Below, piece after piece: positions 1-64,000 of a stretch of DNA of 64,000 nt; the stretch's first letter is position 1; every line of letters begins with the position of its first letter. The translations under genes and the position numbers were made by a program. Origin of the DNA: Novosphingobium olei (lineage in GTDB: Bacteria; Pseudomonadota; Alphaproteobacteria; Sphingomonadales; Sphingomonadaceae); contig NZ_JABBGM010000001.1 in NCBI RefSeq assembly GCF_012927405.1, positions 502,001-566,000 on the forward strand, given 5' to 3'. Below the pieces are notes generated by a model. It saw nothing but the letters and a program-made list of their open reading frames with translations, did no database searches and had not been told where the DNA came from.

Positions 1-426
1 GGCGCTGCGATCATTGACGATTACGGCCATCACCCGGTCGAGATCCGCGCGGTGCTCGCTGCGGCGCGCGAAGGGGTGCGCGGCCGCGTGATCGCCGTGG
101 TGCAGCCGCACCGATTTACCCGGCTGCGCGATCACATGGAGGACTTCCAGGGCGCGTTCAACGACGCCGACGTGGTCTATGCAGCTCCGGTCTATCCGGC
201 AGGCGAGCAGCCGATCGAGGGCGTCGACAGCGCCGCCATGGTCGAAGGGATCAAGGCCCGCGGCCACCGCAGCGCCCACCTGATCGACGGACCCGCCGCG
301 CTAGCAAAGGAACTCGCCGGCACGCTCGAACCTGGCGACATGGTCGTGTGCCTTGGCGCAGGCGACATCACCAAGTGGGCCGCGGGCCTTGCCAGTTCCA
401 TCGAGCAGGAAAGGGCGGCGGTGTGA
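1..426 (+). CDS. murC: UDP-N-acetylmuramate--L-alanine ligase, C-terminal part
   Basis: The gene enters from the left edge and only the last 141 codons are present. MurC adds L-Ala to UDP-MurNAc in the cytoplasm, the first amino acid step of peptidoglycan synthesis. The visible part is the Mur ligase C-terminal domain. It opens with the DDYGHHP signature (residues 6-12 of this fragment), followed by the VQPHRFTR segment and the GAGDI motif near the end. The frame is open from base 1, so the fragment is intact. Its TGA stop overlaps the GTG start of murB by four bases (GTGA), suggesting translational coupling in the division and cell-wall operon. Confidence 0.95.
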
Positions 427-1316
427 CCGCGCTTGCCCTGCCGCCGGTGCGCGGCAAGCTCACCCCCGACGCTCCACTTGCGCCGCTGGTGTGGTTCAAG
501 TCCGGCGGCAAGGCGCAATGGCTGTTCGAGCCGAAGGACGTGGCGGACCTGCAGGATTTCCTTGCAGGCCTTGCACCCGACGTTCCGGTCATGGCGCTGG
601 GCCTCGGTTCGAACCTGATCGTCCGCGATGGTGGCGTGCCCGGGGTTGTGGTGCGGCTGGGGAAGAACTTTTCCAAGGTCACGCGTATCGACGATCAGAC
701 TTTGGACTGCGGCGGTGGGGCATCGGGGATCCTGGTGTCCTCCACGGCGCGGGACAGCGGTATCGCGGGGCTTGAGTTCCTCCGCTCCATCCCCGGCACG
801 GTGGGCGGGTTCGTGCGCATGAACGGCGGCGCATATGGCAGGGAAGTCAAGGACATCCTGATCGATTGCGATGTTGTAATTCGTTCTGGCGAACTCGTCA
901 CCATGCCGCTTTCGGAGCTTGGTTACACTTATCGCCACAGTGAACTGACCGATGGCGCCATCGTGGTTGCCGCGCGCTTTCGGGGCGAAGCGGGGGAGCC
1001 GAGCGCGATCCAGGCGGAGATGGACCGGATCAGCGCCGCGCGGGAAGCCAGCCAGCCGCTGCGCAGCAAGACAGGCGGTTCGACCTTCAAGAACCCAGAT
1101 GGCGCGAAGGCGTGGGAACTGGTCGACAAGGCCGGTTGCCGCGGGCTGACGCTGGGCGGGGCGCAAGTGAGCGAGAAGCACACGAACTTCCTGATCAACA
1201 CCGGCGCGGCGACCAGCGCCGAGATCGAAGCGCTGGGCGAGGAAGTGCGACGCCGGGTCAAAGAGCAGTCGGGCGTCGAACTGCAGTGGGAAATTCAGAG
1301 AGTAGGCAAGCAGTGA
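423..1316 (+). CDS. murB: UDP-N-acetylenolpyruvoylglucosamine reductase
   Basis: FAD enzyme that reduces UDP-GlcNAc-enolpyruvate to UDP-MurNAc with NADPH. It has 297 residues from the GTG that overlaps the murC stop. An upstream in-frame ATG at 348 would lie inside murC and is unlikely. Visible motifs are the FAD-binding GSNLIV (62-67), SIPGTVGG (122-129), and GGSTFKNP with the proton-donor Ser at 220. The C-terminal ELQWEI supplies the second catalytic Glu. The length and lack of the extra Tyr loop fit the short type II MurB. It sits between murC and ddl with GTGA overlaps on both sides. Confidence 0.96.
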
Positions 1317-2287
1317 CCCTTCCCAAACTTCACGTCGCAGTGCTGATGGGCGGCTGGTCGAGCGAGCGGCCGGTGTCGCTGATGAGCGGCGAGGGCGTCG
1401 CCAAGGCGCTGGAAGCGCGCGGCCATACGGTGACGCGCATCGACATGGATCGCGAAGTGGCGCTGCGGCTGGCCGAGGCGAAGCCCGATGTCGTGTTCAA
1501 TGCGCTGCACGGCACGCCCGGCGAGGACGGAACCGTGCAGGGCATGATGGACCTGATGGGGCTGACCTATACGCATTCCGGCCTCGCCACATCAGTTATT
1601 GCCATCGACAAGGAGCTGACCAAGCAGGCGCTGGTGCCCCACGGCATTCCCATGCCGGGCGGGCGCATCGTGCAGACCGCCGAGCTGTTCGAGCGCGATC
1701 CGCTGCCGCGTCCTTACGTGCTCAAGCCCGTGAACGAGGGATCCTCGGTCGGCGTCGCGATCGTGACCGCCGACGGCAACTATGGCACGCCAATCGCGCG
1801 CGACAGCATCGGTCCGTGGCAGGAGTTCGACGAGCTGCTGGCCGAGCCCTTCATCCGTGGCAAGGAACTGACGACTGCCGTCATCGCCGACAAGGCCCTG
1901 CTGGTGACCGAACTGAAGCCCAAGTCGGGCTTCTACGACTTCGATGCCAAGTATACCGAAGGCATGACCGACCACATCTGTCCGGCGGAAATCCCCGAAG
2001 ATGTGGCCGAAGCGTGCAAGGATATTGCACTGCGGGCGCACCGCCTGTTGGGTTGCAAGGGCACCAGCCGTAGCGACTTCCGCTGGGATGACGAGCAGGG
2101 GATCGACGGGCTGTTCCTGCTGGAGGTCAACACCCAGCCGGGCATGACGCCGCTGAGCCTTGTGCCCGAACAGGCGCGCAAGCTGGGCATGAGCTACGAG
2201 GAGCTGGTCGAGGCGATCATCGCCGATGCGCTGGCCGGCAAGGCCAACGCAGCGGCGGGCAAGGCATCCGACGGGGGGAAGGGCTAG
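1313..2287 (+). CDS. ddl: D-alanine--D-alanine ligase
   Basis: ATP-grasp enzyme that joins two D-Ala for the peptidoglycan stem peptide. It has 324 residues from GTG 1313, which overlaps the murB stop (GTGA). Earlier in-frame starts would lie inside murB. Typical signatures are HVAVLMGGWSSER (7-19), LHGTPGEDG (66-74), the ATP-loop NEGSSVGV (141-148), and the Mg-binding/omega-loop EVNTQPGMTPLS (271-282). The C-terminal 15 residues are Ala/Gly/Lys rich and probably flexible. Cotranscription with murB and ftsQ is implied by six or fewer intergenic bases. Confidence 0.96.
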   Translation: MTLPKLHVAVLMGGWSSERPVSLMSGEGVAKALEARGHTVTRIDMDREVALRLAEAKPDVVFNALHGTPGEDGTVQGMMDLMGLTYTHSGLATSVIAIDKELTKQALVPHGIPMPGGRIVQTAELFERDPLPRPYVLKPVNEGSSVGVAIVTADGNYGTPIARDSIGPWQEFDELLAEPFIRGKELTTAVIADKALLVTELKPKSGFYDFDAKYTEGMTDHICPAEIPEDVAEACKDIALRAHRLLGCKGTSRSDFRWDDEQGIDGLFLLEVNTQPGMTPLSLVPEQARKLGMSYEELVEAIIADALAGKANAAAGKASDGGKG

Positions 2288-2293
2288 GTCGCC

Positions 2294-3292
2294 ATGGCGC
2301 AGACGATCCGGCGAGGAGGCAAAGGCGTTCGGCGGGCAACCGCAGCCAAGGGCGCGCGCGCGAAAGTGGCAACCGCGAAGAAGCAGACCGGCAGCGCCGT
2401 CAACCAAGCGCGTCGCTGGCTGCCGTTCAGCGACGAAACGCTCCACCGCATTCTGCTGACCGGGTTCCTGGCGATTGCCGCGGCGCTCGTATGGACGCTT
2501 GCTAGCGTGGCCGGAGTGCCTGCGCTGGCCGAAGACAAGCTGGCGCAAGTCGCCGCCAATTCCGGCTTCGAGGTCAAGCGGGTCGAAGTGCGCGGCGTCA
2601 ATCGCATGAACGAGCTGACGATCTACGAGCACGTGCTGGGCCAGCGCGATCAGGCGATGAGCAGGCTGGACCTTGCGGCTTTGCGCGATGGCCTGCTGCA
2701 GCTTCCCTGGGTGAAGGACGCCCGCGTTTCGCGCCAGCTTCCCGACACTCTGGTGGTCGACGTGGTCGAGCGCAGCCCGCACGCGGTGATGCGCGAGGGC
2801 GGCAAGCTGGTGCTGATCGACGAGACCGGGCACGAGCTAGAGCCGGTGAGCGCGACCAAGGCCAAGGGCATGTTCGTGCTTTCGGGCGAAGGGGCCGAAG
2901 GTCATGTCATCGATCTGGGCAAGCTGCTGGAAGCCGCGCCCGCGTTGAAGCCGCAGGTGGCAGAGGCCGAGTGGATCGGCAACCGGCGCTGGAACCTGAC
3001 CTTCAAGACCGGACAGATCCTTGCCCTTCCCGAAGGCGAGGATGAATCAGCGGCTGCCTTGGTGACCTTTGCAAGGATGGATGGCGTCGATCGCCTGTTG
3101 GGTGGCCGGGTCGCCAGCTTCGACATGCGGGCCCCCGACCGCATCTACCTGCGGGTGCCAGGCCATGCCGACGAACTGGCAGCGCAGCAGAAGGCAGCGG
3201 CGCAGGCCAAGGCGGCCGCCAAGGCTGGGCGGCAGGTCGCCGCATCGAGCGCGGCGGCGCTGCCCAAGCCCACCGCGACCGCGCAGGACTGA
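2294..3292 (+). CDS. ftsQ: Cell division protein FtsQ
   Basis: Bitopic divisome protein that links early and late septal proteins through FtsB/FtsL. The 332 residues comprise a very basic, Arg/Lys/Ala-rich cytoplasmic tail (1-45), one membrane segment (about 53-75) and a periplasmic POTRA domain (about 93-160, including VEVRGVNRMNE). The FtsQ beta domain follows, including VVDVVERSPHAVMR. The tail after about 295 is Ala/Lys rich. The gene lies six bases after ddl and three before ftsA, the usual order in the dcw cluster. POTRA proteins diverge quickly, so position supports the call as much as sequence. Confidence 0.93.
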   Translation: MAQTIRRGGKGVRRATAAKGARAKVATAKKQTGSAVNQARRWLPFSDETLHRILLTGFLAIAAALVWTLASVAGVPALAEDKLAQVAANSGFEVKRVEVRGVNRMNELTIYEHVLGQRDQAMSRLDLAALRDGLLQLPWVKDARVSRQLPDTLVVDVVERSPHAVMREGGKLVLIDETGHELEPVSATKAKGMFVLSGEGAEGHVIDLGKLLEAAPALKPQVAEAEWIGNRRWNLTFKTGQILALPEGEDESAAALVTFARMDGVDRLLGGRVASFDMRAPDRIYLRVPGHADELAAQQKAAAQAKAAAKAGRQVAASSAAALPKPTATAQD

Positions 3293-3295
3293 CCA

Positions 3296-4579
3296 ATGGC
3301 CGTGCCGCGCATCACCAAGGTCTTTGCCGCCGTCAATCTTGGCTCGTTCCGGACGTCGGCGATGATCGCCGGGCTTTCGGAAACCGGCGAGATGGTCGTC
3401 CTCGGGTCCGGCCATCGCGCCAGCCAAGGGATCAAGCGCGGCTATGTCACCGACATGCAGGCCGCGACCCATTCGGTGCGCGACGCCATCGAACGGGCCG
3501 AGAAGATGGCCAATGCCAGCGTGCAGTCGGTGTGGATCGGCTGTTCGGGCGCCGGGCTGGTCAGCACAACAGCCCGGGTCGAGGTGGAAGTCGGCGGGCG
3601 GCGGATCGAACAGGACGACATCGAGCACCTGCTGGTCGCCGGACGCGAGGTGATCCAGCCCGATGGCCGCACCGTGCTGCACGCGCAGCCTGCGCACTAC
3701 ACGCTCGACGGTGCGCACGGCGTGCCAAACCCCAAGGGGCTCCACGCCGAACGGCTGGCGGTCGACATCCACGTGATGCTGGCCGATGGCGCTCCCATCC
3801 GCAACATCAAGGAAACCGTCGAAAACGCGCACCTGAAGGTCGAGGCGGTGGTCGGATCGCCGGTTGCGGCGGGCCATGCCTGCCTGACGCCCGAGGAGCG
3901 CGAGCTTGGCGTCGCTCTGGTGGAGTTCGGCGCGGAAGTGACCACGGTTTCGGTCTACGCAGCGGGCATGCTGCTTGGCATGCAGGTGGTCCCGTTCGGA
4001 TCGGGCGACATTACCGATGCCATCGCTTCGGCTTTCGGCATTCGCCGTTATCAGGCCGAACGGCTGAAGTGCATGTCGGGTTCGGCCATCGCCAGCCCCG
4101 CCGACCATCGCGAGATGATCCCGGTAAACGCTCCGGGCGATCCCGAAGGCGGGCCGGTGGCAAGGCATGCCGACGACAAGAACCGCATCCCGCGTGCCGA
4201 ACTGATCTCGGTCATCACCCAGCAGCTCGGGCGGTTTACCGAAGAAGTGGCCAAGGCGCTGAAGGCCATGGGCTTTACGGGACAGAGTGGCCAGCAGGTG
4301 GTGCTGACCGGCGGGGGGGCACAGCTTCCTGGCCTTGCCGATTTCGCGCAAGGCGCGCTGGGCCGGCCAGTACGCATCGGCTCCCCGCCGACGATGCTGG
4401 GCCTGCCACCGGGGCATGCGACGCCGAGTTCGTCGACGCTTGTCGGGCTGGTTCTCTACGCCGCCGCAGACCCGGTCGATATCCGCGCGGTGGGACCGAA
4501 ATGGAACCCCGCGGAAAGCAGCTACAAGGGGATGAAGCTCATCAACCGCGTCTGGCGCGCGCTGCGGGAATACTTCTGA
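3296..4579 (+). CDS. ftsA: Cell division protein FtsA
   Basis: Actin-like ATPase that tethers FtsZ filaments to the inner membrane. The 427 residues show the actin-fold elements: NLGSFRTSAMIAG at the N terminus (phosphate 1-like), the SHS2/1C region (VWIGCSGAGLVS), GVALVEFGAEVTTVSVY (phosphate 2-like), and VLTGGGAQLPGLADF (adenosine motif). The extreme C terminus (SYKGMKLINRVWRALREYF) is an amphipathic, basic and aromatic helix of the kind that binds the membrane. It starts four bases after ftsQ. Confidence 0.95.
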   Translation: MAVPRITKVFAAVNLGSFRTSAMIAGLSETGEMVVLGSGHRASQGIKRGYVTDMQAATHSVRDAIERAEKMANASVQSVWIGCSGAGLVSTTARVEVEVGGRRIEQDDIEHLLVAGREVIQPDGRTVLHAQPAHYTLDGAHGVPNPKGLHAERLAVDIHVMLADGAPIRNIKETVENAHLKVEAVVGSPVAAGHACLTPEERELGVALVEFGAEVTTVSVYAAGMLLGMQVVPFGSGDITDAIASAFGIRRYQAERLKCMSGSAIASPADHREMIPVNAPGDPEGGPVARHADDKNRIPRAELISVITQQLGRFTEEVAKALKAMGFTGQSGQQVVLTGGGAQLPGLADFAQGALGRPVRIGSPPTMLGLPPGHATPSSSTLVGLVLYAAADPVDIRAVGPKWNPAESSYKGMKLINRVWRALREYF

Positions 4580-4756
4580 GCAGGGCAGGCGCCCGGATCG
4601 GCTGGAAAGCGGAGCATTTCGCCACTCCATCCTGTGGAAAAGCCGAGTTTAACTTTGATTCGACGAAACGTTGTGTGCCAAGGATTGTGCAAAGCCGCAT
4701 CGCACGGCGTCTCACGCGTCGCGCCACCAATCTGACCCGCTGAGGGAGAGACCGAC

Positions 4757-6253
4757 ATGAGCATCAACATCGGACCGCCGGCGATCGACGAACTTCGGCC
4801 CCGCATCACGGTCATCGGCGTGGGCGGTGCAGGCGGCAACGCCATCGCCAACATGATCCACGCCGGTATCGAAGGCGTGGACTTCATCGTCGTCAACACT
4901 GACGCGCAGGCGCTCAACAACTCGATCGCGGATACCCGCATCCAGCTGGGCCCCGATATCACGCAGGGCCTTGGTGCGGGCGCCCGTCCAGAAGTCGGAC
5001 GTGCCGCCGCCGAAGAGACGATCGAGGAAATCGAGCGCGCGCTCGAAGGCGTGCACATGGTGTTCATCGCGGCCGGCATGGGCGGCGGCACCGGCACCGG
5101 CGCTGCGCCGGTGATCGCCGAGGCAGCGCGTCGCAAGGGCGTACTGACCGTTGGCGTGGTGACCAAGCCGTTCCTGTTCGAAGGCACGCGCCGCATGCGC
5201 AGCGCCGACAGCGGCATCGAGGAGCTGCAGAAGCACGTCGATACGCTGATCGTCATTCCGAACCAGAACCTGTTCCTGGTCGCCAAGGCGGAGACCACGT
5301 TCAAGGAAGCGTTCCAGCTGGCGGACGAAGTGCTGCAGCAGGGCGTGCGTTCGATCACCGACCTGATGGTCATGCCGGGCCTGATCAACCTCGACTTTGC
5401 CGACGTGCGCTCGGTCATGGGCGAGATGGGCAAGGCGATGATGGGCACGGGCGAGGGCGAAGGCCCGAACCGCGCGCTGGAAGCCGCCGAGCGCGCCATC
5501 GCCAATCCGTTGCTCGACGGCGTGTCGATGCAGGGCGCCAAAGGCGTGATCATCTCGATCATCGGCGGCGACGACATGAAGCTGCTCGAAGTCGACGAAG
5601 CCGCGAACCACATTCGCGAACTGGTCGATCCCAACGCGAACATCATCTGGGGTTCGGCCTTCAATCCCGACCTCGATGGCAAGATCCGCGTCTCGGTCGT
5701 TGCCACCGGCATCGAGCAGAGCGCCGAGCAGGCCGAGATCGCCGCCCGCCCGGCCTCGATCCCCGGCGCATCGCGTGGTCCCGCTTTCCCGGGCGCCGCG
5801 CCCGCGCGTGGCCCCGCCGTGCCGGCAGCCCCGGCTGCCCCGGTTGCCGCTGCTGAGCCGCCTTCGGTGGCCGAGCCTGCGCCCGACGCCTGGACGCCGG
5901 CGCCAGCTGCGGCGCCGGTCCAGCCCGGTTTTGCCTCGCTCGAACAGCCCGAGGAAAGTGCGCTCGACCTGACGCTCGATCTGAGCGAAGAACAGGCCGA
6001 GCCCGCGCCTTCCGCGCCGGTTGCTGACGAATTGCAACTCGGTCCGGCGGAGGAAGAGCCCACGCCGCCGCGCTTTGGCCGTGCAGCTCCAGCTCCGCAG
6101 CCTGCGCCGGCACGGCCGGCGGCGGGCAGCACGCTGTTCGAACGCATGGCGAACCTTTCGCGCGGGACGTCGCGCGCATCTGAAGACGAGGCGCAGGATG
6201 ATGGCGGTTCGCTCAACATCCCTCGCTTCCTGGGTCGCCAGAACAACCAGTAA
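4757..6253 (+). CDS. ftsZ: Cell division protein FtsZ
   Basis: Tubulin-like GTPase that forms the cytokinetic ring. The 498 residues show VGGAGGNA (22-29), the tubulin signature GGGTGTG (109-115) and the T7 loop NLDFADV (211-217). The globular core ends near 325. A long Ala/Pro-rich linker (about 335-480) follows, then the conserved C-terminal peptide [10 protein letters not shown] (486-495) that binds FtsA. A 177-base gap separates it from ftsA, in contrast to the tight spacing upstream, so it probably has its own promoter there. GGGAGAG at 4743-4749 is the ribosome-binding site. I found no clear full CtrA box in that gap. Confidence 0.97.
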
Positions 6254-6297
6254 ACCGGAACATGGCGCCGCTTGCTTGCGAGTGGCGCCGTCTCCAC

Positions 6298-6324
6298 GCG
6301 GCGGTCGGTTCGTTGCCGCCGCTT
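6298..6324 (+). terminator. Possible weak terminator hairpin after ftsZ
   Basis: GCGGCGG (6298-6304) pairs with CCGCCGC (6316-6322) around an 11-base loop, followed by only two T. It lies 45 bases after the ftsZ stop and 30 before the next gene. The missing U-run makes it weak evidence for termination. Confidence 0.3.
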
Positions 6325-6353
6325 AAGGTCAGCGCCGCTATGGGGTCGGCACG

Positions 6354-8744
6354 ATGATGCGCCGGACAACCAGCTCGCCCTTTGCCATGCTTCGCCGTGG
6401 CGTCTGCCTGATCGCCCTGTCGGCCGTGCCGTTGGTCGCAGATGCCCAGACCGCCACGACTTCGCAGCCGGTGGTCCAGTCGACCACGGGCACAGGGACC
6501 CTGTCACCGACCCAAGCGCTGAATTCGGCGCTCACTCGGCTGGCGCGCGATCCGCGTAACCTGACGGCGCTGATAGACGCGGGCACGGCGGCGCTGCAGC
6601 TTGGCGATACCGATGCGGCCGTCGGGTTCTTCTCGCGCGCCAACGAGGTTGCGCCGGGCAACGGGCAGGTCAAGGCGCAGATTGCCACGGCCATGCTCAA
6701 GGCCGACCAGCCGCTCGATGCGATCCGCTATTTCGATGAAGCGCAGGCGGCAGGCTCGGATCTGTCGATGTTCGCGCAGGACCGTGGGCTCGCCTACGAT
6801 CTGGTTGGCGATAACGCGGCGGCGCAGCGGCTTTATCAGCAGGCGATGGCGCGGGGCAGCAACGACGAGCTGGTCCGCCGCTATGCGTTGAGCTTGGCCA
6901 TCGCGGGTGACCGGCGCGGAGCGGAAACCGTGCTGGCGCCGCTGATCCAGCGGCAGGATCGCGCGGCGTGGCGCGCTCGTACCTTTATCATGGCGATCAG
7001 CGGCAACCCGGACGAGGCTGTTTCGGTCGCGTACTCGTCGATGCCGCAGGACCTCGCCTCGGGCATCGCGCCGTATCTTCGGTTCATGCCACGTCTCACG
7101 CCGGCGCAACAGGCCGCTGCGGCCAACCTCGGTCGCTTTCCACGGGCGGCGGACATCGGGCGCGACGATCCCAAGGTCGTGCAGTATGCCGCGCTTCATC
7201 CACGCGCGCCGCGCGTCGACCGCAGCCTGATCCCTGCGGGTGAGGCTCTCGGTGGCGAGGGCACGCAAGTGGCCAGTCGCGAGAAGCGGCGCAGGCCCGG
7301 ACGCGACCAGCAACTGGCATTGGCAACGCCCGCGGCGAGCGCCAATCGACCGGCAACCTCCAGCTCGCTGCTGACAACGCCTTCGCGCGCGCCGGCGACG
7401 AGCGTTGCAGCGTCGTCTGTTGCCGTTCCTGTCGTCCAGCCCACGCCGGTTCAATCCGCGCCGGCGCAATCCGCGACAATACAATCCGTGGCAGGGGCGG
7501 GCGTGTCATCCCAGCCGCAAGGGCTGGCGGCAATCTCTAGCGGTGGGGCGGGGACTGCTCTCGCCAAGGGTTCTTCGGCAGCCGGCGCCAACTACCCGCT
7601 GTCGCGACTCGACCTGCCGCCCGGTGCGCCGCTGCCGCCCCGGGTCACGAGCATTCCCGTGACGCGCGCGCCGGGTACGGTTGCTTCCGCTTCCGGGCCC
7701 GGACCGCTTGCGAGCGCGCCAGCGAGCTCGGTCCAGACCTTCACGATGCCGCGGCAGAGCGTGCCTGCACCCGCTGCCGCCACGGCTGCAACGCCCGGCA
7801 CGCCCGTGCTTGCGGCCCAGGTGCCATCACCATCAGGCGTGGCGAGTTCGCCTTCGACTACGTTCGCGTCGGCGCAGGCTGCTTCGGCGCCCGCGTCCTC
7901 GGTCGCGGCAGCGGGGCCTTCGCTCGTGGCGAGCCCCGTGGTGCAGCCGACGCCGGCACCGCCGCCGGCGACAGGCGCCGCCACAACGTCGACGCGTGTG
8001 GCGAGTGTCGAGGCGCCGCCGCCCCCGGCTGATTTCCGCGCGCTCTTCGACGGGTTCAAGGCGCCTGAGGACGAGCAGAAGAGCGCGGTGGCGGCGGTCG
8101 ATCTGTCGACGATCCGCCCGCGCCCGCGGACGAGCGACGCCAAGGCCGTCGCATCGGCAAAGACGGAGAAGGTGGCGACCACGGACGCGCCGCTGGGTGC
8201 CAGGGATGCCAGGACGGCCGGTCGCGTCGGAGCCCGGGGCGAGCGCCCCGACGGGCCGACCGCGGTATCGCGCACGACCGAGAAGGAAGTCCGCGTCGCG
8301 CAAGCCGACGATGAGACCGTGCCGGGCAAGGGCGACAAGTCTGCCAAGGGTGCCAAAGGCACTACCGGCAAGGACGCGAAGGCGGACAAGGACGCCAAGT
8401 CGACGAAGGATGCCAAGTCGAGCAAGGACGCCAAGTCGGCGAAGGATGCCAAGGGCAAGGCGGCTCCGAGCCATCCGAGCCGGATCTGGGTGCAGGTCCT
8501 GACCGGCGGCAACCGCGACCAGATGGGCAAGGAATGGCGTCGGCTGGTCAAGGACGCCGCCGTGCTGAAGGGGCGCAAGCCCTACCTCAGTCCTTGGCGC
8601 GGCAATTTCCGTCTTCTGACCGGGCCCTTCGAAAGCGACGCGGCTGCGCAGGATTTCGTCAAGTCGCTGAAGAAGGACGGGGTTTCGAGCTATCAGTGGA
8701 CGAGCCCGGCAGGCCAGCCGGTGGACACTCTTCCGCTTGATTGA
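6354..8744 (+). CDS. Exported TPR and SPOR-domain protein
   Basis: A 796-residue envelope protein with a signal peptide (about 1-31, cleavage after ADA). Tetratricopeptide-like helical repeats run from about 50 to 270 (for example LIDAGTAALQLGDTDAAVGF). A long low-complexity Ala/Pro/Ser region (about 300-560) and a Lys/Asp/Ala repeat stretch (about 655-705) follow. A C-terminal SPOR domain (about 711-790) contains RIWVQVLTGGNR and RLLTGPFESDAAAQDFV. SPOR domains bind denuded peptidoglycan at the septum, so with ftsZ next door a division or septal-wall role is a reasonable inference, not shown. The first of two adjacent ATGs was taken; the second is one codon later. Confidence 0.85.
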   Translation: MMRRTTSSPFAMLRRGVCLIALSAVPLVADAQTATTSQPVVQSTTGTGTLSPTQALNSALTRLARDPRNLTALIDAGTAALQLGDTDAAVGFFSRANEVAPGNGQVKAQIATAMLKADQPLDAIRYFDEAQAAGSDLSMFAQDRGLAYDLVGDNAAAQRLYQQAMARGSNDELVRRYALSLAIAGDRRGAETVLAPLIQRQDRAAWRARTFIMAISGNPDEAVSVAYSSMPQDLASGIAPYLRFMPRLTPAQQAAAANLGRFPRAADIGRDDPKVVQYAALHPRAPRVDRSLIPAGEALGGEGTQVASREKRRRPGRDQQLALATPAASANRPATSSSLLTTPSRAPATSVAASSVAVPVVQPTPVQSAPAQSATIQSVAGAGVSSQPQGLAAISSGGAGTALAKGSSAAGANYPLSRLDLPPGAPLPPRVTSIPVTRAPGTVASASGPGPLASAPASSVQTFTMPRQSVPAPAAATAATPGTPVLAAQVPSPSGVASSPSTTFASAQAASAPASSVAAAGPSLVASPVVQPTPAPPPATGAATTSTRVASVEAPPPPADFRALFDGFKAPEDEQKSAVAAVDLSTIRPRPRTSDAKAVASAKTEKVATTDAPLGARDARTAGRVGARGERPDGPTAVSRTTEKEVRVAQADDETVPGKGDKSAKGAKGTTGKDAKADKDAKSTKDAKSSKDAKSAKDAKGKAAPSHPSRIWVQVLTGGNRDQMGKEWRRLVKDAAVLKGRKPYLSPWRGNFRLLTGPFESDAAAQDFVKSLKKDGVSSYQWTSPAGQPVDTLPLD
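8373..8459 (+). repeat. Five tandem 18-base units encoding DAKxxK
   Basis: Units begin at 8373, 8391, 8409, 8427 and 8445 (the last is truncated to 15 bases) and encode DAKADK, DAKSTK, DAKSSK, DAKSAK and DAKGK. GAC and GAT alternate at the first codon of the last four units, which suggests that a two-unit block was duplicated. They lie in frame inside the SPOR protein just before its SPOR domain and form a flexible polycationic spacer. Confidence 0.85.
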
Positions 8745-8920
8745 AACCGGCGGGGCATCTCGCGCGTTCACCGTCTGTCCACAGCTTTTGCACAGGCTTG
8801 TGTAGTTTTGCCCAAGCGGCTGTTAACCTGTGATTGTTCCCCCGGCCGTACTTCGCGATGGAACCGGGGAGCGCGCGTCGGGATCCTCCCGACCGCCATG
8901 GGCTCCGGCCCCGGAGAGCG

Positions 8921-9427
8921 ATGATGCGGACCGGCCACGACGACAGCGAACGCGACGATGCGGCGCCCGTCGACATGCTCGCCTCGCTGTTCGAGGCGCG
9001 TGGGTGGCCTTGCGAGTTCGTTTCCGACGACGAGATCCACGGCGAGATCCAGGGGTCATGGGCCACCTATCAGGTTCGCTGCGTGTGGCGGACCGAGGAT
9101 CATGTGCTGCAGATCCTGTGCCTGCCCGACATCCGCGTGCCCGATGACAAGCGCGCCGCGGTTTATGAAGTCATGGCGCTGATCAACGAACAGGTCTGGC
9201 TGGGCCATTTCGACGTGTGGTCGAACGGTTCGGTGCTGCTTTATCGCCACGCGCTGATGCTTGGCGACGATGGCCTGCTAAGTCTTGGTCAGGCGCAATC
9301 CGCGGTTGAAGCGGCGATCGACGAATGCGATCGCTTCTATCCCGCCTTCCAGTTCATCCTGTGGGGCGACAAGAGTCCGGCTGATGCCTTGGCGAGCGCG
9401 CTGGTCGACGCTGCCGGCGAAGCATGA
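8921..9427 (+). CDS. YbjN domain-containing protein
   Basis: A 168-residue soluble protein resembling the YbjN family (type III chaperone-like fold) common in alphaproteobacteria. Visible features are LFEARGWPCEF at the N terminus, VRCVWRTEDHVLQILCLPDI, then a helix (RAAVYEVMALINEQVWLG) and HFDVWSNGSVLLYRHAL. GGAGAG at 8913-8918 points to ATG 8921 or ATG 8924; an upstream ATG at 8834 has no comparable site. Its stop overlaps an in-frame ATG of proC (ATGA), so the two are probably translated together. The family function is unclear; no enzymatic motif is visible. Confidence 0.85.
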   Translation: MMRTGHDDSERDDAAPVDMLASLFEARGWPCEFVSDDEIHGEIQGSWATYQVRCVWRTEDHVLQILCLPDIRVPDDKRAAVYEVMALINEQVWLGHFDVWSNGSVLLYRHALMLGDDGLLSLGQAQSAVEAAIDECDRFYPAFQFILWGDKSPADALASALVDAAGEA

Positions 9428-9441
9428 AGCAGGAAATTCCG

Positions 9442-10239
9442 ATGCACATCCTTCAGTTCGGTTGCGGCAATATGGGCGGCGCCATGCTCGCCGGGTGGCT
9501 GGCAGGCGGGTTGGCGCCAGACACTTTCACCGTGGTCGATCCGTTTCTGGAAAGCGCGCCTGATGGCGTGCGACTGCTGCGCGCCGCGCCGGAGGGTGAA
9601 GCACCGGGCGATGTCGTGCTGCTGGGCTTCAAGCCGCAGCAATTTGCCGAGGCCATTGCCGCCGTGGCCCCGCATGTCGGCGCGAACACGCTCGTCCTGT
9701 CGATTCTTGCCGGCGTGGACATGGAAACGCTGCGCGGCGCTTTCCCTGATGCGGGAGCGATCGTCCGGGTCATGCCCAATCTTTCGGTCGCGCTGGGCAA
9801 ATCGCCGATCGCGCTCGTGGGCGATGCCGAAGGAGCCGCGCGCGAGCTGACCGATGCGCTGATGAAACCGCTGGGGCAGGGCGAATGGCTCTCGGGCGAG
9901 GACCAGATGGACCTGGTTACCGCGCTGGCGGGATCGGGTCCGGCGTTCGTCTACCGCTTCATCGATGCGCTGGCGCAGGGCGCGGCCGATCTGGGGCTTC
10001 CGCGCGAGCAGGCCGATCGGCTGGCGCTGGCCATGGTAGAAGGTGCGGCGCTGCTGGCGGCCCAATCGCCCCACGCGCCGGGCGAGCTTGCGCGCCGTGT
10101 CGCGAGCCCAGGCGGCACGACGCAAAAAGGCCTCGACGTGCTCGATGCGGACGAGCGGATGCTGCGCCTGATGCAGGACACGTTGCGCGCGGCGCGGGAT
10201 CGCAGCGCAGAGATGACCCGCGAAGCCCGCAAATCCTGA
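9442..10239 (+). CDS. proC: Pyrroline-5-carboxylate reductase
   Basis: Last step of proline synthesis: NAD(P)H reduction of pyrroline-5-carboxylate. The N-terminal Rossmann motif is FGCGNMGGAMLAGW, followed by LLGFKPQQF and VRVMPNLSVALGKSPIAL. The C-terminal dimer domain has the ProC signature ALAGSGPAFVYRFIDALAQGA and LARRVASPGGTTQKGL. ATG 9442 (265 residues) is preferred because AGGA (9431-9434) lies seven bases before it; the ATG at 9424 would add six residues and overlap the YbjN gene. proB is 3.3 kb downstream, so the pathway genes are near but not contiguous. Confidence 0.95.
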   Translation: MHILQFGCGNMGGAMLAGWLAGGLAPDTFTVVDPFLESAPDGVRLLRAAPEGEAPGDVVLLGFKPQQFAEAIAAVAPHVGANTLVLSILAGVDMETLRGAFPDAGAIVRVMPNLSVALGKSPIALVGDAEGAARELTDALMKPLGQGEWLSGEDQMDLVTALAGSGPAFVYRFIDALAQGAADLGLPREQADRLALAMVEGAALLAAQSPHAPGELARRVASPGGTTQKGLDVLDADERMLRLMQDTLRAARDRSAEMTREARKS

Positions 10240-10295
10240 CCGGATTCCGAAAGGCTGATTTACAATTTGTCACAAAGGCAGGGCTCCGGTTTCGC

Positions 10296-10324
10296 TTGAA
10301 ACCCGGGCCCCCAAGCGCGATATT
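10296..10324 (+). promoter_or_regulatory. Candidate sigma-70 promoter for the Bax-inhibitor gene
   Basis: TTGAAA (10296-10301) and GATATT (10319-10324) are separated by 17 bases, 50 bases before the start codon at 10374. This is the best promoter-like pair in the 134-base gap after proC. Confidence 0.45.
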
Positions 10325-10373
10325 CGCATGCATTGGAGCCGATCCCGGTTCCGCATGGAGTGAAACGAGCATT

Positions 10374-11114
10374 ATGGCAAACTGGAACGACCCTCAGCCC
10401 CGGACGGGCTTCGGCGCGTCTCCGAGCCTTTCGGGCGCCACCAGCCGCAGCGAGGTCTTCGACGCGGGCCTGCGGCGCTACATGCTGTCGATCTACAACT
10501 ACATGGCCTCGGGCATTCTGCTTTCGGGCATCGTTGCGCTGCTGTTCGCCACGACTGGCGCCGCGGCCGCGGTGTTCGGCACCCCGCTGCGCTGGCTAGT
10601 GGCGCTGGCGCCGCTCGCCTTCGTCATGATCATGAGCTTCGGCATCAACCGCCTGTCGACCAACGCGGTGCGCGGCCTGTTCTGGGCGTTCAGCGTGGTG
10701 ATGGGCATGAGCCTGTCTTCGATCTTCTTCGTCTACACCGGTCCTTCGATCGCGGCGACGTTCTTCGCCACGGCGGGCGCCTTCGCTGGCCTTAGCCTTT
10801 TTGGCTACACCACGAAGAAGAGCCTGTCGGGCATGGGCACGTTCCTGATCATGGGCCTGTTCGGGATCCTGATCGCATCGCTGATCAACATCTTCCTGCA
10901 GTCGCCGGGTCTTGCCTGGGGCATCAGCTTCCTGGGCGTGCTGATCTTCGCGGGCCTGACCGCCTACGATACCCAGCGCCTTAAGGACCAGTATGCCTAT
11001 CTTGCCGGCACCGATTTTGCTGGCAAGGCGGTGGTGATGGGTGCGCTGACGCTGTACCTCGACTTCATCAACATGTTCACCTTCCTGCTGCAGTTCATGG
11101 GCGATCGTCGCTGA
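10374..11114 (+). CDS. Bax inhibitor-1/YccA family membrane protein
   Basis: A 246-residue inner-membrane protein with seven hydrophobic segments and a short polar N terminus. YMLSIYNYMASGILLSG is a typical start of the first membrane helix, and the UPF0005/BI-1 signature is seen in GLTAYDTQRLKDQY and LYLDFINMFTFLLQFMGDRR at the C terminus. Relatives include YccA, an FtsH modulator, and BsYetJ, a pH-dependent calcium leak channel; which applies here is unknown. Codons upstream of 10374 do not look coding. A strong terminator follows at 11143. Confidence 0.92.
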   Translation: MANWNDPQPRTGFGASPSLSGATSRSEVFDAGLRRYMLSIYNYMASGILLSGIVALLFATTGAAAAVFGTPLRWLVALAPLAFVMIMSFGINRLSTNAVRGLFWAFSVVMGMSLSSIFFVYTGPSIAATFFATAGAFAGLSLFGYTTKKSLSGMGTFLIMGLFGILIASLINIFLQSPGLAWGISFLGVLIFAGLTAYDTQRLKDQYAYLAGTDFAGKAVVMGALTLYLDFINMFTFLLQFMGDRR

Positions 11115-11142
11115 TCGTTCGGGATTAACGCACAGGTTTGCG

Positions 11143-11178
11143 ATGCCCGGTTGGCCCTGAAAGCCGGCCGGGCATTTT
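11143..11178 (+). terminator. Rho-independent terminator
   Basis: A 13-base-pair stem (11143-11155 with 11163-11175, two G-U pairs) around the loop CCTGAAA is followed by TTT. It lies 29 bases after the Bax-inhibitor gene. Confidence 0.8.
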
Positions 11179-11275
11179 CATTGCTGGACAATGCCGCTAT
11201 CGTCGCTGTTCAGTCTGGAGAAAGTCCCAACGGTTCATGGCGTTACGTCGTAGCGGGGATCTCGGGGGAGTGTTG

Positions 11276-12058
11276 ATGTCGAATTCGAAGCGCCTTGGGG
11301 TGCTGTTCCGTCCAGTACCGTTCATCGCAGCGACTTCGCTCGCCGTCTTGCTGGCATCGTGCGCCAAGCCGCCGCCTCCACCGCCGCCGCCTCCACCGCC
11401 GCCCAAGGTCGTGGTGATCCCGCCCAAGCCGATGCCGCCCAACGGTGCGAGCAACAATCTCGACATTCCGCCGGTCGATGCGCTCGGCCTTCGCCAGTCG
11501 GTCAACCGCAACATCAGCCCGGCCCAGGCGTTGTGGAACCTGCGTTCGGCTTACAACGTCGCGGCGCTGAACTGCAGCGCGCCCAAGCACGCTGACATCC
11601 TGGTGCGCTATCGCGCCTTCCTGACCAGCAACGCCAAAGTGCTGACGGCCGCCAACAAGACGGTCGATGCGGAATTCCGCAAGAAGTACGGCGCCAAGTT
11701 CGTCGCTCCGCGCGAAGCGTACATGACTTCAGTCTACAACCACTTTGCGTTGCCGCCGACGCTGTCGGACTTCTGTGATGCGGTGCTGGCGGTCAGCCGT
11801 GATGGCGTGGCCGTCAAGCCGGCAGATCTCGAGAGCTTCGCGGCGGTGAACCTGCCAAACATCGAGGTGGTGTTCGACGACTTCTATCGCCGGTACGAGA
11901 AGTATCGCGCCGATCTGGCGACCTGGCAGTCGCAATATGGCCAGACCGCTGCGGGGCAGACCAGCACTGGCGGGGGAATGGGATCGCCGTCTGCATCTTC
12001 CGCGCCCGCGATCGTGCTGCCGACCGTGCAGGCGGGGGCAGGGACTGGCGCCTTCTGA
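11276..12058 (+). CDS. Polyproline lipoprotein of unknown function
   Basis: A 260-residue predicted lipoprotein. The signal peptide ends in lipobox LASC with the lipidated Cys at 29. An uninterrupted run of 12 Pro (11369-11404) and further Pro/Lys/Val segments follow immediately, probably an extended spacer across the periplasm. The remaining 200 residues look helical, with conserved-looking [20 protein letters not shown] and [27 protein letters not shown] (11264-11270) selects ATG 11276 over two upstream in-frame ATGs. I do not recognise the globular domain. The polyproline run would demand EF-P for translation. Confidence 0.8.
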
Positions 12059-12168
12059 ACCTTCGGCGGCGAATTTTGTTCTTGGCAAGGGCTTGGCGCC
12101 TGCGCTAAGGGCCGCGCTCCCGAACGGCGCTTCGTCCTGCGAGGCTTCGAGAGGGTTGATACTGGAAC

Positions 12169-12244
<76 letters not shown>

Positions 12245-12254
12245 GATCCTGAAA

Positions 12255-12280
12255 GGCCGCCGGTCTTCCGGCGGCCTTTT
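12255..12280 (+). terminator. Rho-independent terminator after tRNA-Ala
   Basis: A perfect 9-base-pair stem GGCCGCCGG/CCGGCGGCC (12255-12263 with 12268-12276), tetraloop TCTT, then TTTT. It starts 11 bases after the tRNA end. Confidence 0.9.
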
Positions 12281-12356
12281 CGCTTTTGCCGATGCGCCTT
12301 GCAGACCCGAGCGCCCCGGCGCAAGTTACCGTCTCTCGCTTCGGATTGCCCAGCCC

Positions 12357-13418
12357 ATGCATTTTCTCGACCAGGCCAAGATCTTCATCCGTTCGGGCGC
12401 GGGCGGACCCGGCGCTGTCAGCTTCCGTCGCGAAAAGTACCTCCAGTACGGCGGCCCTGACGGCGGCAACGGCGGCAAGGGCGGCGACATCGTGTTCGAG
12501 GCGGTGGCCGGGCTCAACACTCTGATCGATTTCCGCTACACCCAGCATTTCAAGGCGCGGCGCGGGATGGGCGGCGCGGGCAAGAACCGCACCGGCGCTG
12601 GCGGCGATGATCTGGTCATCAAGGTTCCGGTCGGTACGCAAGTGCTCGACGACGATCGCGAGACGGTGCTGCTCGACCTGGTCGAGGCCGGTCAGCGCGA
12701 AGTGCTGCTGCGTGGCGGCGACGGCGGGCGTGGCAACCTGTCGTACAAGACGTCGACCAACCGGGCCCCGCGACAGTGCGGACCGGGCTGGCCGGGCCAG
12801 GAAATGTATGTGTGGCTGCGGCTCAAACTGCTGGCCGATGCCGGGCTCGTCGGGCTGCCCAACGCCGGCAAGTCGACCTTCATCAACCAGGTCACCAATA
12901 CCAAGGCCAAGGTGGGCGCCTATGCCTTTACCACGACCCGGCCGCAGCTCGGCGTGGTCAGCCATCGCAGTCGCGAATTCGTGCTGGCCGACATTCCGGG
13001 CCTGATCGAGGGCGCGGCAGAGGGCGCGGGCATCGGCGATCGCTTCCTGGGGCACATCGAGCGCTGCCGCGTGCTGATCCACCTGATCGACATCCATAGC
13101 GAGACCGATCCGGTCGAGGCGATGCGCATCGTGGAGGGCGAACTCGAAGCCTATGGCGCGGGGCTGGACGAAAAGCCGCGCCTGGTTGCGCTCAACAAGA
13201 TCGACCTTGTCGACAAGGAACTGATCCAGGCGTTCCGCGAGGAGCTGCTCGCGGCAGGGGCAGACGAAGTCTTCCCGATTTCGGGCGCGACCGGGCGGGG
13301 CATCGAAGCGTTGCTCGACGCCGTGCTCGACTATTTGCCCGCCGCGACCGTGACCGAGCGGCCCGATGGGGAAGTCGAGGAAGAGGAAGACCGCAAGCCG
13401 TGGTCGCCGATCGGATGA
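12357..13418 (+). CDS. obgE: GTPase Obg/CgtA
   Basis: Essential ribosome-associated GTPase of late 50S assembly and stress control. The 353 residues start with the Gly-rich Obg domain (1-158, for example [13 protein letters not shown] and [13 protein letters not shown]). The G domain follows: G1 GLPNAGKST (166-174), switch [11 protein letters not shown]3 DIPG (212-215) and NKID near 282. The tail ([15 protein letters not shown]) is short and acidic. In many bacteria obgE follows rplU-rpmA; here it follows a tRNA and terminator, so it should have its own promoter in 12281-12356. Confidence 0.97.
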
Positions 13419-13553
13419 AGCGCTCCACCTGCTGCTTGGCCAGGTGATCCGGCCAGTAATGCATCGCGGTGGGCAGCGTTCGTCGGGACGTGCCCTGCGC
13501 GGCCCGAACCGCCCTTCACCTTGTGCCACAATTCACCTAAGCCCCGTGCGGCC

Positions 13554-14687
13554 ATGACCATCCACCAGCTCGCAGACCTAGCCGATTCCGCCGCCTGTCC
13601 CCGTCTCGTGGTCAAGGTCGGGTCGGCGCTGCTCGTGGGCAAGGATGGCGCACCGCGCCGCGAGTGGTTGACTGCGCTGGTGGGCGAGATCGCGGCCATG
13701 CGGGCGCGCGGCCAGGAAGTGATCGTCGTGTCTTCGGGCGCGATTGCACTCGGCGCGCGCAGGCTCGGCCTGGCGAAGGGCGGTCGGGGCAGCCTTTCGG
13801 ATGCGCAAGCCGCTGCTGCGGTTGGGCAGATCGCGCTGGCCGGGCTCTGGGCCGAGCTGCTGGCGGCCCACGGCCTGACGGCCGCGCAGGTCCTGCTGAC
13901 GCTCGAGGATCTGGAGGACCGGCGCCGCTATCTGAACGTGACGGCAACGCTGGGCACATTGCTGGCGGCTGGTGCCGTCCCGGTGATCAACGAGAACGAC
14001 ACCGTTGCGACGCAGGAAATCCGCTTCGGCGACAACGACCGGCTGGCAGCGCGCGTGGGGCAGGCCGCTGCGGCAAAGGGCGTACTGCTGCTTTCGGACA
14101 TCGACGGGCTGTACGACCGCGATCCGCGCCAGCCGGGCGCGGTGCGGATCCCGGTAGTGCGCGGCGTTACGGCCGACATTCATGCGATGGCGACGGGCGG
14201 CTCGTCCTCCGGCCTCGGCTCAGGCGGCATGACCAGCAAGCTCCAGGCGGCCGAGATCGCCGAACTGGCGGGCATGGCGCTGGCCATCATCGACGGGCAG
14301 CCGCTTCTGCCAGTGGCGACGGCGCTGGAGTCCGATCGGGGCACCCTGTTCGTACCGCGCGGGCGAAAGCGGGCGCGCAAGGCCTGGCTCGGCGGCCGGA
14401 TGCGCCTGCGCGGCGCGGTCCATGTCGATGCAGGCGCTGCGGCTGCACTGGGGCGGGGATCGAGCCTGCTTGCCGCGGGTGTGCGCGCGGTCGACGGGGA
14501 TTTCGAGCGGGGCGATGCGATCGCGGTGCTCGGCCCCGACGGGACCACGCTGGCGCGGGGGCTGAGCGAATACGACGCCGCCGAATGCGCCCGGATCATG
14601 GGCCACCACAGCCGCGAGCACGAGGACATTCTTGGTTATGCCCCCCGTTCCGCGCTGATTCACCGCGACCAGTTGGTCCTGATCTGA
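13554..14687 (+). CDS. proB: Glutamate 5-kinase
   Basis: ATP-dependent phosphorylation of glutamate, the first step of proline synthesis. The 377 residues from ATG 13554 show the amino-acid-kinase fold: LVVKVGSALLV, VIVVSSGAIALGARRLGL, PVINENDTVATQEIRFGDND and the GGMTSKLQAAEIA substrate loop. A C-terminal PUA domain (about 280-370) ends with IMGHHSREHEDILGY. An in-frame ATG at 13521 would add 11 residues; the later start fits the family better. The next gene overlaps its stop by one base. Confidence 0.95.
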   Translation: MTIHQLADLADSAACPRLVVKVGSALLVGKDGAPRREWLTALVGEIAAMRARGQEVIVVSSGAIALGARRLGLAKGGRGSLSDAQAAAAVGQIALAGLWAELLAAHGLTAAQVLLTLEDLEDRRRYLNVTATLGTLLAAGAVPVINENDTVATQEIRFGDNDRLAARVGQAAAAKGVLLLSDIDGLYDRDPRQPGAVRIPVVRGVTADIHAMATGGSSSGLGSGGMTSKLQAAEIAELAGMALAIIDGQPLLPVATALESDRGTLFVPRGRKRARKAWLGGRMRLRGAVHVDAGAAAALGRGSSLLAAGVRAVDGDFERGDAIAVLGPDGTTLARGLSEYDAAECARIMGHHSREHEDILGYAPRSALIHRDQLVLI

Positions 14688-15604
14688 TGGGAGCAGACCT
14701 GCTGGCGGTAACCGGCGCGACAGGGTTCGTCGGGCAGGCGGTGCTCGACCTGGCACAGCGGCGCGGGCTCGAGGTGAGGGCGCTGGCCCGGCGCCCGCAG
14801 GAACCGCGCGCCGGGGTGGAATGGGTGCAGGGCGATCTGGCCGACAAGGCTGCGCTGCGGCGGCTGTTCGGCCGGGCGACGGTAGTGGTGCACATCGCCG
14901 GCGTGGTGAACGCGCCCGATGCGGCTGGCTTCGAGGCAGGAAACGTCACGGGGACGATGAACGTGATCGAGACCGCGCTGCGTGTGGGCGTTCCACGGCT
15001 GGTCCATGTCTCGTCGCTTTCGGCGCGCGAGCCGCAGCTTTCGCTGTATGGCGCCAGCAAGCTGAAGGGCGAGCGACTGGTAAAGGCGGCGCCGCTCGAT
15101 TGGACGGTGGTGCGCCCGCCTGCGGTCTACGGCCCGCGCGATACCGAGATGCTCGAGCTGTTCCGGCTGGCGCGCAAGGGCTTCATGCCTTTGCCGCCCG
15201 AGGGACGACTGTCGATCATCCACGTGAACGATCTGGCAAGGCTGTTGCTTGCGCTGTTGCCGCCCGGCGAAGACGTCACCGGCCGGGTGTTCGAGCCCGA
15301 TGATGGACAGCCGGGCGGATGGACCCATCATTCGCTGGCAAAAGCGATCGGCGTTGCGGTGGGGCGGCGCGTGACGCCGATGTCGCTGCCACCTGGCCTG
15401 CTCCGCTTCGGCGCCCGGGCGGATCGCTTCTTCCGCAAGGACAAGGCCAAGCTGACCGAGGACCGGGTCGGATACATGTGCCATCCCGACTGGCTTGCGG
15501 GTGAGAGCAACCAGCCGCCCGAGGCGCTGTGGCGCGCCAAGGTCGAGACGAGGATGGGCCTTCACGCGACGGCGGCCTGGTATCGCGAAGCGGGCTGGCT
15601 CTAA
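14687..15604 (+). CDS. NAD-dependent epimerase/dehydratase family protein (extended SDR)
   Basis: A 305-residue protein with the N-terminal NAD-binding motif TGATGFVG and the active-site pair in YGASKLKGE. VVRPPAVYGPRD is typical of extended SDRs. The start ATG shares one base with the proB stop. The closest look is to the NAD(P)H-binding epimerases or complex I NDUFA9-like proteins that are often near obgE/proB in sphingomonads; the substrate cannot be read from sequence. No membrane segment is evident. Confidence 0.8.
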   Translation: MGADLLAVTGATGFVGQAVLDLAQRRGLEVRALARRPQEPRAGVEWVQGDLADKAALRRLFGRATVVVHIAGVVNAPDAAGFEAGNVTGTMNVIETALRVGVPRLVHVSSLSAREPQLSLYGASKLKGERLVKAAPLDWTVVRPPAVYGPRDTEMLELFRLARKGFMPLPPEGRLSIIHVNDLARLLLALLPPGEDVTGRVFEPDDGQPGGWTHHSLAKAIGVAVGRRVTPMSLPPGLLRFGARADRFFRKDKAKLTEDRVGYMCHPDWLAGESNQPPEALWRAKVETRMGLHATAAWYREAGWL

Positions 15605-15724
15605 GGCCGGCTCTTGCCCTTCGGTACATCAGGAATCACCCGAGGTTACAATTTCAGACTAATTCGTTCCTATTCGCCATTCCTGCAACGAGGATCGCAA
15701 CTCGTCAGCAGGGACCAACCGGCC

Positions 15725-17158
15725 GTGGCAAACAACCAGGAATTGCAGCAGCGCATCGAATTCTATGAGTTGGAGCGCAACCGGGGTAGCTTCGCGCGCC
15801 TCGGCGCCGTGATCGCGCGGTCGGTCGATCAGGGCCTAGCAAAATTCTACGAGAAGCTGTCGAGCACGCCGGCGCTGTCAGGCTTCTTTTCCTCGCAGCA
15901 GAAGATCGACTACGCGCGGAACGCCCAGCGCGACCATTGGGTAAAGCTGTTCGAACACGGGATCGACCAGGCCTATTTCGAGCGCGCCAATCACATCGGC
16001 ATGACGCATGCGCGCATTGGCCTTGCCCCGCAGTGGTACATCGGCGGCTATGCGCTGATCTTGGAGCATCTGATCGAGAGCATGGCGCTGCGCGGAATCC
16101 GCCGCTTCCTTCCCGGGCAAAGGCGGCTGGCGCGCGATACGGCGGCGCTGGTCAAGGCGGCGATGATCGACATGGACCTGGCGCTGTCGACCTACTTCGC
16201 CAAGGCCGAGCAAAACACGCGAGAGATCGTCCTGGGCCAGATGGGTAGCGCATTGCGCTCGCTCGCGGTCGGCAATCTCACCACCCGGATGAGCGGGCTG
16301 CCCGCCGATTACCGGCAGGCCGAAGAGGATTTCAACGCTGCCGTCGCGCAGTTGGCCCAGACGCTGGGCATCGTGGCGGCGAGCAGCGGAAGCATCGCCA
16401 ATGGGACCGAGGAAATCCGCGCGGCATCCGAAAACCTCGCCAGCCGTACCGAACGGCAGGCCGACAGCGTCCAGCAATGCGCGGCCGCGATCGGTTCGCT
16501 GTCCCGTGCGCTCGCAGAAAGTTCGGAGGCCATGGCCGCGCTGCGCAAGTCGGCGGGCGAGACCGAGCGGCAGGCCACAGAGGGTCGCACGGCGGTGGGC
16601 CAGGCGGTGAGCGCGATGGACGATGCCCAGCGCAGCGCGCAGGAAGTGGTCCAGATTGCCGAGATCATCGACGGAATCGCGTTCCAGACCAACCTACTCG
16701 CGCTGAATGCCGGGGTGGAAGCGGCCCGTGTCGGCGAGGTTGGCCGCGGCTTCGCGGTGGTGGCCAATGAAGTCCGGGCGCTCGCCCAGCGATCCGGCGA
16801 AGCCGCCGAAAGCATCAAGAAGCTGCTTTCCACCAGCCGCGAGCAGGTCGACCGTGGTGCCGAGCTGGTGAAGAGCGCGGGTGGCATGCTGCATGGCATC
16901 ATCGGCCGCGTGACTGATATCAGCGGGGCTGTTTCGGACGCGGCAAGCCTGACGCAGGAGCAGGCGGAAAACGCGGCGCAGGTCGATCGCGCGATCGCCG
17001 AAATGGACCTGATGACGCAGCAGAACGCTGCGATGGTGGAGCAGACGGCCGCCGCGACGAGGAGCATGGCGGAAACATCGCGCAACCTTGCCGGCGCAGT
17101 GGCGCGGTTCCAGTTCGACGTGCCCGGCGAATTGCGGCTGGAGCGCTACGCCGCCTGA
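15725..17158 (+). CDS. Globin-coupled methyl-accepting chemotaxis-type transducer
   Basis: A 477-residue soluble sensor of the HemAT class. An N-terminal protoglobin domain (about 1-165) contains the segment IGMTHARIGLAPQWYIGGY with the likely haem-ligating His at 95. A HAMP-like linker follows (SLAVGNLTTRMSGL). The methyl-accepting signalling domain has its conserved hairpin tip at about 313-357 (EIIDGIAFQTNLLALNAGVE, GRGFAVVANEVRALAQRS). No transmembrane helix is seen, so it should sense oxygen or another haem ligand in the cytoplasm. GTG 15725 has AGGGA ten bases upstream; an in-frame ATG at 15614 gives a less plausible 37-residue extension. No che genes are nearby. The 3' end overlaps the opposite gene by 13 bases. 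Confidence 0.9.
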   Translation: MANNQELQQRIEFYELERNRGSFARLGAVIARSVDQGLAKFYEKLSSTPALSGFFSSQQKIDYARNAQRDHWVKLFEHGIDQAYFERANHIGMTHARIGLAPQWYIGGYALILEHLIESMALRGIRRFLPGQRRLARDTAALVKAAMIDMDLALSTYFAKAEQNTREIVLGQMGSALRSLAVGNLTTRMSGLPADYRQAEEDFNAAVAQLAQTLGIVAASSGSIANGTEEIRAASENLASRTERQADSVQQCAAAIGSLSRALAESSEAMAALRKSAGETERQATEGRTAVGQAVSAMDDAQRSAQEVVQIAEIIDGIAFQTNLLALNAGVEAARVGEVGRGFAVVANEVRALAQRSGEAAESIKKLLSTSREQVDRGAELVKSAGGMLHGIIGRVTDISGAVSDAASLTQEQAENAAQVDRAIAEMDLMTQQNAAMVEQTAAATRSMAETSRNLAGAVARFQFDVPGELRLERYAA

Positions 17159-18480
17159 TCTGCTTCGGCGTTACTGACAGCGGCCTCGACCATGTCGCGC
17201 AGCGGCAGGCGGGCCTTCATCCGCACGGCGAGCAGCGCTGTACCGCTCACCTTCCGCTGGACGAACAGGGTTTCGGCCGGGGGAAGGTGCCAGCTGGCGC
17301 GATCTTCGAACACCGGCATGGCATGTTCGCGGACCTGTTCGACGAAACGGCGATCGGCGAAATCGAACAGACCGGGCTTGCCCACGTGCGCGAGCAGGAC
17401 GGCGATCATGGCGTCGATCTGCACGCGGTGCTTGCCAAGCTGCAAGTTCGATACGAAGCCTATGTCGAGCAGGGCTTCGCGCAGGGCATCGTGATCGTCT
17501 GCCAGCCCGGCGCGCATCAGCCGCGTGTATGCAGCACTCGTTTCCGGAGCGACCGGGCGTGCCGCCCCGAAATCGAGCAGGACAATCCGGCCAGTATCGG
17601 GCTGCCAGCGATAGTTGGCGAAGTTGGGATCGGTCTGCATGAAGCCGAAGCGAAACAGTTCGCCCAGGACCAGGCCGAGCAGCGCACCCATGGCCTCATC
17701 GCGCTCTTCCTGCGGGGCCTGCGCCAGATCGTCGATCGGGCGGCCGGGCACGAAGTCCATCACCAGCACCTGCCGTCCGGTCAGTTCCTCGATCGGCGAG
17801 GGGACGACGAAACGCCGGTCGTCGGCCAGAAGCCCGCCATAGCGCCGCATCTGAGCGGCCTCGCGCAAGTAGTCGGTTTCCTCGGCCAGCTGGCGCTTCG
17901 CCTCGCTCAGCAGGGGTGCGATATCGAGCCCGGCAGGCAGCAGGCCGGAAAAATGAAGCAGCGTGGCGACGTTGTCGACATCCGCCTCGATGCTTGAGGC
18001 GACGCCCGGATACTGGACCTTCACCGCCACGTCCCGGCCATCGTGCAGTTCCGCCCGATGAACCTGCCCGATCGACGCGGCGGCGAGCGGGATCGGATCG
18101 AAACGCGCAAAGCGCTTGCGCCAATCCGGTCCCCAATGGCCCGAAAGAACCTTTTGGAGCTGGGCGGGCGGCATGAAGTGCGCCGCGTCGCGCAGGCGGG
18201 AAAGGATTTCCGTGAGCTCGGCCGGCAGGACATCCCCGGCATCGAGCGAGATCATCTGTCCGAGCTTCATCGCGGCGCCGCGCAGGCGCGACAGCTGCTC
18301 GGTCACCCGGCCCACGTTGCCGGGGGTGAGCACGAGGCTGGAAAGTTGCGGACGTTCGCCCTTGGCAAGCCTCCGAGCGCCTTCGGCAATCACGCCACCG
18401 GCAAGGCCACCCGCAAGCTGACCGAAGGCTGCGAGCCGCGACAGCCGCGCTGAAGGAACCTTGCGATAGCGATCGGGCAT
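17146..18480 (-). CDS. ABC1/AarF (UbiB-like) atypical kinase family protein
   Basis: A 444-residue protein of the ABC1 family, whose members bind ATP and support ubiquinone metabolism. The family-specific KxGQ motif is seen in GAAMKLGQMISLD, then VLPAELTEILSRLRD, SIGQVHRAELHDGRDVAVKVQYPG (invariant Lys of VKVQ) and TDPNFANYRW plus VLLDFGAARPV (metal-binding DFG-like). UbiB proper carries C-terminal membrane helices; none is evident here, so this is a paralogue rather than a clear UbiB. ATG 18480 with AAGG upstream is preferred to one 13 codons earlier. A striking inverted repeat lies 24-39 bases upstream. Confidence 0.9.
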   Translation of the reverse strand: MPDRYRKVPSARLSRLAAFGQLAGGLAGGVIAEGARRLAKGERPQLSSLVLTPGNVGRVTEQLSRLRGAAMKLGQMISLDAGDVLPAELTEILSRLRDAAHFMPPAQLQKVLSGHWGPDWRKRFARFDPIPLAAASIGQVHRAELHDGRDVAVKVQYPGVASSIEADVDNVATLLHFSGLLPAGLDIAPLLSEAKRQLAEETDYLREAAQMRRYGGLLADDRRFVVPSPIEELTGRQVLVMDFVPGRPIDDLAQAPQEERDEAMGALLGLVLGELFRFGFMQTDPNFANYRWQPDTGRIVLLDFGAARPVAPETSAAYTRLMRAGLADDHDALREALLDIGFVSNLQLGKHRVQIDAMIAVLLAHVGKPGLFDFADRRFVEQVREHAMPVFEDRASWHLPPAETLFVQRKVSGTALLAVRMKARLPLRDMVEAAVSNAEADQAA

Positions 18481-18503
18481 CGGCGCGCCTTGCTGTGCTT
18501 GAC

Positions 18504-18519
18504 TTGTACAATCGTACAA
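18504..18519 (-). promoter_or_regulatory. Perfect inverted repeat TTGTAC-N4-GTACAA upstream of the ABC1 gene
   Basis: A 16-base palindromic site with spacer AATC, in the 104-base gap between the fdhD 3' end and the ABC1-like gene. The same bases also read as an imperfect 8-base direct repeat (TGTACAAT, CGTACAAT). Position and symmetry suit a dimeric repressor, TetR-like in appearance; the regulator is not identified. Confidence 0.5.
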
Positions 18520-18584
18520 TTCTTAATCTGTCGCAACATTACCACAAGCTGACCGATCGGGCGATGGGAGCAACGCGCGATTTG

Positions 18585-19370
18585 TCAGCTTTCGAGCAGG
18601 CTGTCCGGTCGTGCGAGCGTCATCAAGCGCAAGCCGTGCGCCCGCGCCTGATCGACCGCCAAGCTCGATGCGGCCGAGATCGTTACGAGCAGTGAAACCC
18701 GAGCGATGATAGCCTTTTGCACGAGCTCGAAGCTGCACCGCGCGGTGAGTAGGACGAAACCGGTTGCGGGATCGATCCCGGCTCGGCCAAGCCCGCCCAG
18801 CAGCTTATCGAACGCGTTGTGACGTCCCACGTCCTCGCGGACCATGACGATTTCGCCAGCCGGCGTGCAGAACGCCGCAGCGTGGGCGGCGCGGGTATGG
18901 GCGCCCAGCGGTTGATGCTCATTAAGTGCGGCGAGCGCGCGAAATACCGCGTCGTCCGTGACAGCGAGCGCAGCCTTAATGGCTTCGAGCGGCCGCAAGA
19001 CCTGTTCGAGACTTTCGATGCCGCACAGGCCGCAGCTGCCCTCGGCCAAGCGCAATCGCGCACGTTCCAGCAGCGGGCCGGCGCCCTTGCTAGATAGCTG
19101 GATCCGCAGCATCCAGCCGCCGTGCTGCACTTCGCTCGCTTCGGCCGACACGAACTCTGCCGGCGAGGCGATCAGCTGTTCCGAGAGACAGAACCCGAGC
19201 GCATAGTCGGCAAGATCCGTTGGCGTTGCCATCATCACGGCGTAGCCGATGCCGTTGATCTCGATCGCAACCGGTGCCTCAAGCGCCAGCGCGCGGGTGG
19301 CTTCGCGCTGGGGGCGACCGTCGGAAAAGTGTTCGAGAAAATCGTCGGTGCGGGCGCCGTCAATCGGCAT
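18585..19370 (-). CDS. fdhD: Formate dehydrogenase accessory sulfurtransferase FdhD
   Basis: Transfers sulfur from a cysteine desulfurase to the molybdenum cofactor so that formate dehydrogenase becomes active. In Cupriavidus-type fds operons this gene is called fdsC. The 261 residues contain the sulfur-carrying Cys pair CGLCG (C113, C116), the IEINGIGYAVMMATP segment, and the conserved MVREDVGRHNAFDKL and LTARCSFELVQKA. It is the last gene of the operon, and its start overlaps the fdsD stop by 11 bases. Confidence 0.95.
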   Translation of the reverse strand: MPIDGARTDDFLEHFSDGRPQREATRALALEAPVAIEINGIGYAVMMATPTDLADYALGFCLSEQLIASPAEFVSAEASEVQHGGWMLRIQLSSKGAGPLLERARLRLAEGSCGLCGIESLEQVLRPLEAIKAALAVTDDAVFRALAALNEHQPLGAHTRAAHAAAFCTPAGEIVMVREDVGRHNAFDKLLGGLGRAGIDPATGFVLLTARCSFELVQKAIIARVSLLVTISAASSLAVDQARAHGLRLMTLARPDSLLES

Positions 19371-19575
19371 GGCGCACGCCCAGGCGAGCTATGGCATCGC
19401 GGGAGACCTCCGTCAGCCCTTCGCCTTCGCAAGCCGCGATCTGCGCCCGCATCCGGGGGGACCAATAGGTCGCAATGTGGGCTGCCGTCGCGCCGGCCGG
19501 ATCGTCATCATGGGCAAGGTTGCGGGCGATCTGGTTGGCCATCGCCACCAGCTTGTCGAGCGGGTCCATCGTCAT
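19360..19575 (-). CDS. fdsD: NAD-dependent formate dehydrogenase delta subunit
   Basis: A 71-residue subunit of the FdsABG(D) complex, needed for assembly or stability in characterised relatives. The family pattern is clear: KLVAMANQIARNLAHD, then AAHIATYWSPRMRAQI, then LTEVSRDAIARL. ATG 19575 overlaps the fdsA stop (ATGA); a second in-frame ATG lies two codons later. It is too short to be prominent by length, but family match and the overlaps on both sides make it secure. Confidence 0.9.
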   Translation of the reverse strand: MTMDPLDKLVAMANQIARNLAHDDDPAGATAAHIATYWSPRMRAQIAACEGEGLTEVSRDAIARLGVRHAD

Positions 19576-22439
19576 TCGGCAGGCTCTGCGCGGTGCAGTT
19601 CGATCCGTCGCGAACGGCGCGCCTGCTCGGCATAGTCCGCCTGCCAGTCGCTGGGGCCGTTGCTGGGCGAAACCTGGACGGCGGTGACCTTGTATTCCGG
19701 GCAATTGGTGGCCCAGTCGGAGAAATCGGTGGTGACGACGTTGGCCTGCGTCTCGGGGTGGTGGAACGTGGTGTAGACGACGCCGGGGGCAACGCGCTCG
19801 GTAACCTTGGCGCGCAACGTCGTCTCGCCCGAGCGGCTGGCAAGTCGCACCCAGTCGCCATCCTGCAGCCCGCGGTTCTCGGCATCGGTCGGATGGATCT
19901 CGAGCACGTCCTCGCCGTGCCACATCGCGTTGGCGGTGCGCCGCGTCTGTGCGCCGACGTTGTATTGGCTGAGGATGCGGCCCGTGGTGAGCAGCAGCGG
20001 AAAGCGCGGGCCGGTTCGCTCATCGGTCGGAACGTAGTCGGTGACCACGAACCGGCCCTTGCCCCGGACAAATCCGTCGACGTGCATGATCGGGCTGCCA
20101 TCGGGCGCAGCGGCGTTGACCGGCCACTGCAGCGATCCTTCCGCATCGAGCCTTGCGTAGTTCACGCCCGAGAACGTGGGCGTGAGGCGCGCGATCTCGT
20201 CCATGATCTGCGAAGGGTGGGTGTAGTTCCAGCCGAGCCCCATGGCCCTGGCGAGTTCCTGCGTCACTTCCCAGTCGGCAAGGCCGTTGCGCGGCTCCAT
20301 CACCTTGCGCACCCGCTGGATGCGGCGTTCGGCGTTGGTGAACGTGCCGTCCTTTTCGAGGAAGGTCGAGCCCGGCAGAAAGACGTGCGCGTAGTTGGCG
20401 GTTTCGTTGAGGAACAGGTCGTGGACGATGACCAGTTCCATGGCGGCTAGTCCGGCCGCGACGTGGCGGGTGTCCGGGTCGGACTGGAGGATGTCCTCGC
20501 CCTGGATGTAAAGCGCCTTGAACGCTCCCTCGACCGCCGCATCGAGCATGTTCGGGATGCGCAAGCCCGGTTCGGGATCGATCGGAACGCCCCATTCCGC
20601 TTCGAACAGCGCGCGTGTCGCGGCGTCGGAGACGTGGCGATATCCCGACAGCTCGTGCGGGAAGCTGCCCATGTCGCAGGCGCCTTGCACGTTGTTCTGG
20701 CCGCGCAGCGGGTTCACGCCAACACCGCGCCGGCCGATATTGCCCGTCGCCATGGCGAGATTGGCGATGGCCATGACGGTAGAGGAGCCCTGGCTGTGTT
20801 CGGTAACGCCGAGGCCGTAGTAGATTGCTGCATTGCCGCCGGTCGCATAAAGCCGAGCCGCGGCCCTCACATCCTGCGGTGTGACACCGGTGACCTCCGC
20901 GAGAACCTCAGGGCTGTTGCGATCAATCGCGACGAAGTCGGCCCAGTGCCGGTATTCTTCCCAATCGCAGCGCGCGCGGATGAATTCTTCATCGGCGAGA
21001 CCTTCGATCACGATCACGTGCGCCATCGCGGTCAGCACCGCGACATTGGTGCCGGGCCGCAGCGGCAGGTGCAAATCCGCCGCAATGTGCGGCGAACGAA
21101 CGAGGTCGGTTCGGCGCGGGTCGATCACGATCAACCGGGCGCCCGGCCTGCCGTCCTTGCCGCGGATGCGCCGCTTCATCCGGCTGGCGAACACGGGGTG
21201 CGCGTCGGTGGGGTTGGCGCCGATCACGAGGATTACGTCGCTGTCGTCGACGCTGTCGAAATCCTGCGTGCCGGCTGAGGTGCCGAACGTGGTCTTGAGA
21301 CCATAACCGGTCGGCGAGTGGCAGACGCGGGCGCAGGTATCGACGTTGTTGGTGCCGAACCCTGCGCGTACCAGCTTCTGGACGAGGAATGTCTCTTCGT
21401 TGGTGCAGCGGCTGGAAGTGATGCCGCCAAGCGCATTGCGGCCGTGGCGTTCGCGCAGTTCTTGAAGGCGACGGGCAGTATAGGACAGCGCCTCTTCCCA
21501 GCTGACTTCGCGCCAGGGTTGGTCGATCGCATCGCGGATCATCGGCGAAAGGATCCGGTCGGCATGCTGGGCATAGCCCCAGGCGAAACGGCCTTTCACG
21601 CAGGAATGGCCGTGGTTGGCCTTGCCGTCCTTCCACGGGATCATCCGGACGAGCTGCTCGCCCCGCATTTCGGCGCGGAAGGTGCAGCCGACACCGCAAT
21701 AGGCGCAAGTGGTGACGACGGCGCGTTCGGGCTTGCCGATGTCCTTGACCGCCTTTTCCTGCAAGGTGGCGGTGGGGCAGGCCTGGACGCAGGCCCCGCA
21801 CGAGACGCACTCGGACGAGAAGAAGTCCTCTCCGGCAAGGCCCGCCGAAACCTTCGAGGCAAATCCGCGTCCCTCGATGGTCAGCGCGAGCGTGCCCTGG
21901 ACCTCGTCGCAGGCGCGCACGCAACGCGAGCAGGCGATGCACTTGGACGGGTCGAAGTCGAAGTAGGGGTTCGAGGTGTCGATCGCGGCGCCGAGATGGG
22001 TTTCCCCCTCATAGCCGTAGCGCACGTCGCGCAGGCCCACGGCGGCGGCCTGGTCCTGAAGCTCGCAATCGTTGTTGGCGCTGCAGGTGAGGCAATCGAG
22101 CGGGTGGTCTGAGATGTAGAGCTCCATGACCCCGCGACGCAGCTTCTGCAGGCGTGGCGTCTGGGTCTGCACCTTCATGCCTTCGGCCACGGGCGTCGTG
22201 CACGAAGCGGGGGTGCCGCGCATGCCCTCGATCTCGACAAGGCAGAGGCGGCATGAACCGAAGGCCTTCAGGTTGTCGCTGGCGCAGAGCTTGGGGATCG
22301 ATCCCCCGGCGAGCGCGGCGGCACGCATCACGCTGGTGCCGGCGGGCACGGTGACGGCGCGTCCGTCGATAGTGCAGGTGACGTGGTGATCGCCGTGCAC
22401 TTCCGGCGTGCCGAAATCGGCCTGGCGCTCATAACCCAT
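19572..22439 (-). CDS. fdsA: NAD-dependent formate dehydrogenase, molybdenum alpha subunit
   Basis: Catalytic subunit that oxidises formate to CO2 at a bis-MGD molybdenum centre in the cytoplasm. The 955 residues run in order: [2Fe-2S] (C52, C63, C66, C80), a His/Cys [4Fe-4S] (H112, C116, C119, C125), two ferredoxin clusters (C167-C177 and C211-C221), and the FDH [4Fe-4S] (C245, C248, C252, C280). The molybdopterin domain follows with the catalytic Mo-ligand Cys373 in RVCHSPTG, so this is a cysteine, not a selenocysteine, enzyme. The terminal domain binds MGD (RVAPGVVYTTFHHPETQANV). The start overlaps mobA by 11 bases. Confidence 0.97.
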   Translation of the reverse strand: MGYERQADFGTPEVHGDHHVTCTIDGRAVTVPAGTSVMRAAALAGGSIPKLCASDNLKAFGSCRLCLVEIEGMRGTPASCTTPVAEGMKVQTQTPRLQKLRRGVMELYISDHPLDCLTCSANNDCELQDQAAAVGLRDVRYGYEGETHLGAAIDTSNPYFDFDPSKCIACSRCVRACDEVQGTLALTIEGRGFASKVSAGLAGEDFFSSECVSCGACVQACPTATLQEKAVKDIGKPERAVVTTCAYCGVGCTFRAEMRGEQLVRMIPWKDGKANHGHSCVKGRFAWGYAQHADRILSPMIRDAIDQPWREVSWEEALSYTARRLQELRERHGRNALGGITSSRCTNEETFLVQKLVRAGFGTNNVDTCARVCHSPTGYGLKTTFGTSAGTQDFDSVDDSDVILVIGANPTDAHPVFASRMKRRIRGKDGRPGARLIVIDPRRTDLVRSPHIAADLHLPLRPGTNVAVLTAMAHVIVIEGLADEEFIRARCDWEEYRHWADFVAIDRNSPEVLAEVTGVTPQDVRAAARLYATGGNAAIYYGLGVTEHSQGSSTVMAIANLAMATGNIGRRGVGVNPLRGQNNVQGACDMGSFPHELSGYRHVSDAATRALFEAEWGVPIDPEPGLRIPNMLDAAVEGAFKALYIQGEDILQSDPDTRHVAAGLAAMELVIVHDLFLNETANYAHVFLPGSTFLEKDGTFTNAERRIQRVRKVMEPRNGLADWEVTQELARAMGLGWNYTHPSQIMDEIARLTPTFSGVNYARLDAEGSLQWPVNAAAPDGSPIMHVDGFVRGKGRFVVTDYVPTDERTGPRFPLLLTTGRILSQYNVGAQTRRTANAMWHGEDVLEIHPTDAENRGLQDGDWVRLASRSGETTLRAKVTERVAPGVVYTTFHHPETQANVVTTDFSDWATNCPEYKVTAVQVSPSNGPSDWQADYAEQARRSRRIELHRAEPAE

Positions 22440-22962
22440 GGCTTCGCTCCTGCGCGGCCTTCAGGTCCGCTGGCGTGTTGATGTTGGCGGGCGCATGCGG
22501 GGATGTCACCGGTCTTGCCCCGATCATCTCGGCAAAAGCGCGCACCGAATGCTTGCGGGGACTCAGCAGCAGTCTTTCGAGCGCATCGGCTGCACCTGCG
22601 GGCCAGTGGCCGATGACCGGCTGCGTTTCGATGTAGCGTGGCGGGGGCGAAAGCAGGTCAGGCAGGTCGTCAGGTATGTCTACAGAGTCCACACCGCATG
22701 TCAGTACCGAGGCGTAGCCGTTGGCCCGCGCAAAGTTCAGCGCGCCGGCAAAGCCACCCAGCGGGCCAGCATCCGGGGCAGGCCAGTCGGGAATGCAAAG
22801 CGCAGGACCTTCCATCCGGCCGACAATCACGACGGCATCGCAAAACGGCTGCAACTGATCCACCGCGCGGGCCAACAGTGTGCGTCCGTTGAGTTCGGCC
22901 AGTGCTTTGTCGCTGCCGAAGCGGCTGGAGCGGCCGCCTGCGAGGACCGCGCCCAGGATCAT
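22429..22962 (-). CDS. mobA: Molybdenum cofactor guanylyltransferase MobA
   Basis: Attaches GMP to molybdopterin to make (bis-)MGD, the cofactor form used by FdsA. The 177 residues begin with the nucleotide-binding signature LAGGRSSRFGSDKAL. GPLGGFAGAL follows, and the conserved D appears in CGVDSVDIP. The usual text here is CDxP, so this D-S-V-D variant is slightly unusual. ATG 22962 overlaps the fdsB stop (ATGA) and the 3' end overlaps fdsA, placing it firmly inside the operon. Earlier in-frame starts would lie within fdsB. Confidence 0.93.
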   Translation of the reverse strand: MILGAVLAGGRSSRFGSDKALAELNGRTLLARAVDQLQPFCDAVVIVGRMEGPALCIPDWPAPDAGPLGGFAGALNFARANGYASVLTCGVDSVDIPDDLPDLLSPPPRYIETQPVIGHWPAGAADALERLLLSPRKHSVRAFAEMIGARPVTSPHAPANINTPADLKAAQERSHGL

Positions 22963-24497
22963 TCGGCTGGCTCCACCACCGGCGTGATGCCAAAGTCCTC
23001 GGGGAACCGGTGCAGCGCCGAGAGCACCGGGTAGGGCGTGAACCCGCCGAGCGCGCAGAGCGAGCCGAACTTCATCGTCTCGCACAAGTCTTCCAGCAGC
23101 GCGATTTCGTCGCCCAGCGTGCGCTCCACCTTGGGGGCGTTGTGCATCTGGGGCAGCGTTTCGATCCGGTCGGGCGCGCGGCCCTTGCGCTCGCTAATGC
23201 GGTCGATGAGTTCGACCCCGCGGGTAGAGCCGATGCGGCAGGGCGTGCACTTGCCGCAAGACTCTGCCGCGCAGAACGACATCGCAAAGCGCGCCTGCCG
23301 GCTCATGTCGACGCTGTCGTCAAACACTGTGATGCCGGCATGGCCGATGAGGCCGTCGGCAGCAGCAAAGGCTTCGTAGTCGAAGGGCAGATGGAAGTCG
23401 GACGGTGGATGATACGCGCCCAACGGTCCGCCAACCTGCACCGCGCGCACCGGACGACCCGATGCAGTGCCGCCGCCGATGTCGTCGACGAGGTCGCCAA
23501 GTGTGACTCCGAAGCCCGTTTCGAACAGGCCGCCGTGCTTCACATTGCCCGCGATTTGAATAGGCATCGTCCCGCGCGAACGGCTGAAGCCGACTTCGGC
23601 ATAGGCCGCGCCGCCGTGCGCTAGAAGCCACGGCACCGCTGCCAGCGTCAGCACGTTGTTGACCACGGTGGGCTTGCCGAACAGGCCTTCGAGCGCAGGC
23701 AGCGGCGGCTTGGCGCGCACTTCGCCTCGCTTGCCTTCGATGCTGTTGAGCAGCGATGTCTCTTCACCACAGACATAGGCGCCCGCGCCCACCCGCACTT
23801 CCAGCACGAATGGCGCGACGATGTCTGCACTGGCGCGGATCGCCGCTTCCATCGTGGCGATCGCATGTGGGTATTCGCTGCGGATGTAGATGTATCCGCG
23901 CATTGCCTCCACTGCGAGACCGGCGATGGCCATCCCTTCGATGAGCAGGAAGGGATCGCCTTCCATCACCATGCGATCGGCGAAGGTGCCGCTATCGCCT
24001 TCGTCCGCATTGCAGACGATGTACTTCTGCGCCGCCTGCGCCCGGGCCACGGTCTGCCACTTGATGCCGGTCGGAAAGCCCGCGCCGCCACGGCCGCGAA
24101 GCCCTGAAGTAGTGACTTCGGTCACGATCGCTTCGCTGCCGATGTCGCGCGCGCGCCGCAAGCCTTCCCACCCGCCGGTTGCGGCATAGTCTTCGAGGCT
24201 GAGCGGCCGCGTCTTTCCGGCGCGTACGAACGTGCGGCGCTGCTGGCGGGCGATGAAAGGGTGCTGCTCGATCGGGCCGATCGCCTTGGCGGACTGGCCC
24301 GACAGTACCGCCGCGACGTCTTGCGGCTGCAACGGGCCGAAGCCCTGACCGTCGATTTCGGCCAGCGGCTCGAGCCAGTGCATGCCCCACGAGGACACGC
24401 GCTCGACGGTGCAGCCAGCGGCGTCGAAGGCCGCTGCAACTTCATCGGCGCCGCAGGCCAGCGCGAGGGAATCGTTGCTGATGCGCACCACAGTCAC
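22959..24497 (-). CDS. fdsB: NAD-dependent formate dehydrogenase, beta subunit (NuoF-like)
   Basis: Diaphorase subunit that passes electrons from FdsA/FdsG to NAD. The 512 residues contain an N-terminal thioredoxin-like part and the NuoF core: GLRGRGGAGFPTGIKW (NAD/FMN site), NADEGDSGTFADR, and GAYVCGEETSLLNSIEG. The [4Fe-4S] motif ESCGKCTPCRIG comes next with its fourth Cys in SLCALGG. GTG 24497 is chosen because it overlaps the fdsG stop (GTGA); the open frame extends 59 codons further upstream into fdsG in the wrong context. Confidence 0.95.
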   Translation of the reverse strand: MTVVRISNDSLALACGADEVAAAFDAAGCTVERVSSWGMHWLEPLAEIDGQGFGPLQPQDVAAVLSGQSAKAIGPIEQHPFIARQQRRTFVRAGKTRPLSLEDYAATGGWEGLRRARDIGSEAIVTEVTTSGLRGRGGAGFPTGIKWQTVARAQAAQKYIVCNADEGDSGTFADRMVMEGDPFLLIEGMAIAGLAVEAMRGYIYIRSEYPHAIATMEAAIRASADIVAPFVLEVRVGAGAYVCGEETSLLNSIEGKRGEVRAKPPLPALEGLFGKPTVVNNVLTLAAVPWLLAHGGAAYAEVGFSRSRGTMPIQIAGNVKHGGLFETGFGVTLGDLVDDIGGGTASGRPVRAVQVGGPLGAYHPPSDFHLPFDYEAFAAADGLIGHAGITVFDDSVDMSRQARFAMSFCAAESCGKCTPCRIGSTRGVELIDRISERKGRAPDRIETLPQMHNAPKVERTLGDEIALLEDLCETMKFGSLCALGGFTPYPVLSALHRFPEDFGITPVVEPAE

Positions 24498-24943
24498 GCC
24501 AGCATCTCCATCAGCGCCGCAAGCTTTGCCGCATCGAGCCTTGCGTGCAGCTTGCCGTGCGCCATGGCATTGGGGCCGACGCTGCACAGGCCAAGGCAGT
24601 AGACCGTTTCGATCCTGACGCCATCGGGCACTGTGATCGTCGCGGCCAGCGCTTCCACCCCGCGGGCTTGGCACGCCTCGGCCCGGCAGAGCTTGAGCGA
24701 TGGGCGCGGATCGGGCGTCTGAATGAAGTCGTGGTAGAAGCTGACCACCCCATGAACCTCGGCTCGGCTGAGATTCAGCGCATGGGCGATGGATCGGATA
24801 GCGTCGTCGGAAACATGGCCGAAGCTTGCCTGCACATCGTGGAGGATCGGCAGCAGCGGCCCTTCGCGGTGCGCATGCTCTGCGATGATCTGCTCAAGGC
24901 TTGGTTTCATGTGCTTTGCGCGCGTCGCGCCGTCCTCTGCCAT
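24494..24943 (-). CDS. fdsG: NAD-dependent formate dehydrogenase, gamma subunit (NuoE-like)
   Basis: First gene of the operon; a 149-residue thioredoxin-like [2Fe-2S] protein homologous to NuoE. The cluster ligands are C86, C91, C116 and C120 (LCRAEACQARG and VYCLGLCS). The N-terminal helices include LLPILHDVQASFGHVSD and SRAEVHGVVSFYHDF, both typical. An internal ATG at codon 12 is an alternative start. It is preceded by an inverted repeat that may be a control site. Confidence 0.95.
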   Translation of the reverse strand: MAEDGATRAKHMKPSLEQIIAEHAHREGPLLPILHDVQASFGHVSDDAIRSIAHALNLSRAEVHGVVSFYHDFIQTPDPRPSLKLCRAEACQARGVEALAATITVPDGVRIETVYCLGLCSVGPNAMAHGKLHARLDAAKLAALMEMLA

Positions 24944-24966
24944 CCCGCGCGAATGCAGTCACCCGC

Positions 24967-24988
24967 ACATCCGTTCGTGGGCGGATGT
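24967..24988 (-). promoter_or_regulatory. Inverted repeat ACATCCG-N8-CGGATGT upstream of fdsG
   Basis: Seven-base arms (24967-24973, 24982-24988) around an 8-base spacer, 24 to 45 bases before fdsG and 24 bases after the PQQ dehydrogenase stop. It could be an operator for the fds operon or a hairpin terminating the upstream gene; there is no U-run, which favours the first. Confidence 0.4.
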
Positions 24989-25011
24989 TCTGCGCCGCGA
25001 GGGGCCGCGCG

Positions 25012-27387
25012 TCAACGCGGCAGCGCGTAGGCCAGAACAGAGTCTCCCAGCTTTGTGCCGAGCGAATTGTGACCACCGGCTACCACGATCACCATCTGTC
25101 GCCCTGAAGGGCTGAGGTACGTCATCGGGGTGGCCTGTGCGCCTGCAGGCAGCCGTGCCCGCCACAGCACATCGCCTGTCGCCAGGTCATAGGCGCGGAC
25201 ATAATAGTCGATCGTCGACGACATGAAGCCAAGGCCGCTGGCAGTCACCATCGGGCCGCCCAGCGACGGGACGCCCATCTTGAACGGGATGGGCACGGGC
25301 ATCTGATCCCGCGTCGTGCCATTCGCGCGTCGCCACATGATCTTGCCGGTGACAAGGTCGAGCCCGGCCACATATCCCCATGGCGGTGCTTGGCACGGGA
25401 GGCCAAGCGGTGACAGGAAGGGGTTCAGTTCGACGGCATACGGCGCGCCGAAGTTCGGATTATAGCCGTGTTCGCTTGCCCCATGCATGTCCGATCCGCC
25501 GGACGGACCGTGGCGATTTCCGCTTGCCGGATCGGCACGTGGCACCAGTCTGTCGACGAAGCCCATGTAGTTGGGATGAGCGAAAGCAACTTGGCGTTCG
25601 GGATCGATCGCCATGCCGCCCCAGTCCATCACGCCGAAGTTGCCGGGATAGACCAGCGTGCCCTGCAGCGAAGGAGGTGTGAATTCGCCATCATAGCGCA
25701 GGCGCTTGAACTTGATGCGGCAGACAAGCTGATCAAGCATGGTGGCACCCCACATTCCGCTCTCTGTCGCGCGGTCGGGCAGCATCGAAACCGCGGAATA
25801 GGGCTGCGTCGGCGACAGGCGGTCCCCTGGTGCTGCGCCTTGCGGAACCGGGCGTTCGGTCACGGAATGGAGCGGTTGGCCGGTGCGGCGATCCAGGACG
25901 AAGATGTTGCCGGTCTTGGTCGATTGGACCAGCGCGGGCACGCGGCCCTTGCCCGGCAGATCGAGATCGACCAGCGCCGGCTGTGCGGGCACGTCCATGT
26001 CCCACAGATCATGGTGCACGGTCTGGAACACCCAGCGCACCTTTCCGGTCATGGTATCGAGCGCGAGGACCGATGTCGCAAAGCGCTCGGTGGTGGCGGG
26101 GCGAGTGCCGCCCCACTGGTCCACCGCCCCCATGCCCATCGGCACGTAGATCAGGCCCAGCTTATCGTCGGCGGCCGAAGTGCTCCACGAATTGGGCGTG
26201 GAGAGAACGTAGTGCTGGCCGGGCTTGATCGGCGATGTGTCGTCTGGCCGGCCGGGATCGAAGTTCCACACCAGATGGCCGTCGGCAAGGTCGTAGGCGC
26301 GGATCACGCCCGAAGGCATTTTCATGGCCTTGTTATCGTAAATTGCGCCTCCGAGCACGATGAGACCGCGCGAGATCAACGGTGCGGAGGTGAACTGGTA
26401 CCATCCCAGTGGATGGCCGGGCTGGCCCGGAAGCGTCGAGATCTGGCCATTCGTGCCGAAGCCGGGGCAGGGCCGCCCGGTCGTGGCGTCAAGAGCGATC
26501 AGGCGGGCGTCGTTGGTGGCGGTTATGATGCGGCGCTGGCACGATGCGGCCTGGGGAACCTCCGCATAGGATACCCCACGGCAGGACAGATGCTGCATCT
26601 CTCCCGTTACCTGAATGCGGGGATCGTACGTCCAGCGCGTGCGCCCTGTCTCGGCATCGAGGGCAAGGACATGGTTGTGCGGGGTGCACAGATAGACCGT
26701 ATCGGCAACCTTGATCGGCGTTACCTCGTAGGTGATCTCGTCCGGATCACCCGGGCGTTGGCGGTCGCCAGTATGGATCTGCCAGGCAAGCTCCAGCTTT
26801 GCCACGTTGCCGGGCGTAACCTGCTTGAGCGGAGACCATTTCTGTCCTTCCCACGACCGTGCATAGGCACGCCAGTCGCCGTCAGGCTGGTCGCTTAATC
26901 CGACGGGCGTGCGAACGCCGGGCAAGCGCCCGTGCCAGTCATGGTCGGCAATGCCCGATGCCACGGCAACCCCCCCGGCGCCGACCAAGGCGAGTGCAAG
27001 GGGGCCGGCGACAGTCAGCCAAGGGCGGCTGTCATCGGTCCGGTGACGCAGGGCACGGGTAATCCATGGCAGGGTCATGGCAAGGCCCAGCGGCACGATA
27101 AGATCGCCGCGCGGTACCAGCTTCCACCAGTCGAACCCGATTTCGTCGATCGCCCATATCAGGGTGACGACGATGAGCGCTGCCATCAGGTGGAGGGAAA
27201 GTGGATTGCGGCGCAGCAACAGCCAGCCGATCACAATCAGGGCAAGGCCGGCCAATCCATAATAGGGCGAGCCACCAAGAACCAGCAGCCACACACCTCC
27301 CACCAGATTTGCCAATCCGATGGCAATGGCCGCCCACGCGACAATGTGCAGCAGAAGTGGCGTTCCGTGAGGAGCTTGGTTGGTCAC
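25012..27387 (-). CDS. gcd: Membrane-bound PQQ-dependent glucose dehydrogenase
   Basis: Oxidises glucose (or quinate/shikimate in close relatives) to the lactone in the periplasm and passes electrons to ubiquinone. The 791 residues have about five N-terminal membrane helices (first 150 residues, for example LLLHIVAWAAIAIGLANLVG). A PQQ beta-propeller follows, with RSWEGQKWSPLKQVTPGNV, TGRTRWTYDPRI, VDQWGG, WVFQTVHHDLWDMDVPAQP and the C-terminal VAGGHNSLGTKLGDSVLAYA. GTG 27387 with AGGGA upstream gives the normal family length. No pqq synthesis genes are in the window. The glucose versus quinate choice is not proven. Confidence 0.93.
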   Translation of the reverse strand: MTNQAPHGTPLLLHIVAWAAIAIGLANLVGGVWLLVLGGSPYYGLAGLALIVIGWLLLRRNPLSLHLMAALIVVTLIWAIDEIGFDWWKLVPRGDLIVPLGLAMTLPWITRALRHRTDDSRPWLTVAGPLALALVGAGGVAVASGIADHDWHGRLPGVRTPVGLSDQPDGDWRAYARSWEGQKWSPLKQVTPGNVAKLELAWQIHTGDRQRPGDPDEITYEVTPIKVADTVYLCTPHNHVLALDAETGRTRWTYDPRIQVTGEMQHLSCRGVSYAEVPQAASCQRRIITATNDARLIALDATTGRPCPGFGTNGQISTLPGQPGHPLGWYQFTSAPLISRGLIVLGGAIYDNKAMKMPSGVIRAYDLADGHLVWNFDPGRPDDTSPIKPGQHYVLSTPNSWSTSAADDKLGLIYVPMGMGAVDQWGGTRPATTERFATSVLALDTMTGKVRWVFQTVHHDLWDMDVPAQPALVDLDLPGKGRVPALVQSTKTGNIFVLDRRTGQPLHSVTERPVPQGAAPGDRLSPTQPYSAVSMLPDRATESGMWGATMLDQLVCRIKFKRLRYDGEFTPPSLQGTLVYPGNFGVMDWGGMAIDPERQVAFAHPNYMGFVDRLVPRADPASGNRHGPSGGSDMHGASEHGYNPNFGAPYAVELNPFLSPLGLPCQAPPWGYVAGLDLVTGKIMWRRANGTTRDQMPVPIPFKMGVPSLGGPMVTASGLGFMSSTIDYYVRAYDLATGDVLWRARLPAGAQATPMTYLSPSGRQMVIVVAGGHNSLGTKLGDSVLAYALPR

Positions 27388-27608
27388 ATCCGCTGTCCCT
27401 TGCCTGATCGCAAGCAGCAACGCGCCAGACACAATTTGGTTCGGCGGGGCGCAACAAACTGTGGGATGCCGGGAGAACCGAGGCGGCGCGGGGATTTGGG
27501 GGGCCGGCCGCCTCGATTCAGGGTTTTGGCGACTGACCGCCACGAGCACCGCTAACGCAGTGCAGTATCGGGGTCAACCTTAGTTAGTATTGAAATCCCT
27601 GCAAACGT

Positions 27609-28442
27609 TCAGAAGGCGGGGTCGTATCCGGGAGGCAGATCGTTTGCAGGACCGCTCTGGTCCTCGCTGCCGGGGACGTGGATGCCGCACTCGGTCTTGT
27701 CCCAACCCTTCCAGCGGCCCGAGCGCGGGTCTTCACCGGGCGCGACCTTGCTGGTGCAGGGCGCGCAGCCGATCGAGGGATAGCCCTGAGCTTCGAGCGG
27801 GTGCCGGGGCAGGCCGTGCGCCGCGAAGTAGCCGTCCAGCTGCTCCTTGGTCCACGATGCCAGCGGATTGATCTTGAGCCGCCCCTGCGCATCCGACTTG
27901 TCGATCTCAAAGCGCGGCAGACCGGCGCGGGTGCTCGACTGGAAGCCCTTGCGGCCGGTCAGCGACGCATCGTAGTGCAGCAGCGCTCTGGCGAGCGGCT
28001 CGACCTTGCGGATCTCGCAGCAGCCGTCGGGGTCCCACGACCAGCGCAGGCCGTTCTCGTCCTTCTTGGCGACCAAGTCCCAGTCAGGCTCGACGATCTG
28101 CAGTGCGGTCATGCCGAGATGGGCGATGAGCGCGTCGCGATAGGCGATCGTTTCCGGGAAGTGCTTGCCCGTTTCCAGGAACAGCACGGGCACCGACGGA
28201 TCTATGCTGGCCACGAGATGCAGCAGCACCGCACTTTCCGCGCCGAAGCTGGAGACGATGGCGAGGTCGCCGGCCAGCCCGTCGCGGATCACCGAGCGCA
28301 GCATGTCCTGCGTGTCGGTACCGCGAAACAGGTTGTTCAGCCGAATCGCATCGCTTTCCGTGAAGCGCGGCGAAGTGTCGATCAGGTCGATCTTGCGATC
28401 GGCCCCGGTCTCTCCAGAGGTGCGCGTGGTGCTGCTCATCAT
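27609..28442 (-). CDS. cysH: Adenylylsulfate (APS) reductase, assimilatory, iron-sulfur type
   Basis: Reduces activated sulfate to sulfite. The 277 residues show the PP-loop SSFGAES (64-70) and the catalytic ECGIH (C252). The paired motifs GCCEIRK (C141, C142) and GCAPC (C226, C229) bind a [4Fe-4S] cluster. These four cysteines mark the APS-using class rather than the cluster-free PAPS class of E. coli, although genes of this type are often labelled PAPS reductase. It ends the cobA-DUF2849-cysI-DUF934-cysH run. Confidence 0.95.
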   Translation of the reverse strand: MMSSTTRTSGETGADRKIDLIDTSPRFTESDAIRLNNLFRGTDTQDMLRSVIRDGLAGDLAIVSSFGAESAVLLHLVASIDPSVPVLFLETGKHFPETIAYRDALIAHLGMTALQIVEPDWDLVAKKDENGLRWSWDPDGCCEIRKVEPLARALLHYDASLTGRKGFQSSTRAGLPRFEIDKSDAQGRLKINPLASWTKEQLDGYFAAHGLPRHPLEAQGYPSIGCAPCTSKVAPGEDPRSGRWKGWDKTECGIHVPGSEDQSGPANDLPPGYDPAF

Positions 28443-28469
28443 GATGTCCTTGAAAGACGAAGGGTCCCT

Positions 28470-28898
28470 TCAACCGTGGCGCTTGGCCCAGATCGCGGGA
28501 CGGCCATCGACCGTCTTCTGGTAGACTTCGGGCCAGGTGGCGAAAGCCTTGTCCGCGGCTTCGCGACTGATGTCCTGATTGGGCGCGAAGCTGTCGAACC
28601 CGCAGCGGCGCATGTGGCTCAACTGGTCGAGCAGCACGTCGCCGATCGCGCGCAGTTCACCGGTGTAGCCATGTTCGCGCAGGATGCGCGCTGCCGAATA
28701 GCCGCGCCCATCGGTGTAGGCGGGGAAGTTCACTTCCACGAGCGCCAGCCGGTCGAGGTGCGGCAACAGGTCGCGGGCATCGTCGCCCGGTTCAATGCGG
28801 ACGGCGGTGGCGTTCGATTGATCGGCGAACGCGTCGACCGTCACGGCGGGGTCGGCCACTGGCTCGTCCGAACGATAGCGCAGGGTCTGTTCAACCAT
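28470..28898 (-). CDS. DUF934 protein of the sulfite-reduction operon
   Basis: A 142-residue soluble protein whose C-terminal half matches DUF934: FPAYTDGRGYSAARILREHG, ELRAIGDVLLDQLSHMRRCG, and FDSFAPNQD. This family is nearly always found next to cysI/cysH in alphaproteobacteria and is annotated as probably involved in sulfite reduction; its biochemistry is unknown to me. The start overlaps the cysI stop by eight bases. No cofactor motif is evident, and only one Cys (C99) lies in the conserved part. Confidence 0.88.
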   Translation of the reverse strand: MVEQTLRYRSDEPVADPAVTVDAFADQSNATAVRIEPGDDARDLLPHLDRLALVEVNFPAYTDGRGYSAARILREHGYTGELRAIGDVLLDQLSHMRRCGFDSFAPNQDISREAADKAFATWPEVYQKTVDGRPAIWAKRHG

Positions 28899-30543
28899 TG
28901 ACGGACTCCTTGGCGTAGATCGCCTCCTTGAACGGGGCCATGCCGATCCGGCGGTAGGTGTCGAGGAAACGCTCCCCGTCGGTGCGCTGTGCGAGATAGA
29001 CGTCGGTTGCCTTCTCGATCGCGTCGACGATGCCGTCCTCGTTGAAGCCCGGGCCGGTGATCGTGCCGAGCGAGGTGTCCGCGCCTTCCGAGCCGCCCAG
29101 CAGCAGCTGGTAGTTCTCGACGCCCTTGCGGTCGACACCCAGGATGCCGATGTGGCCGGCGTGGTGGTGGCCACAGGCGTTGATGCAGCCCGAGATCTTC
29201 AGCTTCAGCTCACCCAGTTCCTGCTGGCGGCCGAGATCGGCAAAGCGTTCGGAAATCTTCTGCGCCACCGGGATCGAGCGCGCGTTGGCAAGGCTGCAGT
29301 AATCGAGGCCCGGGCAGGCGATGATGTCGCTGATCAGGTCGAGGTTCGCGTTGGCGAGCCCCGCTTCGTCCAGCTTCTGCCACAGCGTGTAGAGATCGGC
29401 CTTTTTGACGTGCGGCAGCACGATGTTCTGCGCATGGGTGACGCGCAGTTCGTCGAAGCTGTAATCGCGCGCGAGGTCAGCCATCAGGCGGATCTGGTCG
29501 GCACTCGCGTCGCCCGGGATGCCGCCCACCGGCTTCAGCGCGATGGTGGCGATGGCATAGCCCGCCTGCTTGTGGGCGTGGACGTTCTGCTTCACCCAGA
29601 CGGCGAAATCGGGGTCGGACAGGTCCAGATCGTCCGATGCCGCGGCGTCGAAGCCGGGCTGTTCGAAGAAGCCCTTGATGCGTTCAAGTTCGGCCGGCGG
29701 CGGCTCAAGCCCGAGCGTCAGGATATGGGCGAATTCTTCCTCGACCTGTCGACGGTATTCGTCGGCGCCGATCTCGTGGACGAGGATCTTGATCCGCGCC
29801 TTGTACTTGTTGTCGCGGCGACCGTAGCGGTTGTACACGCGCAGGCACGCTTCGAGGTACGAGATCATCTGCAGCGGCGGCACGAAATCGCCGATCACGG
29901 GCGCGATCATCGGGGTGCGGCCCATGCCGCCACCGACGTAGAACTTGCAGCCGATCTCGCCCGCGTCGTTCTTCACCAGCTGAATGCCGATGTCGTGCAG
30001 CTTCATCGCCGCGCGGTCGGTCTCGCTGCCGATGATCGCGATCTTGAACTTGCGCGGCAGGTAATCGAATTCCGGATGGAACGTCGACCACTGGCGCAGC
30101 AGCTCGGCATAGGGGCGCGGATCGACCAGCTCGTCCGCAGCGGCACCAGCGAAGTGGTCGGCCGTGGTGTTGCGGATACAGTTGCCGCTGGTCTGGATGG
30201 CGTGCATCTCGACCGAGGCGAGGTCGGCCAGAAGGTCCGGCGCCTGTTCCAGCTTGATCCAGTTGTACTGGATGTTCTGGCGCGTGGTGAAGTGGCCATA
30301 GCCGCGGTCGTACTTGTCCGCGATGTCGCCCAGCATGCGCATCTGGCGGCTGTTGAGCGTGCCATAGGGGATCGCCACCCGCAGCATGTAGGCGTGGAGC
30401 TGAAGGTAGAGGCCGTTCTTCAGGCGCAGCGGCTTGAACTGGTCCTCGGTGATTTCACCGGCAAGGCGGCGGTTCACCTGATCGCGAAATTCCGCGACGC
30501 GGGCATCGACCATCGCCTGGTCGTAGCTGTCGTACTGATACAT
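28891..30543 (-). CDS. cysI: Sulfite (nitrite/sulfite) reductase haemoprotein
   Basis: Six-electron reduction of sulfite to sulfide by a coupled sirohaem-[4Fe-4S] centre. The 550 residues form two ferredoxin-like half domains, with sirohaem-binding FTTRQNIQYNWI and TSGNCIRNTTADH. The cluster ligands are C410, C416, C453 and C457 (CPGLDYC, CINAC), spaced C-X5-C and C-X3-C. Context with cobA (sirohaem precursor) and cysH favours sulfite over nitrite. No flavoprotein cysJ is in the operon, so the electron donor is probably a ferredoxin or an unknown partner. Confidence 0.94.
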   Translation of the reverse strand: MYQYDSYDQAMVDARVAEFRDQVNRRLAGEITEDQFKPLRLKNGLYLQLHAYMLRVAIPYGTLNSRQMRMLGDIADKYDRGYGHFTTRQNIQYNWIKLEQAPDLLADLASVEMHAIQTSGNCIRNTTADHFAGAAADELVDPRPYAELLRQWSTFHPEFDYLPRKFKIAIIGSETDRAAMKLHDIGIQLVKNDAGEIGCKFYVGGGMGRTPMIAPVIGDFVPPLQMISYLEACLRVYNRYGRRDNKYKARIKILVHEIGADEYRRQVEEEFAHILTLGLEPPPAELERIKGFFEQPGFDAAASDDLDLSDPDFAVWVKQNVHAHKQAGYAIATIALKPVGGIPGDASADQIRLMADLARDYSFDELRVTHAQNIVLPHVKKADLYTLWQKLDEAGLANANLDLISDIIACPGLDYCSLANARSIPVAQKISERFADLGRQQELGELKLKISGCINACGHHHAGHIGILGVDRKGVENYQLLLGGSEGADTSLGTITGPGFNEDGIVDAIEKATDVYLAQRTDGERFLDTYRRIGMAPFKEAIYAKESVNG

Positions 30544-30544
30544 G

Positions 30545-30841
30545 TCAGATCACCCAGGTGCCGGCGGCAGGGTCGGCAGGCTTGAGGGAAAGGTCGAGGC
30601 GCACCGTCGGCCCAAGGGCGCGGATGCGGTCCTTGATGTGCGCGGGGCGAACGCCTTCGTCGGTCTGCGCGGCGTCGATCACCTGCGTATCGGTGACGAT
30701 CTGCTTGGCGTTTTCGCGGGCGATGATCGCTTCGGCGCCTTCGGGCACATCGACGGCGTCGTTGACATGGCGCGACCAGCCTTCACCGGTCCACCAGATC
30801 ACGTCGCCGGTCCTCAGGTCGCTGCCGGTGATGATCTTCAC
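30545..30841 (-). CDS. DUF2849 small protein
   Basis: A 98-residue protein between cobA and cysI, one base from the latter and overlapping cobA by four. It matches DUF2849 in its N-terminal TGSDLRTGDVIWWTGEGW and the C-terminal hydrophobic-basic end. It has no Cys, no signal and no membrane segment. The strict operon position suggests a role with sulfite reductase, perhaps as a docking, assembly or electron-donor adaptor; this is inference only. Confidence 0.87.
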   Translation of the reverse strand: MKIITGSDLRTGDVIWWTGEGWSRHVNDAVDVPEGAEAIIARENAKQIVTDTQVIDAAQTDEGVRPAHIKDRIRALGPTVRLDLSLKPADPAAGTWVI

Positions 30842-31608
30842 TGTACGGCCTCCAGCACTTGCTTCAATTCCATCATGTCTCCCCGGCCTGTCACCTCACC
30901 GATCACGATGAGGGCAGGACTCTTGACCTTGTTGTCGGCAACCAGCGCGGCGAGGCCGGCCAGCTGCCCGCGCAGCACCCGCATCGTCGGGCGCGCGGCG
31001 TTTTCGATCACCGCCAGCGGCATGTCGGGCGACAGTCCGTCTGCGATCAGCTTTTCGGCGATCGCCTCGCTCGTGGCGATGCCCATGTAGATCACCAGCG
31101 TGCGGCCCACGCCGGCAAGGCCGGCCCAGTTCTGTTCGGACAGGCCCTTGCACTGCCCGGCAACGAAGCTGACGATGCTGGCGTTCTCGCGGTGGGTCAG
31201 CGGGATCTGCGCCGCCGCGGCTGCGCCCATCGCTGCGCTGATGCCGGGCACGACTTCCACCGCGACACCCGCCGCGTGGCAGGCTTCCGCCTCTTCGCCG
31301 CCGCGACCGAACACGAACGGATCGCCGCCCTTCAGACGGATCACGTCGTGACCCTCCAGCGCCTCGCGGACCAGCAGCGCGTTGATCTCGTCCTGCTGCA
31401 GGGTATGGCGCGCCCGGCTCTTGGCGACGGAGATCATGCGCGCGGTTCGGGGCGCCATTGCCAGGATCGACGGATCGACCAGCCCGTCATGCACCACGAC
31501 TTCGGCACGCATCAGCAGGCGCGCTGCGCGCAGCGTGAGCAGGTCGGGATCGCCGGGGCCTGCGCCTACGAGGTAGACAGTGCCAGAACGGGTAGGAGAC
31601 TGGGTCAT
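30838..31608 (-). CDS. cobA: Uroporphyrinogen-III C-methyltransferase (SUMT)
   Basis: Two SAM-dependent methylations of uroporphyrinogen III to precorrin-2, the precursor of the sirohaem used by CysI. The 256 residues have the first signature VYLVGAGPGDPDLLTLRAAR (11-30) and VIRLKGGDPFVFGRGGEEA. VVPGISAAMGAAAAAQIPLTHR and MGIATSEAIAEKL also match the family. It is the first gene of the sulfur operon; the 69 bases upstream contain a short CTCGC/GCGAG hairpin but no convincing promoter. Confidence 0.95.
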   Translation of the reverse strand: MTQSPTRSGTVYLVGAGPGDPDLLTLRAARLLMRAEVVVHDGLVDPSILAMAPRTARMISVAKSRARHTLQQDEINALLVREALEGHDVIRLKGGDPFVFGRGGEEAEACHAAGVAVEVVPGISAAMGAAAAAQIPLTHRENASIVSFVAGQCKGLSEQNWAGLAGVGRTLVIYMGIATSEAIAEKLIADGLSPDMPLAVIENAARPTMRVLRGQLAGLAALVADNKVKSPALIVIGEVTGRGDMMELKQVLEAVQ

Positions 31609-31677
31609 CGTCGGCCATGTGGGCCGGGCCAGCCAGACTCGCCAGCGAGAATGGCTTGGGGGATCGCTAGGCCAGCT

Positions 31678-32616
31678 TTAGGGCTCTTGCGATCCGCCCC
31701 TTGCCGCCAAAATCCGCGCCACTTCGCGCAGGCCATCGGAATCGCGCAAGTGTACGTCCGATTGGGGGAAGGGGATTTCCACGCCCTGCCGGCGGAACAG
31801 GTGCCAGGCGGCTTTCAGCACCTGCGAGCGTACGTTGCCGACGCCCATTTCGGGGTCGTCGATCCAGCAGATCACCTGCATCTCGATCGCGCTGGGGCCG
31901 AAGGCGGACAGCAGCACGCCGGGCTCGGGATGCGCCAGAACCCGCGGCGCCGAGCGTGCGGCTTCGAGCAACAGGCGTTCGGCAAGGTCGATGTCGCTGC
32001 CGTAAGCGATGCCTACAGGGATCGAGATCGCCACCTGACGCGACGAATAGGACCAGTTCTCGACCTGGCTGGTCATCAGGATCTCGTTCGGGATCAGGTA
32101 TTCGCGATTGTCGCGCGTGGTCACCGATACCGCGCGCAGGCCGATCCGCTTTACCTCGCCAAAGGTGTTGCCCTTGCCATCGCTCACCGCGATCACGTCG
32201 CCCGGCTTGATCGAACGGTCCATCAGCAGGATGATTCCGGCGATCATGTTGCCGAAGGTCTTCTGCAGACCGAAACCGATGGCGAGGCCGAACGCGCCGG
32301 AAAACACCGTCAGCGCCGTCAGGCTGATGCCCAGCACGTCGATCGCGGTGAAGAAGGCCAGCGCCCAGATCGCCATCGTGGCGAGCTTTTCGGTCAGCAC
32401 CTTCTGCGTCGCGTCTAGCGAAGTGATGCGCCGCACCATCACGCGGCCGATCCGCGCCGCCAGCCGCGCGCCGTAGAAGGCGCAGAGCACGACGAAAATC
32501 ATCCACACCGCATTGAGCAGCGAGATGTGGTAATGCCCGACGTCGATCGAAATGGAATCGATCGCCTCGCGCGCATCGCGCAGCATCCGCGACAGGTCGC
32601 GCATGTGGCGGGTCAT
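31678..32616 (-). CDS. MscS family mechanosensitive channel
   Basis: A 312-residue small-conductance channel protein. Three N-terminal hydrophobic segments are followed by the pore-helix and beta-domain signature FSGAFGLAIGFGLQKTFGNM, MDRSIKPGDVIAV, and EVKRIGLRAVSVTTRDNREY, then the alpha/beta C-terminal domain. It protects against hypo-osmotic shock in relatives. Its start overlaps the metC stop (ATGA), an unusual operon pairing with no obvious functional link. Confidence 0.93.
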   Translation of the reverse strand: MTRHMRDLSRMLRDAREAIDSISIDVGHYHISLLNAVWMIFVVLCAFYGARLAARIGRVMVRRITSLDATQKVLTEKLATMAIWALAFFTAIDVLGISLTALTVFSGAFGLAIGFGLQKTFGNMIAGIILLMDRSIKPGDVIAVSDGKGNTFGEVKRIGLRAVSVTTRDNREYLIPNEILMTSQVENWSYSSRQVAISIPVGIAYGSDIDLAERLLLEAARSAPRVLAHPEPGVLLSAFGPSAIEMQVICWIDDPEMGVGNVRSQVLKAAWHLFRRQGVEIPFPQSDVHLRDSDGLREVARILAARGGSQEP

Positions 32617-33842
32617 CGCGCTTCTTCCCAGGCCCGCAGGCCAAGCTCGAGATCGGCGATGAGATCGGCGGTGTCTTCAAGGCCGATCGACAGGCGAACG
32701 CCGAACCGGTCGTCCGCGTCCATGCCCGCGAGCGGCCAGGCGCTTGCGGTGCGGATGGCCTGCGGATCGACCGGCGTCGCCAGACTCTCGAACCCGCCCC
32801 ACGAATAGCCGATGCCGAACAGGTGCAGCGCATCGATCAGCGCATCGCGCGCGGCGCTGGTCCCGCCCTTGAGCACGAAGCTGAACAGCCCACACCCGCC
32901 GGTGAAATCGCGGCGCCACAGGTCGTGCCCGGGGGAGCCGGGCAGCATCGGGCAAAGCACGCGGGAAACTTCGGGGCGCGCCGCAAGCCATTCGGCAATG
33001 GCCGTGGCGCTTCGGGTCTCGGCCTCGAGCCGCAGGTGCATCGTGCGCATGCCGCGCAGCATCAGCGCGGCATCGTCGGGCGAGACGACATTGCCCAGCC
33101 CTTGCGCGCGCAGGCGCAGGCGTCGGTACCAGTCGGGGCCGGCGCTTGCCGAACCCATCATGCAGTCGGAATGGCCGGAGACGTGCTTGGTCAGGCTCAT
33201 CACCGTAATGTCGGCGCCGTGGTCAAGCGCGGCGAAACCAAGCGGCGAGGCCCAGGTGTTGTCGAGCACGGTGACGATCCCGCGCGCCTTGGCCATCGCG
33301 GCCAGCGCGGGCACGTCCTGCACTTCCAGCGTCAGGCTGCCCGGGCTTTCGAGCAGGACGCAGCGCGTCTTTTCGCAGATCGCAGCCTCGAACGCGGCCG
33401 GATCGGTCGGATCGAACCAGCGCGTCGTCACGCCGAAGTCCGCCAGCAGGCCGCGGCCCATCACCCGGCTGGGCTCGTAGGCGTTGTCGGTCATCAGCAG
33501 CACGTCGCCCGGCCGCAGCACGGTCAGCAGGACGCCCGCGATCGCGGCAACGCCCGAAGGATAGAGCACTGTGCCGGCCGCGCCAGGCTCGAGGCTGGTC
33601 AGCGCATCGGACAATGCCCATTGCGTCGGCGCACCCCGGCGGCCGTAGTAGAACTTGCCGTCCTCGTTCGCCGGATGCGCGCGCAGCGCCGCCACGTCGG
33701 GATAGAGATGCGTGCTTGCCCGCCATACCGGGGGGGCGACGACTGCGCCAGGGTGGTCGGGCGTGCCGGTCCATTCGGGGCGTCGTCCTGCCCCTGCCAG
33801 ACGGGTGCCGGGACCGGCGTTTTCGCTATCACTGTTGGCCAT
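32613..33842 (-). CDS. metC: Cystathionine beta-lyase
   Basis: PLP enzyme cleaving cystathionine to homocysteine, pyruvate and ammonia in methionine synthesis. The 409 residues show VAPPVWRASTHLYPDV, YYGRRGAPTQWALSDAL, and the DNTWASPLGF segment. The PLP Lys is K219 in SLTKHVSGHSD. C-terminal RLSIGLEDTADLIADLE is typical of the Cys/Met metabolism family. The YYGRRGAPT variant and ALHLFGIGYSWGGFESL point to beta-lyase rather than gamma-synthase. Confidence 0.92.
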   Translation of the reverse strand: MANSDSENAGPGTRLAGAGRRPEWTGTPDHPGAVVAPPVWRASTHLYPDVAALRAHPANEDGKFYYGRRGAPTQWALSDALTSLEPGAAGTVLYPSGVAAIAGVLLTVLRPGDVLLMTDNAYEPSRVMGRGLLADFGVTTRWFDPTDPAAFEAAICEKTRCVLLESPGSLTLEVQDVPALAAMAKARGIVTVLDNTWASPLGFAALDHGADITVMSLTKHVSGHSDCMMGSASAGPDWYRRLRLRAQGLGNVVSPDDAALMLRGMRTMHLRLEAETRSATAIAEWLAARPEVSRVLCPMLPGSPGHDLWRRDFTGGCGLFSFVLKGGTSAARDALIDALHLFGIGYSWGGFESLATPVDPQAIRTASAWPLAGMDADDRFGVRLSIGLEDTADLIADLELGLRAWEEAR

Positions 33843-33913
33843 GCGCCTGCCTTAGGCGGTTTCCGTCGCAAAGGGAATCGCTGCCAGCCGCCCTTGTCGC
33901 AAGGCGGCCCAGA

Positions 33914-34762
33914 TCAGCGCGCCGGGCCGGTTTCCACCGGAAGTGCCGGGTCTGCGCCCCATTCCGACCACGAACCGTCATAGAGCGAGACGTCCTCCTT
34001 GCCGAGGAGGTGCAGCGCGAAGATCAGCACGTTGGCCGTCATCCCCGATCCGCACGAGGAGATCACCGGGCGATCCATGTCGATCCCGGCCGCATCGAAG
34101 GCTGCGCGTAAGGCTTCCGGCTTTTTCCAGGTGCCGTCGGGAGCGAACAGGCTCGCATAGGGCACGTTGCGGGCGCCCGGGATGTGGCCGCTGGCAAGAC
34201 CGGGCTTGGTTTCGGCCACGTCGCCGGTGAAGCGCCCGGCACCGCGCGCATCGACCAGTTGTTCGGCGCCGCTGTCGATGTTGGCGAGCACCTGCGCCTT
34301 CGACCGCACGTGGCTGTCGTCACTCCACACGGTGAAGTGGCGATGGCGCAGCGTTTCCCGCCCTTGCGCGCAGGGACGGCCTTCGGCCTTCCACTTGGCG
34401 ATGCCACCATCCAGCAGCGCGACGTTCTGCGCACCGAACATCGTCAACATGAACCAGGCGCGCGTGGCGGATTTGATCGGGCTGTCATCATAGACGACGA
34501 TGCGGCTGCCGTCGCCGAGCCCGAGGCTCTGCATGCGGCTGGCAAAGCGTTCCGCACTCGGCAGGGTGTTGGCAACGGATGCGGCGGGATCGATGAGATT
34601 GGCAAGGTCCATGAACACTGCGCCGGGAATGTGGCAGGCCTCGTACTCGAGCGCTGCATTGCGCGTGTGCTCGGGAAGAAAGGCGCTCGCGTCGACCACC
34701 CGAAGGTCGCTCGCACCCATCTCGTCCGCGAGCCACTGGGTGGTCACCAACGAATCCATCAT
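33914..34762 (-). CDS. sseA: 3-mercaptopyruvate sulfurtransferase (rhodanese family)
   Basis: Two tandem rhodanese domains in 282 residues; the second carries the active loop CGSGMT with Cys237. The six-residue loop CG(S/G)G(V/M)T is typical of mercaptopyruvate sulfurtransferase rather than thiosulfate rhodanese (CRKGVT). The first domain has HIPGAVFMDL and VVYDDS; the second has HIPGARNVPY. AGGAG lies just before the paired ATGs at 34762/34759. Its position after sulfur-assimilation and metC genes suits sulfane-sulfur handling. Confidence 0.92.
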   Translation of the reverse strand: MMDSLVTTQWLADEMGASDLRVVDASAFLPEHTRNAALEYEACHIPGAVFMDLANLIDPAASVANTLPSAERFASRMQSLGLGDGSRIVVYDDSPIKSATRAWFMLTMFGAQNVALLDGGIAKWKAEGRPCAQGRETLRHRHFTVWSDDSHVRSKAQVLANIDSGAEQLVDARGAGRFTGDVAETKPGLASGHIPGARNVPYASLFAPDGTWKKPEALRAAFDAAGIDMDRPVISSCGSGMTANVLIFALHLLGKEDVSLYDGSWSEWGADPALPVETGPAR

Positions 34763-34867
34763 GTGCTCCTGCCTGGGTTCCGGACCGTCTTTGCGGACTC
34801 GGAAGCAATCAGCCTAGCCATGCCGGGCGGAGGCGTCGACCCCTCAATGGTTCAGGATGCGATGTGT

Positions 34868-36124
34868 TCAGCCCGCCGGCATCGCCAGAGGGCGCTGGCC
34901 GAGATCGGCCCAGATGCGCGGGCCGAGGTCGAGCCGGAACGGCTGCAGCCGTGCGGCTGCCGGTCGTGCCTCCTGCCCGACGAGCCATGCCGCCCGCGCG
35001 CGGACTGCCCGGCCGCCGGGTGCGCTTGCCCAAGCATCGAGCCGCGCCAGCGGCACGAACAACGCCTGCTCGGCGTGACGGATCGGCATGACTGCAGCCA
35101 GCGGCAGGCGCATCTCGCCTTGCAGCAGGACTTCGGCCCCGGGATCGAGTCGGTCGATCCGGTGGATCGGCGGCAGCTCGGGGCCGACGAGGCCGAGCTG
35201 CTCCTCCATCGGGCGCGAGGAATGGGCGGCGACCATGTCGCCTCCGATGGCGATATCCTCCAGCGGTTCGTGCCCGCGATTGAGCGCCACGATGCGGTAC
35301 GCGAGCGTGGTGTTGACCAGGGTTGCGGAAAGACGCGTCGCCTCAAGCACCAGCACAAGCGGCTCGCCTTCGCGCATCGCAGGCCGGGGCGTGATCGCGG
35401 GACCGGGCGCTGGTTTCGGAGCGATCGCCGGAGCTGGCGGGGAAAGTGGCGTTGCAACCGGCGCGGCGGCTGTCGGCTCGGCGTCGTCCGATGCGACAGG
35501 GTACGCAACCGGCGTGGGGCGCACGAATTCGGGCACGCCAGGCTTGCGCCGCCGCTGCATCAGCCCAAGCGCTCCACCGACGAGGGCCAGGGCAGCTGCA
35601 CCTGCCGCCCAAGGCCACCATGGAGCGGATGGCGAAGCTTGCGATCCGGCGGCCGGAGCCTCAGGCAATGCGGGCACCGTGCTCGCCGATGGTGCAGGTA
35701 TCGCCTCGTTCGTCGCAGTAGTTGTGGGCGCCGAAGCGGCCGATGGTGCGGCCGCGGCGTCGGGCGTTGGCGAGTCAGCGGGCCTCGGGGCCGATGCTGC
35801 CGGCGCCACCGCTTCCGTTTGCGCGGTGCGGGGGCGGGGCGTTGGGCGCACTGCGGGTGTCGGCGAGGGCAGGACGATGGTCGGGGCGGCACTGGCGCTG
35901 GCGCTTGGCTGCGGGGTGGCGACGGTTGGCGGCGGTGCGCCGTCATCGACCGGCCCGGCGGCGCGCGGTGCGGGCGAGGGGCTCGAGGGCGGCAATTGAT
36001 AGTCGCTCGCCGGCTGCGCGTGCGACAGCGGCACTGTGGCTGCCATGCACGAAACCGCCAGCGCAGCAGCGGCGAGCCGACCTGCCTTGTCCAATCGCGC
36101 CGTCTTGACCCGCGCCCCACTCAC
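34868..36124 (-). CDS. Unrecognised Pro/Ala-rich signal-anchored membrane protein
   Basis: About 418 residues from GTG 36124 (an upstream ATG at 36238 gives 456, but the extra residues look non-coding). A signal peptide (AAAALAVSCMAATVPLSHAQ) leads into a 130-residue Pro/Ala/Ser/Thr-rich region. One membrane helix (WPWAAGAAALALVGGALGL) is followed by the stop-transfer MQRRRK. Another Ala/Pro linker and a C-terminal domain of about 150 residues follow (for example LVLEATRLSATLVNTTLAYR, LGPELPPIHRID-like segments). Topology should put the low-complexity part in the periplasm and the C-terminal domain in the cytoplasm. I do not recognise the domain. Confidence 0.7.
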   Translation of the reverse strand: MSGARVKTARLDKAGRLAAAALAVSCMAATVPLSHAQPASDYQLPPSSPSPAPRAAGPVDDGAPPPTVATPQPSASASAAPTIVLPSPTPAVRPTPRPRTAQTEAVAPAASAPRPADSPTPDAAAAPSAASAPTTTATNEAIPAPSASTVPALPEAPAAGSQASPSAPWWPWAAGAAALALVGGALGLMQRRRKPGVPEFVRPTPVAYPVASDDAEPTAAAPVATPLSPPAPAIAPKPAPGPAITPRPAMREGEPLVLVLEATRLSATLVNTTLAYRIVALNRGHEPLEDIAIGGDMVAAHSSRPMEEQLGLVGPELPPIHRIDRLDPGAEVLLQGEMRLPLAAVMPIRHAEQALFVPLARLDAWASAPGGRAVRARAAWLVGQEARPAAARLQPFRLDLGPRIWADLGQRPLAMPAG

Positions 36125-36274
36125 GTCCTGTACCCCATCGATCTCGTAAACCTGTCCCGCCAAGGCGGGGGCGGGTGAATAGCGGCTTAATGGGCAACCC
36201 GAAACCGCCGTCTTGCCTCGGCGAAGCGGCAGGTGCATGGGCGTCGCATCATTGCATCACAGGAGCCAGCCCTC

Positions 36275-36730
36275 ATGGCCGACACCGCGCCGCTGCATCT
36301 CGGGCGGACCAGCAGCTTGCCCGCATCGCCTGAAGAGGCGGTGCTCGATTATGTGCCCAATCCCAGGCCGGGCACGCTCTATCTCGTGCGCTTCGTCAGC
36401 CCGGAATTCACCTCGCTCTGCCCGGTGACCGCGCAGCCCGATTTCGCGCACCTCGTCATCGATTACGTGCCGGGCGAAACGATCGTCGAATCCAAGTCGC
36501 TCAAGCTCTTCCTCGGATCGTTCCGCAACCATGCCGCGTTCCACGAGGATTGCACCGTCGGCATCGGACAGCGCCTGTTCGACGAGATGAAGCCGCAGTG
36601 GCTGCGCATTGGCGGTTACTGGTATCCGCGCGGCGGCATCCCGATCGACGTGTTCTGGCAATCCTCGGCGCCGCCCGCCGATCTCTGGCTGCCCGATCAG
36701 GGCGTGCCATCCTACCGCGGACGCGGCTGA
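36275..36730 (+). CDS. queF: NADPH-dependent 7-cyano-7-deazaguanine reductase
   Basis: Reduces preQ0 to preQ1 in queuosine synthesis for tRNA. The 151 residues match the short, YkvM-like type: catalytic Cys49 in [16 protein letters not shown] with Asp56, the QueF motif ESKSLKL (72-78), and the C-terminal [22 protein letters not shown] (36261-36265) nine bases before ATG 36275 decides the start. No other queuosine gene is in the window. Confidence 0.96.
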
Positions 36731-36738
36731 ATGGAGCC

Positions 36739-36759
36739 GGGGCGGCGCATCGCCGCCCC
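36739..36759 (+). terminator. Hairpin after queF, no U-run
   Basis: A perfect 9-base-pair stem GGGGCGGCG/CGCCGCCCC with a 3-base loop lies eight bases after the queF stop. The stem is strong but lacks a T tract, so it may act as a pause, an RNA-stabilising end, or a Rho-assisted terminator. Confidence 0.4.
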
Positions 36760-36855
36760 ACCGTCTGTGACGGATGCATCATCAAGAGTTTGCGCAAGGG
36801 CGCCGGCCTAGTTAAGCGACCAAGCAACTCCGGCGGCAAGGTGCCCAACGTCCTG

Positions 36856-37737
36856 ATGCGACTGCGCGATTTCTTCCTGCTTGTGCTGGTCTGCGTGATC
36901 TGGGCGCTCAGCAACGTGGTCAGTCGCATTGTCGTCGGGCAGTGGATGGTGCCGCCGCTGTTCTTCGCCGCCGTGCGATTCGCAGTGGTAATGTTGGCCA
37001 CTTTGCCATGGCTTTTGCCCATGCCCCGTCCGGCGTGGCGGATGATTGTCGTTGGGATGCTGATGGGCGGCGGCAACTTCGCCGTGCTGTTCCTCGGCTT
37101 GCGCACCGTCACGCCGTCCATGGCAGCCATTGTCGTCCAGTCGAGTGTCCCGATAACCACGCTGCTGTCGGTTGTTCTGCTTGGTGAACGCATTCACTGG
37201 CGTCGAGGGCTCGGTATTGCGCTCGCTCTTGCTGGCGTGCTGATCGTGGTATGGCAGCCGGGTCTGCAGCTGTCCGCCGGTGTCCTTTACATCCTCGGGG
37301 CAGCTTTTGCCGGCTCGCTTGGCGCGGTGCTGATGAAGCAGATGGAAGAAGTGCCGGCGATCCGCTTGCAGGCTTGGGTGGGGCTTACCTCGCTGCTGCC
37401 GCTCGCCCTGTTCTCGTGGGGGTTCGAGCATCACCAAATTGACCTTGCGTTGAGGCACGGCTGGCATTTCGGGGTCGCAATCGCCTTTTCGGCGCTTGTC
37501 GTCTCGGTCGGTGCGCACACCGTCTACTACAGCCTGATCAAGCGGTACGAGGCGAACCTGATCGCTCCGCTGACGCTGCTGACGCCGCTGTTCACCATCG
37601 CGCTGGGATATTTCATTACGCACGATCGGCTTGATGCAAGGATGCTGCTCGGTGCGGCGATCGCTCTCATCGGCGTGCTCATCGTGGCGTTGAGACGTAG
37701 CAAGGCACCAGTCGCCGAGGCGGCCGAGCACGGCTGA
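36856..37737 (+). CDS. EamA/DMT family transporter
   Basis: A 293-residue inner-membrane protein with about ten hydrophobic helices arranged as two EamA repeats. The N-terminal repeat opens with FFLLVLVCVIWALSNVVSR and the second has LGAAFAGSLGAVLMKQMEEV. Conserved features include SMAAIVVQSSVPITTLLSVV and LTLLTPLFTIALGYF. The substrate is unknown; relatives export amino acids or metabolites. ATG 36856 is taken; GTG 36841 in the same frame would add five residues. The C terminus nearly abuts the convergent regulator gene, with six bases between. Confidence 0.9.
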   Translation: MRLRDFFLLVLVCVIWALSNVVSRIVVGQWMVPPLFFAAVRFAVVMLATLPWLLPMPRPAWRMIVVGMLMGGGNFAVLFLGLRTVTPSMAAIVVQSSVPITTLLSVVLLGERIHWRRGLGIALALAGVLIVVWQPGLQLSAGVLYILGAAFAGSLGAVLMKQMEEVPAIRLQAWVGLTSLLPLALFSWGFEHHQIDLALRHGWHFGVAIAFSALVVSVGAHTVYYSLIKRYEANLIAPLTLLTPLFTIALGYFITHDRLDARMLLGAAIALIGVLIVALRRSKAPVAEAAEHG

Positions 37738-37743
37738 ACGGTA

Positions 37744-38112
37744 TCAGCCGTCTGCCGGGTGCGGTGCGTCCAGCAGTCTCGACCAAAGGGCGCTGGCATC
37801 GGCGCTGACTGCTTGCTGTGCCGCTTCCTGCATCGCGCGGTAGCGCGCCAGCACGAACCGCCCCAAATCGGTCAGCGTGGCGCCGCCATGCGCTCGGCCC
37901 GGTACCGTGGCGACAAGGGGTTCGTCCCAGCACCGGTTCATCACGTCCACCAGTGTCCATGCCCGGCGATAGCTCATGCCCAGGGCGCGCGCGCCGGCCG
38001 AGATGGAACCCTCGCGCGCGATCGCTTCGAGCAGGTCGGCCTTGCCCGGGCCAAACGCGATCTCTTCGCCGCAGGTCATGCGGATGGCGATGCGGAGCGC
38101 TGCGTCGGTCAT
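37744..38112 (-). CDS. ModE-like winged-helix regulator (DNA-binding domain only)
   Basis: A 122-residue protein resembling the N-terminal domain of the molybdate regulator ModE and LysR-type HTHs: LLEAIAREGSISAGARALGM, SYRRAWTLVDVMN, then LTDLGRFVLARYRAM. There is no molybdate-binding TOBE/MOP domain, so it is a stand-alone DNA-binding form. Its ATG overlaps the TetR stop (ATGA), so both regulators are made from one transcript. A link to the molybdenum formate dehydrogenase 13 kb away is possible but untested. Confidence 0.85.
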   Translation of the reverse strand: MTDAALRIAIRMTCGEEIAFGPGKADLLEAIAREGSISAGARALGMSYRRAWTLVDVMNRCWDEPLVATVPGRAHGGATLTDLGRFVLARYRAMQEAAQQAVSADASALWSRLLDAPHPADG

Positions 38113-38774
38113 GCCTTGTAGAGCCCGCGCAGCACGTCCCAGATAAGCGTATTGAGCTGCTCGATCCGCGCTTCGCCGAACGTCGGGCGCTGCAAAAGCA
38201 TGCCCATGTGCGCGCAAGTGACCAGGTCGCTCGCCAGCTTCATCGCTTCCCAGCGCGCGCGCCATTGCGGGAAGCTCTCGATCATCTCCGACACCCACAC
38301 TTCGTCGTACCGGCGCGCTGCCGGCTCGAACACCTCGCGCAGGGCTTCGTCGCTGCGGGCTGCGACGGCCAGTTCGACATAGGCGGCATATTCGGGGCTC
38401 TGCACGCTGCGCCAGTGCGCCTGGGTGGCGATCTCGACCAGGTTGTCCTCGCCCGCCTTGGCCATTCCGGAAAGGTAGTCGTCCAGGAACAGCCGCATGC
38501 GGGCATAGAACACGTGCTCCACCACCGCTGCCACGAGATCGGCGCGGGCGGGGAAGTGGTGCTGCATCGCGCCCCGCGAAATCCCGATCCGCGCCGCGAT
38601 GCGGTGCGTGGTCAGGCCGACATAACCGCCTTCCAGCAGACAGGCGATCGCGGCCTCGATGATCCGAAGCCGCGTGCGCGTGCTCTTCTGCTGTTGCCAG
38701 CGCTCCGGCTCGCCTTCGAGATCGGCGGGGCGCAGCGCACCCAGCATCCGCTGTTGCATCGTGGTTCTGGCCAT
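38109..38774 (-). CDS. TetR/AcrR family transcriptional regulator
   Basis: A 221-residue repressor-type protein. The N-terminal HTH runs about 33-80: RLRIIEAAIACLLEGGYVGL, TTHRIAARIGISRGAMQHHF, PARADLVAAVVEHVF. The C-terminal ligand-binding domain is helical. It is divergent from the TonB-dependent receptor gene with a 189-base shared upstream region, the normal arrangement for a local repressor of the receptor and P450 genes. The ligand is unknown. Confidence 0.92.
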   Translation of the reverse strand: MARTTMQQRMLGALRPADLEGEPERWQQQKSTRTRLRIIEAAIACLLEGGYVGLTTHRIAARIGISRGAMQHHFPARADLVAAVVEHVFYARMRLFLDDYLSGMAKAGEDNLVEIATQAHWRSVQSPEYAAYVELAVAARSDEALREVFEPAARRYDEVWVSEMIESFPQWRARWEAMKLASDLVTCAHMGMLLQRPTFGEARIEQLNTLIWDVLRGLYKA

Positions 38775-38884
38775 GGAGCCTCCGGGGCACCTCCTTGTCG
38801 GCGAAGTCCTGCATCAGCGCGAAGGCGTGCGCAATGGGCACCTGATCAAAGGCACAGTTTGCGGGGAGACCACGTCGGCGCAGA

Positions 38885-38904
38885 AACATGCCGACCGGAT
38901 TGTT
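38885..38904. promoter_or_regulatory. Imperfect inverted repeat in the TetR/TonB-receptor gap
   Basis: AACATGCCGA and CCGGATTGTT match as inverted arms at 7 of 10 positions, with outer AACA/TGTT. It lies 60-79 bases before the receptor start and 111-130 bases before the TetR start, a plausible repressor site. The match is imperfect and could be chance. Confidence 0.28.
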
Positions 38905-38963
38905 ATTGCCGGGGTGGAGCGAAGGGCGATCACAGCCAGGCTCCAGGGGAAGAGGAAGTCAGC

Positions 38964-41168
38964 ATGAAAACGCTCCACGCGTGCGCCCTCGCAGCCAGCG
39001 CAATCGCCATTTCCGCCGCAACGCCAGTCGCCGCCCAGGCGCAGTCTGCCGAAGATAACGGCGGTGTCGCCGAAATTGTCGTCACCGCGCAAAAGAAGGC
39101 CGAAAACCTGCAGAAAGTGCCGATCGCGGTCACTGCGCTGACCGGCGATGCGCTGCAGGCGGCGCAAGTGCGCAGCGTGTCGGATCTCACCAACTCACTG
39201 CCCAACGTCCAGATCAACAGCTTCTCGAATTCGCCCGATTCGGCGGTGTTCACCATCCGCGGCGTCGGCGTGAACGATGCCGACCCCTATGTCGGGACCA
39301 CGGTGTCTGTCGTGGTCGACGGGGTCGTCGTCGGCGTGAACACTGCCGCGCTGCTTTCGCTGTTCGACATTGAGCGTGTCGAAGTGCTTCGCGGGCCGCA
39401 GGGCACGCTGTTCGGCGCCAATACCACTGGCGGCGTGATCAACGTCGTGACCAAGCAGCCGACCGGCAAGACCGGGGGCGAAGCGCAGATCGTCTATGGC
39501 AACTACGACCAGATTGAAGCCGACGCCGCGCTGAATTTTCCCATCACCGACAGCCTCGCCGGCAAAGTCAGCGTGATGCACAATTCGAACGATGGCTTCT
39601 TCCGCAACACGGCCGACAACCGCCGCATCGGTCGTCGCGACGTGACGCAGTTGCGCGGCTATCTCAAGTATTCGGCTGGCGCGTACGACGGAACGCTGAT
39701 CGGCGAATACGTCAAGAGCCGCAACGGGTCGCAGACCGGCGTGGTCATCGCCGGCCCGGGCGAGCTGTTCTACACCCCCGGCCAGACCACCGATCCGTTC
39801 AGCTTCAAGCGCGGGCTCAGCAGCGACCAGCCCGATTACAACAACCGCGACACCTATGCGCTGACCTTCACCCAGAACGTCGACAGCGCGATCGGGAAGA
39901 TTACGTCGATCACCGCATGGCGCAAATACGATAGCGACCTCTATTCGGACGACGACGGCACCACACGCGTCCTGCTCGAAACGCGCCGCCAGACCCATCA
40001 CGAACAGTTCTCGCAGGAACTGCGCGACCTGCTGCAGATCGGCGATGCGACGCAGCTGATCTTCGGCGGTTATTACTTCCAGCAGAAGTACTTCCTGAAC
40101 CAGGGCGGTAAGCTCGACGGCTTCCTCCCCGGGCTCAGCCAGCCGCAGACGCAGGACCAGCACAACTGGTCGATCTCGGGCTTTGCCCAGCTCTACCAGA
40201 ACCTGACCCCCGAGCTGCGCCTGCAGGCCGGCATCCGATACAGTCACGAAAAGACCCGCGCGGTTTCGACCACCGCGAACGGCATCAACCCGAGCGGCGT
40301 TGCGACCTACGACGATCCGATCATCCCGGCCACCTTCATCCGCGCCGCAGGATCGAAGTCGTGGAACAACACCGGCTGGAAGATCGGGCTCGATTACCAG
40401 GCAGATCGCAACGTGCTGCTCTACGGCTACTACGCGCGGGGCTTCAAGTCGGGTGGCTTCACCGGCCGCATCGCCATTGCCGAGGATATCGGGCCGTTCA
40501 ATCCCGAGAAACTCGATACGTATGAAGTGGGCATCAAGAGCGACTTGCTCGACCACCACCTGCGCCTGAACCTTGCCGCCTTCTTCAACAAGTACCGCGA
40601 CATGCAGGTGGTGCAGAACATCACCTACCCGAGCGGCGCGAACTCGGCCTCGATCGCCAATGCCGGCCGCGCCGAAACGAAGGGCTTCGAACTTGAGCTG
40701 ACGGCCGCGCCGGCACGCGGGCTGACGCTCACCGGTTCGCTTGCCTACCTCGATGCCAAGTACAAGAAGTACGATACCAAGGTGCTTGGCGCGGGTGGCG
40801 CGCTGGTTGCGGTATCCTATGCCGGCAACCGCCTGATGAACGCGCCGGAATGGAGCGCGTCGGCCGGGGTCAACTATGCGACGCAGCTCGGCAACGGCAC
40901 GTTCAATGCCAACGCGCAGTACAGCTACACCAGCTCGAAATACACCGGCTACACCAACCTGCCGACCGACCTCATCGCCCCGGTCAATCTCGTCAACGCG
41001 AGCCTGTCCTGGGGGCCGGTCGATGCCGGTTGGAAGATAGGCGCCTATGCCCGCAACCTGTTCAACGAAAAGTACTTCAACCAGAAGCTGACGCTTGCCG
41101 GGATCGGCACGCTCGCCTCGCTCGGCACGCCGCGCGAATATGGCGCGACGTTCAACTACAGCTTCTGA
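38964..41168 (+). CDS. TonB-dependent outer-membrane receptor
   Basis: A 734-residue outer-membrane barrel. A signal peptide (about 1-26, ending PVAAQA) precedes the TonB box region EIVVTAQKK (37-45). The plug domain (about 50-165) has TIRGVGVNDADP and VEVLRGPQGTLFGANTTGGV, followed by a 22-strand barrel ending ATFNYSF with the C-terminal Phe recognised by Bam. AGAGGAAG precedes ATG 38964; the longer open frame upstream runs over the divergent regulators. In sphingomonads such receptors take up many hydrophobic or complexed substrates, not only iron. The adjacent P450 suggests an organic ligand. Confidence 0.94.
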   Translation: MKTLHACALAASAIAISAATPVAAQAQSAEDNGGVAEIVVTAQKKAENLQKVPIAVTALTGDALQAAQVRSVSDLTNSLPNVQINSFSNSPDSAVFTIRGVGVNDADPYVGTTVSVVVDGVVVGVNTAALLSLFDIERVEVLRGPQGTLFGANTTGGVINVVTKQPTGKTGGEAQIVYGNYDQIEADAALNFPITDSLAGKVSVMHNSNDGFFRNTADNRRIGRRDVTQLRGYLKYSAGAYDGTLIGEYVKSRNGSQTGVVIAGPGELFYTPGQTTDPFSFKRGLSSDQPDYNNRDTYALTFTQNVDSAIGKITSITAWRKYDSDLYSDDDGTTRVLLETRRQTHHEQFSQELRDLLQIGDATQLIFGGYYFQQKYFLNQGGKLDGFLPGLSQPQTQDQHNWSISGFAQLYQNLTPELRLQAGIRYSHEKTRAVSTTANGINPSGVATYDDPIIPATFIRAAGSKSWNNTGWKIGLDYQADRNVLLYGYYARGFKSGGFTGRIAIAEDIGPFNPEKLDTYEVGIKSDLLDHHLRLNLAAFFNKYRDMQVVQNITYPSGANSASIANAGRAETKGFELELTAAPARGLTLTGSLAYLDAKYKKYDTKVLGAGGALVAVSYAGNRLMNAPEWSASAGVNYATQLGNGTFNANAQYSYTSSKYTGYTNLPTDLIAPVNLVNASLSWGPVDAGWKIGAYARNLFNEKYFNQKLTLAGIGTLASLGTPREYGATFNYSF

Positions 41169-41183
41169 CCGGTTCCTCCCTGG

Positions 41184-41215
41184 CCCCGGTCGGCTTGCCG
41201 GCCGGGGTGCTTTTT
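41184..41215 (+). terminator. Strong terminator after the TonB receptor
   Basis: CCCCGGTCGGC (41184-41194) pairs over 11 positions, one T-G, with GCCGGCCGGGG (41197-41207); the innermost pair must open to form a CTTG loop. TGCTTTTT follows. It separates the receptor from the P450 gene transcriptionally. Confidence 0.88.
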
Positions 41216-41267
41216 CCGAGGGAAGCAACCGGCACCTCTCCAATTTGCGCGTTGTGAGCGAGCGGAT

Positions 41268-41283
41268 TTCATGACGTCGTGAA
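41268..41283 (+). promoter_or_regulatory. 16-base palindrome upstream of the P450 gene
   Basis: TTCATGACGTCGTGAA is self-complementary apart from one T/G position, centred on GACGTC. It lies 71 bases before the P450 start and after the receptor terminator, where the P450 promoter must be. It has the form of a dimeric repressor site. Confidence 0.5.
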
Positions 41284-41354
41284 TGGGCAGGGGAGATGCC
41301 CGGTCCGGCATGCTCCCCAACATTAAGACGATGGGCCAAGATCGGGAGAATGCC

Positions 41355-42593
41355 ATGGCAACGCTTGCCCCCTCGAACTCTGCTGCCGACCCGGCGCGGC
41401 CGGCGCATGTCCCGGCAGACCACGTTGTAGACGTCGATATTTACGCGCCGCCCCGCATTGCCGAGCTGGGCTTTCATCACGCATGGCGCGAACTTCAGGC
41501 GAACAGCCCGGCTGTGGTCTGGACCCCGCAGAACGAAGGGCACTGGATCGCGCTTTCGGGCGATGCGCTGCGCGATGTGCAGTCCGATGCGGCGCGCTTC
41601 TCCTCGCGCGTGATCGTGCTGCCGCGCTCGATCGGCGAAGGGCATGGACTGATCCCGACGACGATAGACCCGCCCGAGCATCGCCCCTATCGCGTGCTCC
41701 TCAACGCGCATCTCAATCCCGCCACGGTGCGCGGGCTGGACGATACCATCCGCCAGACCGCCATCGACCTGATAGACGGCTTCATCGCCGATGGCGGCTG
41801 CGACTTCACCGCCCGCTATGCCGAAATCTTCCCGATCCGCGTATTCATGGCGATGGTCGGCTTGCCCGAAAGCGAGGCGGCGACGATCCGCCACTGGGCT
41901 TCGTGCATGACACGACCCGGCATGGACATGAGCTTCGAGGACGCCAAGCAGGCGTTCTTCGACCGGCTTGCCCCGGTGGTAGACGAACGCCGCGCCCAGC
42001 CGGGCGAGGACATGCTGAGCGGGATGATGGCAGCGCAGATGCCCGGCCTCGACCGGCGCCTCACCCGTGACGAAGCGCTCAAGATTTCGACCCAGGTGCT
42101 GATCGCCGGGGTGGACACCGTGGTCAACTTCCTCGGCTTCGTCATCGTCGAACTCGCGCGCGACCCGGCGCTGCGGGCGCAGCTGCGCGCCATGGGGGAC
42201 AACGTGATGCCAGCGGTGAACGAATTCTTCCGCCGCTTCGGCCTTGTCACCATCGCCCGCGAAGTGCGCGACGATATCGCCGATTTCCACGGTGTGTCGC
42301 TCAAGGCGGGTGACATGATCTGCATCCCCACACAGGTTCACGGTCTCGACGAAACGCTCAACCCCGATCCGCTGGCGATCGACTTCGCCCGCCGCCGCGC
42401 GCCGCATTCGGCCTTTGGCAGCGGCCCGCACATGTGCCCGGGCCAGGAACTCGCGCGCAAGGAAGTCGCCATCACGCTGGAAGAATGGCTGCGCCGCATT
42501 CCCGACTTTGCGCTGGCGCCCGATGCCGATCTGTCGCCAGTCCCCGGCATCGTCGGCGCGCTGCGCCGGGTCACGCTGACCTGGCCGGCCTGA
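41355..42593 (+). CDS. Cytochrome P450, CYP101 (P450cam-like) family
   Basis: A soluble 412-residue class I P450. The haem motif is FGSGPHMCPG with the thiolate Cys361. The I-helix is AGVDTVVNFLGF with the acid-alcohol pair D254-T255, and the K-helix ExxR is seen in EFFRRFG. P450cam shares the DTVVNFLSF form and the tail (EWLxRIPDF, SGIV), which supports CYP101 placement. At the position of P450cam Tyr96, which binds the camphor ketone, this protein has His97 in GEGHGLIPTTIDPPEH. That argues for a norisoprenoid-like rather than camphor substrate. GGGAG (41344-41348) fixes ATG 41355. No ferredoxin or ferredoxin reductase gene is adjacent. Confidence 0.93.
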   Translation: MATLAPSNSAADPARPAHVPADHVVDVDIYAPPRIAELGFHHAWRELQANSPAVVWTPQNEGHWIALSGDALRDVQSDAARFSSRVIVLPRSIGEGHGLIPTTIDPPEHRPYRVLLNAHLNPATVRGLDDTIRQTAIDLIDGFIADGGCDFTARYAEIFPIRVFMAMVGLPESEAATIRHWASCMTRPGMDMSFEDAKQAFFDRLAPVVDERRAQPGEDMLSGMMAAQMPGLDRRLTRDEALKISTQVLIAGVDTVVNFLGFVIVELARDPALRAQLRAMGDNVMPAVNEFFRRFGLVTIAREVRDDIADFHGVSLKAGDMICIPTQVHGLDETLNPDPLAIDFARRRAPHSAFGSGPHMCPGQELARKEVAITLEEWLRRIPDFALAPDADLSPVPGIVGALRRVTLTWPA

Positions 42594-42648
42594 GGCCGCT
42601 TTCGCTTACAACACCTTCCAGTTTCAACGCAGCAAGGAACGATACGAC

Positions 42649-43392
42649 ATGGGCAAGATGGATGGCAGGGTCGCGCTGGTCACCGGCGCCGCCTCGGGGC
42701 TTGGCGCCGAAGACGCACGCGTGTTGGCGCGCGAAGGCGCCAAGGTCGTGCTGACCGACATGCAGGCCGATCAGGGCCGCGCCATTGCTGCCGAAGTCGG
42801 CGGGCTTTTCCTGGAACAGGACGTCCGTGACGAAGCGCGCTGGCACGAAGTCGTCGCCGAAACGCTCAAGGCCTATGGCCGGCTCGACACGCTCGTGAAC
42901 AATGCGGGCATCGTCCGCTTCGGCAATATCGAGGAACTGTCCTACGCCGACTACAAGCTGCAGATCGATGTCATGCTCGACGGTACGTTCCTCGGCTGCC
43001 AGGCGGCGATCCCGCACATGAGCCGCGACGGTTCGGGCTCGATCATCAACCTTGCCTCGATCGGCGGGATGAAGGGCATGAGCGCGATCCCCGCCTATGC
43101 CGGCGCCAAGGCGGGCATCATCGGCATGACCCGCTCGATCGCGGTGCACTGCAAGGAGCAGGGCTACCGCATTCGCTGCAATTCGATCGCGCCGGGCAGC
43201 ATCGTCACGCCGATGACCGCGCAGGCCCTGGCCGAACTGCCCGAAGACGGCGAAGGCACCGGCGGCCACACCCACCTGCAGGGCATGGGCCAGCCGATCG
43301 ATATCGCAAACATGGTGCTTTACCTTGCCAGCGACGATGGCAAGCACGTCTCCGGAACCAATATCGTCATCGACAACGCGGAAATCGCCTGA
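42649..43392 (+). CDS. Short-chain dehydrogenase/reductase (classical SDR)
   Basis: A 247-residue NAD(P)-dependent alcohol dehydrogenase type. The motifs are TGAASGLG (12-19), NNAG (84-87), and the catalytic S137-Y150-K154 (NLASIGG, YAGAKAG). Asp37 after the second strand (VVLTDMQ) indicates preference for NAD. A 55-base gap follows the P450 gene with no terminator, so they are probably cotranscribed, and the SDR may oxidise the alcohol made by the P450. The substrate is inferred only from context. Confidence 0.93.
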   Translation: MGKMDGRVALVTGAASGLGAEDARVLAREGAKVVLTDMQADQGRAIAAEVGGLFLEQDVRDEARWHEVVAETLKAYGRLDTLVNNAGIVRFGNIEELSYADYKLQIDVMLDGTFLGCQAAIPHMSRDGSGSIINLASIGGMKGMSAIPAYAGAKAGIIGMTRSIAVHCKEQGYRIRCNSIAPGSIVTPMTAQALAELPEDGEGTGGHTHLQGMGQPIDIANMVLYLASDDGKHVSGTNIVIDNAEIA

Positions 43393-43403
43393 TCCGGACG
43401 TCG

Positions 43404-43435
43404 GGGGAAGGGGCGGCCAACGGCCTCTTCCCCTT
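43404..43435. terminator. Hairpin between the convergent SDR and TlpA-like genes
   Basis: GGGGAAG (43404-43410) pairs with CTTCCCC (43427-43433), with an inner GGCC/GGCC stem. It sits in the 60-base gap between converging genes and could serve both strands, though T-runs are short. Confidence 0.5.
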
Positions 43436-43452
43436 GGCGGTTCGCAGGGGCT

Positions 43453-44064
43453 TTAGCCGCCCAGCGTGTCGGCCAGCAGCGCCCTGGTGCGCGCGCCAGA
43501 CCAGTCGTGCGCGCCGATCATCCGCCACACTTCGCGGCCCTTGGCGTCGTACAGCACGCTCGTGGGCAGCAAGCCCGTGTTGTAGTGGAAGCCGAGCTGG
43601 TTTTCGGGATCGAGCCAGGGTTCGAGGTGAGCGAACTTCTTCTGTTCGAACAGCGCCTTTACCTTTTCGGGCTGGCCCATGTCCTGGGAGATGGTAACCA
43701 CGCGCAGCTTGCCGGCATGCGCCGCGGCAAGGCTGTCGAGCATCGGCATTTCCAGCACGCAGGGGCCGCACCACGTGGCCCACAGGTTGATCAGCACCGG
43801 CTTGCCCTTCAGGTCCGCGCTGCGCAACGTCTTGCCGGCGGTGTCCTGGAACGCGAAGTCGGGCATCGCCGCGCCGCGATTGGCGATATCGAGCGTGCCG
43901 TTGAACTCGCCCTTGCTGCCTTGTGAAGCATTCGCGGCAGTTTCCGCGCCGGTGGGGGCGCTCGACGGTTGCGTGGCCGTGGGGCTTTGCCTATCGCACC
44001 CCGCGATCCCCAGAGTCAGGGGAAGCAGCAGCAAGGCGGGCGAGCGTAGCGAGATGAGCGGCAA
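43453..44064 (-). CDS. TlpA/ResA-like thioredoxin-fold lipoprotein
   Basis: A membrane-anchored, periplasmic thiol-disulfide protein. From the proposed TTG start at 44064 (GGAG six bases upstream) it has 203 residues, with a lipoprotein signal ending in IAGC (lipidated Cys23). A Ser/Thr/Ala linker follows, then the redox motif WCGPC (C99, C102) in [16 protein letters not shown] and the cis-Pro loop LLPTSVLYD. Relatives reduce apocytochromes or copper-chaperone thiols for oxidase assembly. No ATG gives a sensible signal peptide. The start lies inside the beginning of argH on the other strand. Confidence 0.85.
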
Positions 44065-45457
44065 TTCGGGCTCCAACCAGATGTGGGGCGGGCGTTTCGC
44101 CGCCGGCCCTTCGGCCATCATGCGCGAGATAAACGCCTCGATTCCCTTCGACAAGGCGCTGTGGCGGCAGGATATCGCCGCGTCAAAGGCCCACGTGGGC
44201 ATGCTTGCCGCGCAGGGCATCGTCACGGTGGAGGACGCCGAGCTGATCGCGGGCGGCCTCGATCAGGTGGCCGCCGAATACGAAGCAAGCGGGGTGCCCG
44301 AAAACTGGGACCTCGAAGACATCCACATGACCACCGAAAGCCGGCTCGCCGAACTGATCGGCCCGGCCGCTGGACGCCTGCACACCGCACGCAGCCGCAA
44401 CGACCAGGTGGCGACCGATTTCCGCCTGTGGGTGCGCGATGCGATGGACCAGGCCGAAGAGGGCCTGCGCCAGCTCCAGCTCGCGCTTGTCGCGCGCGCC
44501 GGCGAACATGCCGACAGCATCATGCCAGGCTTCACCCATCTGCAGACTGCGCAGCCGGTCACGCTCGGCCATCACCTGATGGCTTATTGCGAGATGGCTG
44601 GGCGCGACCGGTCGCGCTTTGCCGATGCGCGCAAGCGGATGAACCGCAGCCCGCTGGGCGCGGCCGCGCTCGCCGGCACCGGCTTTCCCATCGACCGCTT
44701 CCGCACGGCCGAAGCGCTGGGCTTCGATGGGCCGACCGACAACAGCCTCGATTCGGTGTCCGACCGTGATTTCGCGCTCGATTACCTGATGGCGGCAGCA
44801 CAATGCTCGCTGCACCTCTCGCGCCTCGCCGAGGAGTTCATCATCTGGGCGAGTCAGCCCTTCGGTTTCGTCACGCTGCCCGACAGCCTGTCGACCGGCA
44901 GCTCGATCATGCCGCAAAAGAAGAATCCCGACGCGGCGGAACTGGTGCGCGGCCATTCGGGCCGGATCGTCGGCTGTCTCACCAGCCTGATGATCACGAT
45001 GAAGGGCCTGCCGCTCGCCTATTCGAAGGACATGCAGGACGATAAGCCGCCGGTGTTCGAAGCGGCCAGCCTGCTCGCGCTGTCGATCGCGGCGATGACC
45101 GGCATGGTTGCTGAAGCCACGTTCCGCACCGACCGGATGCGCGCGGCCGCAGAACTCGGCTATGCCACCGCCACCGACCTTGCCGACTGGCTGGTGCGGC
45201 AGGCGAACATCCCCTTCCGCGAAGCGCACCACATCACCGGAAGCGCGGTGAAACTTGCCGAATCGCGCGGCATCGCACTCGATCAGCTTCCGCTGGAGGA
45301 CCTTCAGGCGATCGATCCGCGCATCGACGAACGCGTCTATGCCGCGCTTTCGGTCGAAGCGAGCGTCGCCGCGCGCGCCAGCCATGGCGGAACCGCACCG
45401 GTCGAGGTAAGGAAGCGCGTTGCCGAGGCGCGCATCGCGCTGGGGCTGGAGAACTGA
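44054..45457 (+). CDS. argH: Argininosuccinate lyase
   Basis: Cleaves argininosuccinate to arginine and fumarate. The 467 residues have the N-terminal MWGGRF, the family segments [40 protein letters not shown] and [16 protein letters not shown]. The fumarase/aspartase signature [19 protein letters not shown] follows. ATG 44054 is taken; ATG 44081 (MWGGRF) is an alternative and would remove the overlap with the divergent TlpA-like gene. Downstream genes follow closely. Confidence 0.95.
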
Positions 45458-45462
45458 CCGTC

Positions 45463-45714
45463 ATGGCGCGCACCCGCACGATCCTGTTGCTCGGCATCCT
45501 GGGCCTCGCGCTGTCGGCGTGCGGCAACCGGCGAGAGCTGAAACCGGTCGCGGGCCAGGCGCTGCCGCCTGCACCCTATGGCCGTGCGGACAAACCGGAT
45601 CCGGACGACCTGCTCAAGGTGCCCGTGCAGGCCAAGCCCGAACGCAGCGTGGAGCTGCGCGCCCGTTCGCAGGACAGGGGCGACGATCCCTTCAACCTGC
45701 CGCCCGAGAACTGA
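45463..45714 (+). CDS. Small lipoprotein, LptM-like by position
   Basis: An 83-residue lipoprotein with signal LLLGILGLALSAC (lipobox LSAC, Cys20), then a polar Pro-rich tail. It sits between argH and lysA, five bases after argH. In gammaproteobacteria the LptD-assembly lipoprotein LptM (YifL) lies beside the lysine gene dapF, and many alphaproteobacteria have a short lipoprotein just before lysA. An LptM-like role is plausible but unproven, since such proteins have little sequence to compare. Confidence 0.8.
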   Translation: MARTRTILLLGILGLALSACGNRRELKPVAGQALPPAPYGRADKPDPDDLLKVPVQAKPERSVELRARSQDRGDDPFNLPPEN

Positions 45715-45733
45715 TTTTCTTCAAGGTTTCCAG

Positions 45734-46993
45734 ATGGATCACTTTCACCAGGTCGCCGGCGTGCTCCACGCCGAGGACGTTCCCCTGCCGCGCATCGCCG
45801 CCGAAGTCGGCACCCCTGTCTACGTCTATTCGCGCGCCACGCTGACCCGCCACGCCCGCGTCTTCCGCGATGCGCTTTCGGTGCTGCCGTCGGCGCGGAT
45901 CGCCTTCGCGGTCAAGTCGAACCCCAACCTCGCGGTGCTCAAGGTGCTTGCGGCCGAAGGCTACGGCGCCGACGTCGTCTCGGTCGGCGAAATGGAGCGC
46001 GCGCTGGCCGCCGGCATGGCGCCCGACAGCATCGTGTTTTCGGGCGTCGGCAAGACCGAGGCCGAAATGGCCCGCGCGCTCGAAGCCGGCTGCGGCCAGT
46101 TCAACCTCGAAAGCGAGGAAGAAGGGCTCGAACTCGCCGAGATCGCCCGCCGCCTCGGCAAGACCGCGGCCTGCGCACTGCGCGTCAACCCGGACGTCGA
46201 CGCCGGCACGCATGGCAAGATCTCGACCGGCAAGGCCGAGAACAAGTTCGGCGTGCCATACGACCGCGCTGCCGCCATCTACGCGCGCCTCAGCCAGACC
46301 GAGGGCTTGCAGATGCGGGCGCTAGCCCTTCACATTGGCAGCCAGCTGTCGAAGCTCGAACCGCTCGAAGCCGCCTTCACCAAGGTCGGCGCGCTGATGC
46401 AGGACATCCGCGCTGCCGGCTACAGCGTCACCCACATGGACCTGGGCGGCGGCATCGGAGTGCCCTACAAGGCCGGCGAGGTCTTCCCGCAGCCAGAGGA
46501 ATACGCTGCGATGGTCGCGCGCGTTACCGGCAACTGGGGCGTCACGCTGATGTTCGAGCCCGGCCGCGTCATCACCGGCAACACCGGCGTGCTCGTCACC
46601 CGCGTCGTCCGCGTCAAGGAAGGGGCGACCAACCCCTGGGTGGTGGTCGATGCCGCGATGAACGATCTCGCCCGCCCCGCGCTCTACGATGCGTGGCACG
46701 ATTTCGCCGCGGTCGAGCCCACCGGCGAAACCTTCACCGCCAACATCGTCGGCCCGATCTGCGAATCGAGCGACACCTTCGCGATGGCCCGCGAGATCGA
46801 CAGCGTGAAGCGCGGCGACCTCGCCGTGTTCCGCACCGCCGGTGCCTATGGCGCGACGATGGCCAACACCTACAACTCCCGGCCCCTGGTGCCCGAAGTC
46901 ATGGTCGATGGCGATAAGTGGGCCGTGGTCGCCGACCGCATCGAGCCGGCAACGATCCTTGCCGCCGAGCGCGTTCCCGACTGGCTCGCCTGA
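45734..46993 (+). CDS. lysA: Diaminopimelate decarboxylase
   Basis: PLP enzyme that decarboxylates meso-diaminopimelate to lysine. The 419 residues have PLP-Lys61 in IAFAVKSNPNLAVLK, the segment ALHIGSQLSKLEP, the Gly-rich MDLGGGIGVPY, and the substrate-binding GPICESSDTFA. TAGAYGATMANTYNSRP-like text closes the active site. ATG 45734 has AAGG upstream; an earlier in-frame ATG at 45578 would overlap the small lipoprotein gene. Confidence 0.96.
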   Translation: MDHFHQVAGVLHAEDVPLPRIAAEVGTPVYVYSRATLTRHARVFRDALSVLPSARIAFAVKSNPNLAVLKVLAAEGYGADVVSVGEMERALAAGMAPDSIVFSGVGKTEAEMARALEAGCGQFNLESEEEGLELAEIARRLGKTAACALRVNPDVDAGTHGKISTGKAENKFGVPYDRAAAIYARLSQTEGLQMRALALHIGSQLSKLEPLEAAFTKVGALMQDIRAAGYSVTHMDLGGGIGVPYKAGEVFPQPEEYAAMVARVTGNWGVTLMFEPGRVITGNTGVLVTRVVRVKEGATNPWVVVDAAMNDLARPALYDAWHDFAAVEPTGETFTANIVGPICESSDTFAMAREIDSVKRGDLAVFRTAGAYGATMANTYNSRPLVPEVMVDGDKWAVVADRIEPATILAAERVPDWLA

Positions 46994-46994
46994 G

Positions 46995-47768
46995 ATGCTG
47001 AGCAGCCTGCCCCTGTTCCATCGCCTGTCCGGCCAGCCGGTCGTGGTGCTGGGGCAGGGTGAGGCTGCCGAGGCCAAGCGCCGCCTGGTCGAGCGCGCCG
47101 GGGCACACGTCCTCGACGATCTCGCCGAAGGGATCGACAAGGGCGCGCGGCTCGCTTTCATCGCGCACGAGGACGAAGCCTCCGCCCAGGCCGACGCGAT
47201 CCGCGCGCGCTGCGCCGGGCTGCTGGTCAACGTGGTGGACCGCCCCGCGCTGTGCGATTTCACCACGCCGTCGATCGTCGATCGCGATCCTGTCATCATC
47301 GCGGTCGGCACTGCGGGCACGTCCGCCGGGCTCGCCAAGGCCGTTCGCCTGCGCCTCGAGCGCCTGTTGCCGCAGGGGCTGGGACGACTGGCCGACGCCC
47401 TCTACGCCGCGCGTACGGCGCTCAAGGCGCGGTTTCCCACCGGCAGCGACCGTCGCCGCGCGCTCGATGCCGCGCTCGAAGAAGGCGGCGCGCTCGATCC
47501 GTTCCGCGAGGCGGTGGAGGGGGCTGTGGACGCCTGGCTCGAAGGCGCGGCGCAGGGCACGGTGACGCACCACGTCGTCACGCTGCGCAGCCTTGATCCC
47601 GACGACCTGACCTTGCGTGAAGCGCGCCTGCTGGGGCAGGCCGACGCCGTGATCGCGCCCCGGCAGGTACCGCAGGCGATCCTGGCCCGTGCTCGCGCCG
47701 ATGCCGCCCGCCTGCCGGTTGGCGCCAAGGCCGAAGGTCTGACCGTCGAACTCCGCCTGCCGGACTGA
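46995..47768 (+). CDS. Precorrin-2 dehydrogenase/sirohydrochlorin ferrochelatase (CysG N-terminal type)
   Basis: Completes sirohaem after CobA by oxidising precorrin-2 with NAD and inserting iron. The 257 residues show the NAD motif VVVLGQGEAAEAKRRLVERAG, the DRPALCDFTTPSIVDRDP segment, and AVGTAGTSAGLAKAVRLRLE. The last 55 residues (HVVTLRSLDPDDLTLREARL, LGQADAVIA) resemble the beginning of a SUMT methyltransferase domain and then stop. The protein thus looks like a CysG fusion whose methyltransferase half was lost, leaving a stub. It begins one base after lysA; the functional cobA is at 30838-31608. Confidence 0.88.
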   Translation: MLSSLPLFHRLSGQPVVVLGQGEAAEAKRRLVERAGAHVLDDLAEGIDKGARLAFIAHEDEASAQADAIRARCAGLLVNVVDRPALCDFTTPSIVDRDPVIIAVGTAGTSAGLAKAVRLRLERLLPQGLGRLADALYAARTALKARFPTGSDRRRALDAALEEGGALDPFREAVEGAVDAWLEGAAQGTVTHHVVTLRSLDPDDLTLREARLLGQADAVIAPRQVPQAILARARADAARLPVGAKAEGLTVELRLPD

Positions 47769-48290
47769 TCAGGCGGGCTCGTTTGTCGGGATGGCCGCGC
47801 TCATCCAGCGTGCCGCCGGGCCATACCCTCGCACTTTCGAAAGCAGCGCCTCTGAAGTCTCCTCCTCGGCAAAGCCCAGCCGGCGCCAGTATTCCGCTGC
47901 GCCTTCGACCGCGATCAGTTCGGCGCGCCGAAGGCCATCCACTGCGGCCAGCGCAAAGGCGCGCGCCGCCAGCCGATCCCCGATCTTGAGGCCGCGCAGC
48001 GCGGAGCCAACCGCAAGATCGTGCACGAACAGCACTTCGCTCGGCCCTCCGTCGGCAAGCACCGTCCCCACAGGCGGCGGCGATCCCGACGCCCAGCCAT
48101 GTGCCAGCAGGTAGCCCAGCAGTCTGCCGTCGCGCTTCGCGGCAAGGCAGTACGAGGCGCGCAATACCATCCGACTAGCGAAGGCAGCTTCCTCCTCGAC
48201 CAGGAAGGCCGGATAAGCCGCCGACTGAAGCTGCAGGGCAGCGGGCAAGTCGCTGCGCTGGAGTCGCTCGATCGCGATTTCCGCAGCCAT
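47769..48290 (-). CDS. GNAT family N-acetyltransferase
   Basis: A 173-residue GNAT protein. The acetyl-CoA loop region reads VHDLAVGSALRGLKIGDRLA, a divergent form of the R/QxxGxG/A motif. The end of the fold (YWRRLGFAEEE) is typical. The substrate is unknown. Its stop codon directly abuts that of the convergent sirohaem gene with no base between, and its start lies seven bases after the thioesterase gene, so it is the last gene of a minus-strand run. Confidence 0.85.
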   Translation of the reverse strand: MAAEIAIERLQRSDLPAALQLQSAAYPAFLVEEEAAFASRMVLRASYCLAAKRDGRLLGYLLAHGWASGSPPPVGTVLADGGPSEVLFVHDLAVGSALRGLKIGDRLAARAFALAAVDGLRRAELIAVEGAAEYWRRLGFAEEETSEALLSKVRGYGPAARWMSAAIPTNEPA

Positions 48291-48297
48291 AACTGCT

Positions 48298-48720
48298 CTA
48301 CTCGGCCGCCACCTTCTTCGGCGCGATCAGGAAGTTCATCCAGCAGCTTGCCACCGACTTGGATCTGTCCGCCTGCCAGGCTTCGACCCGCACGTTGGCC
48401 ACGCGCCGCCCGGCGCGCACCACTTCACCGCACGCGAATATCCGCTCCGGGAGCCCCGAGCGCAGGTATTCGATGCTGATGTTGACCGGCTTGAGCCGAA
48501 CTTGCGCATCGATTCCTTCACGCTCCAGGTGGGCGTGCAGCGTGGCGAAGCCTGCCATCTCCAGCAGCCCGCCGATGGCGCCGCCATGCAGGAAGCCGGG
48601 GCGACCGGTGTTGCACTCGGAAAAATCCATCGCGACGACCGGCGATGCGGGGGCCGCGGAGTCATGGGCCTCGACAACGAACATGCCCATCGCGCGGGCA
48701 TAGGGGGGGAGCGCCACCAT
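48298..48720 (-). CDS. PaaI-type hotdog-fold thioesterase
   Basis: A 140-residue acyl-CoA thioesterase-like protein with the hotdog signature PGFLHGGAIGGLLEMAGFAT and the strand RLKPVNISIEYLRSG. The HGG plus downstream Glu pattern fits PaaI-like enzymes of phenylacetyl or hydroxyphenyl-acyl-CoA type. Its ATG shares one base with the stop of the next thioesterase gene, so the pair are translated together and may form a hetero-oligomer. Confidence 0.9.
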   Translation of the reverse strand: MVALPPYARAMGMFVVEAHDSAAPASPVVAMDFSECNTGRPGFLHGGAIGGLLEMAGFATLHAHLEREGIDAQVRLKPVNISIEYLRSGLPERIFACGEVVRAGRRVANVRVEAWQADRSKSVASCWMNFLIAPKKVAAE

Positions 48721-49217
48721 CACTTGGCCTTCATGAATTGCGGGGCTTCGACCAGCATGAAGATGCCGGCGGCGTGGGCCACGGGGTCGGTCAGGTCGCC
48801 ATCGTGGGCAATGCCGCGCACGAAAGCCATGCTCCGCGTCGTCTGGTAGCATTCGGCGCGAGCCACAATCGTCCGCCCCGGCACCGCCGCACGGACATAG
48901 TCGATCCGCAGGTCCAGCGTCACTTGCGGGCGGAAGCGCTTGAGTCGGGCGGAAGCGGACATCGATGTCGCGTTGTCCAGCAGGCTGATGATCGGCCCAG
49001 ACGCCATGACTCCGGTTTCCGGATCGCCGACCAGATCCTCGCGCCATGGCACGGCAAGTTCGATCCAGTCGTCCCCATGCGCGATGTAACGCATGTCGAG
49101 AAAGCCGCTGTGCCCGCGAAAGTTGATCATCTTCGCCCAGCGTTGCGGGTCGAAGCTATCGTCCTGCATCATCCGCGAGACGAGCGCGGCGTGTTCCTGA
49201 TCCTTGGCCATGGGCAA
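48720..49217 (-). CDS. PaaI-type hotdog-fold thioesterase (second copy)
   Basis: A 165-residue hotdog protein: LDMRYIAHGDDWIELAVPWR, ASGPIISLLDNATSMSASA in the helix where the HGG motif would be, and LDLRIDYVRAAVPGRTIVA. The usual His-Gly-Gly is replaced by ASGPI, so catalytic detail differs from its neighbour or activity is reduced. The promoter side carries an AT-rich inverted repeat. Confidence 0.85.
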   Translation of the reverse strand: MPMAKDQEHAALVSRMMQDDSFDPQRWAKMINFRGHSGFLDMRYIAHGDDWIELAVPWREDLVGDPETGVMASGPIISLLDNATSMSASARLKRFRPQVTLDLRIDYVRAAVPGRTIVARAECYQTTRSMAFVRGIAHDGDLTDPVAHAAGIFMLVEAPQFMKAK

Positions 49218-49248
49218 TTCCTGCGCGCAGCCACTGGGCTTGGCAAGA

Positions 49249-49270
49249 AATTTAATCGCCCGGCTAAATT
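49249..49270 (-). promoter_or_regulatory. AT-rich inverted repeat upstream of the thioesterase pair
   Basis: AATTTA (49249-49254) and TAAATT (49265-49270) flank a GC-rich 10-base spacer. The site lies between the ruvX stop and the thioesterase start and stands out from the GC-rich surroundings. It could be an operator or part of the promoter. Confidence 0.35.
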
Positions 49271-49271
49271 G

Positions 49272-49739
49272 TCAGAACGCCGATCCCGCCAGCGCGTCGA
49301 TCGCGCCTTGCAGGATCAAGGCGGCGGCATGCGAATCGATGCGCTCGGCGCGCTTGGCGCGGCTGAAGTCCTGCTCGATCATCGCGCGCTCGGCGGCCTG
49401 CGTGGTCCAGCGTTCGTCCCACAGCAGGATCGGCAGGCCGATATCCTCAAGGTTCTTTGCCATTGCCCGCGCGCCCTGGCTGCGGGGGCTTTCGCTGCCA
49501 TCCATGTTGAGCGGCAGTCCCATGACGATGCCCACCACGCCGCGCTCGGCGATCAGGTCCTTGAGCACGCCCTTGTCCTGCGTGAACTTGCGCCGCACGA
49601 TCGTCTTGCCTGCGGTGGCGAAGCGCCATCCCGCGTCGCACAGCGCCACGCCGATTGTCTTGGTGCCGGTATCCAGCCCCAGCAGCACGCCGCCCTGCGG
49701 CAGCGCATCGCGCAGGTCGCGGGCGAACGCCGTGATCAC
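49272..49739 (-). CDS. ruvX: Holliday junction resolvase-like RuvX (YqgF)
   Basis: A 155-residue RNase H-fold nuclease of the YqgF family, linked to 16S rRNA 5' maturation and recombination. Asp23 lies in [17 protein letters not shown], and [16 protein letters not shown] and [16 protein letters not shown] follow; the late conserved D is in [12 protein letters not shown]. The start overlaps the DUF3089 stop (ATGA). Confidence 0.94.
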
Positions 49740-50857
49740 TTGCGCCCCTGCGCCGCCATCCAGGCGGCCTCGCGGCGGGCGACGTCGACACGCAGGTTCG
49801 ACCAGAACAGAGGCACGTCATAAACGTGGTAGTTGTTGCCCGGCAGCACGAAGGGCCCCATCTTCGGCGCGTCGCCCAGCATCAGCAGCCCTGTCTTTGC
49901 GTCGCAACGCGCCGGCACCGCGCGCGGAACGATCTTCCCGCTTGCCAAGTCGTCCGATGGCACGAACGTGCCGATGTTGGCCGAGGCGGGAGCCGTTCCG
50001 CCAACGGTTCCGGTCAACGGGTTGAAGCACAGGATCGCACTGCTGCCGCGCGGTTTGCCGTCGAGCCCGGGCTGCGCCATCCAGGCTTCCATCATCTGCG
50101 ATGCGTCCGCCGGTTCGGCAAAGCTCATCCAGCTTGCCACGCATCCGGTCTGGTCGGGGCGGGTGCAGCCGGACATGCCCAGCAGCGGCAGGTCATGGTT
50201 GGGCGAAATGGGCCAGCCGATCAGGTAGACGGCAACGACCCGTTTCGCGATCGGCTTGCCGCGCACCTTGTCCTGCAGGATTCGCAGCAGTTGCAGCGAT
50301 CCCTGACTGTGCCCGGCGATGATGATCGGCGCGCCGGCGGGAACTTGCGCGACGAAGGCATCGAAGGCCTGGGCAAGGTCGCCCTGCGCGATGTCAAGCG
50401 CGCGCCGCGCTTCCGGGCGGTCGGTCAGGAATGCGCCGAACGCCGCCTGGCGATAGCGCGGCACGTAGACCGGCCCGGCTGCGTTGAACGCACTCGCCAT
50501 GCCGCGCACGAACAGGTCGGCGCGAAAGCGCGCGTCCTTGTCGTCGATCGGTCCGTTCCAGTGGTCGCGGGCAAGATAGCTCGTTGGATGTGCGAAGAAA
50601 ACGTAGGCGGGTCCGGGTGGCGTGCGCTTCGCGCCTTCGGGCAGGAATTGTGCCGGATCGTCCCTGACGCCGGGACGCGATATCCACGCTTCATCGCGTG
50701 TATAGAAATTCGCGGGCAGGGGGCCCAGCGCCTCGAACGTCCCGCGCGGCACGAAGGCGAAGCGGGTCAGCTCCTTGGAATAGAAGCGCAGCACCAGCGA
50801 CGCGCCGAGCGCGAGCACCACCAGCAGCGCCACGCCATAGAGAAACTTGCGAGCCAT
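49736..50857 (-). CDS. DUF3089 alpha/beta-hydrolase-like protein, membrane anchored
   Basis: A 373-residue protein with an N-terminal hydrophobic anchor (about 5-24) and a DUF3089 domain. The nucleophile elbow GHSQG (Ser184) is in [27 protein letters not shown] and VYLIGWPIS are family features. A lipase or esterase activity in the periplasm is likely but the substrate is unknown. It is sandwiched between an AI-2E-type transporter gene (3 bases) and ruvX (overlap). Confidence 0.87.
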
Positions 50858-50860
50858 CGA

Positions 50861-51940
50861 TTACGCGTCCGTCGTCGCCATTTGCTTGTTGTGTTCGGCC
50901 TGCCGCTCCAGCGCGATCTTGAGCATCGCCACGATCGGATCGGCAAGCGCCAGACCCAGGATCCCGAACAGCACGCCGAAGATCAGCTGTGCGCCCAGCA
51001 CCAGCGCCGGGGCAAGATCGGCGGTGCGCTTGGCCACCATCGGCACGATGATGTTGCCGTCGACCGTCTGCACGATGAAGTAGACCGCGATGCAGTAGAT
51101 GCCCATGGTCGTCCCGCCCGAAAAGCCGACCATGACCATCAGCAGGCCGGAAATGGGCGCGCCGATATTGGGCAGGAAGGCCAGCAGGCCGGTCAGGATG
51201 CCGAGCAGCGCGGCCATCGGCACGCCATAGACGGCCAGCGCAATCCACGTGGCGACGCCTTCCACGGTCATCCCGATCAGCCGCCCGAACAGCAGCATGC
51301 GCAGCGACTTCCCCATCCGGCGCACCGTGCCGTGAAACCGCTCGCGATTCTCCACTGGCAACATCCAGGCAAAGCCGCGCTGGTAGATGTCGGGCTCGAT
51401 CACGAAGTAGATGCCCAGGATCATGATCAGGAACGCAGTGGTGAACCCGCCGAAGATCCCGCCCAGCGCCCGTGTGACGGGGCCGACTCCGCCGATCACC
51501 TGCCCGGCAAGGCGCGAGAAGTCGGGCTGTTCCATCAGCATCCCGCGGCTGTGCGCCCAATCGAGGGCGCGCTGCGCCTGCGTCTTCACGATTGCCGGCA
51601 GCTCCGCCGCCTGCGTCGCGATCTGGTTGCCGGCGGAATAGAACAGCCAGGCGGCAAAGCTCACGCCCGCCAGCAGCACGATGGCGATGCGCACGCCGCG
51701 CGGCACGGGCAGGACCCTGCCGAGCAGCCGCTGGCCGCCGTCGATCAGCGCGGCAAACACCACACCGCCGAAGATGACCAGCAGCGGCTGTGCCAAAAAC
51801 ACCGCCAGCACGATCAGCGCCGCCATGCCGAGCCAAACCGCCGCCTTCTTCGCTTCGGCGCGAATCATGCCGTCGCTGATGTCGGTCGGCCCGGTCCGCG
51901 TCGGCACGCCCGGGGGGATTGGCCCGCTATCGTCGCTCAT
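50861..51940 (-). CDS. AI-2E family transporter (PerM/TqsA-like)
   Basis: A 359-residue membrane protein of the UPF0118 family with about eight hydrophobic helices. Family features include LLVIFGGVVFAALIDGGQRL, LLGILTGLLAFLPNIGAPIS near the centre, and VDGNIIVPMVAKRTADLAP. Members transport diverse substrates or act as Na/H antiporters; the AI-2E name does not prove autoinducer export. It starts 17 bases after lepB. Confidence 0.9.
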   Translation of the reverse strand: MSDDSGPIPPGVPTRTGPTDISDGMIRAEAKKAAVWLGMAALIVLAVFLAQPLLVIFGGVVFAALIDGGQRLLGRVLPVPRGVRIAIVLLAGVSFAAWLFYSAGNQIATQAAELPAIVKTQAQRALDWAHSRGMLMEQPDFSRLAGQVIGGVGPVTRALGGIFGGFTTAFLIMILGIYFVIEPDIYQRGFAWMLPVENRERFHGTVRRMGKSLRMLLFGRLIGMTVEGVATWIALAVYGVPMAALLGILTGLLAFLPNIGAPISGLLMVMVGFSGGTTMGIYCIAVYFIVQTVDGNIIVPMVAKRTADLAPALVLGAQLIFGVLFGILGLALADPIVAMLKIALERQAEHNKQMATTDA

Positions 51941-51957
51941 CGCTGCTCAGGCTCTCA

Positions 51958-52866
51958 TTATGCGCCGGGAGGCGTCACGATCTGGGGGCGCAATCTCGTC
52001 CACGCGCGCCCGGGGCGCAAGGCCTTCCACCAGGTCAGCGGGTTCCACCCTTCGCTGCCGTCGAGCGACGCGGTAATGAACTCGGCGCGGCCGCCCACGC
52101 TCGACAGCGGCACCGGCCCGCCCAGGCCGCGCTCTTCCACCGGCGCGCGGCTGTCGGCCGAATGGTCGCGATTGTCGCCCATAACGAACACGTAGCCTTC
52201 GGGCACGCGCGTTTCGGGGTAGTCGTCCAGCGGCTGGCGCATGTGATCGATGATGCGATAGGTGGCGCCGTTGGGCAGCGTCTCGCGCAGGATCGGCAGT
52301 TCGCAAAACATGCGCCCGTCCGCCGCACGGAAGCGCAGGCCCGGGAATTCCTCCGGCTCGCACGGCTGGTTGGGATCGACCGGCAGTTCGATCGGCGGCT
52401 CGACCACTTGCGGCACCTTGCGCCCGTTCAGCACGATCTGCCCGTTGACCACCGCGATCCGGTCGCCCGGCAGCGCGACCACGCGCTTGATATAGTCCTC
52501 GTCGATGTTGGGCGGCACCACGATCACGATGTCGCCATATTCGGGCGTGCGCCCGAACAGCCGCGCCGAAGATCGCGGCAGCACGTGGAACGAGGCCGAA
52601 ACCCACGACCAGCCATAGGGGTATTTCGACACCACCAGCCGATCGCCGATCTGCAGATTGGGCATCATCGAGCCCGACGGGATGTAGAACGGCTTGGCCA
52701 CGAACGAATGGAACGCGATCACTGCCAGCAGCATCAGCGCAAGGCCCCGCAGTTCCACCCACCAGTTGATCGCGGCTTCGCCAGCTTCCGCACCAGCCCC
52801 CTCGGTGGCCTGCGTCGCGCCGGACGAAGGACTGGCGGGGGAAGGGGAGACCTGCTCCTCGCTCAC
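51958..52866 (-). CDS. lepB: Signal peptidase I
   Basis: Membrane serine protease that cleaves Sec and Tat signal peptides. The 302 residues have an acidic Ala/Ser N terminus and one membrane helix (about 40-54). The catalytic Ser66 is in [14 protein letters not shown], and the catalytic Lys127 is in [16 protein letters not shown]. The [11 protein letters not shown] box closes the fold. The start overlaps the acpS stop (ATGA). In many alphaproteobacteria rnc and era follow; here they do not. Confidence 0.96.
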
Positions 52867-53276
52867 GCTGGCGCCTTCACCGGCCGCGCTTCGATCACCA
52901 CGAAGGCCTGCGCCCAGGGGTGGTCGTCGGTCAGCGTCAGGTGGACCACCGCCTGGTGACCCTCGGGCGTGATTGCCGCCAGCCGCGCCGCCGCGCCGCC
53001 GCTCAGGGCAAGGGTCGGCGCGCCCGACGGGGCGTTGACCACGCCGATGTCCTTCATGAACACGCCGGCGCGAAAGCCGGTGCCGACCGCCTTGGAGAAC
53101 GCTTCCTTGGCAGCGAACCGCTTGGCCAGCGTGCCCGCCTTGGTGAACGGCCGCCGCGCCGCCTTGGCGCGTTCATTGGCCGTGAACACACGATTTTCGA
53201 ATCGCTCGCCGAACCGGTCGAGCGAGGCCTGGATCCGCTCGATGTTGCAGAGGTCGGACCCCATGCCGATGATCAT
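52863..53276 (-). CDS. acpS: Holo-[acyl-carrier-protein] synthase
   Basis: Transfers 4'-phosphopantetheine from CoA to ACP. The 137 residues contain [14 protein letters not shown] with the Mg-binding Asp8, FTANERAKA, and [18 protein letters not shown] with the second metal-binding Glu. [18 protein letters not shown] ends the fold. The usual text is HxSxTHD-type; here TDD. It is 16 bases after pdxJ. Confidence 0.95.
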
Positions 53277-53292
53277 CGTGCCGACACCGGTT

Positions 53293-54048
53293 CTATCGCG
53301 CTTCGTCCATCAGCTCGCGCATCCGCCGCACCGCGGCTTCCAGCCCGGTGAAGATCGCTTCACCGATCAGGTAGTGCCCGATGTTCAGCTCGGCGAGCTG
53401 CGGGATCGCGGCAATGGCCTGCACATTGTCATAGGTCAGTCCGTGGCCCGCGTGCGGCTCGATCCCGTTGCGCGCGGCAAGCGCGGCCATGTCGGCGATT
53501 CGCTTCAGCTCCACCGCCCGCGCTTCGCCTGTGGCATGGGCATATTCGCCGGTGTGCAGCTCCACCACCGGCGCGCCCAGCTTCATCGCCGCCTCGATCT
53601 GCCGCGCCTCGGGCGCGATGAACAGGCTCACGCGGATGCCCGCGTCGGACAGTCGTGCAACGATCGGGGCAAGCCGGTTGTGCTGGCCCGCGGCATCGAG
53701 ACCGCCCTCGGTCGTGCGCTCCTCGCGCCGCTCAGGCACGATGCAGGCCGCGTGCGGGCGATGCTTGAGCGCGATCGCCAGCATCTCGTCGGTCGCGGCC
53801 ATTTCCAGGTTCAGCGGCAGGCTGGTCGCCGCCTGGATGCGGGCGAGATCCTCGTCGCGGATATGGCGGCGATCCTCGCGCAAGTGCGCGGTGATGCCAT
53901 CGCCGCCCACCGACGCCACGATCTCGGCCGCGCGGACCGGATCGGGGTGATCGCCACCGCGCGCATTGCGGATGGTGGCGACGTGATCGATATTGACGCC
54001 CAGCCGCAGCGAATTAGGGCGCAGGCGCCCCGGAGCGAGCGCGCTCAT
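53293..54048 (-). CDS. pdxJ: Pyridoxine 5'-phosphate synthase
   Basis: Condenses 3-amino-2-oxopropyl phosphate with deoxyxylulose 5-phosphate to make pyridoxine 5'-phosphate. The 251-residue TIM barrel shows [36 protein letters not shown], and [19 protein letters not shown] and [10 protein letters not shown]-like text ([12 protein letters not shown]) are conserved. One base overlaps the pyrE stop. Confidence 0.96.
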
Positions 54049-54632
54049 CAGGCCTGCGCCCGGCTGCCCGGCTTGATCGCCGGAGTCGCGGCGAGATCGG
54101 CCGGTACTTCGTCGGGCGCATAGGTCGGGAAGTTCAACGCCACGAGCGGGAAGAACGGCACGCCAAGATCGACGCTGCCGCCCGACCGGTCGACGAGCGA
54201 GGCTGCGGCGATCACCTCGCCGCCGGCCGCCTCGATCGCGACGATCGCCTCGCGGCTCGAAAGCCCGGTGGTGACCACGTCCTCCACCAGCAGCACCCTG
54301 TCACCTTTGCTAAGGGCGAATCCGCGGCGCAGCTCGAACGTGCCGGTCGGCCGTTCGACGAACATCGCCTCCACGCCCAGCGCGCGGCCCATCTCGTGGC
54401 CGATGATCACCCCGCCCATCGCCGGGCTGACCACCTTCTGGATCTGCTGGCGCAGCTCGCGCGGGATCCTGGCGGCGGTCGCGGTGGCGAGACGAGACGC
54501 GCGCATCGGGTCCATCAGCACGCGCGCGCATTGCAGGTAATGCGCGCTGTGGCGGCCCGAAGACAGCAGGAAGTGGCCCTCCAGCAGGGCCTGGCTTGCA
54601 CGGAACTCGGCTAGGATTTCGTCTTCCGACAT
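54048..54632 (-). CDS. pyrE: Orotate phosphoribosyltransferase
   Basis: Transfers phosphoribose from PRPP to orotate in UMP synthesis. The 194 residues carry the PRPP-binding motif [31 protein letters not shown] (orotate side) and [19 protein letters not shown] are typical. It heads the pyrE-pdxJ-acpS-lepB operon and is divergent from coxB. TATAGA (minus strand, 54679-54674) could be its -10, with a poor -35. Confidence 0.95.
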
Positions 54633-54763
54633 GGCGCTTCCATCACGCGCCGCACAAGGGGCGGCGGGCTCCTTCTATAGACGCGCCGCCATGGCCCGCC
54701 ACCCGGCTGGCGGCAAGCCTTTTATACACTTTCGGGCTGCCCTAAAAAACTGCGCCCAGCCGC

Positions 54764-54792
54764 TTGAGGGTTGGGACAACGGCGCGTATAGG
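54764..54792 (+). promoter_or_regulatory. Candidate sigma-70 promoter of the cox cluster
   Basis: TTGAGG (54764-54769) and TATAGG (54787-54792) with a 17-base spacer, 84 bases before the coxB start, in the 243-base divergent region with pyrE. It is the best promoter match in the window; predicted transcription would start near 54799. Confidence 0.55.
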
Positions 54793-54875
54793 CCGGTCCA
54801 ATCGAGGGAATTAGAGGGGTTGCGCCCGCGCCTTTTTGGCACAGCGCAAATCAGGGAAAAGCGGAACTTTTGACG

Positions 54876-55922
54876 ATGAGTCTTGCCGATACCGCCCGCC
54901 TCGCGGGCAATGCGATCCGGACCCTGGGCCTTGCTGCCGCGCTGAGCTTCGCCCCTGCGGCGATGGCAGCCACGGCTGCCGCGCCCGCTCCGGCTGTCTC
55001 CGCCAGTGCTGCGCCCGCCGCGGCGCCTGCGGCCGAGGCTGCGAAGGCCGCGCCCGCCGATGGCGCCTACGTGCCGATGAAACCTACCGCCGGCAAGGGC
55101 ATGCCCGTCGATGGTGGCGTGACGTTCCAGGACCAGTACTCGCCCACGGGCAAGCAGGCCCTGGCGATGCACGACTACATCCTCCTCCCGATCATCGTCG
55201 CGATCACGTTCCTCGTGCTCGTGCTGCTGCTCGTGGCGATGGCGAAGTTCAACCGCCGCGCCAATCCGGTTGCGTCGAAGACCAGCCACAACACGCTGAT
55301 CGAAGTGATCTGGACGCTGGTCCCCGTGCTCATCCTCGTGGTGATCGCGGTGCCTTCGATCCGTCTCCTTGCCCAGCAGTACAAGCCCGCGCCCAAGGGC
55401 GCGCTGACCGTGAAGGTCACTGGCTACCAGTGGTACTGGGGCTACACCTATCCGGACAACGGCGGCTTCGAAGTCATCTCGAACATGCTGCCCGATGAAG
55501 AAGCGCTCAAGCGTGGCGAGCCGCCGCAGCTTGGTGCCGATGCGCGTATGGTCGTTCCGGTGGGTGAACCGATCCGTCTGCAGACCACCGGGTCCGACGT
55601 GATCCACTCGTTCTCGGTTCCCTCGCTCTGGTTCAAGCTCGACGCTGTGCCGGGCCGGATCAACGAGAAGGTTCTGATCGTCAACGAGCCGGGCGTCTAT
55701 TACGGCCAGTGCTCGGAACTGTGCGGCGCTCGCCATGGCTACATGCCGATCGTCGTCGAGGCCCTGCCGCGTCCCAAGTTCGAGGCGTGGGTCAAGGCCC
55801 AGGGTGGCACCGTCGGTGGCGCCCCCGCTGCTGCTCCGGCCGCCGCTCCCGCCGTCACGCCTGCTGCCGCCACGGCGCCTGCCGCTCCCGCGGCGGACGC
55901 TTCGGCCGCCCCGGCCGCGTAA
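54876..55922 (+). CDS. coxB: Cytochrome c oxidase subunit II
   Basis: Carries the CuA centre that accepts electrons from cytochrome c. The 348 residues have a signal peptide, an Ala/Pro segment, and two membrane helices (IIVAITFLVLVLLLVAMAKF; LIEVIWTLVPVLILVVIAV). The cupredoxin domain has GYQWYWGYTYP and CuA ligands C279, C283, H287, M290 in CSELCGARHGYM. An Ala/Pro tail of about 35 residues follows. ATG 54876 is preferred over the TTG two codons earlier because GGAA is nine bases upstream. Confidence 0.97.
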   Translation: MSLADTARLAGNAIRTLGLAAALSFAPAAMAATAAAPAPAVSASAAPAAAPAAEAAKAAPADGAYVPMKPTAGKGMPVDGGVTFQDQYSPTGKQALAMHDYILLPIIVAITFLVLVLLLVAMAKFNRRANPVASKTSHNTLIEVIWTLVPVLILVVIAVPSIRLLAQQYKPAPKGALTVKVTGYQWYWGYTYPDNGGFEVISNMLPDEEALKRGEPPQLGADARMVVPVGEPIRLQTTGSDVIHSFSVPSLWFKLDAVPGRINEKVLIVNEPGVYYGQCSELCGARHGYMPIVVEALPRPKFEAWVKAQGGTVGGAPAAAPAAAPAVTPAAATAPAAPAADASAAPAA

Positions 55923-55949
55923 GAGAATCAAGGACAAGGTTCGCAAGCC

Positions 55950-57638
55950 ATGGCTTCCATTCCAGCCGACCACGAACACTTCGGGGCGCATCACGACGAT
56001 GCCCACGACCATGACCACAAGCCGAGCTTCTTCGCGCGTTGGTTCATGTCGACCAACCACAAGGACATCGGGACGCTCTACCTGATCTTCGCGATCTTCG
56101 CGGGGATCATCGGTGGCGCCGTCTCGGGCATGATGCGCGCCGAACTCGCGCAGCCGGGGATCCAGTACCTCGGCGTGTTTGCCCAGTTCCTGGGTGAAAA
56201 GAACCCCAGCTTCGACCAGCAGCTCCACCTGTGGAACGTGCTGATCACCGCGCACGGTCTGATCATGGTGTTCTTCATGGTCATGCCGGCGATCATCGGC
56301 GGCTTCGGCAACTGGTTCGTGCCGATCATGATCGGCGCGCCCGACATGGCCTTCCCGCGCATGAACAATGTGTCGTTCTGGCTGACCTTCTCGGGCTTCT
56401 GCTCGCTGATGGCCTCGGCCTTCTTCCCGGGCGGCACCGGCAACGGCGCGGGCACCGGCTGGACGGTCTATGCTCCGCTCTCGACTTCGGGCTCGGTCGG
56501 CCCGGCTGTGGACTTCGCGATCTTCTCGCTCCACCTCGCCGGCGCCGGTTCGATCCTCGGTGCGGTCAACTTCATCACCACCATCTTCAACATGCGCGCG
56601 CCGGGCATGACCCTGCACAAGATGCCGCTGTTCGTGTGGTCGGTGCTCGTGACCGCGTTCCTGCTGCTGCTGTCGCTGCCGGTTCTCGCCGCTGCGATCA
56701 CCATGCTGCTGACCGACCGCAACTTCGGCACCACCTTCTTCGACGCTGCCGGCGGCGGCGACCCGATCCTCTACCAGCACCTGTTCTGGTTCTTCGGCCA
56801 CCCCGAAGTGTACATCATGATCCTGCCGGGCTTCGGCATCATCAGCCAGATCATCTCGACCTTCTCGAAGAAGCCGGTGTTCGGCTACCTCGGCATGGCC
56901 TACGCCATGGTCGCGATCGGCGTCGTCGGGTTCATCGTGTGGGCCCACCACATGTACACCACCGGCCTCGACGTGAACACGAAGATGTACTTCACCGCGG
57001 CTACCATGGTCATCGCGGTCCCCACCGGCATCAAGATCTTCTCGTGGATCGCGACGATGTGGGGCGGTTCGATCGAGTTCAAGTCGCCGATGGTCTGGGC
57101 GATCGGCTTCATCTTCCTGTTCACCATGGGCGGCGTTACCGGCGTCGTGCTGGCGAACGGTGGCATCGACGACAACCTGCAGGACACCTACTACGTCGTG
57201 GGTCACTTCCACTACGTGCTGTCGCTGGGTGCGGTGACCTCGCTCTTCGCCGGGTTCTACTACTGGTTCCCGAAGATGAGCGGCCGCTGGCACTCGGAAT
57301 TCCTTAGCCACCTGCAGTTCTGGGTGTTCTTCGTCGGGGTGAACACGATCTTCTTCCCGATGCACTTCCTGGGCATGCAGGGTATGCCGCGTCGCTACCC
57401 CGACTATGCCCCGGCGTTCGAGCACTGGAACAAGATCGCTTCGTTCGGCTACGAGATCATGGCCGTCTCGATCGTGATCTTCCTGATCAACATCGCCTAC
57501 GCGTTCATCGCCGGTCGCAAGGCCGAAGGGAACTACTGGGGTGAAGGCGCGACCACGCTCGAGTGGACGCTGTCCTCGCCGCCGCCGTTCCACCAGTTCG
57601 AGACCCTTCCGGTCATCGAAGACGGCGCGCACCACTAA
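55950..57638 (+). CDS. ctaD: Cytochrome c oxidase subunit I
   Basis: Catalytic subunit with haem a, haem a3 and CuB, 562 residues and about 12 membrane helices. It begins with a His/Asp-rich cytoplasmic tail. Key motifs are [20 protein letters not shown] (haem a His), [20 protein letters not shown] (CuB His and the cross-linked Tyr), [10 protein letters not shown] (CuB His pair), and [15 protein letters not shown] (haem a3 and a His). The proton-channel Glu is in the GHPEVY segment, so this is an A1-type oxidase. It starts 28 bases after coxB. Confidence 0.98.
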
Positions 57639-57666
57639 GCCCTCGCCGCAAGGCCAGGTTTCGAAG

Positions 57667-57694
57667 CACCCCGGTGGCAACACCGGGGTGTTTT
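57667..57694 (+). terminator. Strong terminator after ctaD
   Basis: A perfect 10-base-pair stem CACCCCGGTG/CACCGGGGTG (57667-57676 with 57681-57690), GCAA tetraloop, then TTTT, 29 bases after the stop. Confidence 0.92.
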
Positions 57695-57856
57695 CGTTCG
57701 TGTTGCATACGCAAGATGGACATGCTCTGTCCTACAGGGACAGCAGGGCGTAAAACCCTTCGTCATGGCTTCATCTTCGCCCCGCAACTGGCTGGAACTA
57801 GGGCGAATTGTCCCGGACCGATGGACGCCCGTACCTGCTTTCGGGTCCTTCGCGCA

Positions 57857-57890
57857 AAGTTGACATGTAGTCTGTCAACTTCGTCAACTT
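57857..57890 (+). promoter_or_regulatory. Perfect palindrome plus third half-site upstream of the epoxide hydrolase gene
   Basis: AAGTTGACA-N7-TGTCAACTT (57857-57881) is a perfect 9-base inverted repeat; a third half GTCAACTT (57883-57890) follows nine bases from the second as a direct repeat. The rest of the 334-base gap 57639-57972 holds the terminator above and otherwise no gene I can support. The site lies 83 to 116 bases before the start codon and most likely binds a regulator of the epoxide hydrolase. Confidence 0.6.
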
Positions 57891-57972
57891 GGGCGTCCTT
57901 CGCGCTCTCCTGCGAAGCCGGTTTGCAGTCCGGCTATCGTGCGATAGGGAAGGGGCAACGAGAGGAGCCGCA

Positions 57973-58938
57973 ATGTCCGAATTCCGCATGATCGATGCAG
58001 GCGAAGTCACCCTGCGTGCCCGGGTCGAAGGCCAGGGGCCGCTGGTCATCATGGTCCACGGCTTTCCCGAAAGCTGGTATTCCTGGCGCCACCAGATCGG
58101 TCCCGTCACTGCCGCCGGCTTCACCGTCTGCGCCATCGACGTGCGCGGCTACGGCGGATCGGACAAGCCGCATCCGGTCGAAGCCTATGCGATGGAGCGC
58201 CTGATCGGCGATGTCGTCGGCGTGGCGGACGCGCTCCAGCCGGGCGAGCCCGCGATCCTCGTGGGACACGACTGGGGCGCGCCGATCGTGTGGAACTCGG
58301 CCTTCACCCGCCCGGACCGGTTCAAGGCGGTTGCCGGGCTCTCCGTCCCGTTCGCAGGCGCGCCGACCCGGCCCTTCACCGATGTGTTTCGCGAACTGTT
58401 CACCGCCAAGGGTATATTCTTCTACCAGGAATACTTCCAACAGCCGGGCAAGGCAGAGGCCGAGCTGGAGCCGGACGTGCGGCGGTTCCTGCGTGTGTTC
58501 CTGCACTCGATCTCGGGAGAGGCGCCGCCCAAGGCCTGGCCGCTCAAGCCGGTCAATTCGCTGCTGCTCGATGGCCTGCCCGAACCGACCGCGCCATCTG
58601 CCTGGCTGAGCGATGCCGATCTCGACTACTATGTCGCCGAATTCACCGCATCGGGCCTGCGCGGTCCGCTCAACCGCTATCGCAACCACGAAGCGGACTA
58701 TGCCTATCTCAAGGCCTGGGCCGACCGCACGCTTGACCAGCCCGCGCTCTACATCGGCGGCACGAAGGACCCGGCAAGCACGCTGTTCGGGCAGGTTTCC
58801 GATCCCACCGCGATGATGCGCCGCTATGCGCCCCACGTCGAAGGGCACATGCTCGAAGGCTGCGGTCACTGGACGCAGCAGGAGCGGCCGGAGGAGGTCA
58901 ACGCGCTGCTGCTCGACTGGCTGAAGCGGGTTCGCTGA
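57973..58938 (+). CDS. Epoxide hydrolase-type alpha/beta hydrolase
   Basis: A 321-residue soluble hydrolase of the microsomal/soluble epoxide hydrolase family. The oxyanion motif is [10 protein letters not shown] (29-38), with the nucleophile Asp100 in [11 protein letters not shown]. Likely ring-opening Tyr residues are in FFYQEYF and DYYVAEF; the acid is D266 (GGTKDPAS) and the base H299 ([15 protein letters not shown]). AGAGGAG lies just before ATG 57973. It sits inside the cox cluster, after a terminator and with its own operator, so it is probably a later insertion rather than an oxidase gene. Confidence 0.9.
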
Positions 58939-59011
58939 CGATCGCGGCGAATGGTGTCCATCGGCACCTTTCCAGCGCGCTCCAACTGGCCTATGGGCGG
59001 CGGCAAGATCC

Positions 59012-59926
59012 ATGGACTCCACCAGAACCCTTCCGTTGCCCGCTGACTGGCGGGACTTTTTCGCGCTGACGAAGCCGCGGGTGATGACTCTGGTCATCTT
59101 CACCGGGCTGTGCGGCCTGCTCGCCGCGCCGGGCGAGATCCATCCCGTGCTCGCCTTCACCGCGATCCTGTGCATCGCGGTCGGCGCAGGCGGTGCGGCG
59201 GCGCTGAACCAGTGGTGGGAAGCCGATATCGACGCGGGCATGAAGCGCACCGCGAACCGCCCGTTGCCTGCTGGGCGCATGGATCGCACCTCGGCGCGCG
59301 ACTTCGGCTTTGCGCTGGCCGGCGGCTCGGTCTTCGTCATGGGCCTTGCCAACGGCTGGCTCCCCGCCGCGATCCTGGCGTTGTCGATCTTCTACTATGC
59401 GTGGATCTACACCGTCTGGCTCAAGCCGCGCACACCGCAGAACATCGTGATCGGCGGCGGGGCAGGGGCCTTTCCGCCGCTGATCGGCTGGGTGGCGGTA
59501 ACCGGGCACATCACGCTGATGCCGGTGCTGCTGTTCCTGATCATCTTCATGTGGACGCCGCCGCACTTCTGGGCGCTCGCCCTGTTCGTGCAGACCGATT
59601 ACGCCAAGGTGGGCATTCCGATGATGCCGGTGGTGGCGGGAGAGAAGGCCACGCGCCGTCAGATCCTGATCTATGCCGCGCTGCTGCTGCCGCTGGCGGC
59701 GACGCCGTGGTTCATCGGTGCGACTGGCCCGATCTATGGCGTGGCGGCGCTGGTGCTGGGGGCGCTGTTCCTGCTGCTGTCCGCCCGAGTCGGGCTGCGC
59801 ACAAGCGTGCCGGGCGATGGCATGGCGCCCGAAAAGCGGCTGTTTGCCTTCTCGATCATCTATCTTTTCGCGCTCTTCGCGGTGCTTGTCGCGGACCGCT
59901 ACGCGACCCTGCAAGGCTGGCAATGA
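59012..59926 (+). CDS. ctaB: Protoheme IX farnesyltransferase (haem O synthase)
   Basis: Makes haem O, precursor of haem A, by farnesylating protohaem. The 304 residues have about eight membrane helices and the UbiA-type Asp-rich motifs [20 protein letters not shown] and a second loop ([19 protein letters not shown]). [15 protein letters not shown] at the N terminus is typical. Its stop overlaps the next gene's start (ATGA). Confidence 0.96.
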
Positions 59927-60090
59927 TGTCCGACGATCCGAAGTTCGATCCCGCCACCGACCTCCAGTTGTTTCGTGCCCGGCAAAAGGCGCGCAACCGC
60001 GCGCTCGGCTTCGTGCTGCTGGCGCTGGTGGTGCTGTTCTTTGCGATCACCATCGTGAAGATGGGCCTGCATTCTTCGGGACAGATGTGA
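59923..60090 (+). CDS. Small single-pass membrane protein of the cox cluster
   Basis: A 55-residue protein with a charged N terminus (about 1-27) and one membrane helix ([18 protein letters not shown]). It lies between ctaB and ctaG, overlapping both, a position where alphaproteobacteria commonly encode a tiny CoxF-like protein. A role in oxidase assembly or as a small subunit is likely from context only. A second in-frame ATG follows the first immediately. Confidence 0.85.
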
Positions 60091-60770
60091 TGGCTGGCGA
60101 GCTGGCGGCAGGCGCTGCCCCGCGGATCGACCGGCGCAACCGCAAGGTCGCGATCATCGCGGCCTCGGGCGCGCTGGCCATGCTCGGCCTGGGCTATGCT
60201 TCGGTTCCGCTCTATCGCCTGTTCTGCCAGGCGACCGGCTTCAACGGCACGACCCAGCGGGCGACCGCGCAGCAGGCCGCTGGCATCAAGGCGACGACGC
60301 GCCCGATCACCATCCGCTTCGACGCCAATGTCGCCCCGGGCCTGCCGTGGATCTTCAAGCCCGAGCAGGTGACGCAGGATGGCAAGGTGGGCGAGCGCAA
60401 GATCGCCTTCTTCATTGCCAAGAACCTGTCGGACAAGCCCATCGTCGGCCGCGCCGTGTTCAACGTGACGCCCGAGCAGACTGGCGCCTACTTCCACAAG
60501 ATCCAGTGCTTCTGCTTCAACGAACAGCGGCTGGAGCCCGGACAGGAAGTGCGGATGCCGGTGATCTACTACGTCGATCCCGCCATGCTGCAGGACGCCA
60601 ATGCCCGCGACGTGCCGGAGATCACGCTCAGCTACACGTTCCTGCTCGCCGCCGACCAGAGCCTGGTGACCGGCCCGGGGGCCAAGCGCGTGGCGGGTTC
60701 GGGCGGGGCTGCACCTAAGAGTTCGTCCACGCTTGCAAAGCCTCTGGACCACACCGCTTCCGCCCGATAA
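60090..60770 (+). CDS. ctaG: Cytochrome c oxidase assembly protein CtaG/Cox11
   Basis: Copper chaperone that delivers CuB to subunit I. The 226 residues have one N-terminal membrane helix (VAIIAASGALAMLGLGYASV) followed by YRLFCQATGFNGTTQRA with a conserved Cys. The periplasmic beta domain has the copper motif CFCF in HKIQCFCFNEQRLEPGQ. The Ala/Ser-rich C terminus (after about 195) is extra. Its ATG shares one base with the previous stop. Confidence 0.96.
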   Translation: MAGELAAGAAPRIDRRNRKVAIIAASGALAMLGLGYASVPLYRLFCQATGFNGTTQRATAQQAAGIKATTRPITIRFDANVAPGLPWIFKPEQVTQDGKVGERKIAFFIAKNLSDKPIVGRAVFNVTPEQTGAYFHKIQCFCFNEQRLEPGQEVRMPVIYYVDPAMLQDANARDVPEITLSYTFLLAADQSLVTGPGAKRVAGSGGAAPKSSSTLAKPLDHTASAR

Positions 60771-60840
60771 AGGCGGCTCGTTATGCGTCCGGGCGCGAGG
60801 TCCGGACTGACCGGAAATTCATCGGGGGAAGTCGAGAACC

Positions 60841-61665
60841 ATGGCCGGCGCAAAGAACCACGATTACCACATCCTGCCGCCCGACATCTGGCCGTTCATC
60901 GGCGCGATCTCCGCGCTCGTCATGACCACCGGCGGCGTGCTCCACATGCACAAGCTGCCGAACGGCAATGCCGTGCTCCTGCTTGGCTTCCTGGGCGTGA
61001 TCGTCACGTTCTTCTCGTGGTTCGGCAAGATCATCAAGGAAGCTCACGCGGGTGACCACACTCCGGTGGTGCAGTTGCACCAGCGGTACGGCATGATCCT
61101 GTTCATCGCTTCGGAAGTGATGTTCTTCGTCGGCTGGTTCTGGGCCTTCTTTGATTTCTCGCTGTTCCCTTCGAAGGTGAACACCGACGTCATCGGCGGC
61201 GTCTGGCCACCCAAGGCGATCGAAGCGGTGATGAACGCGTTCGACCTGCCGCTGCTCAACACCCTGATCCTGCTGTGCTCGGGCACCACGCTGACCTGGG
61301 CGCACCACGCGCTGATCCACGGCGACCGTGACGGCCTGAAGAAGGGCCTGTGGGCGACGATCCTGCTCGGCATGCTGTTCAGCGCGATCCAGGCTTTCGA
61401 ATACGCCCACGCGCCGTTCGCCTTCGGCCAGAACACCTATGGTTCGTCGTTCTACATGGCGACCGGGTTCCACGGCTTCCACGTCATCGTCGGCACGATC
61501 TTCCTGATCGTCTGCCTGATCCGCGCCTACAAGGGCCACTTCACCCCGCGCCAGCACTTCGGTTTCGAAGCCGCCGCGTGGTACTGGCACTTCGTCGACG
61601 TGGTATGGCTGTTCCTGTTCGTTGCCATCTACGTGTGGGGCAACTGGGGCGCGCACATCGAGTGA
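60841..61665 (+). CDS. coxC: Cytochrome c oxidase subunit III
   Basis: A 274-residue core oxidase subunit with seven membrane helices. It is typical in YHILPPDIWPFIGAISAL, HTPVVQLHQRYGMILFIASE, GTTLTWAHHALIHGDRDG, ATGFHGFHVIVGTIFL, and the C-terminal EAAAWYWHFVDVVWLFLFV. A 70-base gap separates it from ctaG; GGGGAAG at 60824-60830 is the ribosome-binding site. Confidence 0.97.
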   Translation: MAGAKNHDYHILPPDIWPFIGAISALVMTTGGVLHMHKLPNGNAVLLLGFLGVIVTFFSWFGKIIKEAHAGDHTPVVQLHQRYGMILFIASEVMFFVGWFWAFFDFSLFPSKVNTDVIGGVWPPKAIEAVMNAFDLPLLNTLILLCSGTTLTWAHHALIHGDRDGLKKGLWATILLGMLFSAIQAFEYAHAPFAFGQNTYGSSFYMATGFHGFHVIVGTIFLIVCLIRAYKGHFTPRQHFGFEAAAWYWHFVDVVWLFLFVAIYVWGNWGAHIE

Positions 61666-61689
61666 TCGATCACCGATGACGAGCACCGA

Positions 61690-62064
61690 ATGATGCAGGA
61701 CGGCGAAAGCCCGGCATCGAAGGGGCAGCCCGGGGTTACCCAGGCTGCCCTTTTCGGTTTGTGCCCCGTGTGCGGCGCGCGCACGCTGTGGCAGGCCCCG
61801 GCCGCGTTCGCCCCGCGATGCCGGGCCTGCGACACGGACTTCGCCGCGCACGAACCGCACGGGCGCACGCTGTTCCTGGTGGTGCTGCCGGTGACGGTCA
61901 TTCTCGTCGCCGCCGCGCTCAAGCTGGACGATGCGCTACGCCCGGCGCTGTGGGTGCAGGCCGCCCTGTGGGGGACGCTGGTGCCCCTTGTCATGATCGG
62001 TGCGCTGCGCCTTGCCAAGACGGCCGCGCTGCGGCGCGCCCTCGATCGGAGAGATCAGCCATGA
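61690..62064 (+). CDS. DUF983 membrane protein
   Basis: A 124-residue protein with an N-terminal four-Cys ribbon (C25, C28, C44, C47: CPVCG and CRACD) and two membrane helices (LFLVVLPVTVILVAAAL; a second from about 88 to 106). DUF983 proteins are regularly encoded among cox genes and are thought to help oxidase assembly or regulation. Its stop overlaps the surf1 start (ATGA). Confidence 0.9.
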   Translation: MMQDGESPASKGQPGVTQAALFGLCPVCGARTLWQAPAAFAPRCRACDTDFAAHEPHGRTLFLVVLPVTVILVAAALKLDDALRPALWVQAALWGTLVPLVMIGALRLAKTAALRRALDRRDQP

Positions 62065-62669
62065 AGCCGCGTTTCCCCGTGTTTTCGACGATTGTCGTGT
62101 GCTCGGCGATCCTGACGATGATCGCGCTGGGCGTGTGGCAACTGCAGCGCAAGCAGTGGAAGGAAGCGCTGATCGCGCGCTATGCCGCCGCTTCGCAACA
62201 GACCGGGGATGTGCCTTGGCCGGAGCGGCCTGCTGCGGTCGAGGACGCGCTGTACCGCACGTCGCACTTCCATTGCGACAAGGTGCTGTCGATGACCACG
62301 ATCGCGGCGCGCAACGCGCTCGACGAGCCCGGCCTTGCCGTGGTGGCAACGTGCCGGCTCGGCCTCAAGAGCGAGGTCGCTGTTTCGCTCGGCTGGTCGC
62401 AGCAGCCCAAGACCATCGCGTGGGAAGGGGGCGAGGTCCACGGCATCGTCGCGTCGGGCGGCAAGGACGCCGATGGCAACCCCCGCGCACGGCTGGTCGC
62501 TTATCCGCCGGCTGCGGGACTGCAGCCGCTGGCCAAGCCCGACCCCAATTCGCTGCCCAACAACCACCTGGCTTACGCGGTGCAGTGGTTCGCCTTCGCG
62601 GTGGTTGCCTCGGTCATCTATGGCCTGCTGCTGTACAGGCGGCTTGCCCCCAAGCCTGCCCGCCGCTAG
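62061..62669 (+). CDS. SURF1 family cytochrome oxidase assembly protein
   Basis: A 202-residue protein with two membrane helices, one at each end (VFSTIVVCSAILTMIALGVW; AVQWFAFAVVASVIYGLLLY), and a periplasmic domain between. GVWQLQRKQWKEALI and the NNHLAYAVQWFAFA ending are SURF1 signatures. Characterised homologues bind haem A and aid its insertion into subunit I. The periplasmic part is shorter than in mitochondrial SURF1, as is usual in sphingomonads. Confidence 0.92.
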   Translation: MKPRFPVFSTIVVCSAILTMIALGVWQLQRKQWKEALIARYAAASQQTGDVPWPERPAAVEDALYRTSHFHCDKVLSMTTIAARNALDEPGLAVVATCRLGLKSEVAVSLGWSQQPKTIAWEGGEVHGIVASGGKDADGNPRARLVAYPPAAGLQPLAKPDPNSLPNNHLAYAVQWFAFAVVASVIYGLLLYRRLAPKPARR

Positions 62670-62709
62670 GCGCGCGCAGGACAAAGGTTGGGGCCAGATT
62701 GGAAGTCAC

Positions 62710-64000
62710 ATGAAGTACGTCAGCACCCGTGGATCGGCTCCGGCGCTCGATTTCGAGGAAGTGACCCTTGCCGGGCTCGCCTCCGACGGCGGGCTGTACG
62801 TGCCGGAAAGCTGGCCTTCGTTCAGCGCCGACGAGATCGCCGCCATGGCCGGGCTGCCCTACGCCGAGCTGGCGCAGAAGGTGATGCAGCCGTTCGTGGG
62901 CGACAGCCTGACCCCGGAACGCCTGCTCGAGCTGACCCGCCAGGCCTATGGCCGGTTCGCCCATGCCGCGGTGACCCCGCTCAAGCAGCTGGATGAGCGG
63001 CAGTGGGTGCTCGAGCTGTTCCACGGGCCCACGCTGGCGTTCAAGGACGTGGCGCTGCAGCTGCTCGGCCTGCTGTTCGAGGAATTCCTCGGCCGCCGCG
63101 ACGATCACCTGACGATCGTTGGCGCGACTTCGGGCGATACCGGTTCGGCGGCGATCGACGCGGTTGCCGGCCGCGCCAAGATCGACATCTTCATGCTCCA
63201 CCCCCACGGCCGGGTGAGCGACGTGCAGCGCCGGCAGATGACGACGGTGCTGGCGCCCAACGTCCACAACATCGCCATCGACGGCAGCTTCGACGATGCG
63301 CAGGCGATGGTGAAGCGCATGTTCAACGATCCCGGCATGACCGGCACGTTCGGCATCGCCGCGGTCAATTCGATCAACTGGGCCCGCCTGATGGCGCAAG
63401 TGGTCTATTACTTCGCCGCCGCGCTCCAGCTGGGCGCGCCGCAGCGCAAGGTCGCCTTCTCGGTGCCGACGGGCAACTTCGGCGATGTGTTCGCAGGCTA
63501 TGTCGCGGCCAAGATGGGGCTGCCGATCGAGCGGCTGATCGTGGCGACCAACGTCAACGACATCCTCCACCGCGCGCTGTCCACCGGCGACTATTCGGCC
63601 GGGACGGTGACTCCCACCGCCGCGCCGTCGATGGACATCCAGGTCAGTTCCAACTTCGAGCGGCTGCTGTTCGATGCCGGCGGGCGCGATGGCGCGGCGA
63701 TGGCCGAGCAGATGCGCACGTTCGAGGCGACCAAGGCGATCCAGCTGACCAACGCGCAGCGCGAAAGCGCCGCCGCGCTGTTCACCAGCGCGCGGGCCGA
63801 TGCATCGGACATGGCCAACGCGATGCGCTGGGCGCACGAGGAATGCGGCGAGGTGCTCGATCCGCACACGGCGATCGCGCTCCACGCGGCGCGTGCGGCC
63901 ACCGATCTTCCCGCCGACGTGCCGGTGGTGACGCTGGCGACGGCGCATCCGGCCAAGTTCGTCGACGCGGTCGAACGCGCCACGGGCGTGCGTCCGCCGC
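62710..64000 (+). CDS. thrC: Threonine synthase, 3' end outside the window
   Basis: PLP enzyme converting O-phosphohomoserine to threonine. At least 430 codons are present and the gene continues past the right edge. It starts MKYVSTRGSAPALDFEEV, with SDGGLYVPE. The PLP Lys112 is in FHGPTLAFKDVALQLLG, followed by the GATSGDTGSAA phosphate-binding loop and PTGNFGDVFAGYVA. It is the fungal/proteobacterial class with the extended N-terminal domain. GGAAG upstream sets ATG 62710. Confidence 0.96.
   Translation, partial: MKYVSTRGSAPALDFEEVTLAGLASDGGLYVPESWPSFSADEIAAMAGLPYAELAQKVMQPFVGDSLTPERLLELTRQAYGRFAHAAVTPLKQLDERQWVLELFHGPTLAFKDVALQLLGLLFEEFLGRRDDHLTIVGATSGDTGSAAIDAVAGRAKIDIFMLHPHGRVSDVQRRQMTTVLAPNVHNIAIDGSFDDAQAMVKRMFNDPGMTGTFGIAAVNSINWARLMAQVVYYFAAALQLGAPQRKVAFSVPTGNFGDVFAGYVAAKMGLPIERLIVATNVNDILHRALSTGDYSAGTVTPTAAPSMDIQVSSNFERLLFDAGGRDGAAMAEQMRTFEATKAIQLTNAQRESAAALFTSARADASDMANAMRWAHEECGEVLDPHTAIALHAARAATDLPADVPVVTLATAHPAKFVDAVERATGVRPP

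Follow-up and report, generated by a model that had tools for sequence, protein, structure and literature searches.

The locus and its gene calls

Here, we analysed a stretch of 64,000 nucleotides from Novosphingobium olei (the window), in which a TetR-family regulator, a TonB-dependent receptor, a cytochrome P450 and a short-chain dehydrogenase (SDR) lie side by side. The four genes are real, correctly placed and neighbouring, and all four proteins score above the respective Pfam cut-offs, which bears out the grouping described in an earlier note on this DNA. The features are given below in window coordinates.

38109..38774, minus strand: TetR-family regulator (PF00440, 42.9 bits, cut-off 24)
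38885..38904, no strand: operator-like palindrome AACATGCCGACCGGATTGTT between the TetR and receptor genes; relatives have their palindrome at the equivalent place
38964..41168, plus strand: TonB-dependent outer-membrane receptor with plug and barrel (PF07715, PF00593); start chosen in this analysis
41183..41208, plus strand: hairpin resembling an intrinsic terminator, with T-run, separating the receptor and P450 genes (11 pairs, 9 of them GC; tail GCTTTTTCCG)
41355..42593, plus strand: cytochrome P450, assigned to subfamily CYP101B (PF00067); start chosen in this analysis
42649..43392, plus strand: classical SDR (PF00106, PF13561)
43400..43440 (approximate ends), plus strand: strong hairpin 3' of the SDR gene, without T-run (fold of 43385-43450)

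The open frame of the P450 begins upstream of the chosen start, at 41283, and the stop of the TetR gene overlaps the start of an ORF with a LysR-type HTH (37744-38112) on the other side of the module. Both the plug (PF07715, 71 bits) and the β-barrel (PF00593, 155.8 bits) were found in the receptor. The SDR is of the classical type, as had been proposed, with the motifs TGAASGLG, NNAG and YAGAK (pattern TGxxxGxG, NNAG, YxxxK) at positions 12, 84 and 150 and an Asp at position 37, a residue generally associated with a preference for NAD. It scored 213 bits with the NCBIfam equivalog model of the trans-4-hydroxycyclohexanecarboxylate dehydrogenase ChcB1, below the cut-off of 400.

The earlier note had also described the four genes as bounded by strong terminators, which was not confirmed in this form, as the best terminator-like site of the region 37600-43700 is the internal one at 41183-41208. 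This region contains 8 such sites compared to 3.9 in shuffled sequences, and the folding of the internal hairpin is unexceptional (z −0.95). The segment 3' of the SDR gene folds strongly (−38.8 kcal/mol, z −3.2).

Genes for redox partners are indeed missing from the immediate neighbourhood, with neither a ferredoxin nor a reductase among the four. The sole Fer2 match in the window is weak (E 1.5e-4, 22224-22373) and falls into an open frame of 962 amino acids. Genome-wide, 11 Fer2 matches were obtained in genome G005 and 9 in the window genome, from which three and two small ferredoxins were extracted, respectively. Those of the window genome (C23:350127 and C15:4858, contig and position) are only candidates for the partner of the P450, and none of the three extracted from G005 is identical to PDB chain 3lxf (Arx).

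Placement of the P450

The earlier assignment of the P450 to family CYP101 was correct and can be refined. By the identity rule for P450 subfamilies (>55%), the enzyme belongs to CYP101B, sharing 73% identity with a gene on plasmid pNL2 of N. aromaticivorans that we identified as CYP101B1, because the structure sequences of CYP101D2, D1 and C1 account for the three further CYP101-like genes detected in the same genome and because it carries His85 in its own numbering. In a phylogenetic tree, the rows of which exclude CYP101A1, D5 and J2, window P450 and CYP101B1 share a clade of 19 rows (support 99/98); the CYP101D clade stands apart (100/100) and CYP101C1 sits on a long branch. The expected CYP101 features were found (Asp254-Thr255, Cys ligand at 361), and window P450 and CYP101B1 are identical at all 15 pocket positions checked.

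One of these positions had been singled out before. His97 of the window P450 occupies the place of Tyr96 of P450cam (a numbering that we transferred by motif) and corresponds to His85 of CYP101B1, confirming the earlier statement that CYP101B1 has a His there. As a clue to the substrate, the change from Tyr to His is weak on its own, because CYP101D5 oxidises ionones and not camphor even though the loop in question contains a Tyr, according to the text available to us (PMC9655578). CYP101B1 oxidises α-ionone and β-damascone at C3 with high selectivity, as stated in the accessible part of PMC13010359, and together with homology and pocket this points to a norisoprenoid as the probable substrate of the window P450. 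Reports on the β-ionone product of CYP101B1 disagree in the portions available to us, with 4-hydroxy in PMC9655578 and 3-hydroxy in PMC6237146.

A probable pathway divided between two contigs

On pNL2 (N. aromaticivorans DSM 12444, SARO_RS18520-18620), CYP101B1 lies in a single cluster that includes genes for Rieske, SnoaL, VOC, KstD-like, SDR and ThuA proteins. Its neighbourhood resembles the window locus in that a TetR gene diverges from a TonB receptor gene, with a palindrome in between, and an SDR and a CYP101B P450 with the same pocket are encoded; the SDR adjoining CYP101B1 is an orthologue of the window SDR (78% identity). In contrast to pNL2, the window holds this front end alone, in the order P450 then SDR and with the SnoaL gene absent, its receptor falls into a different clade (41% identity), and both the palindrome and the recognition helix of TetR are altered.

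Much of the remaining pNL2 cluster was found on contig C23 of the window genome (68-93% identity), where the core cluster lies under a second TetR; Rieske_2, VOC, SDR_c to SDR_f, Rieske_4 and ThuA are located at 143-162 kb (78-93%). For the KstD/ChcC-like dehydrogenase of pNL2, a flavoprotein, there was no match in the window genome at 1e-60 (12 of 12 candidates scored), nor was there a close orthologue of Rieske_1 (best 49%). With its core genes located on C23, the module is neither complete nor self-contained. Synteny and co-occurrence likewise rule out a stand-alone module: a core Rieske gene is found near 29 of 36 CYP101B loci (absent nearby in 7), a receptor in 27, TetR in 26 and this SDR in 22. 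Among 195 Novosphingobium genomes, all 24 with CYP101B have both the core Rieske and the ThuA gene, which overall occur in 71/195 and 70/195 (uncorrected for relatedness). Novosphingobium sp. P6W has the core genes in two pieces and no CYP101B; it uses abscisic acid as sole carbon source, as stated in the accessible text of PMC7996341, and this offers only a lead towards abscisic acid, but the core Rieske gene is present in the 71 genomes mentioned above. Cleavage of the bacterium's own carotenoids as a source of substrate was discarded, as no RPE65-family match was found in the window genome compared to three in N. aromaticivorans.

The window TetR, divergent from the receptor, has the recognition helix SRGAMQHHF and is 64% identical to the second TetR on C23 and 62% identical to that of pNL2. 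The palindrome is found upstream of TetR in 23 of 27 regions, and the remaining four, including the window, combine an altered palindrome with a recognition helix that has Gln at a position occupied by His in 29 of 29 other relatives. With the altered consensus, derived from the window locus and three other loci, AACATGCCGACCGGATTGTT is the sole site of the window genome within one mismatch, and one more lies at two. The palindrome is conserved and, at the level of sequence, has changed together with the recognition helix. A search for a palindrome shared between the window locus and that on C23 found none, and we dropped the idea of a common operator joining the two.

The receptor had been regarded as dedicated to the CYP101 enzyme. 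This pairing did not survive, as the trees of receptor and P450 disagree, and N. huizhouense, the nearest relative by P450, lacks the receptor at that place. Relatives of the receptor (72-84% identity) adjoin the core Rieske gene (Rieske_2) in seven genomes without CYP101B. Because its closest relative belongs to such a CYP101B-less core cluster and because the trees are discordant, the receptor is not CYP101-specific; genomic context supports its membership in a catabolic cluster.

Proposed role and alternatives

We consider it rather likely that the module represents the entry segment of a catabolic pathway spread over several loci, probably for norisoprenoids of the ionone or damascone type. 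The receptor would take a hydrophobic monocyclic terpenoid, most likely such a norisoprenoid, through the outer membrane, a role for which the TonB receptor EdcT offers a precedent with oestradiol (PMC7793797). CYP101B would then hydroxylate the ring, presumably at C3 because of its homology to CYP101B1 and the same pocket, and the SDR would oxidise the resulting alcohol to a ring ketone. Ring breakage may be achieved by the Rieske oxygenases on C23 together with SnoaL-like proteins, further SDRs, the ThuA-domain protein and an acyl-CoA dehydrogenase. TetR would repress the receptor unit via its own palindrome until the substrate or an early product triggers its release.

Sphingomonads that degrade oestrogens or bile salts suggest another substrate, namely that module and core cluster serve steroids or bile-acid-like compounds, which we regard as unlikely. 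Besides Rieske, SnoaL_4 and SDR genes, the pNL2 cluster encodes the flavoprotein, the best NCBIfam model of which is 3-ketosteroid-delta-1-dehydrogenase, but its 241 bits fall below the cut-off of 789, a 4-oxocyclohexanecarboxylate dehydrogenase model fits about as well (239 bits), and the window genome lacks this protein. Part of the cluster also occurs in the oestrogen-degrading strain ES2-1. According to the available part of PMC8540908, Sphingobium sp. Chol11 has Rieske monooxygenases with a steroid as substrate. A TonB receptor with a P450 finds its nearest precedent in Caenibius (Novosphingobium) tardaugens, where EdcA (P450) and EdcT (receptor) belong to one catabolic cluster, edc, for oestrogens; EdcT is tied to oestradiol, and strains deleted for it grow more slowly on the substrate (PMC7793797, in the text accessible to us). 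The edc system differs in that it acts on oestrogens by extradiol ring cleavage, and a text search of the same accessible text returned no mention of CYP101. The CYP101B pocket of the window P450 also argues against steroids, the listed CYP101B substrates being small.

Degradation of aromatic compounds is typical of the genus Novosphingobium, and the P450 might merely co-oxidise or detoxify alkyl-aromatic or alicyclic hydrocarbons. Phenylcyclohexane and p-cymene are indeed hydroxylated by CYP101B1 (accessible text of PMC8197338). We hold this reading to be improbable too, as the conserved neighbourhood would suit stepwise ring oxidation and ring-ketone chemistry and not a single detoxifying step.

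An ordinary siderophore receptor that lies beside the P450-SDR pair by chance is likewise improbable. Among NCBIfam models, the siderophore receptor model TIGR01783 fits best, but 177.1 bits are below the cut-off of 223.5. Most of the top PDB matches are receptors of the siderophore type, the terminator-like hairpin stands between receptor and P450, and this type of receptor is not tied to the P450; yet a receptor is found at that place in 27 of 36 CYP101B loci, and relatives adjoin Rieske_2 in CYP101B-less clusters.

Oxidation of camphor-type bicyclic monoterpenoids as by P450cam and CYP101D1/D2 is very improbable and, despite the common family and 44% and 40% identity to D2 and D1, contradicted by the separate D1/D2 clade and by a pocket unlike theirs at positions 87, 96, 98, 244, 247, 248 and 297 (Val, His, Leu, Gln, Ile, Ala, Ile). 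The camphor system likewise couples a CYP101 P450 to an alcohol-oxidising step, but has the Tyr96 pocket, camphor as substrate and adjacent redox partners.

The window thus adds a new CYP101B member in the context of a split pathway, for which we found no prior description among the literature matches listed. The same matches, with subscription papers mostly outside their coverage, listed no study of how CYP101B genes are clustered or regulated, and the text covered for the studied biocatalyst CYP101B1 contained no statement on its natural role. A conserved cluster with receptor, regulator and some 15-20 enzymes makes this role testable genetically. Should the substrate be a norisoprenoid, the cluster would show at the level of genes how bacteria degrade scent compounds derived from carotenoids, and the two regulator/operator pairs might serve as sensors.

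Beyond the proposed norisoprenoid entry segment, we tentatively put forward a broader and rather speculative scenario. CYP101B and the SDR might act as an adaptor that converts unoxidised ionone-type norisoprenoids to 3-oxo compounds and thereby feeds a widespread, undescribed aerobic Rieske/SnoaL/SDR/ThuA core pathway for oxidised trimethylcyclohexenone-type rings, common to sphingomonads and to marine gammaproteobacteria of the SAR92 type. This adaptor would, in the lineage of the window, have split off, gained a new receptor and received a duplicated TetR, the recognition helix and operator of which changed together. In SAR92/Porticoccaceae (loci L079-L093), the P450 has H96, L98, T101, Q244 and A248 in 15 of 15 loci, and ThuA, Rieske, SDR, acyl-CoA dehydrogenase and TonB receptor genes lie nearby in the three loci read closely. 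These loci differ from the window in P450 identity (46-48%), in Ile at positions 87 and 185, in gene order and in an AMP-ligase within the stretch.

A CYP101B enzyme in the window

The four genes called in the earlier note were all found with domains as expected, and the terminators lie at positions other than those it had named; the starts of receptor (38964) and P450 (41355) were chosen in our analysis. On the Novosphingobium olei genome, the window corresponds to C1:502001-566000.

38109-38774, minus strand: TetR-type regulator
38964-41168, plus strand: TonB-dependent receptor
41355-42593, plus strand: P450
42649-43392, plus strand: SDR

A 122-aa open reading frame with a LysR-type HTH (37744-38112, minus strand; PF00126, 30 bits), the start of which overlaps the TetR stop, is possibly co-transcribed with TetR.

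The solved chains nearest to the window P450 are CYP101 enzymes, and among plasmids, pNL2 (NC_009427) of Novosphingobium aromaticivorans DSM 12444 was found to carry a gene with 73% identity, the same genes being present on contig C3 of the matching genome G005. Three further CYP101-like genes were found in G005 (search at E 1e-60): one matches chain 3nv5 when compared by eye, which we take to be CYP101D2, the second agrees with 3lxh in all 421 residues compared, a near-equal chain bearing the name CYP101D1, and the third is identical to 3oft/3ofu. To our knowledge, there is no fifth CYP101 beside B1, C1, D1 and D2 in this strain. Since these four are named for the strain (PMC9655578), 3OFU is named as CYP101C1 (PMC6389848) and the other three genes match D2, D1 and C1, the pNL2 gene is CYP101B1 by elimination. 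Its product has His at position 85 in its own numbering, and a change of ‘HIS85 of CYP101B1’ to Phe was reported to decrease beta-ionone affinity (PMC10302094). The tree was built from 62 of 88 rows, after removal of identical rows, one partial row and two duplicates. In it, the smallest clade common to the window P450 and CYP101B1 comprises 19 rows with support of 99/98, separate from the D clade. The family call of the earlier note was good. The window P450 equals CYP101B1 at 15 of 15 aligned positions, and D1, D2 and C1 differ at several; the positions (87, 96, 98, 101, 185, 244, 247, 248, 251, 252, 295, 297, Cys, 395 and 396) are given in P450cam numbering, transferred by motif to an alignment without P450cam itself. 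H96, L98, T101, Q244 and A248 are present in all 15 marine gammaproteobacterial relatives of SAR92/Porticoccaceae type (46-48% identity), which differ at 87, 185 and mostly 297; CYP101D enzymes (40-44%) have another residue set. Caution is advised by CYP101D5, with an outward-facing Tyr in the His96 loop, for which a passage of PMC9655578 gives oxidation of ionones and not of camphor.

The wider cluster and its split arrangement

The gene order on pNL2 is SnoaL, SDR, TetR, TonB receptor, SnoaL, SDR, P450, Rieske_1, SnoaL, Rieske_2 (the core Rieske gene) and VOC, followed by SnoaL, Rieske_3, flavoprotein, hypothetical, four SDRs, Rieske_4, ThuA, acyl-CoA dehydrogenase and LuxR. The flavoprotein and the SDRs look like enzymes acting on ring ketones (3-ketosteroid-delta-1-dehydrogenase, 4-oxocyclohexanecarboxylate dehydrogenase and 4-hydroxycyclohexanecarboxylate dehydrogenase models), with all scores well below the equivalog cut-offs. 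Behind the cluster (L135, pNL2 164-200 kb) lie a GMC oxidoreductase, a thiolase, an acyl-CoA dehydrogenase and an alpha-ketoacid dehydrogenase set and, further along, an apocarotenoid dioxygenase adjoining a TetR.

Among 36 alphaproteobacterial CYP101B loci (the window, two named plasmids, six genome stretches and 27 named contigs, with one genome contributing two loci), Rieske_2 is present in at least 29, a receptor of the family (45% identity or more) in at least 27, TetR in at least 26 and SDR in at least 22, all minima because no more than about 10 kb of flank was covered and some contigs stop short of that. Left out of this tally were the fragments L077 and L098, the short-contig genome G113, and L076, L078, L097 and the SAR92-type loci (about 53% or less).

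The four-gene module is not self-contained: the core of the cluster sits on contig C23 of the 4.68 Mb N. olei genome. There, locus L021 (143-162 kb) holds orthologues with 68-93% identity of SnoaL_a, SDR_a, Rieske_2, VOC, SnoaL_d, SDR_c to SDR_f, Rieske_4, ThuA, acyl-CoA dehydrogenase and LuxR (first 87 residues seen), adjoined by a second TetR 64% identical to that of the window. In this genome, Rieske_1 has no close match (best 49%) and the pNL2 flavoprotein none at 1e-60. P450 and core Rieske gene are on separate contigs in N. huizhouense (G022) and about 200 kb apart in N. percolationis (G043) and G128; in G128, Rieske_1 and one SnoaL gene still adjoin the P450. The interest of the finding is this wider cluster together with its split arrangement, which is apparently separately regulated.

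Across 195 Novosphingobium genomes, CYP101B (62% identity or more; next matches 47% or less) occurs in at least 24, Rieske_2 (74% or more; one a contig-end fragment) in at least 71 and ThuA (77% or more) in at least 70, absences being less sure than presences because the best nine, eight and ten candidates per genome, respectively, were scored. All 24 CYP101B genomes have both Rieske_2 and ThuA (hypergeometric 1.6e-12 and 1.0e-12, kinship ignored), and CYP101B therefore looks like an accessory front end to a commoner core. In Novosphingobium sp. P6W (G059), for which abscisic acid use is reported (PMC7996341), core-cluster genes occur in two pieces (L165, L166), and none of the candidates scored was a CYP101B at the 62% threshold. 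Relatives of receptor, SDR_b and SnoaL_b lie together without a P450 in the same genome (L167, C2:1304-1320 kb).

Receptor exchange and regulator sites

Relatives of the window receptor (67% or more) were found in at least 14 genomes including N. olei, considering the best five candidates per genome; 12 of these have Rieske_2 and four CYP101B. The receptor lies at most about 2.5 kb from Rieske_2 in seven of the ten CYP101B-less genomes (G134, G033, G056, G002, G030, G024, G154), so that a dedicated pairing of receptor and P450, as suggested earlier, is not borne out. In G004 the two genes sit on separate contigs; for G116 and G061, there was no Rieske_2 match among the candidates scored. A TetR also adjoins the receptor in the clusters of G033, G056, G002 and G134. 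Receptors at the locus position form three main clades (100/100 each), the first containing the window receptor as sister to that of G134 (100/100) and those of three other CYP101B loci (L060, L062, L066). By these comparisons, conservation applies to the position and not to the receptor, which has been exchanged, because G128 and N. percolationis, relatives by P450, bear a second-clade receptor and the N. huizhouense locus has neither a receptor at that position nor a recognisable remnant. Precedents for receptor-linked uptake are oestradiol (PMC7793797) and, by expression, phenanthrene degradation (PMC13273656).

Upstream of TetR, 26 of 31 regions have the palindrome AACMGGCA-N5-GCCKGTT (up to two mismatches), where first-order resampling gives an expectation of 0.03. 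When three regions that are repeats and an unrelated TetR are taken out, the figure is 23 of 27, a count partly by construction because 18 of these regions supplied the alignments behind the pattern. It is present in all nine regions outside those alignments (L060-L066, L070, L095) and in five of six further core loci (L125, L126, L130, L131, L132), L127 having three mismatches. The remaining four of the 27 (window, L052, L103, L072) carry AACA-N-TCCG-NN-CGGA-N-TGTT, a consensus derived from these four themselves, at a similar place with one or two mismatches. Their TetRs share the recognition helix SRGAMQHHF, and His occupies the changed position in all 29 others (28 SRGAMHHHF, one SRGTMHHHF; 34 rows, one unrelated left out). 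Second TetRs at the core loci of N. olei, N. huizhouense and N. percolationis keep His and have the usual palindrome without mismatch. Exchange may be part of the history of this change, because the P450 of L072 (row L027) groups with His-keeping rows, apart from window, L052 and L103. Genome-wide in N. olei, the usual palindrome has a single exact copy, at L021; there are three further one-mismatch sites, with one match for the reversed control pattern too, and one of the three (C1:690569) is operator-like and upstream of a Rieske_4 homologue (60%).

A candidate third locus and the putative route

In the SAR92/Porticoccaceae-type genomes (L079-L093), the P450 with the CYP101B His-Leu-Thr-Gln-Ala pocket adjoins a ThuA gene, and three loci combine both with AMP-ligase, SDR, Rieske, oxidoreductase and receptor genes in one stretch. 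Among the loci compared, the latter five have their best homologues at C1:684-710 kb of N. olei (34-49%), ThuA on C23 (61-62%) and the P450 in the window (46-49%); some genes of the three stretches had no match, and one acyl-CoA dehydrogenase matched on pNL2 only. The C1 stretch (L168/L169) clusters AMP-ligase, SDRs, VOC, Rieske genes and TonB receptors, and is a lead towards a possible third pathway locus, a lead only because the comparison extended to the loci given here plus the remainder of the window.

In the best-fitting account, the receptor would import a putative natural substrate, CYP101B would hydroxylate its ring, the SDR would oxidise the alcohol to a ketone and the C23 enzymes would break the ring down. 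Reports on the beta-ionone product of CYP101B1 differ, naming 4-hydroxy (PMC9655578) or 3-hydroxy (PMC6237146), and phenylcyclohexane and p-cymene are also listed as substrates (PMC8197338). Elsewhere in N. olei, at C15:4858-5826, another P450 adjoins a small ferredoxin gene.
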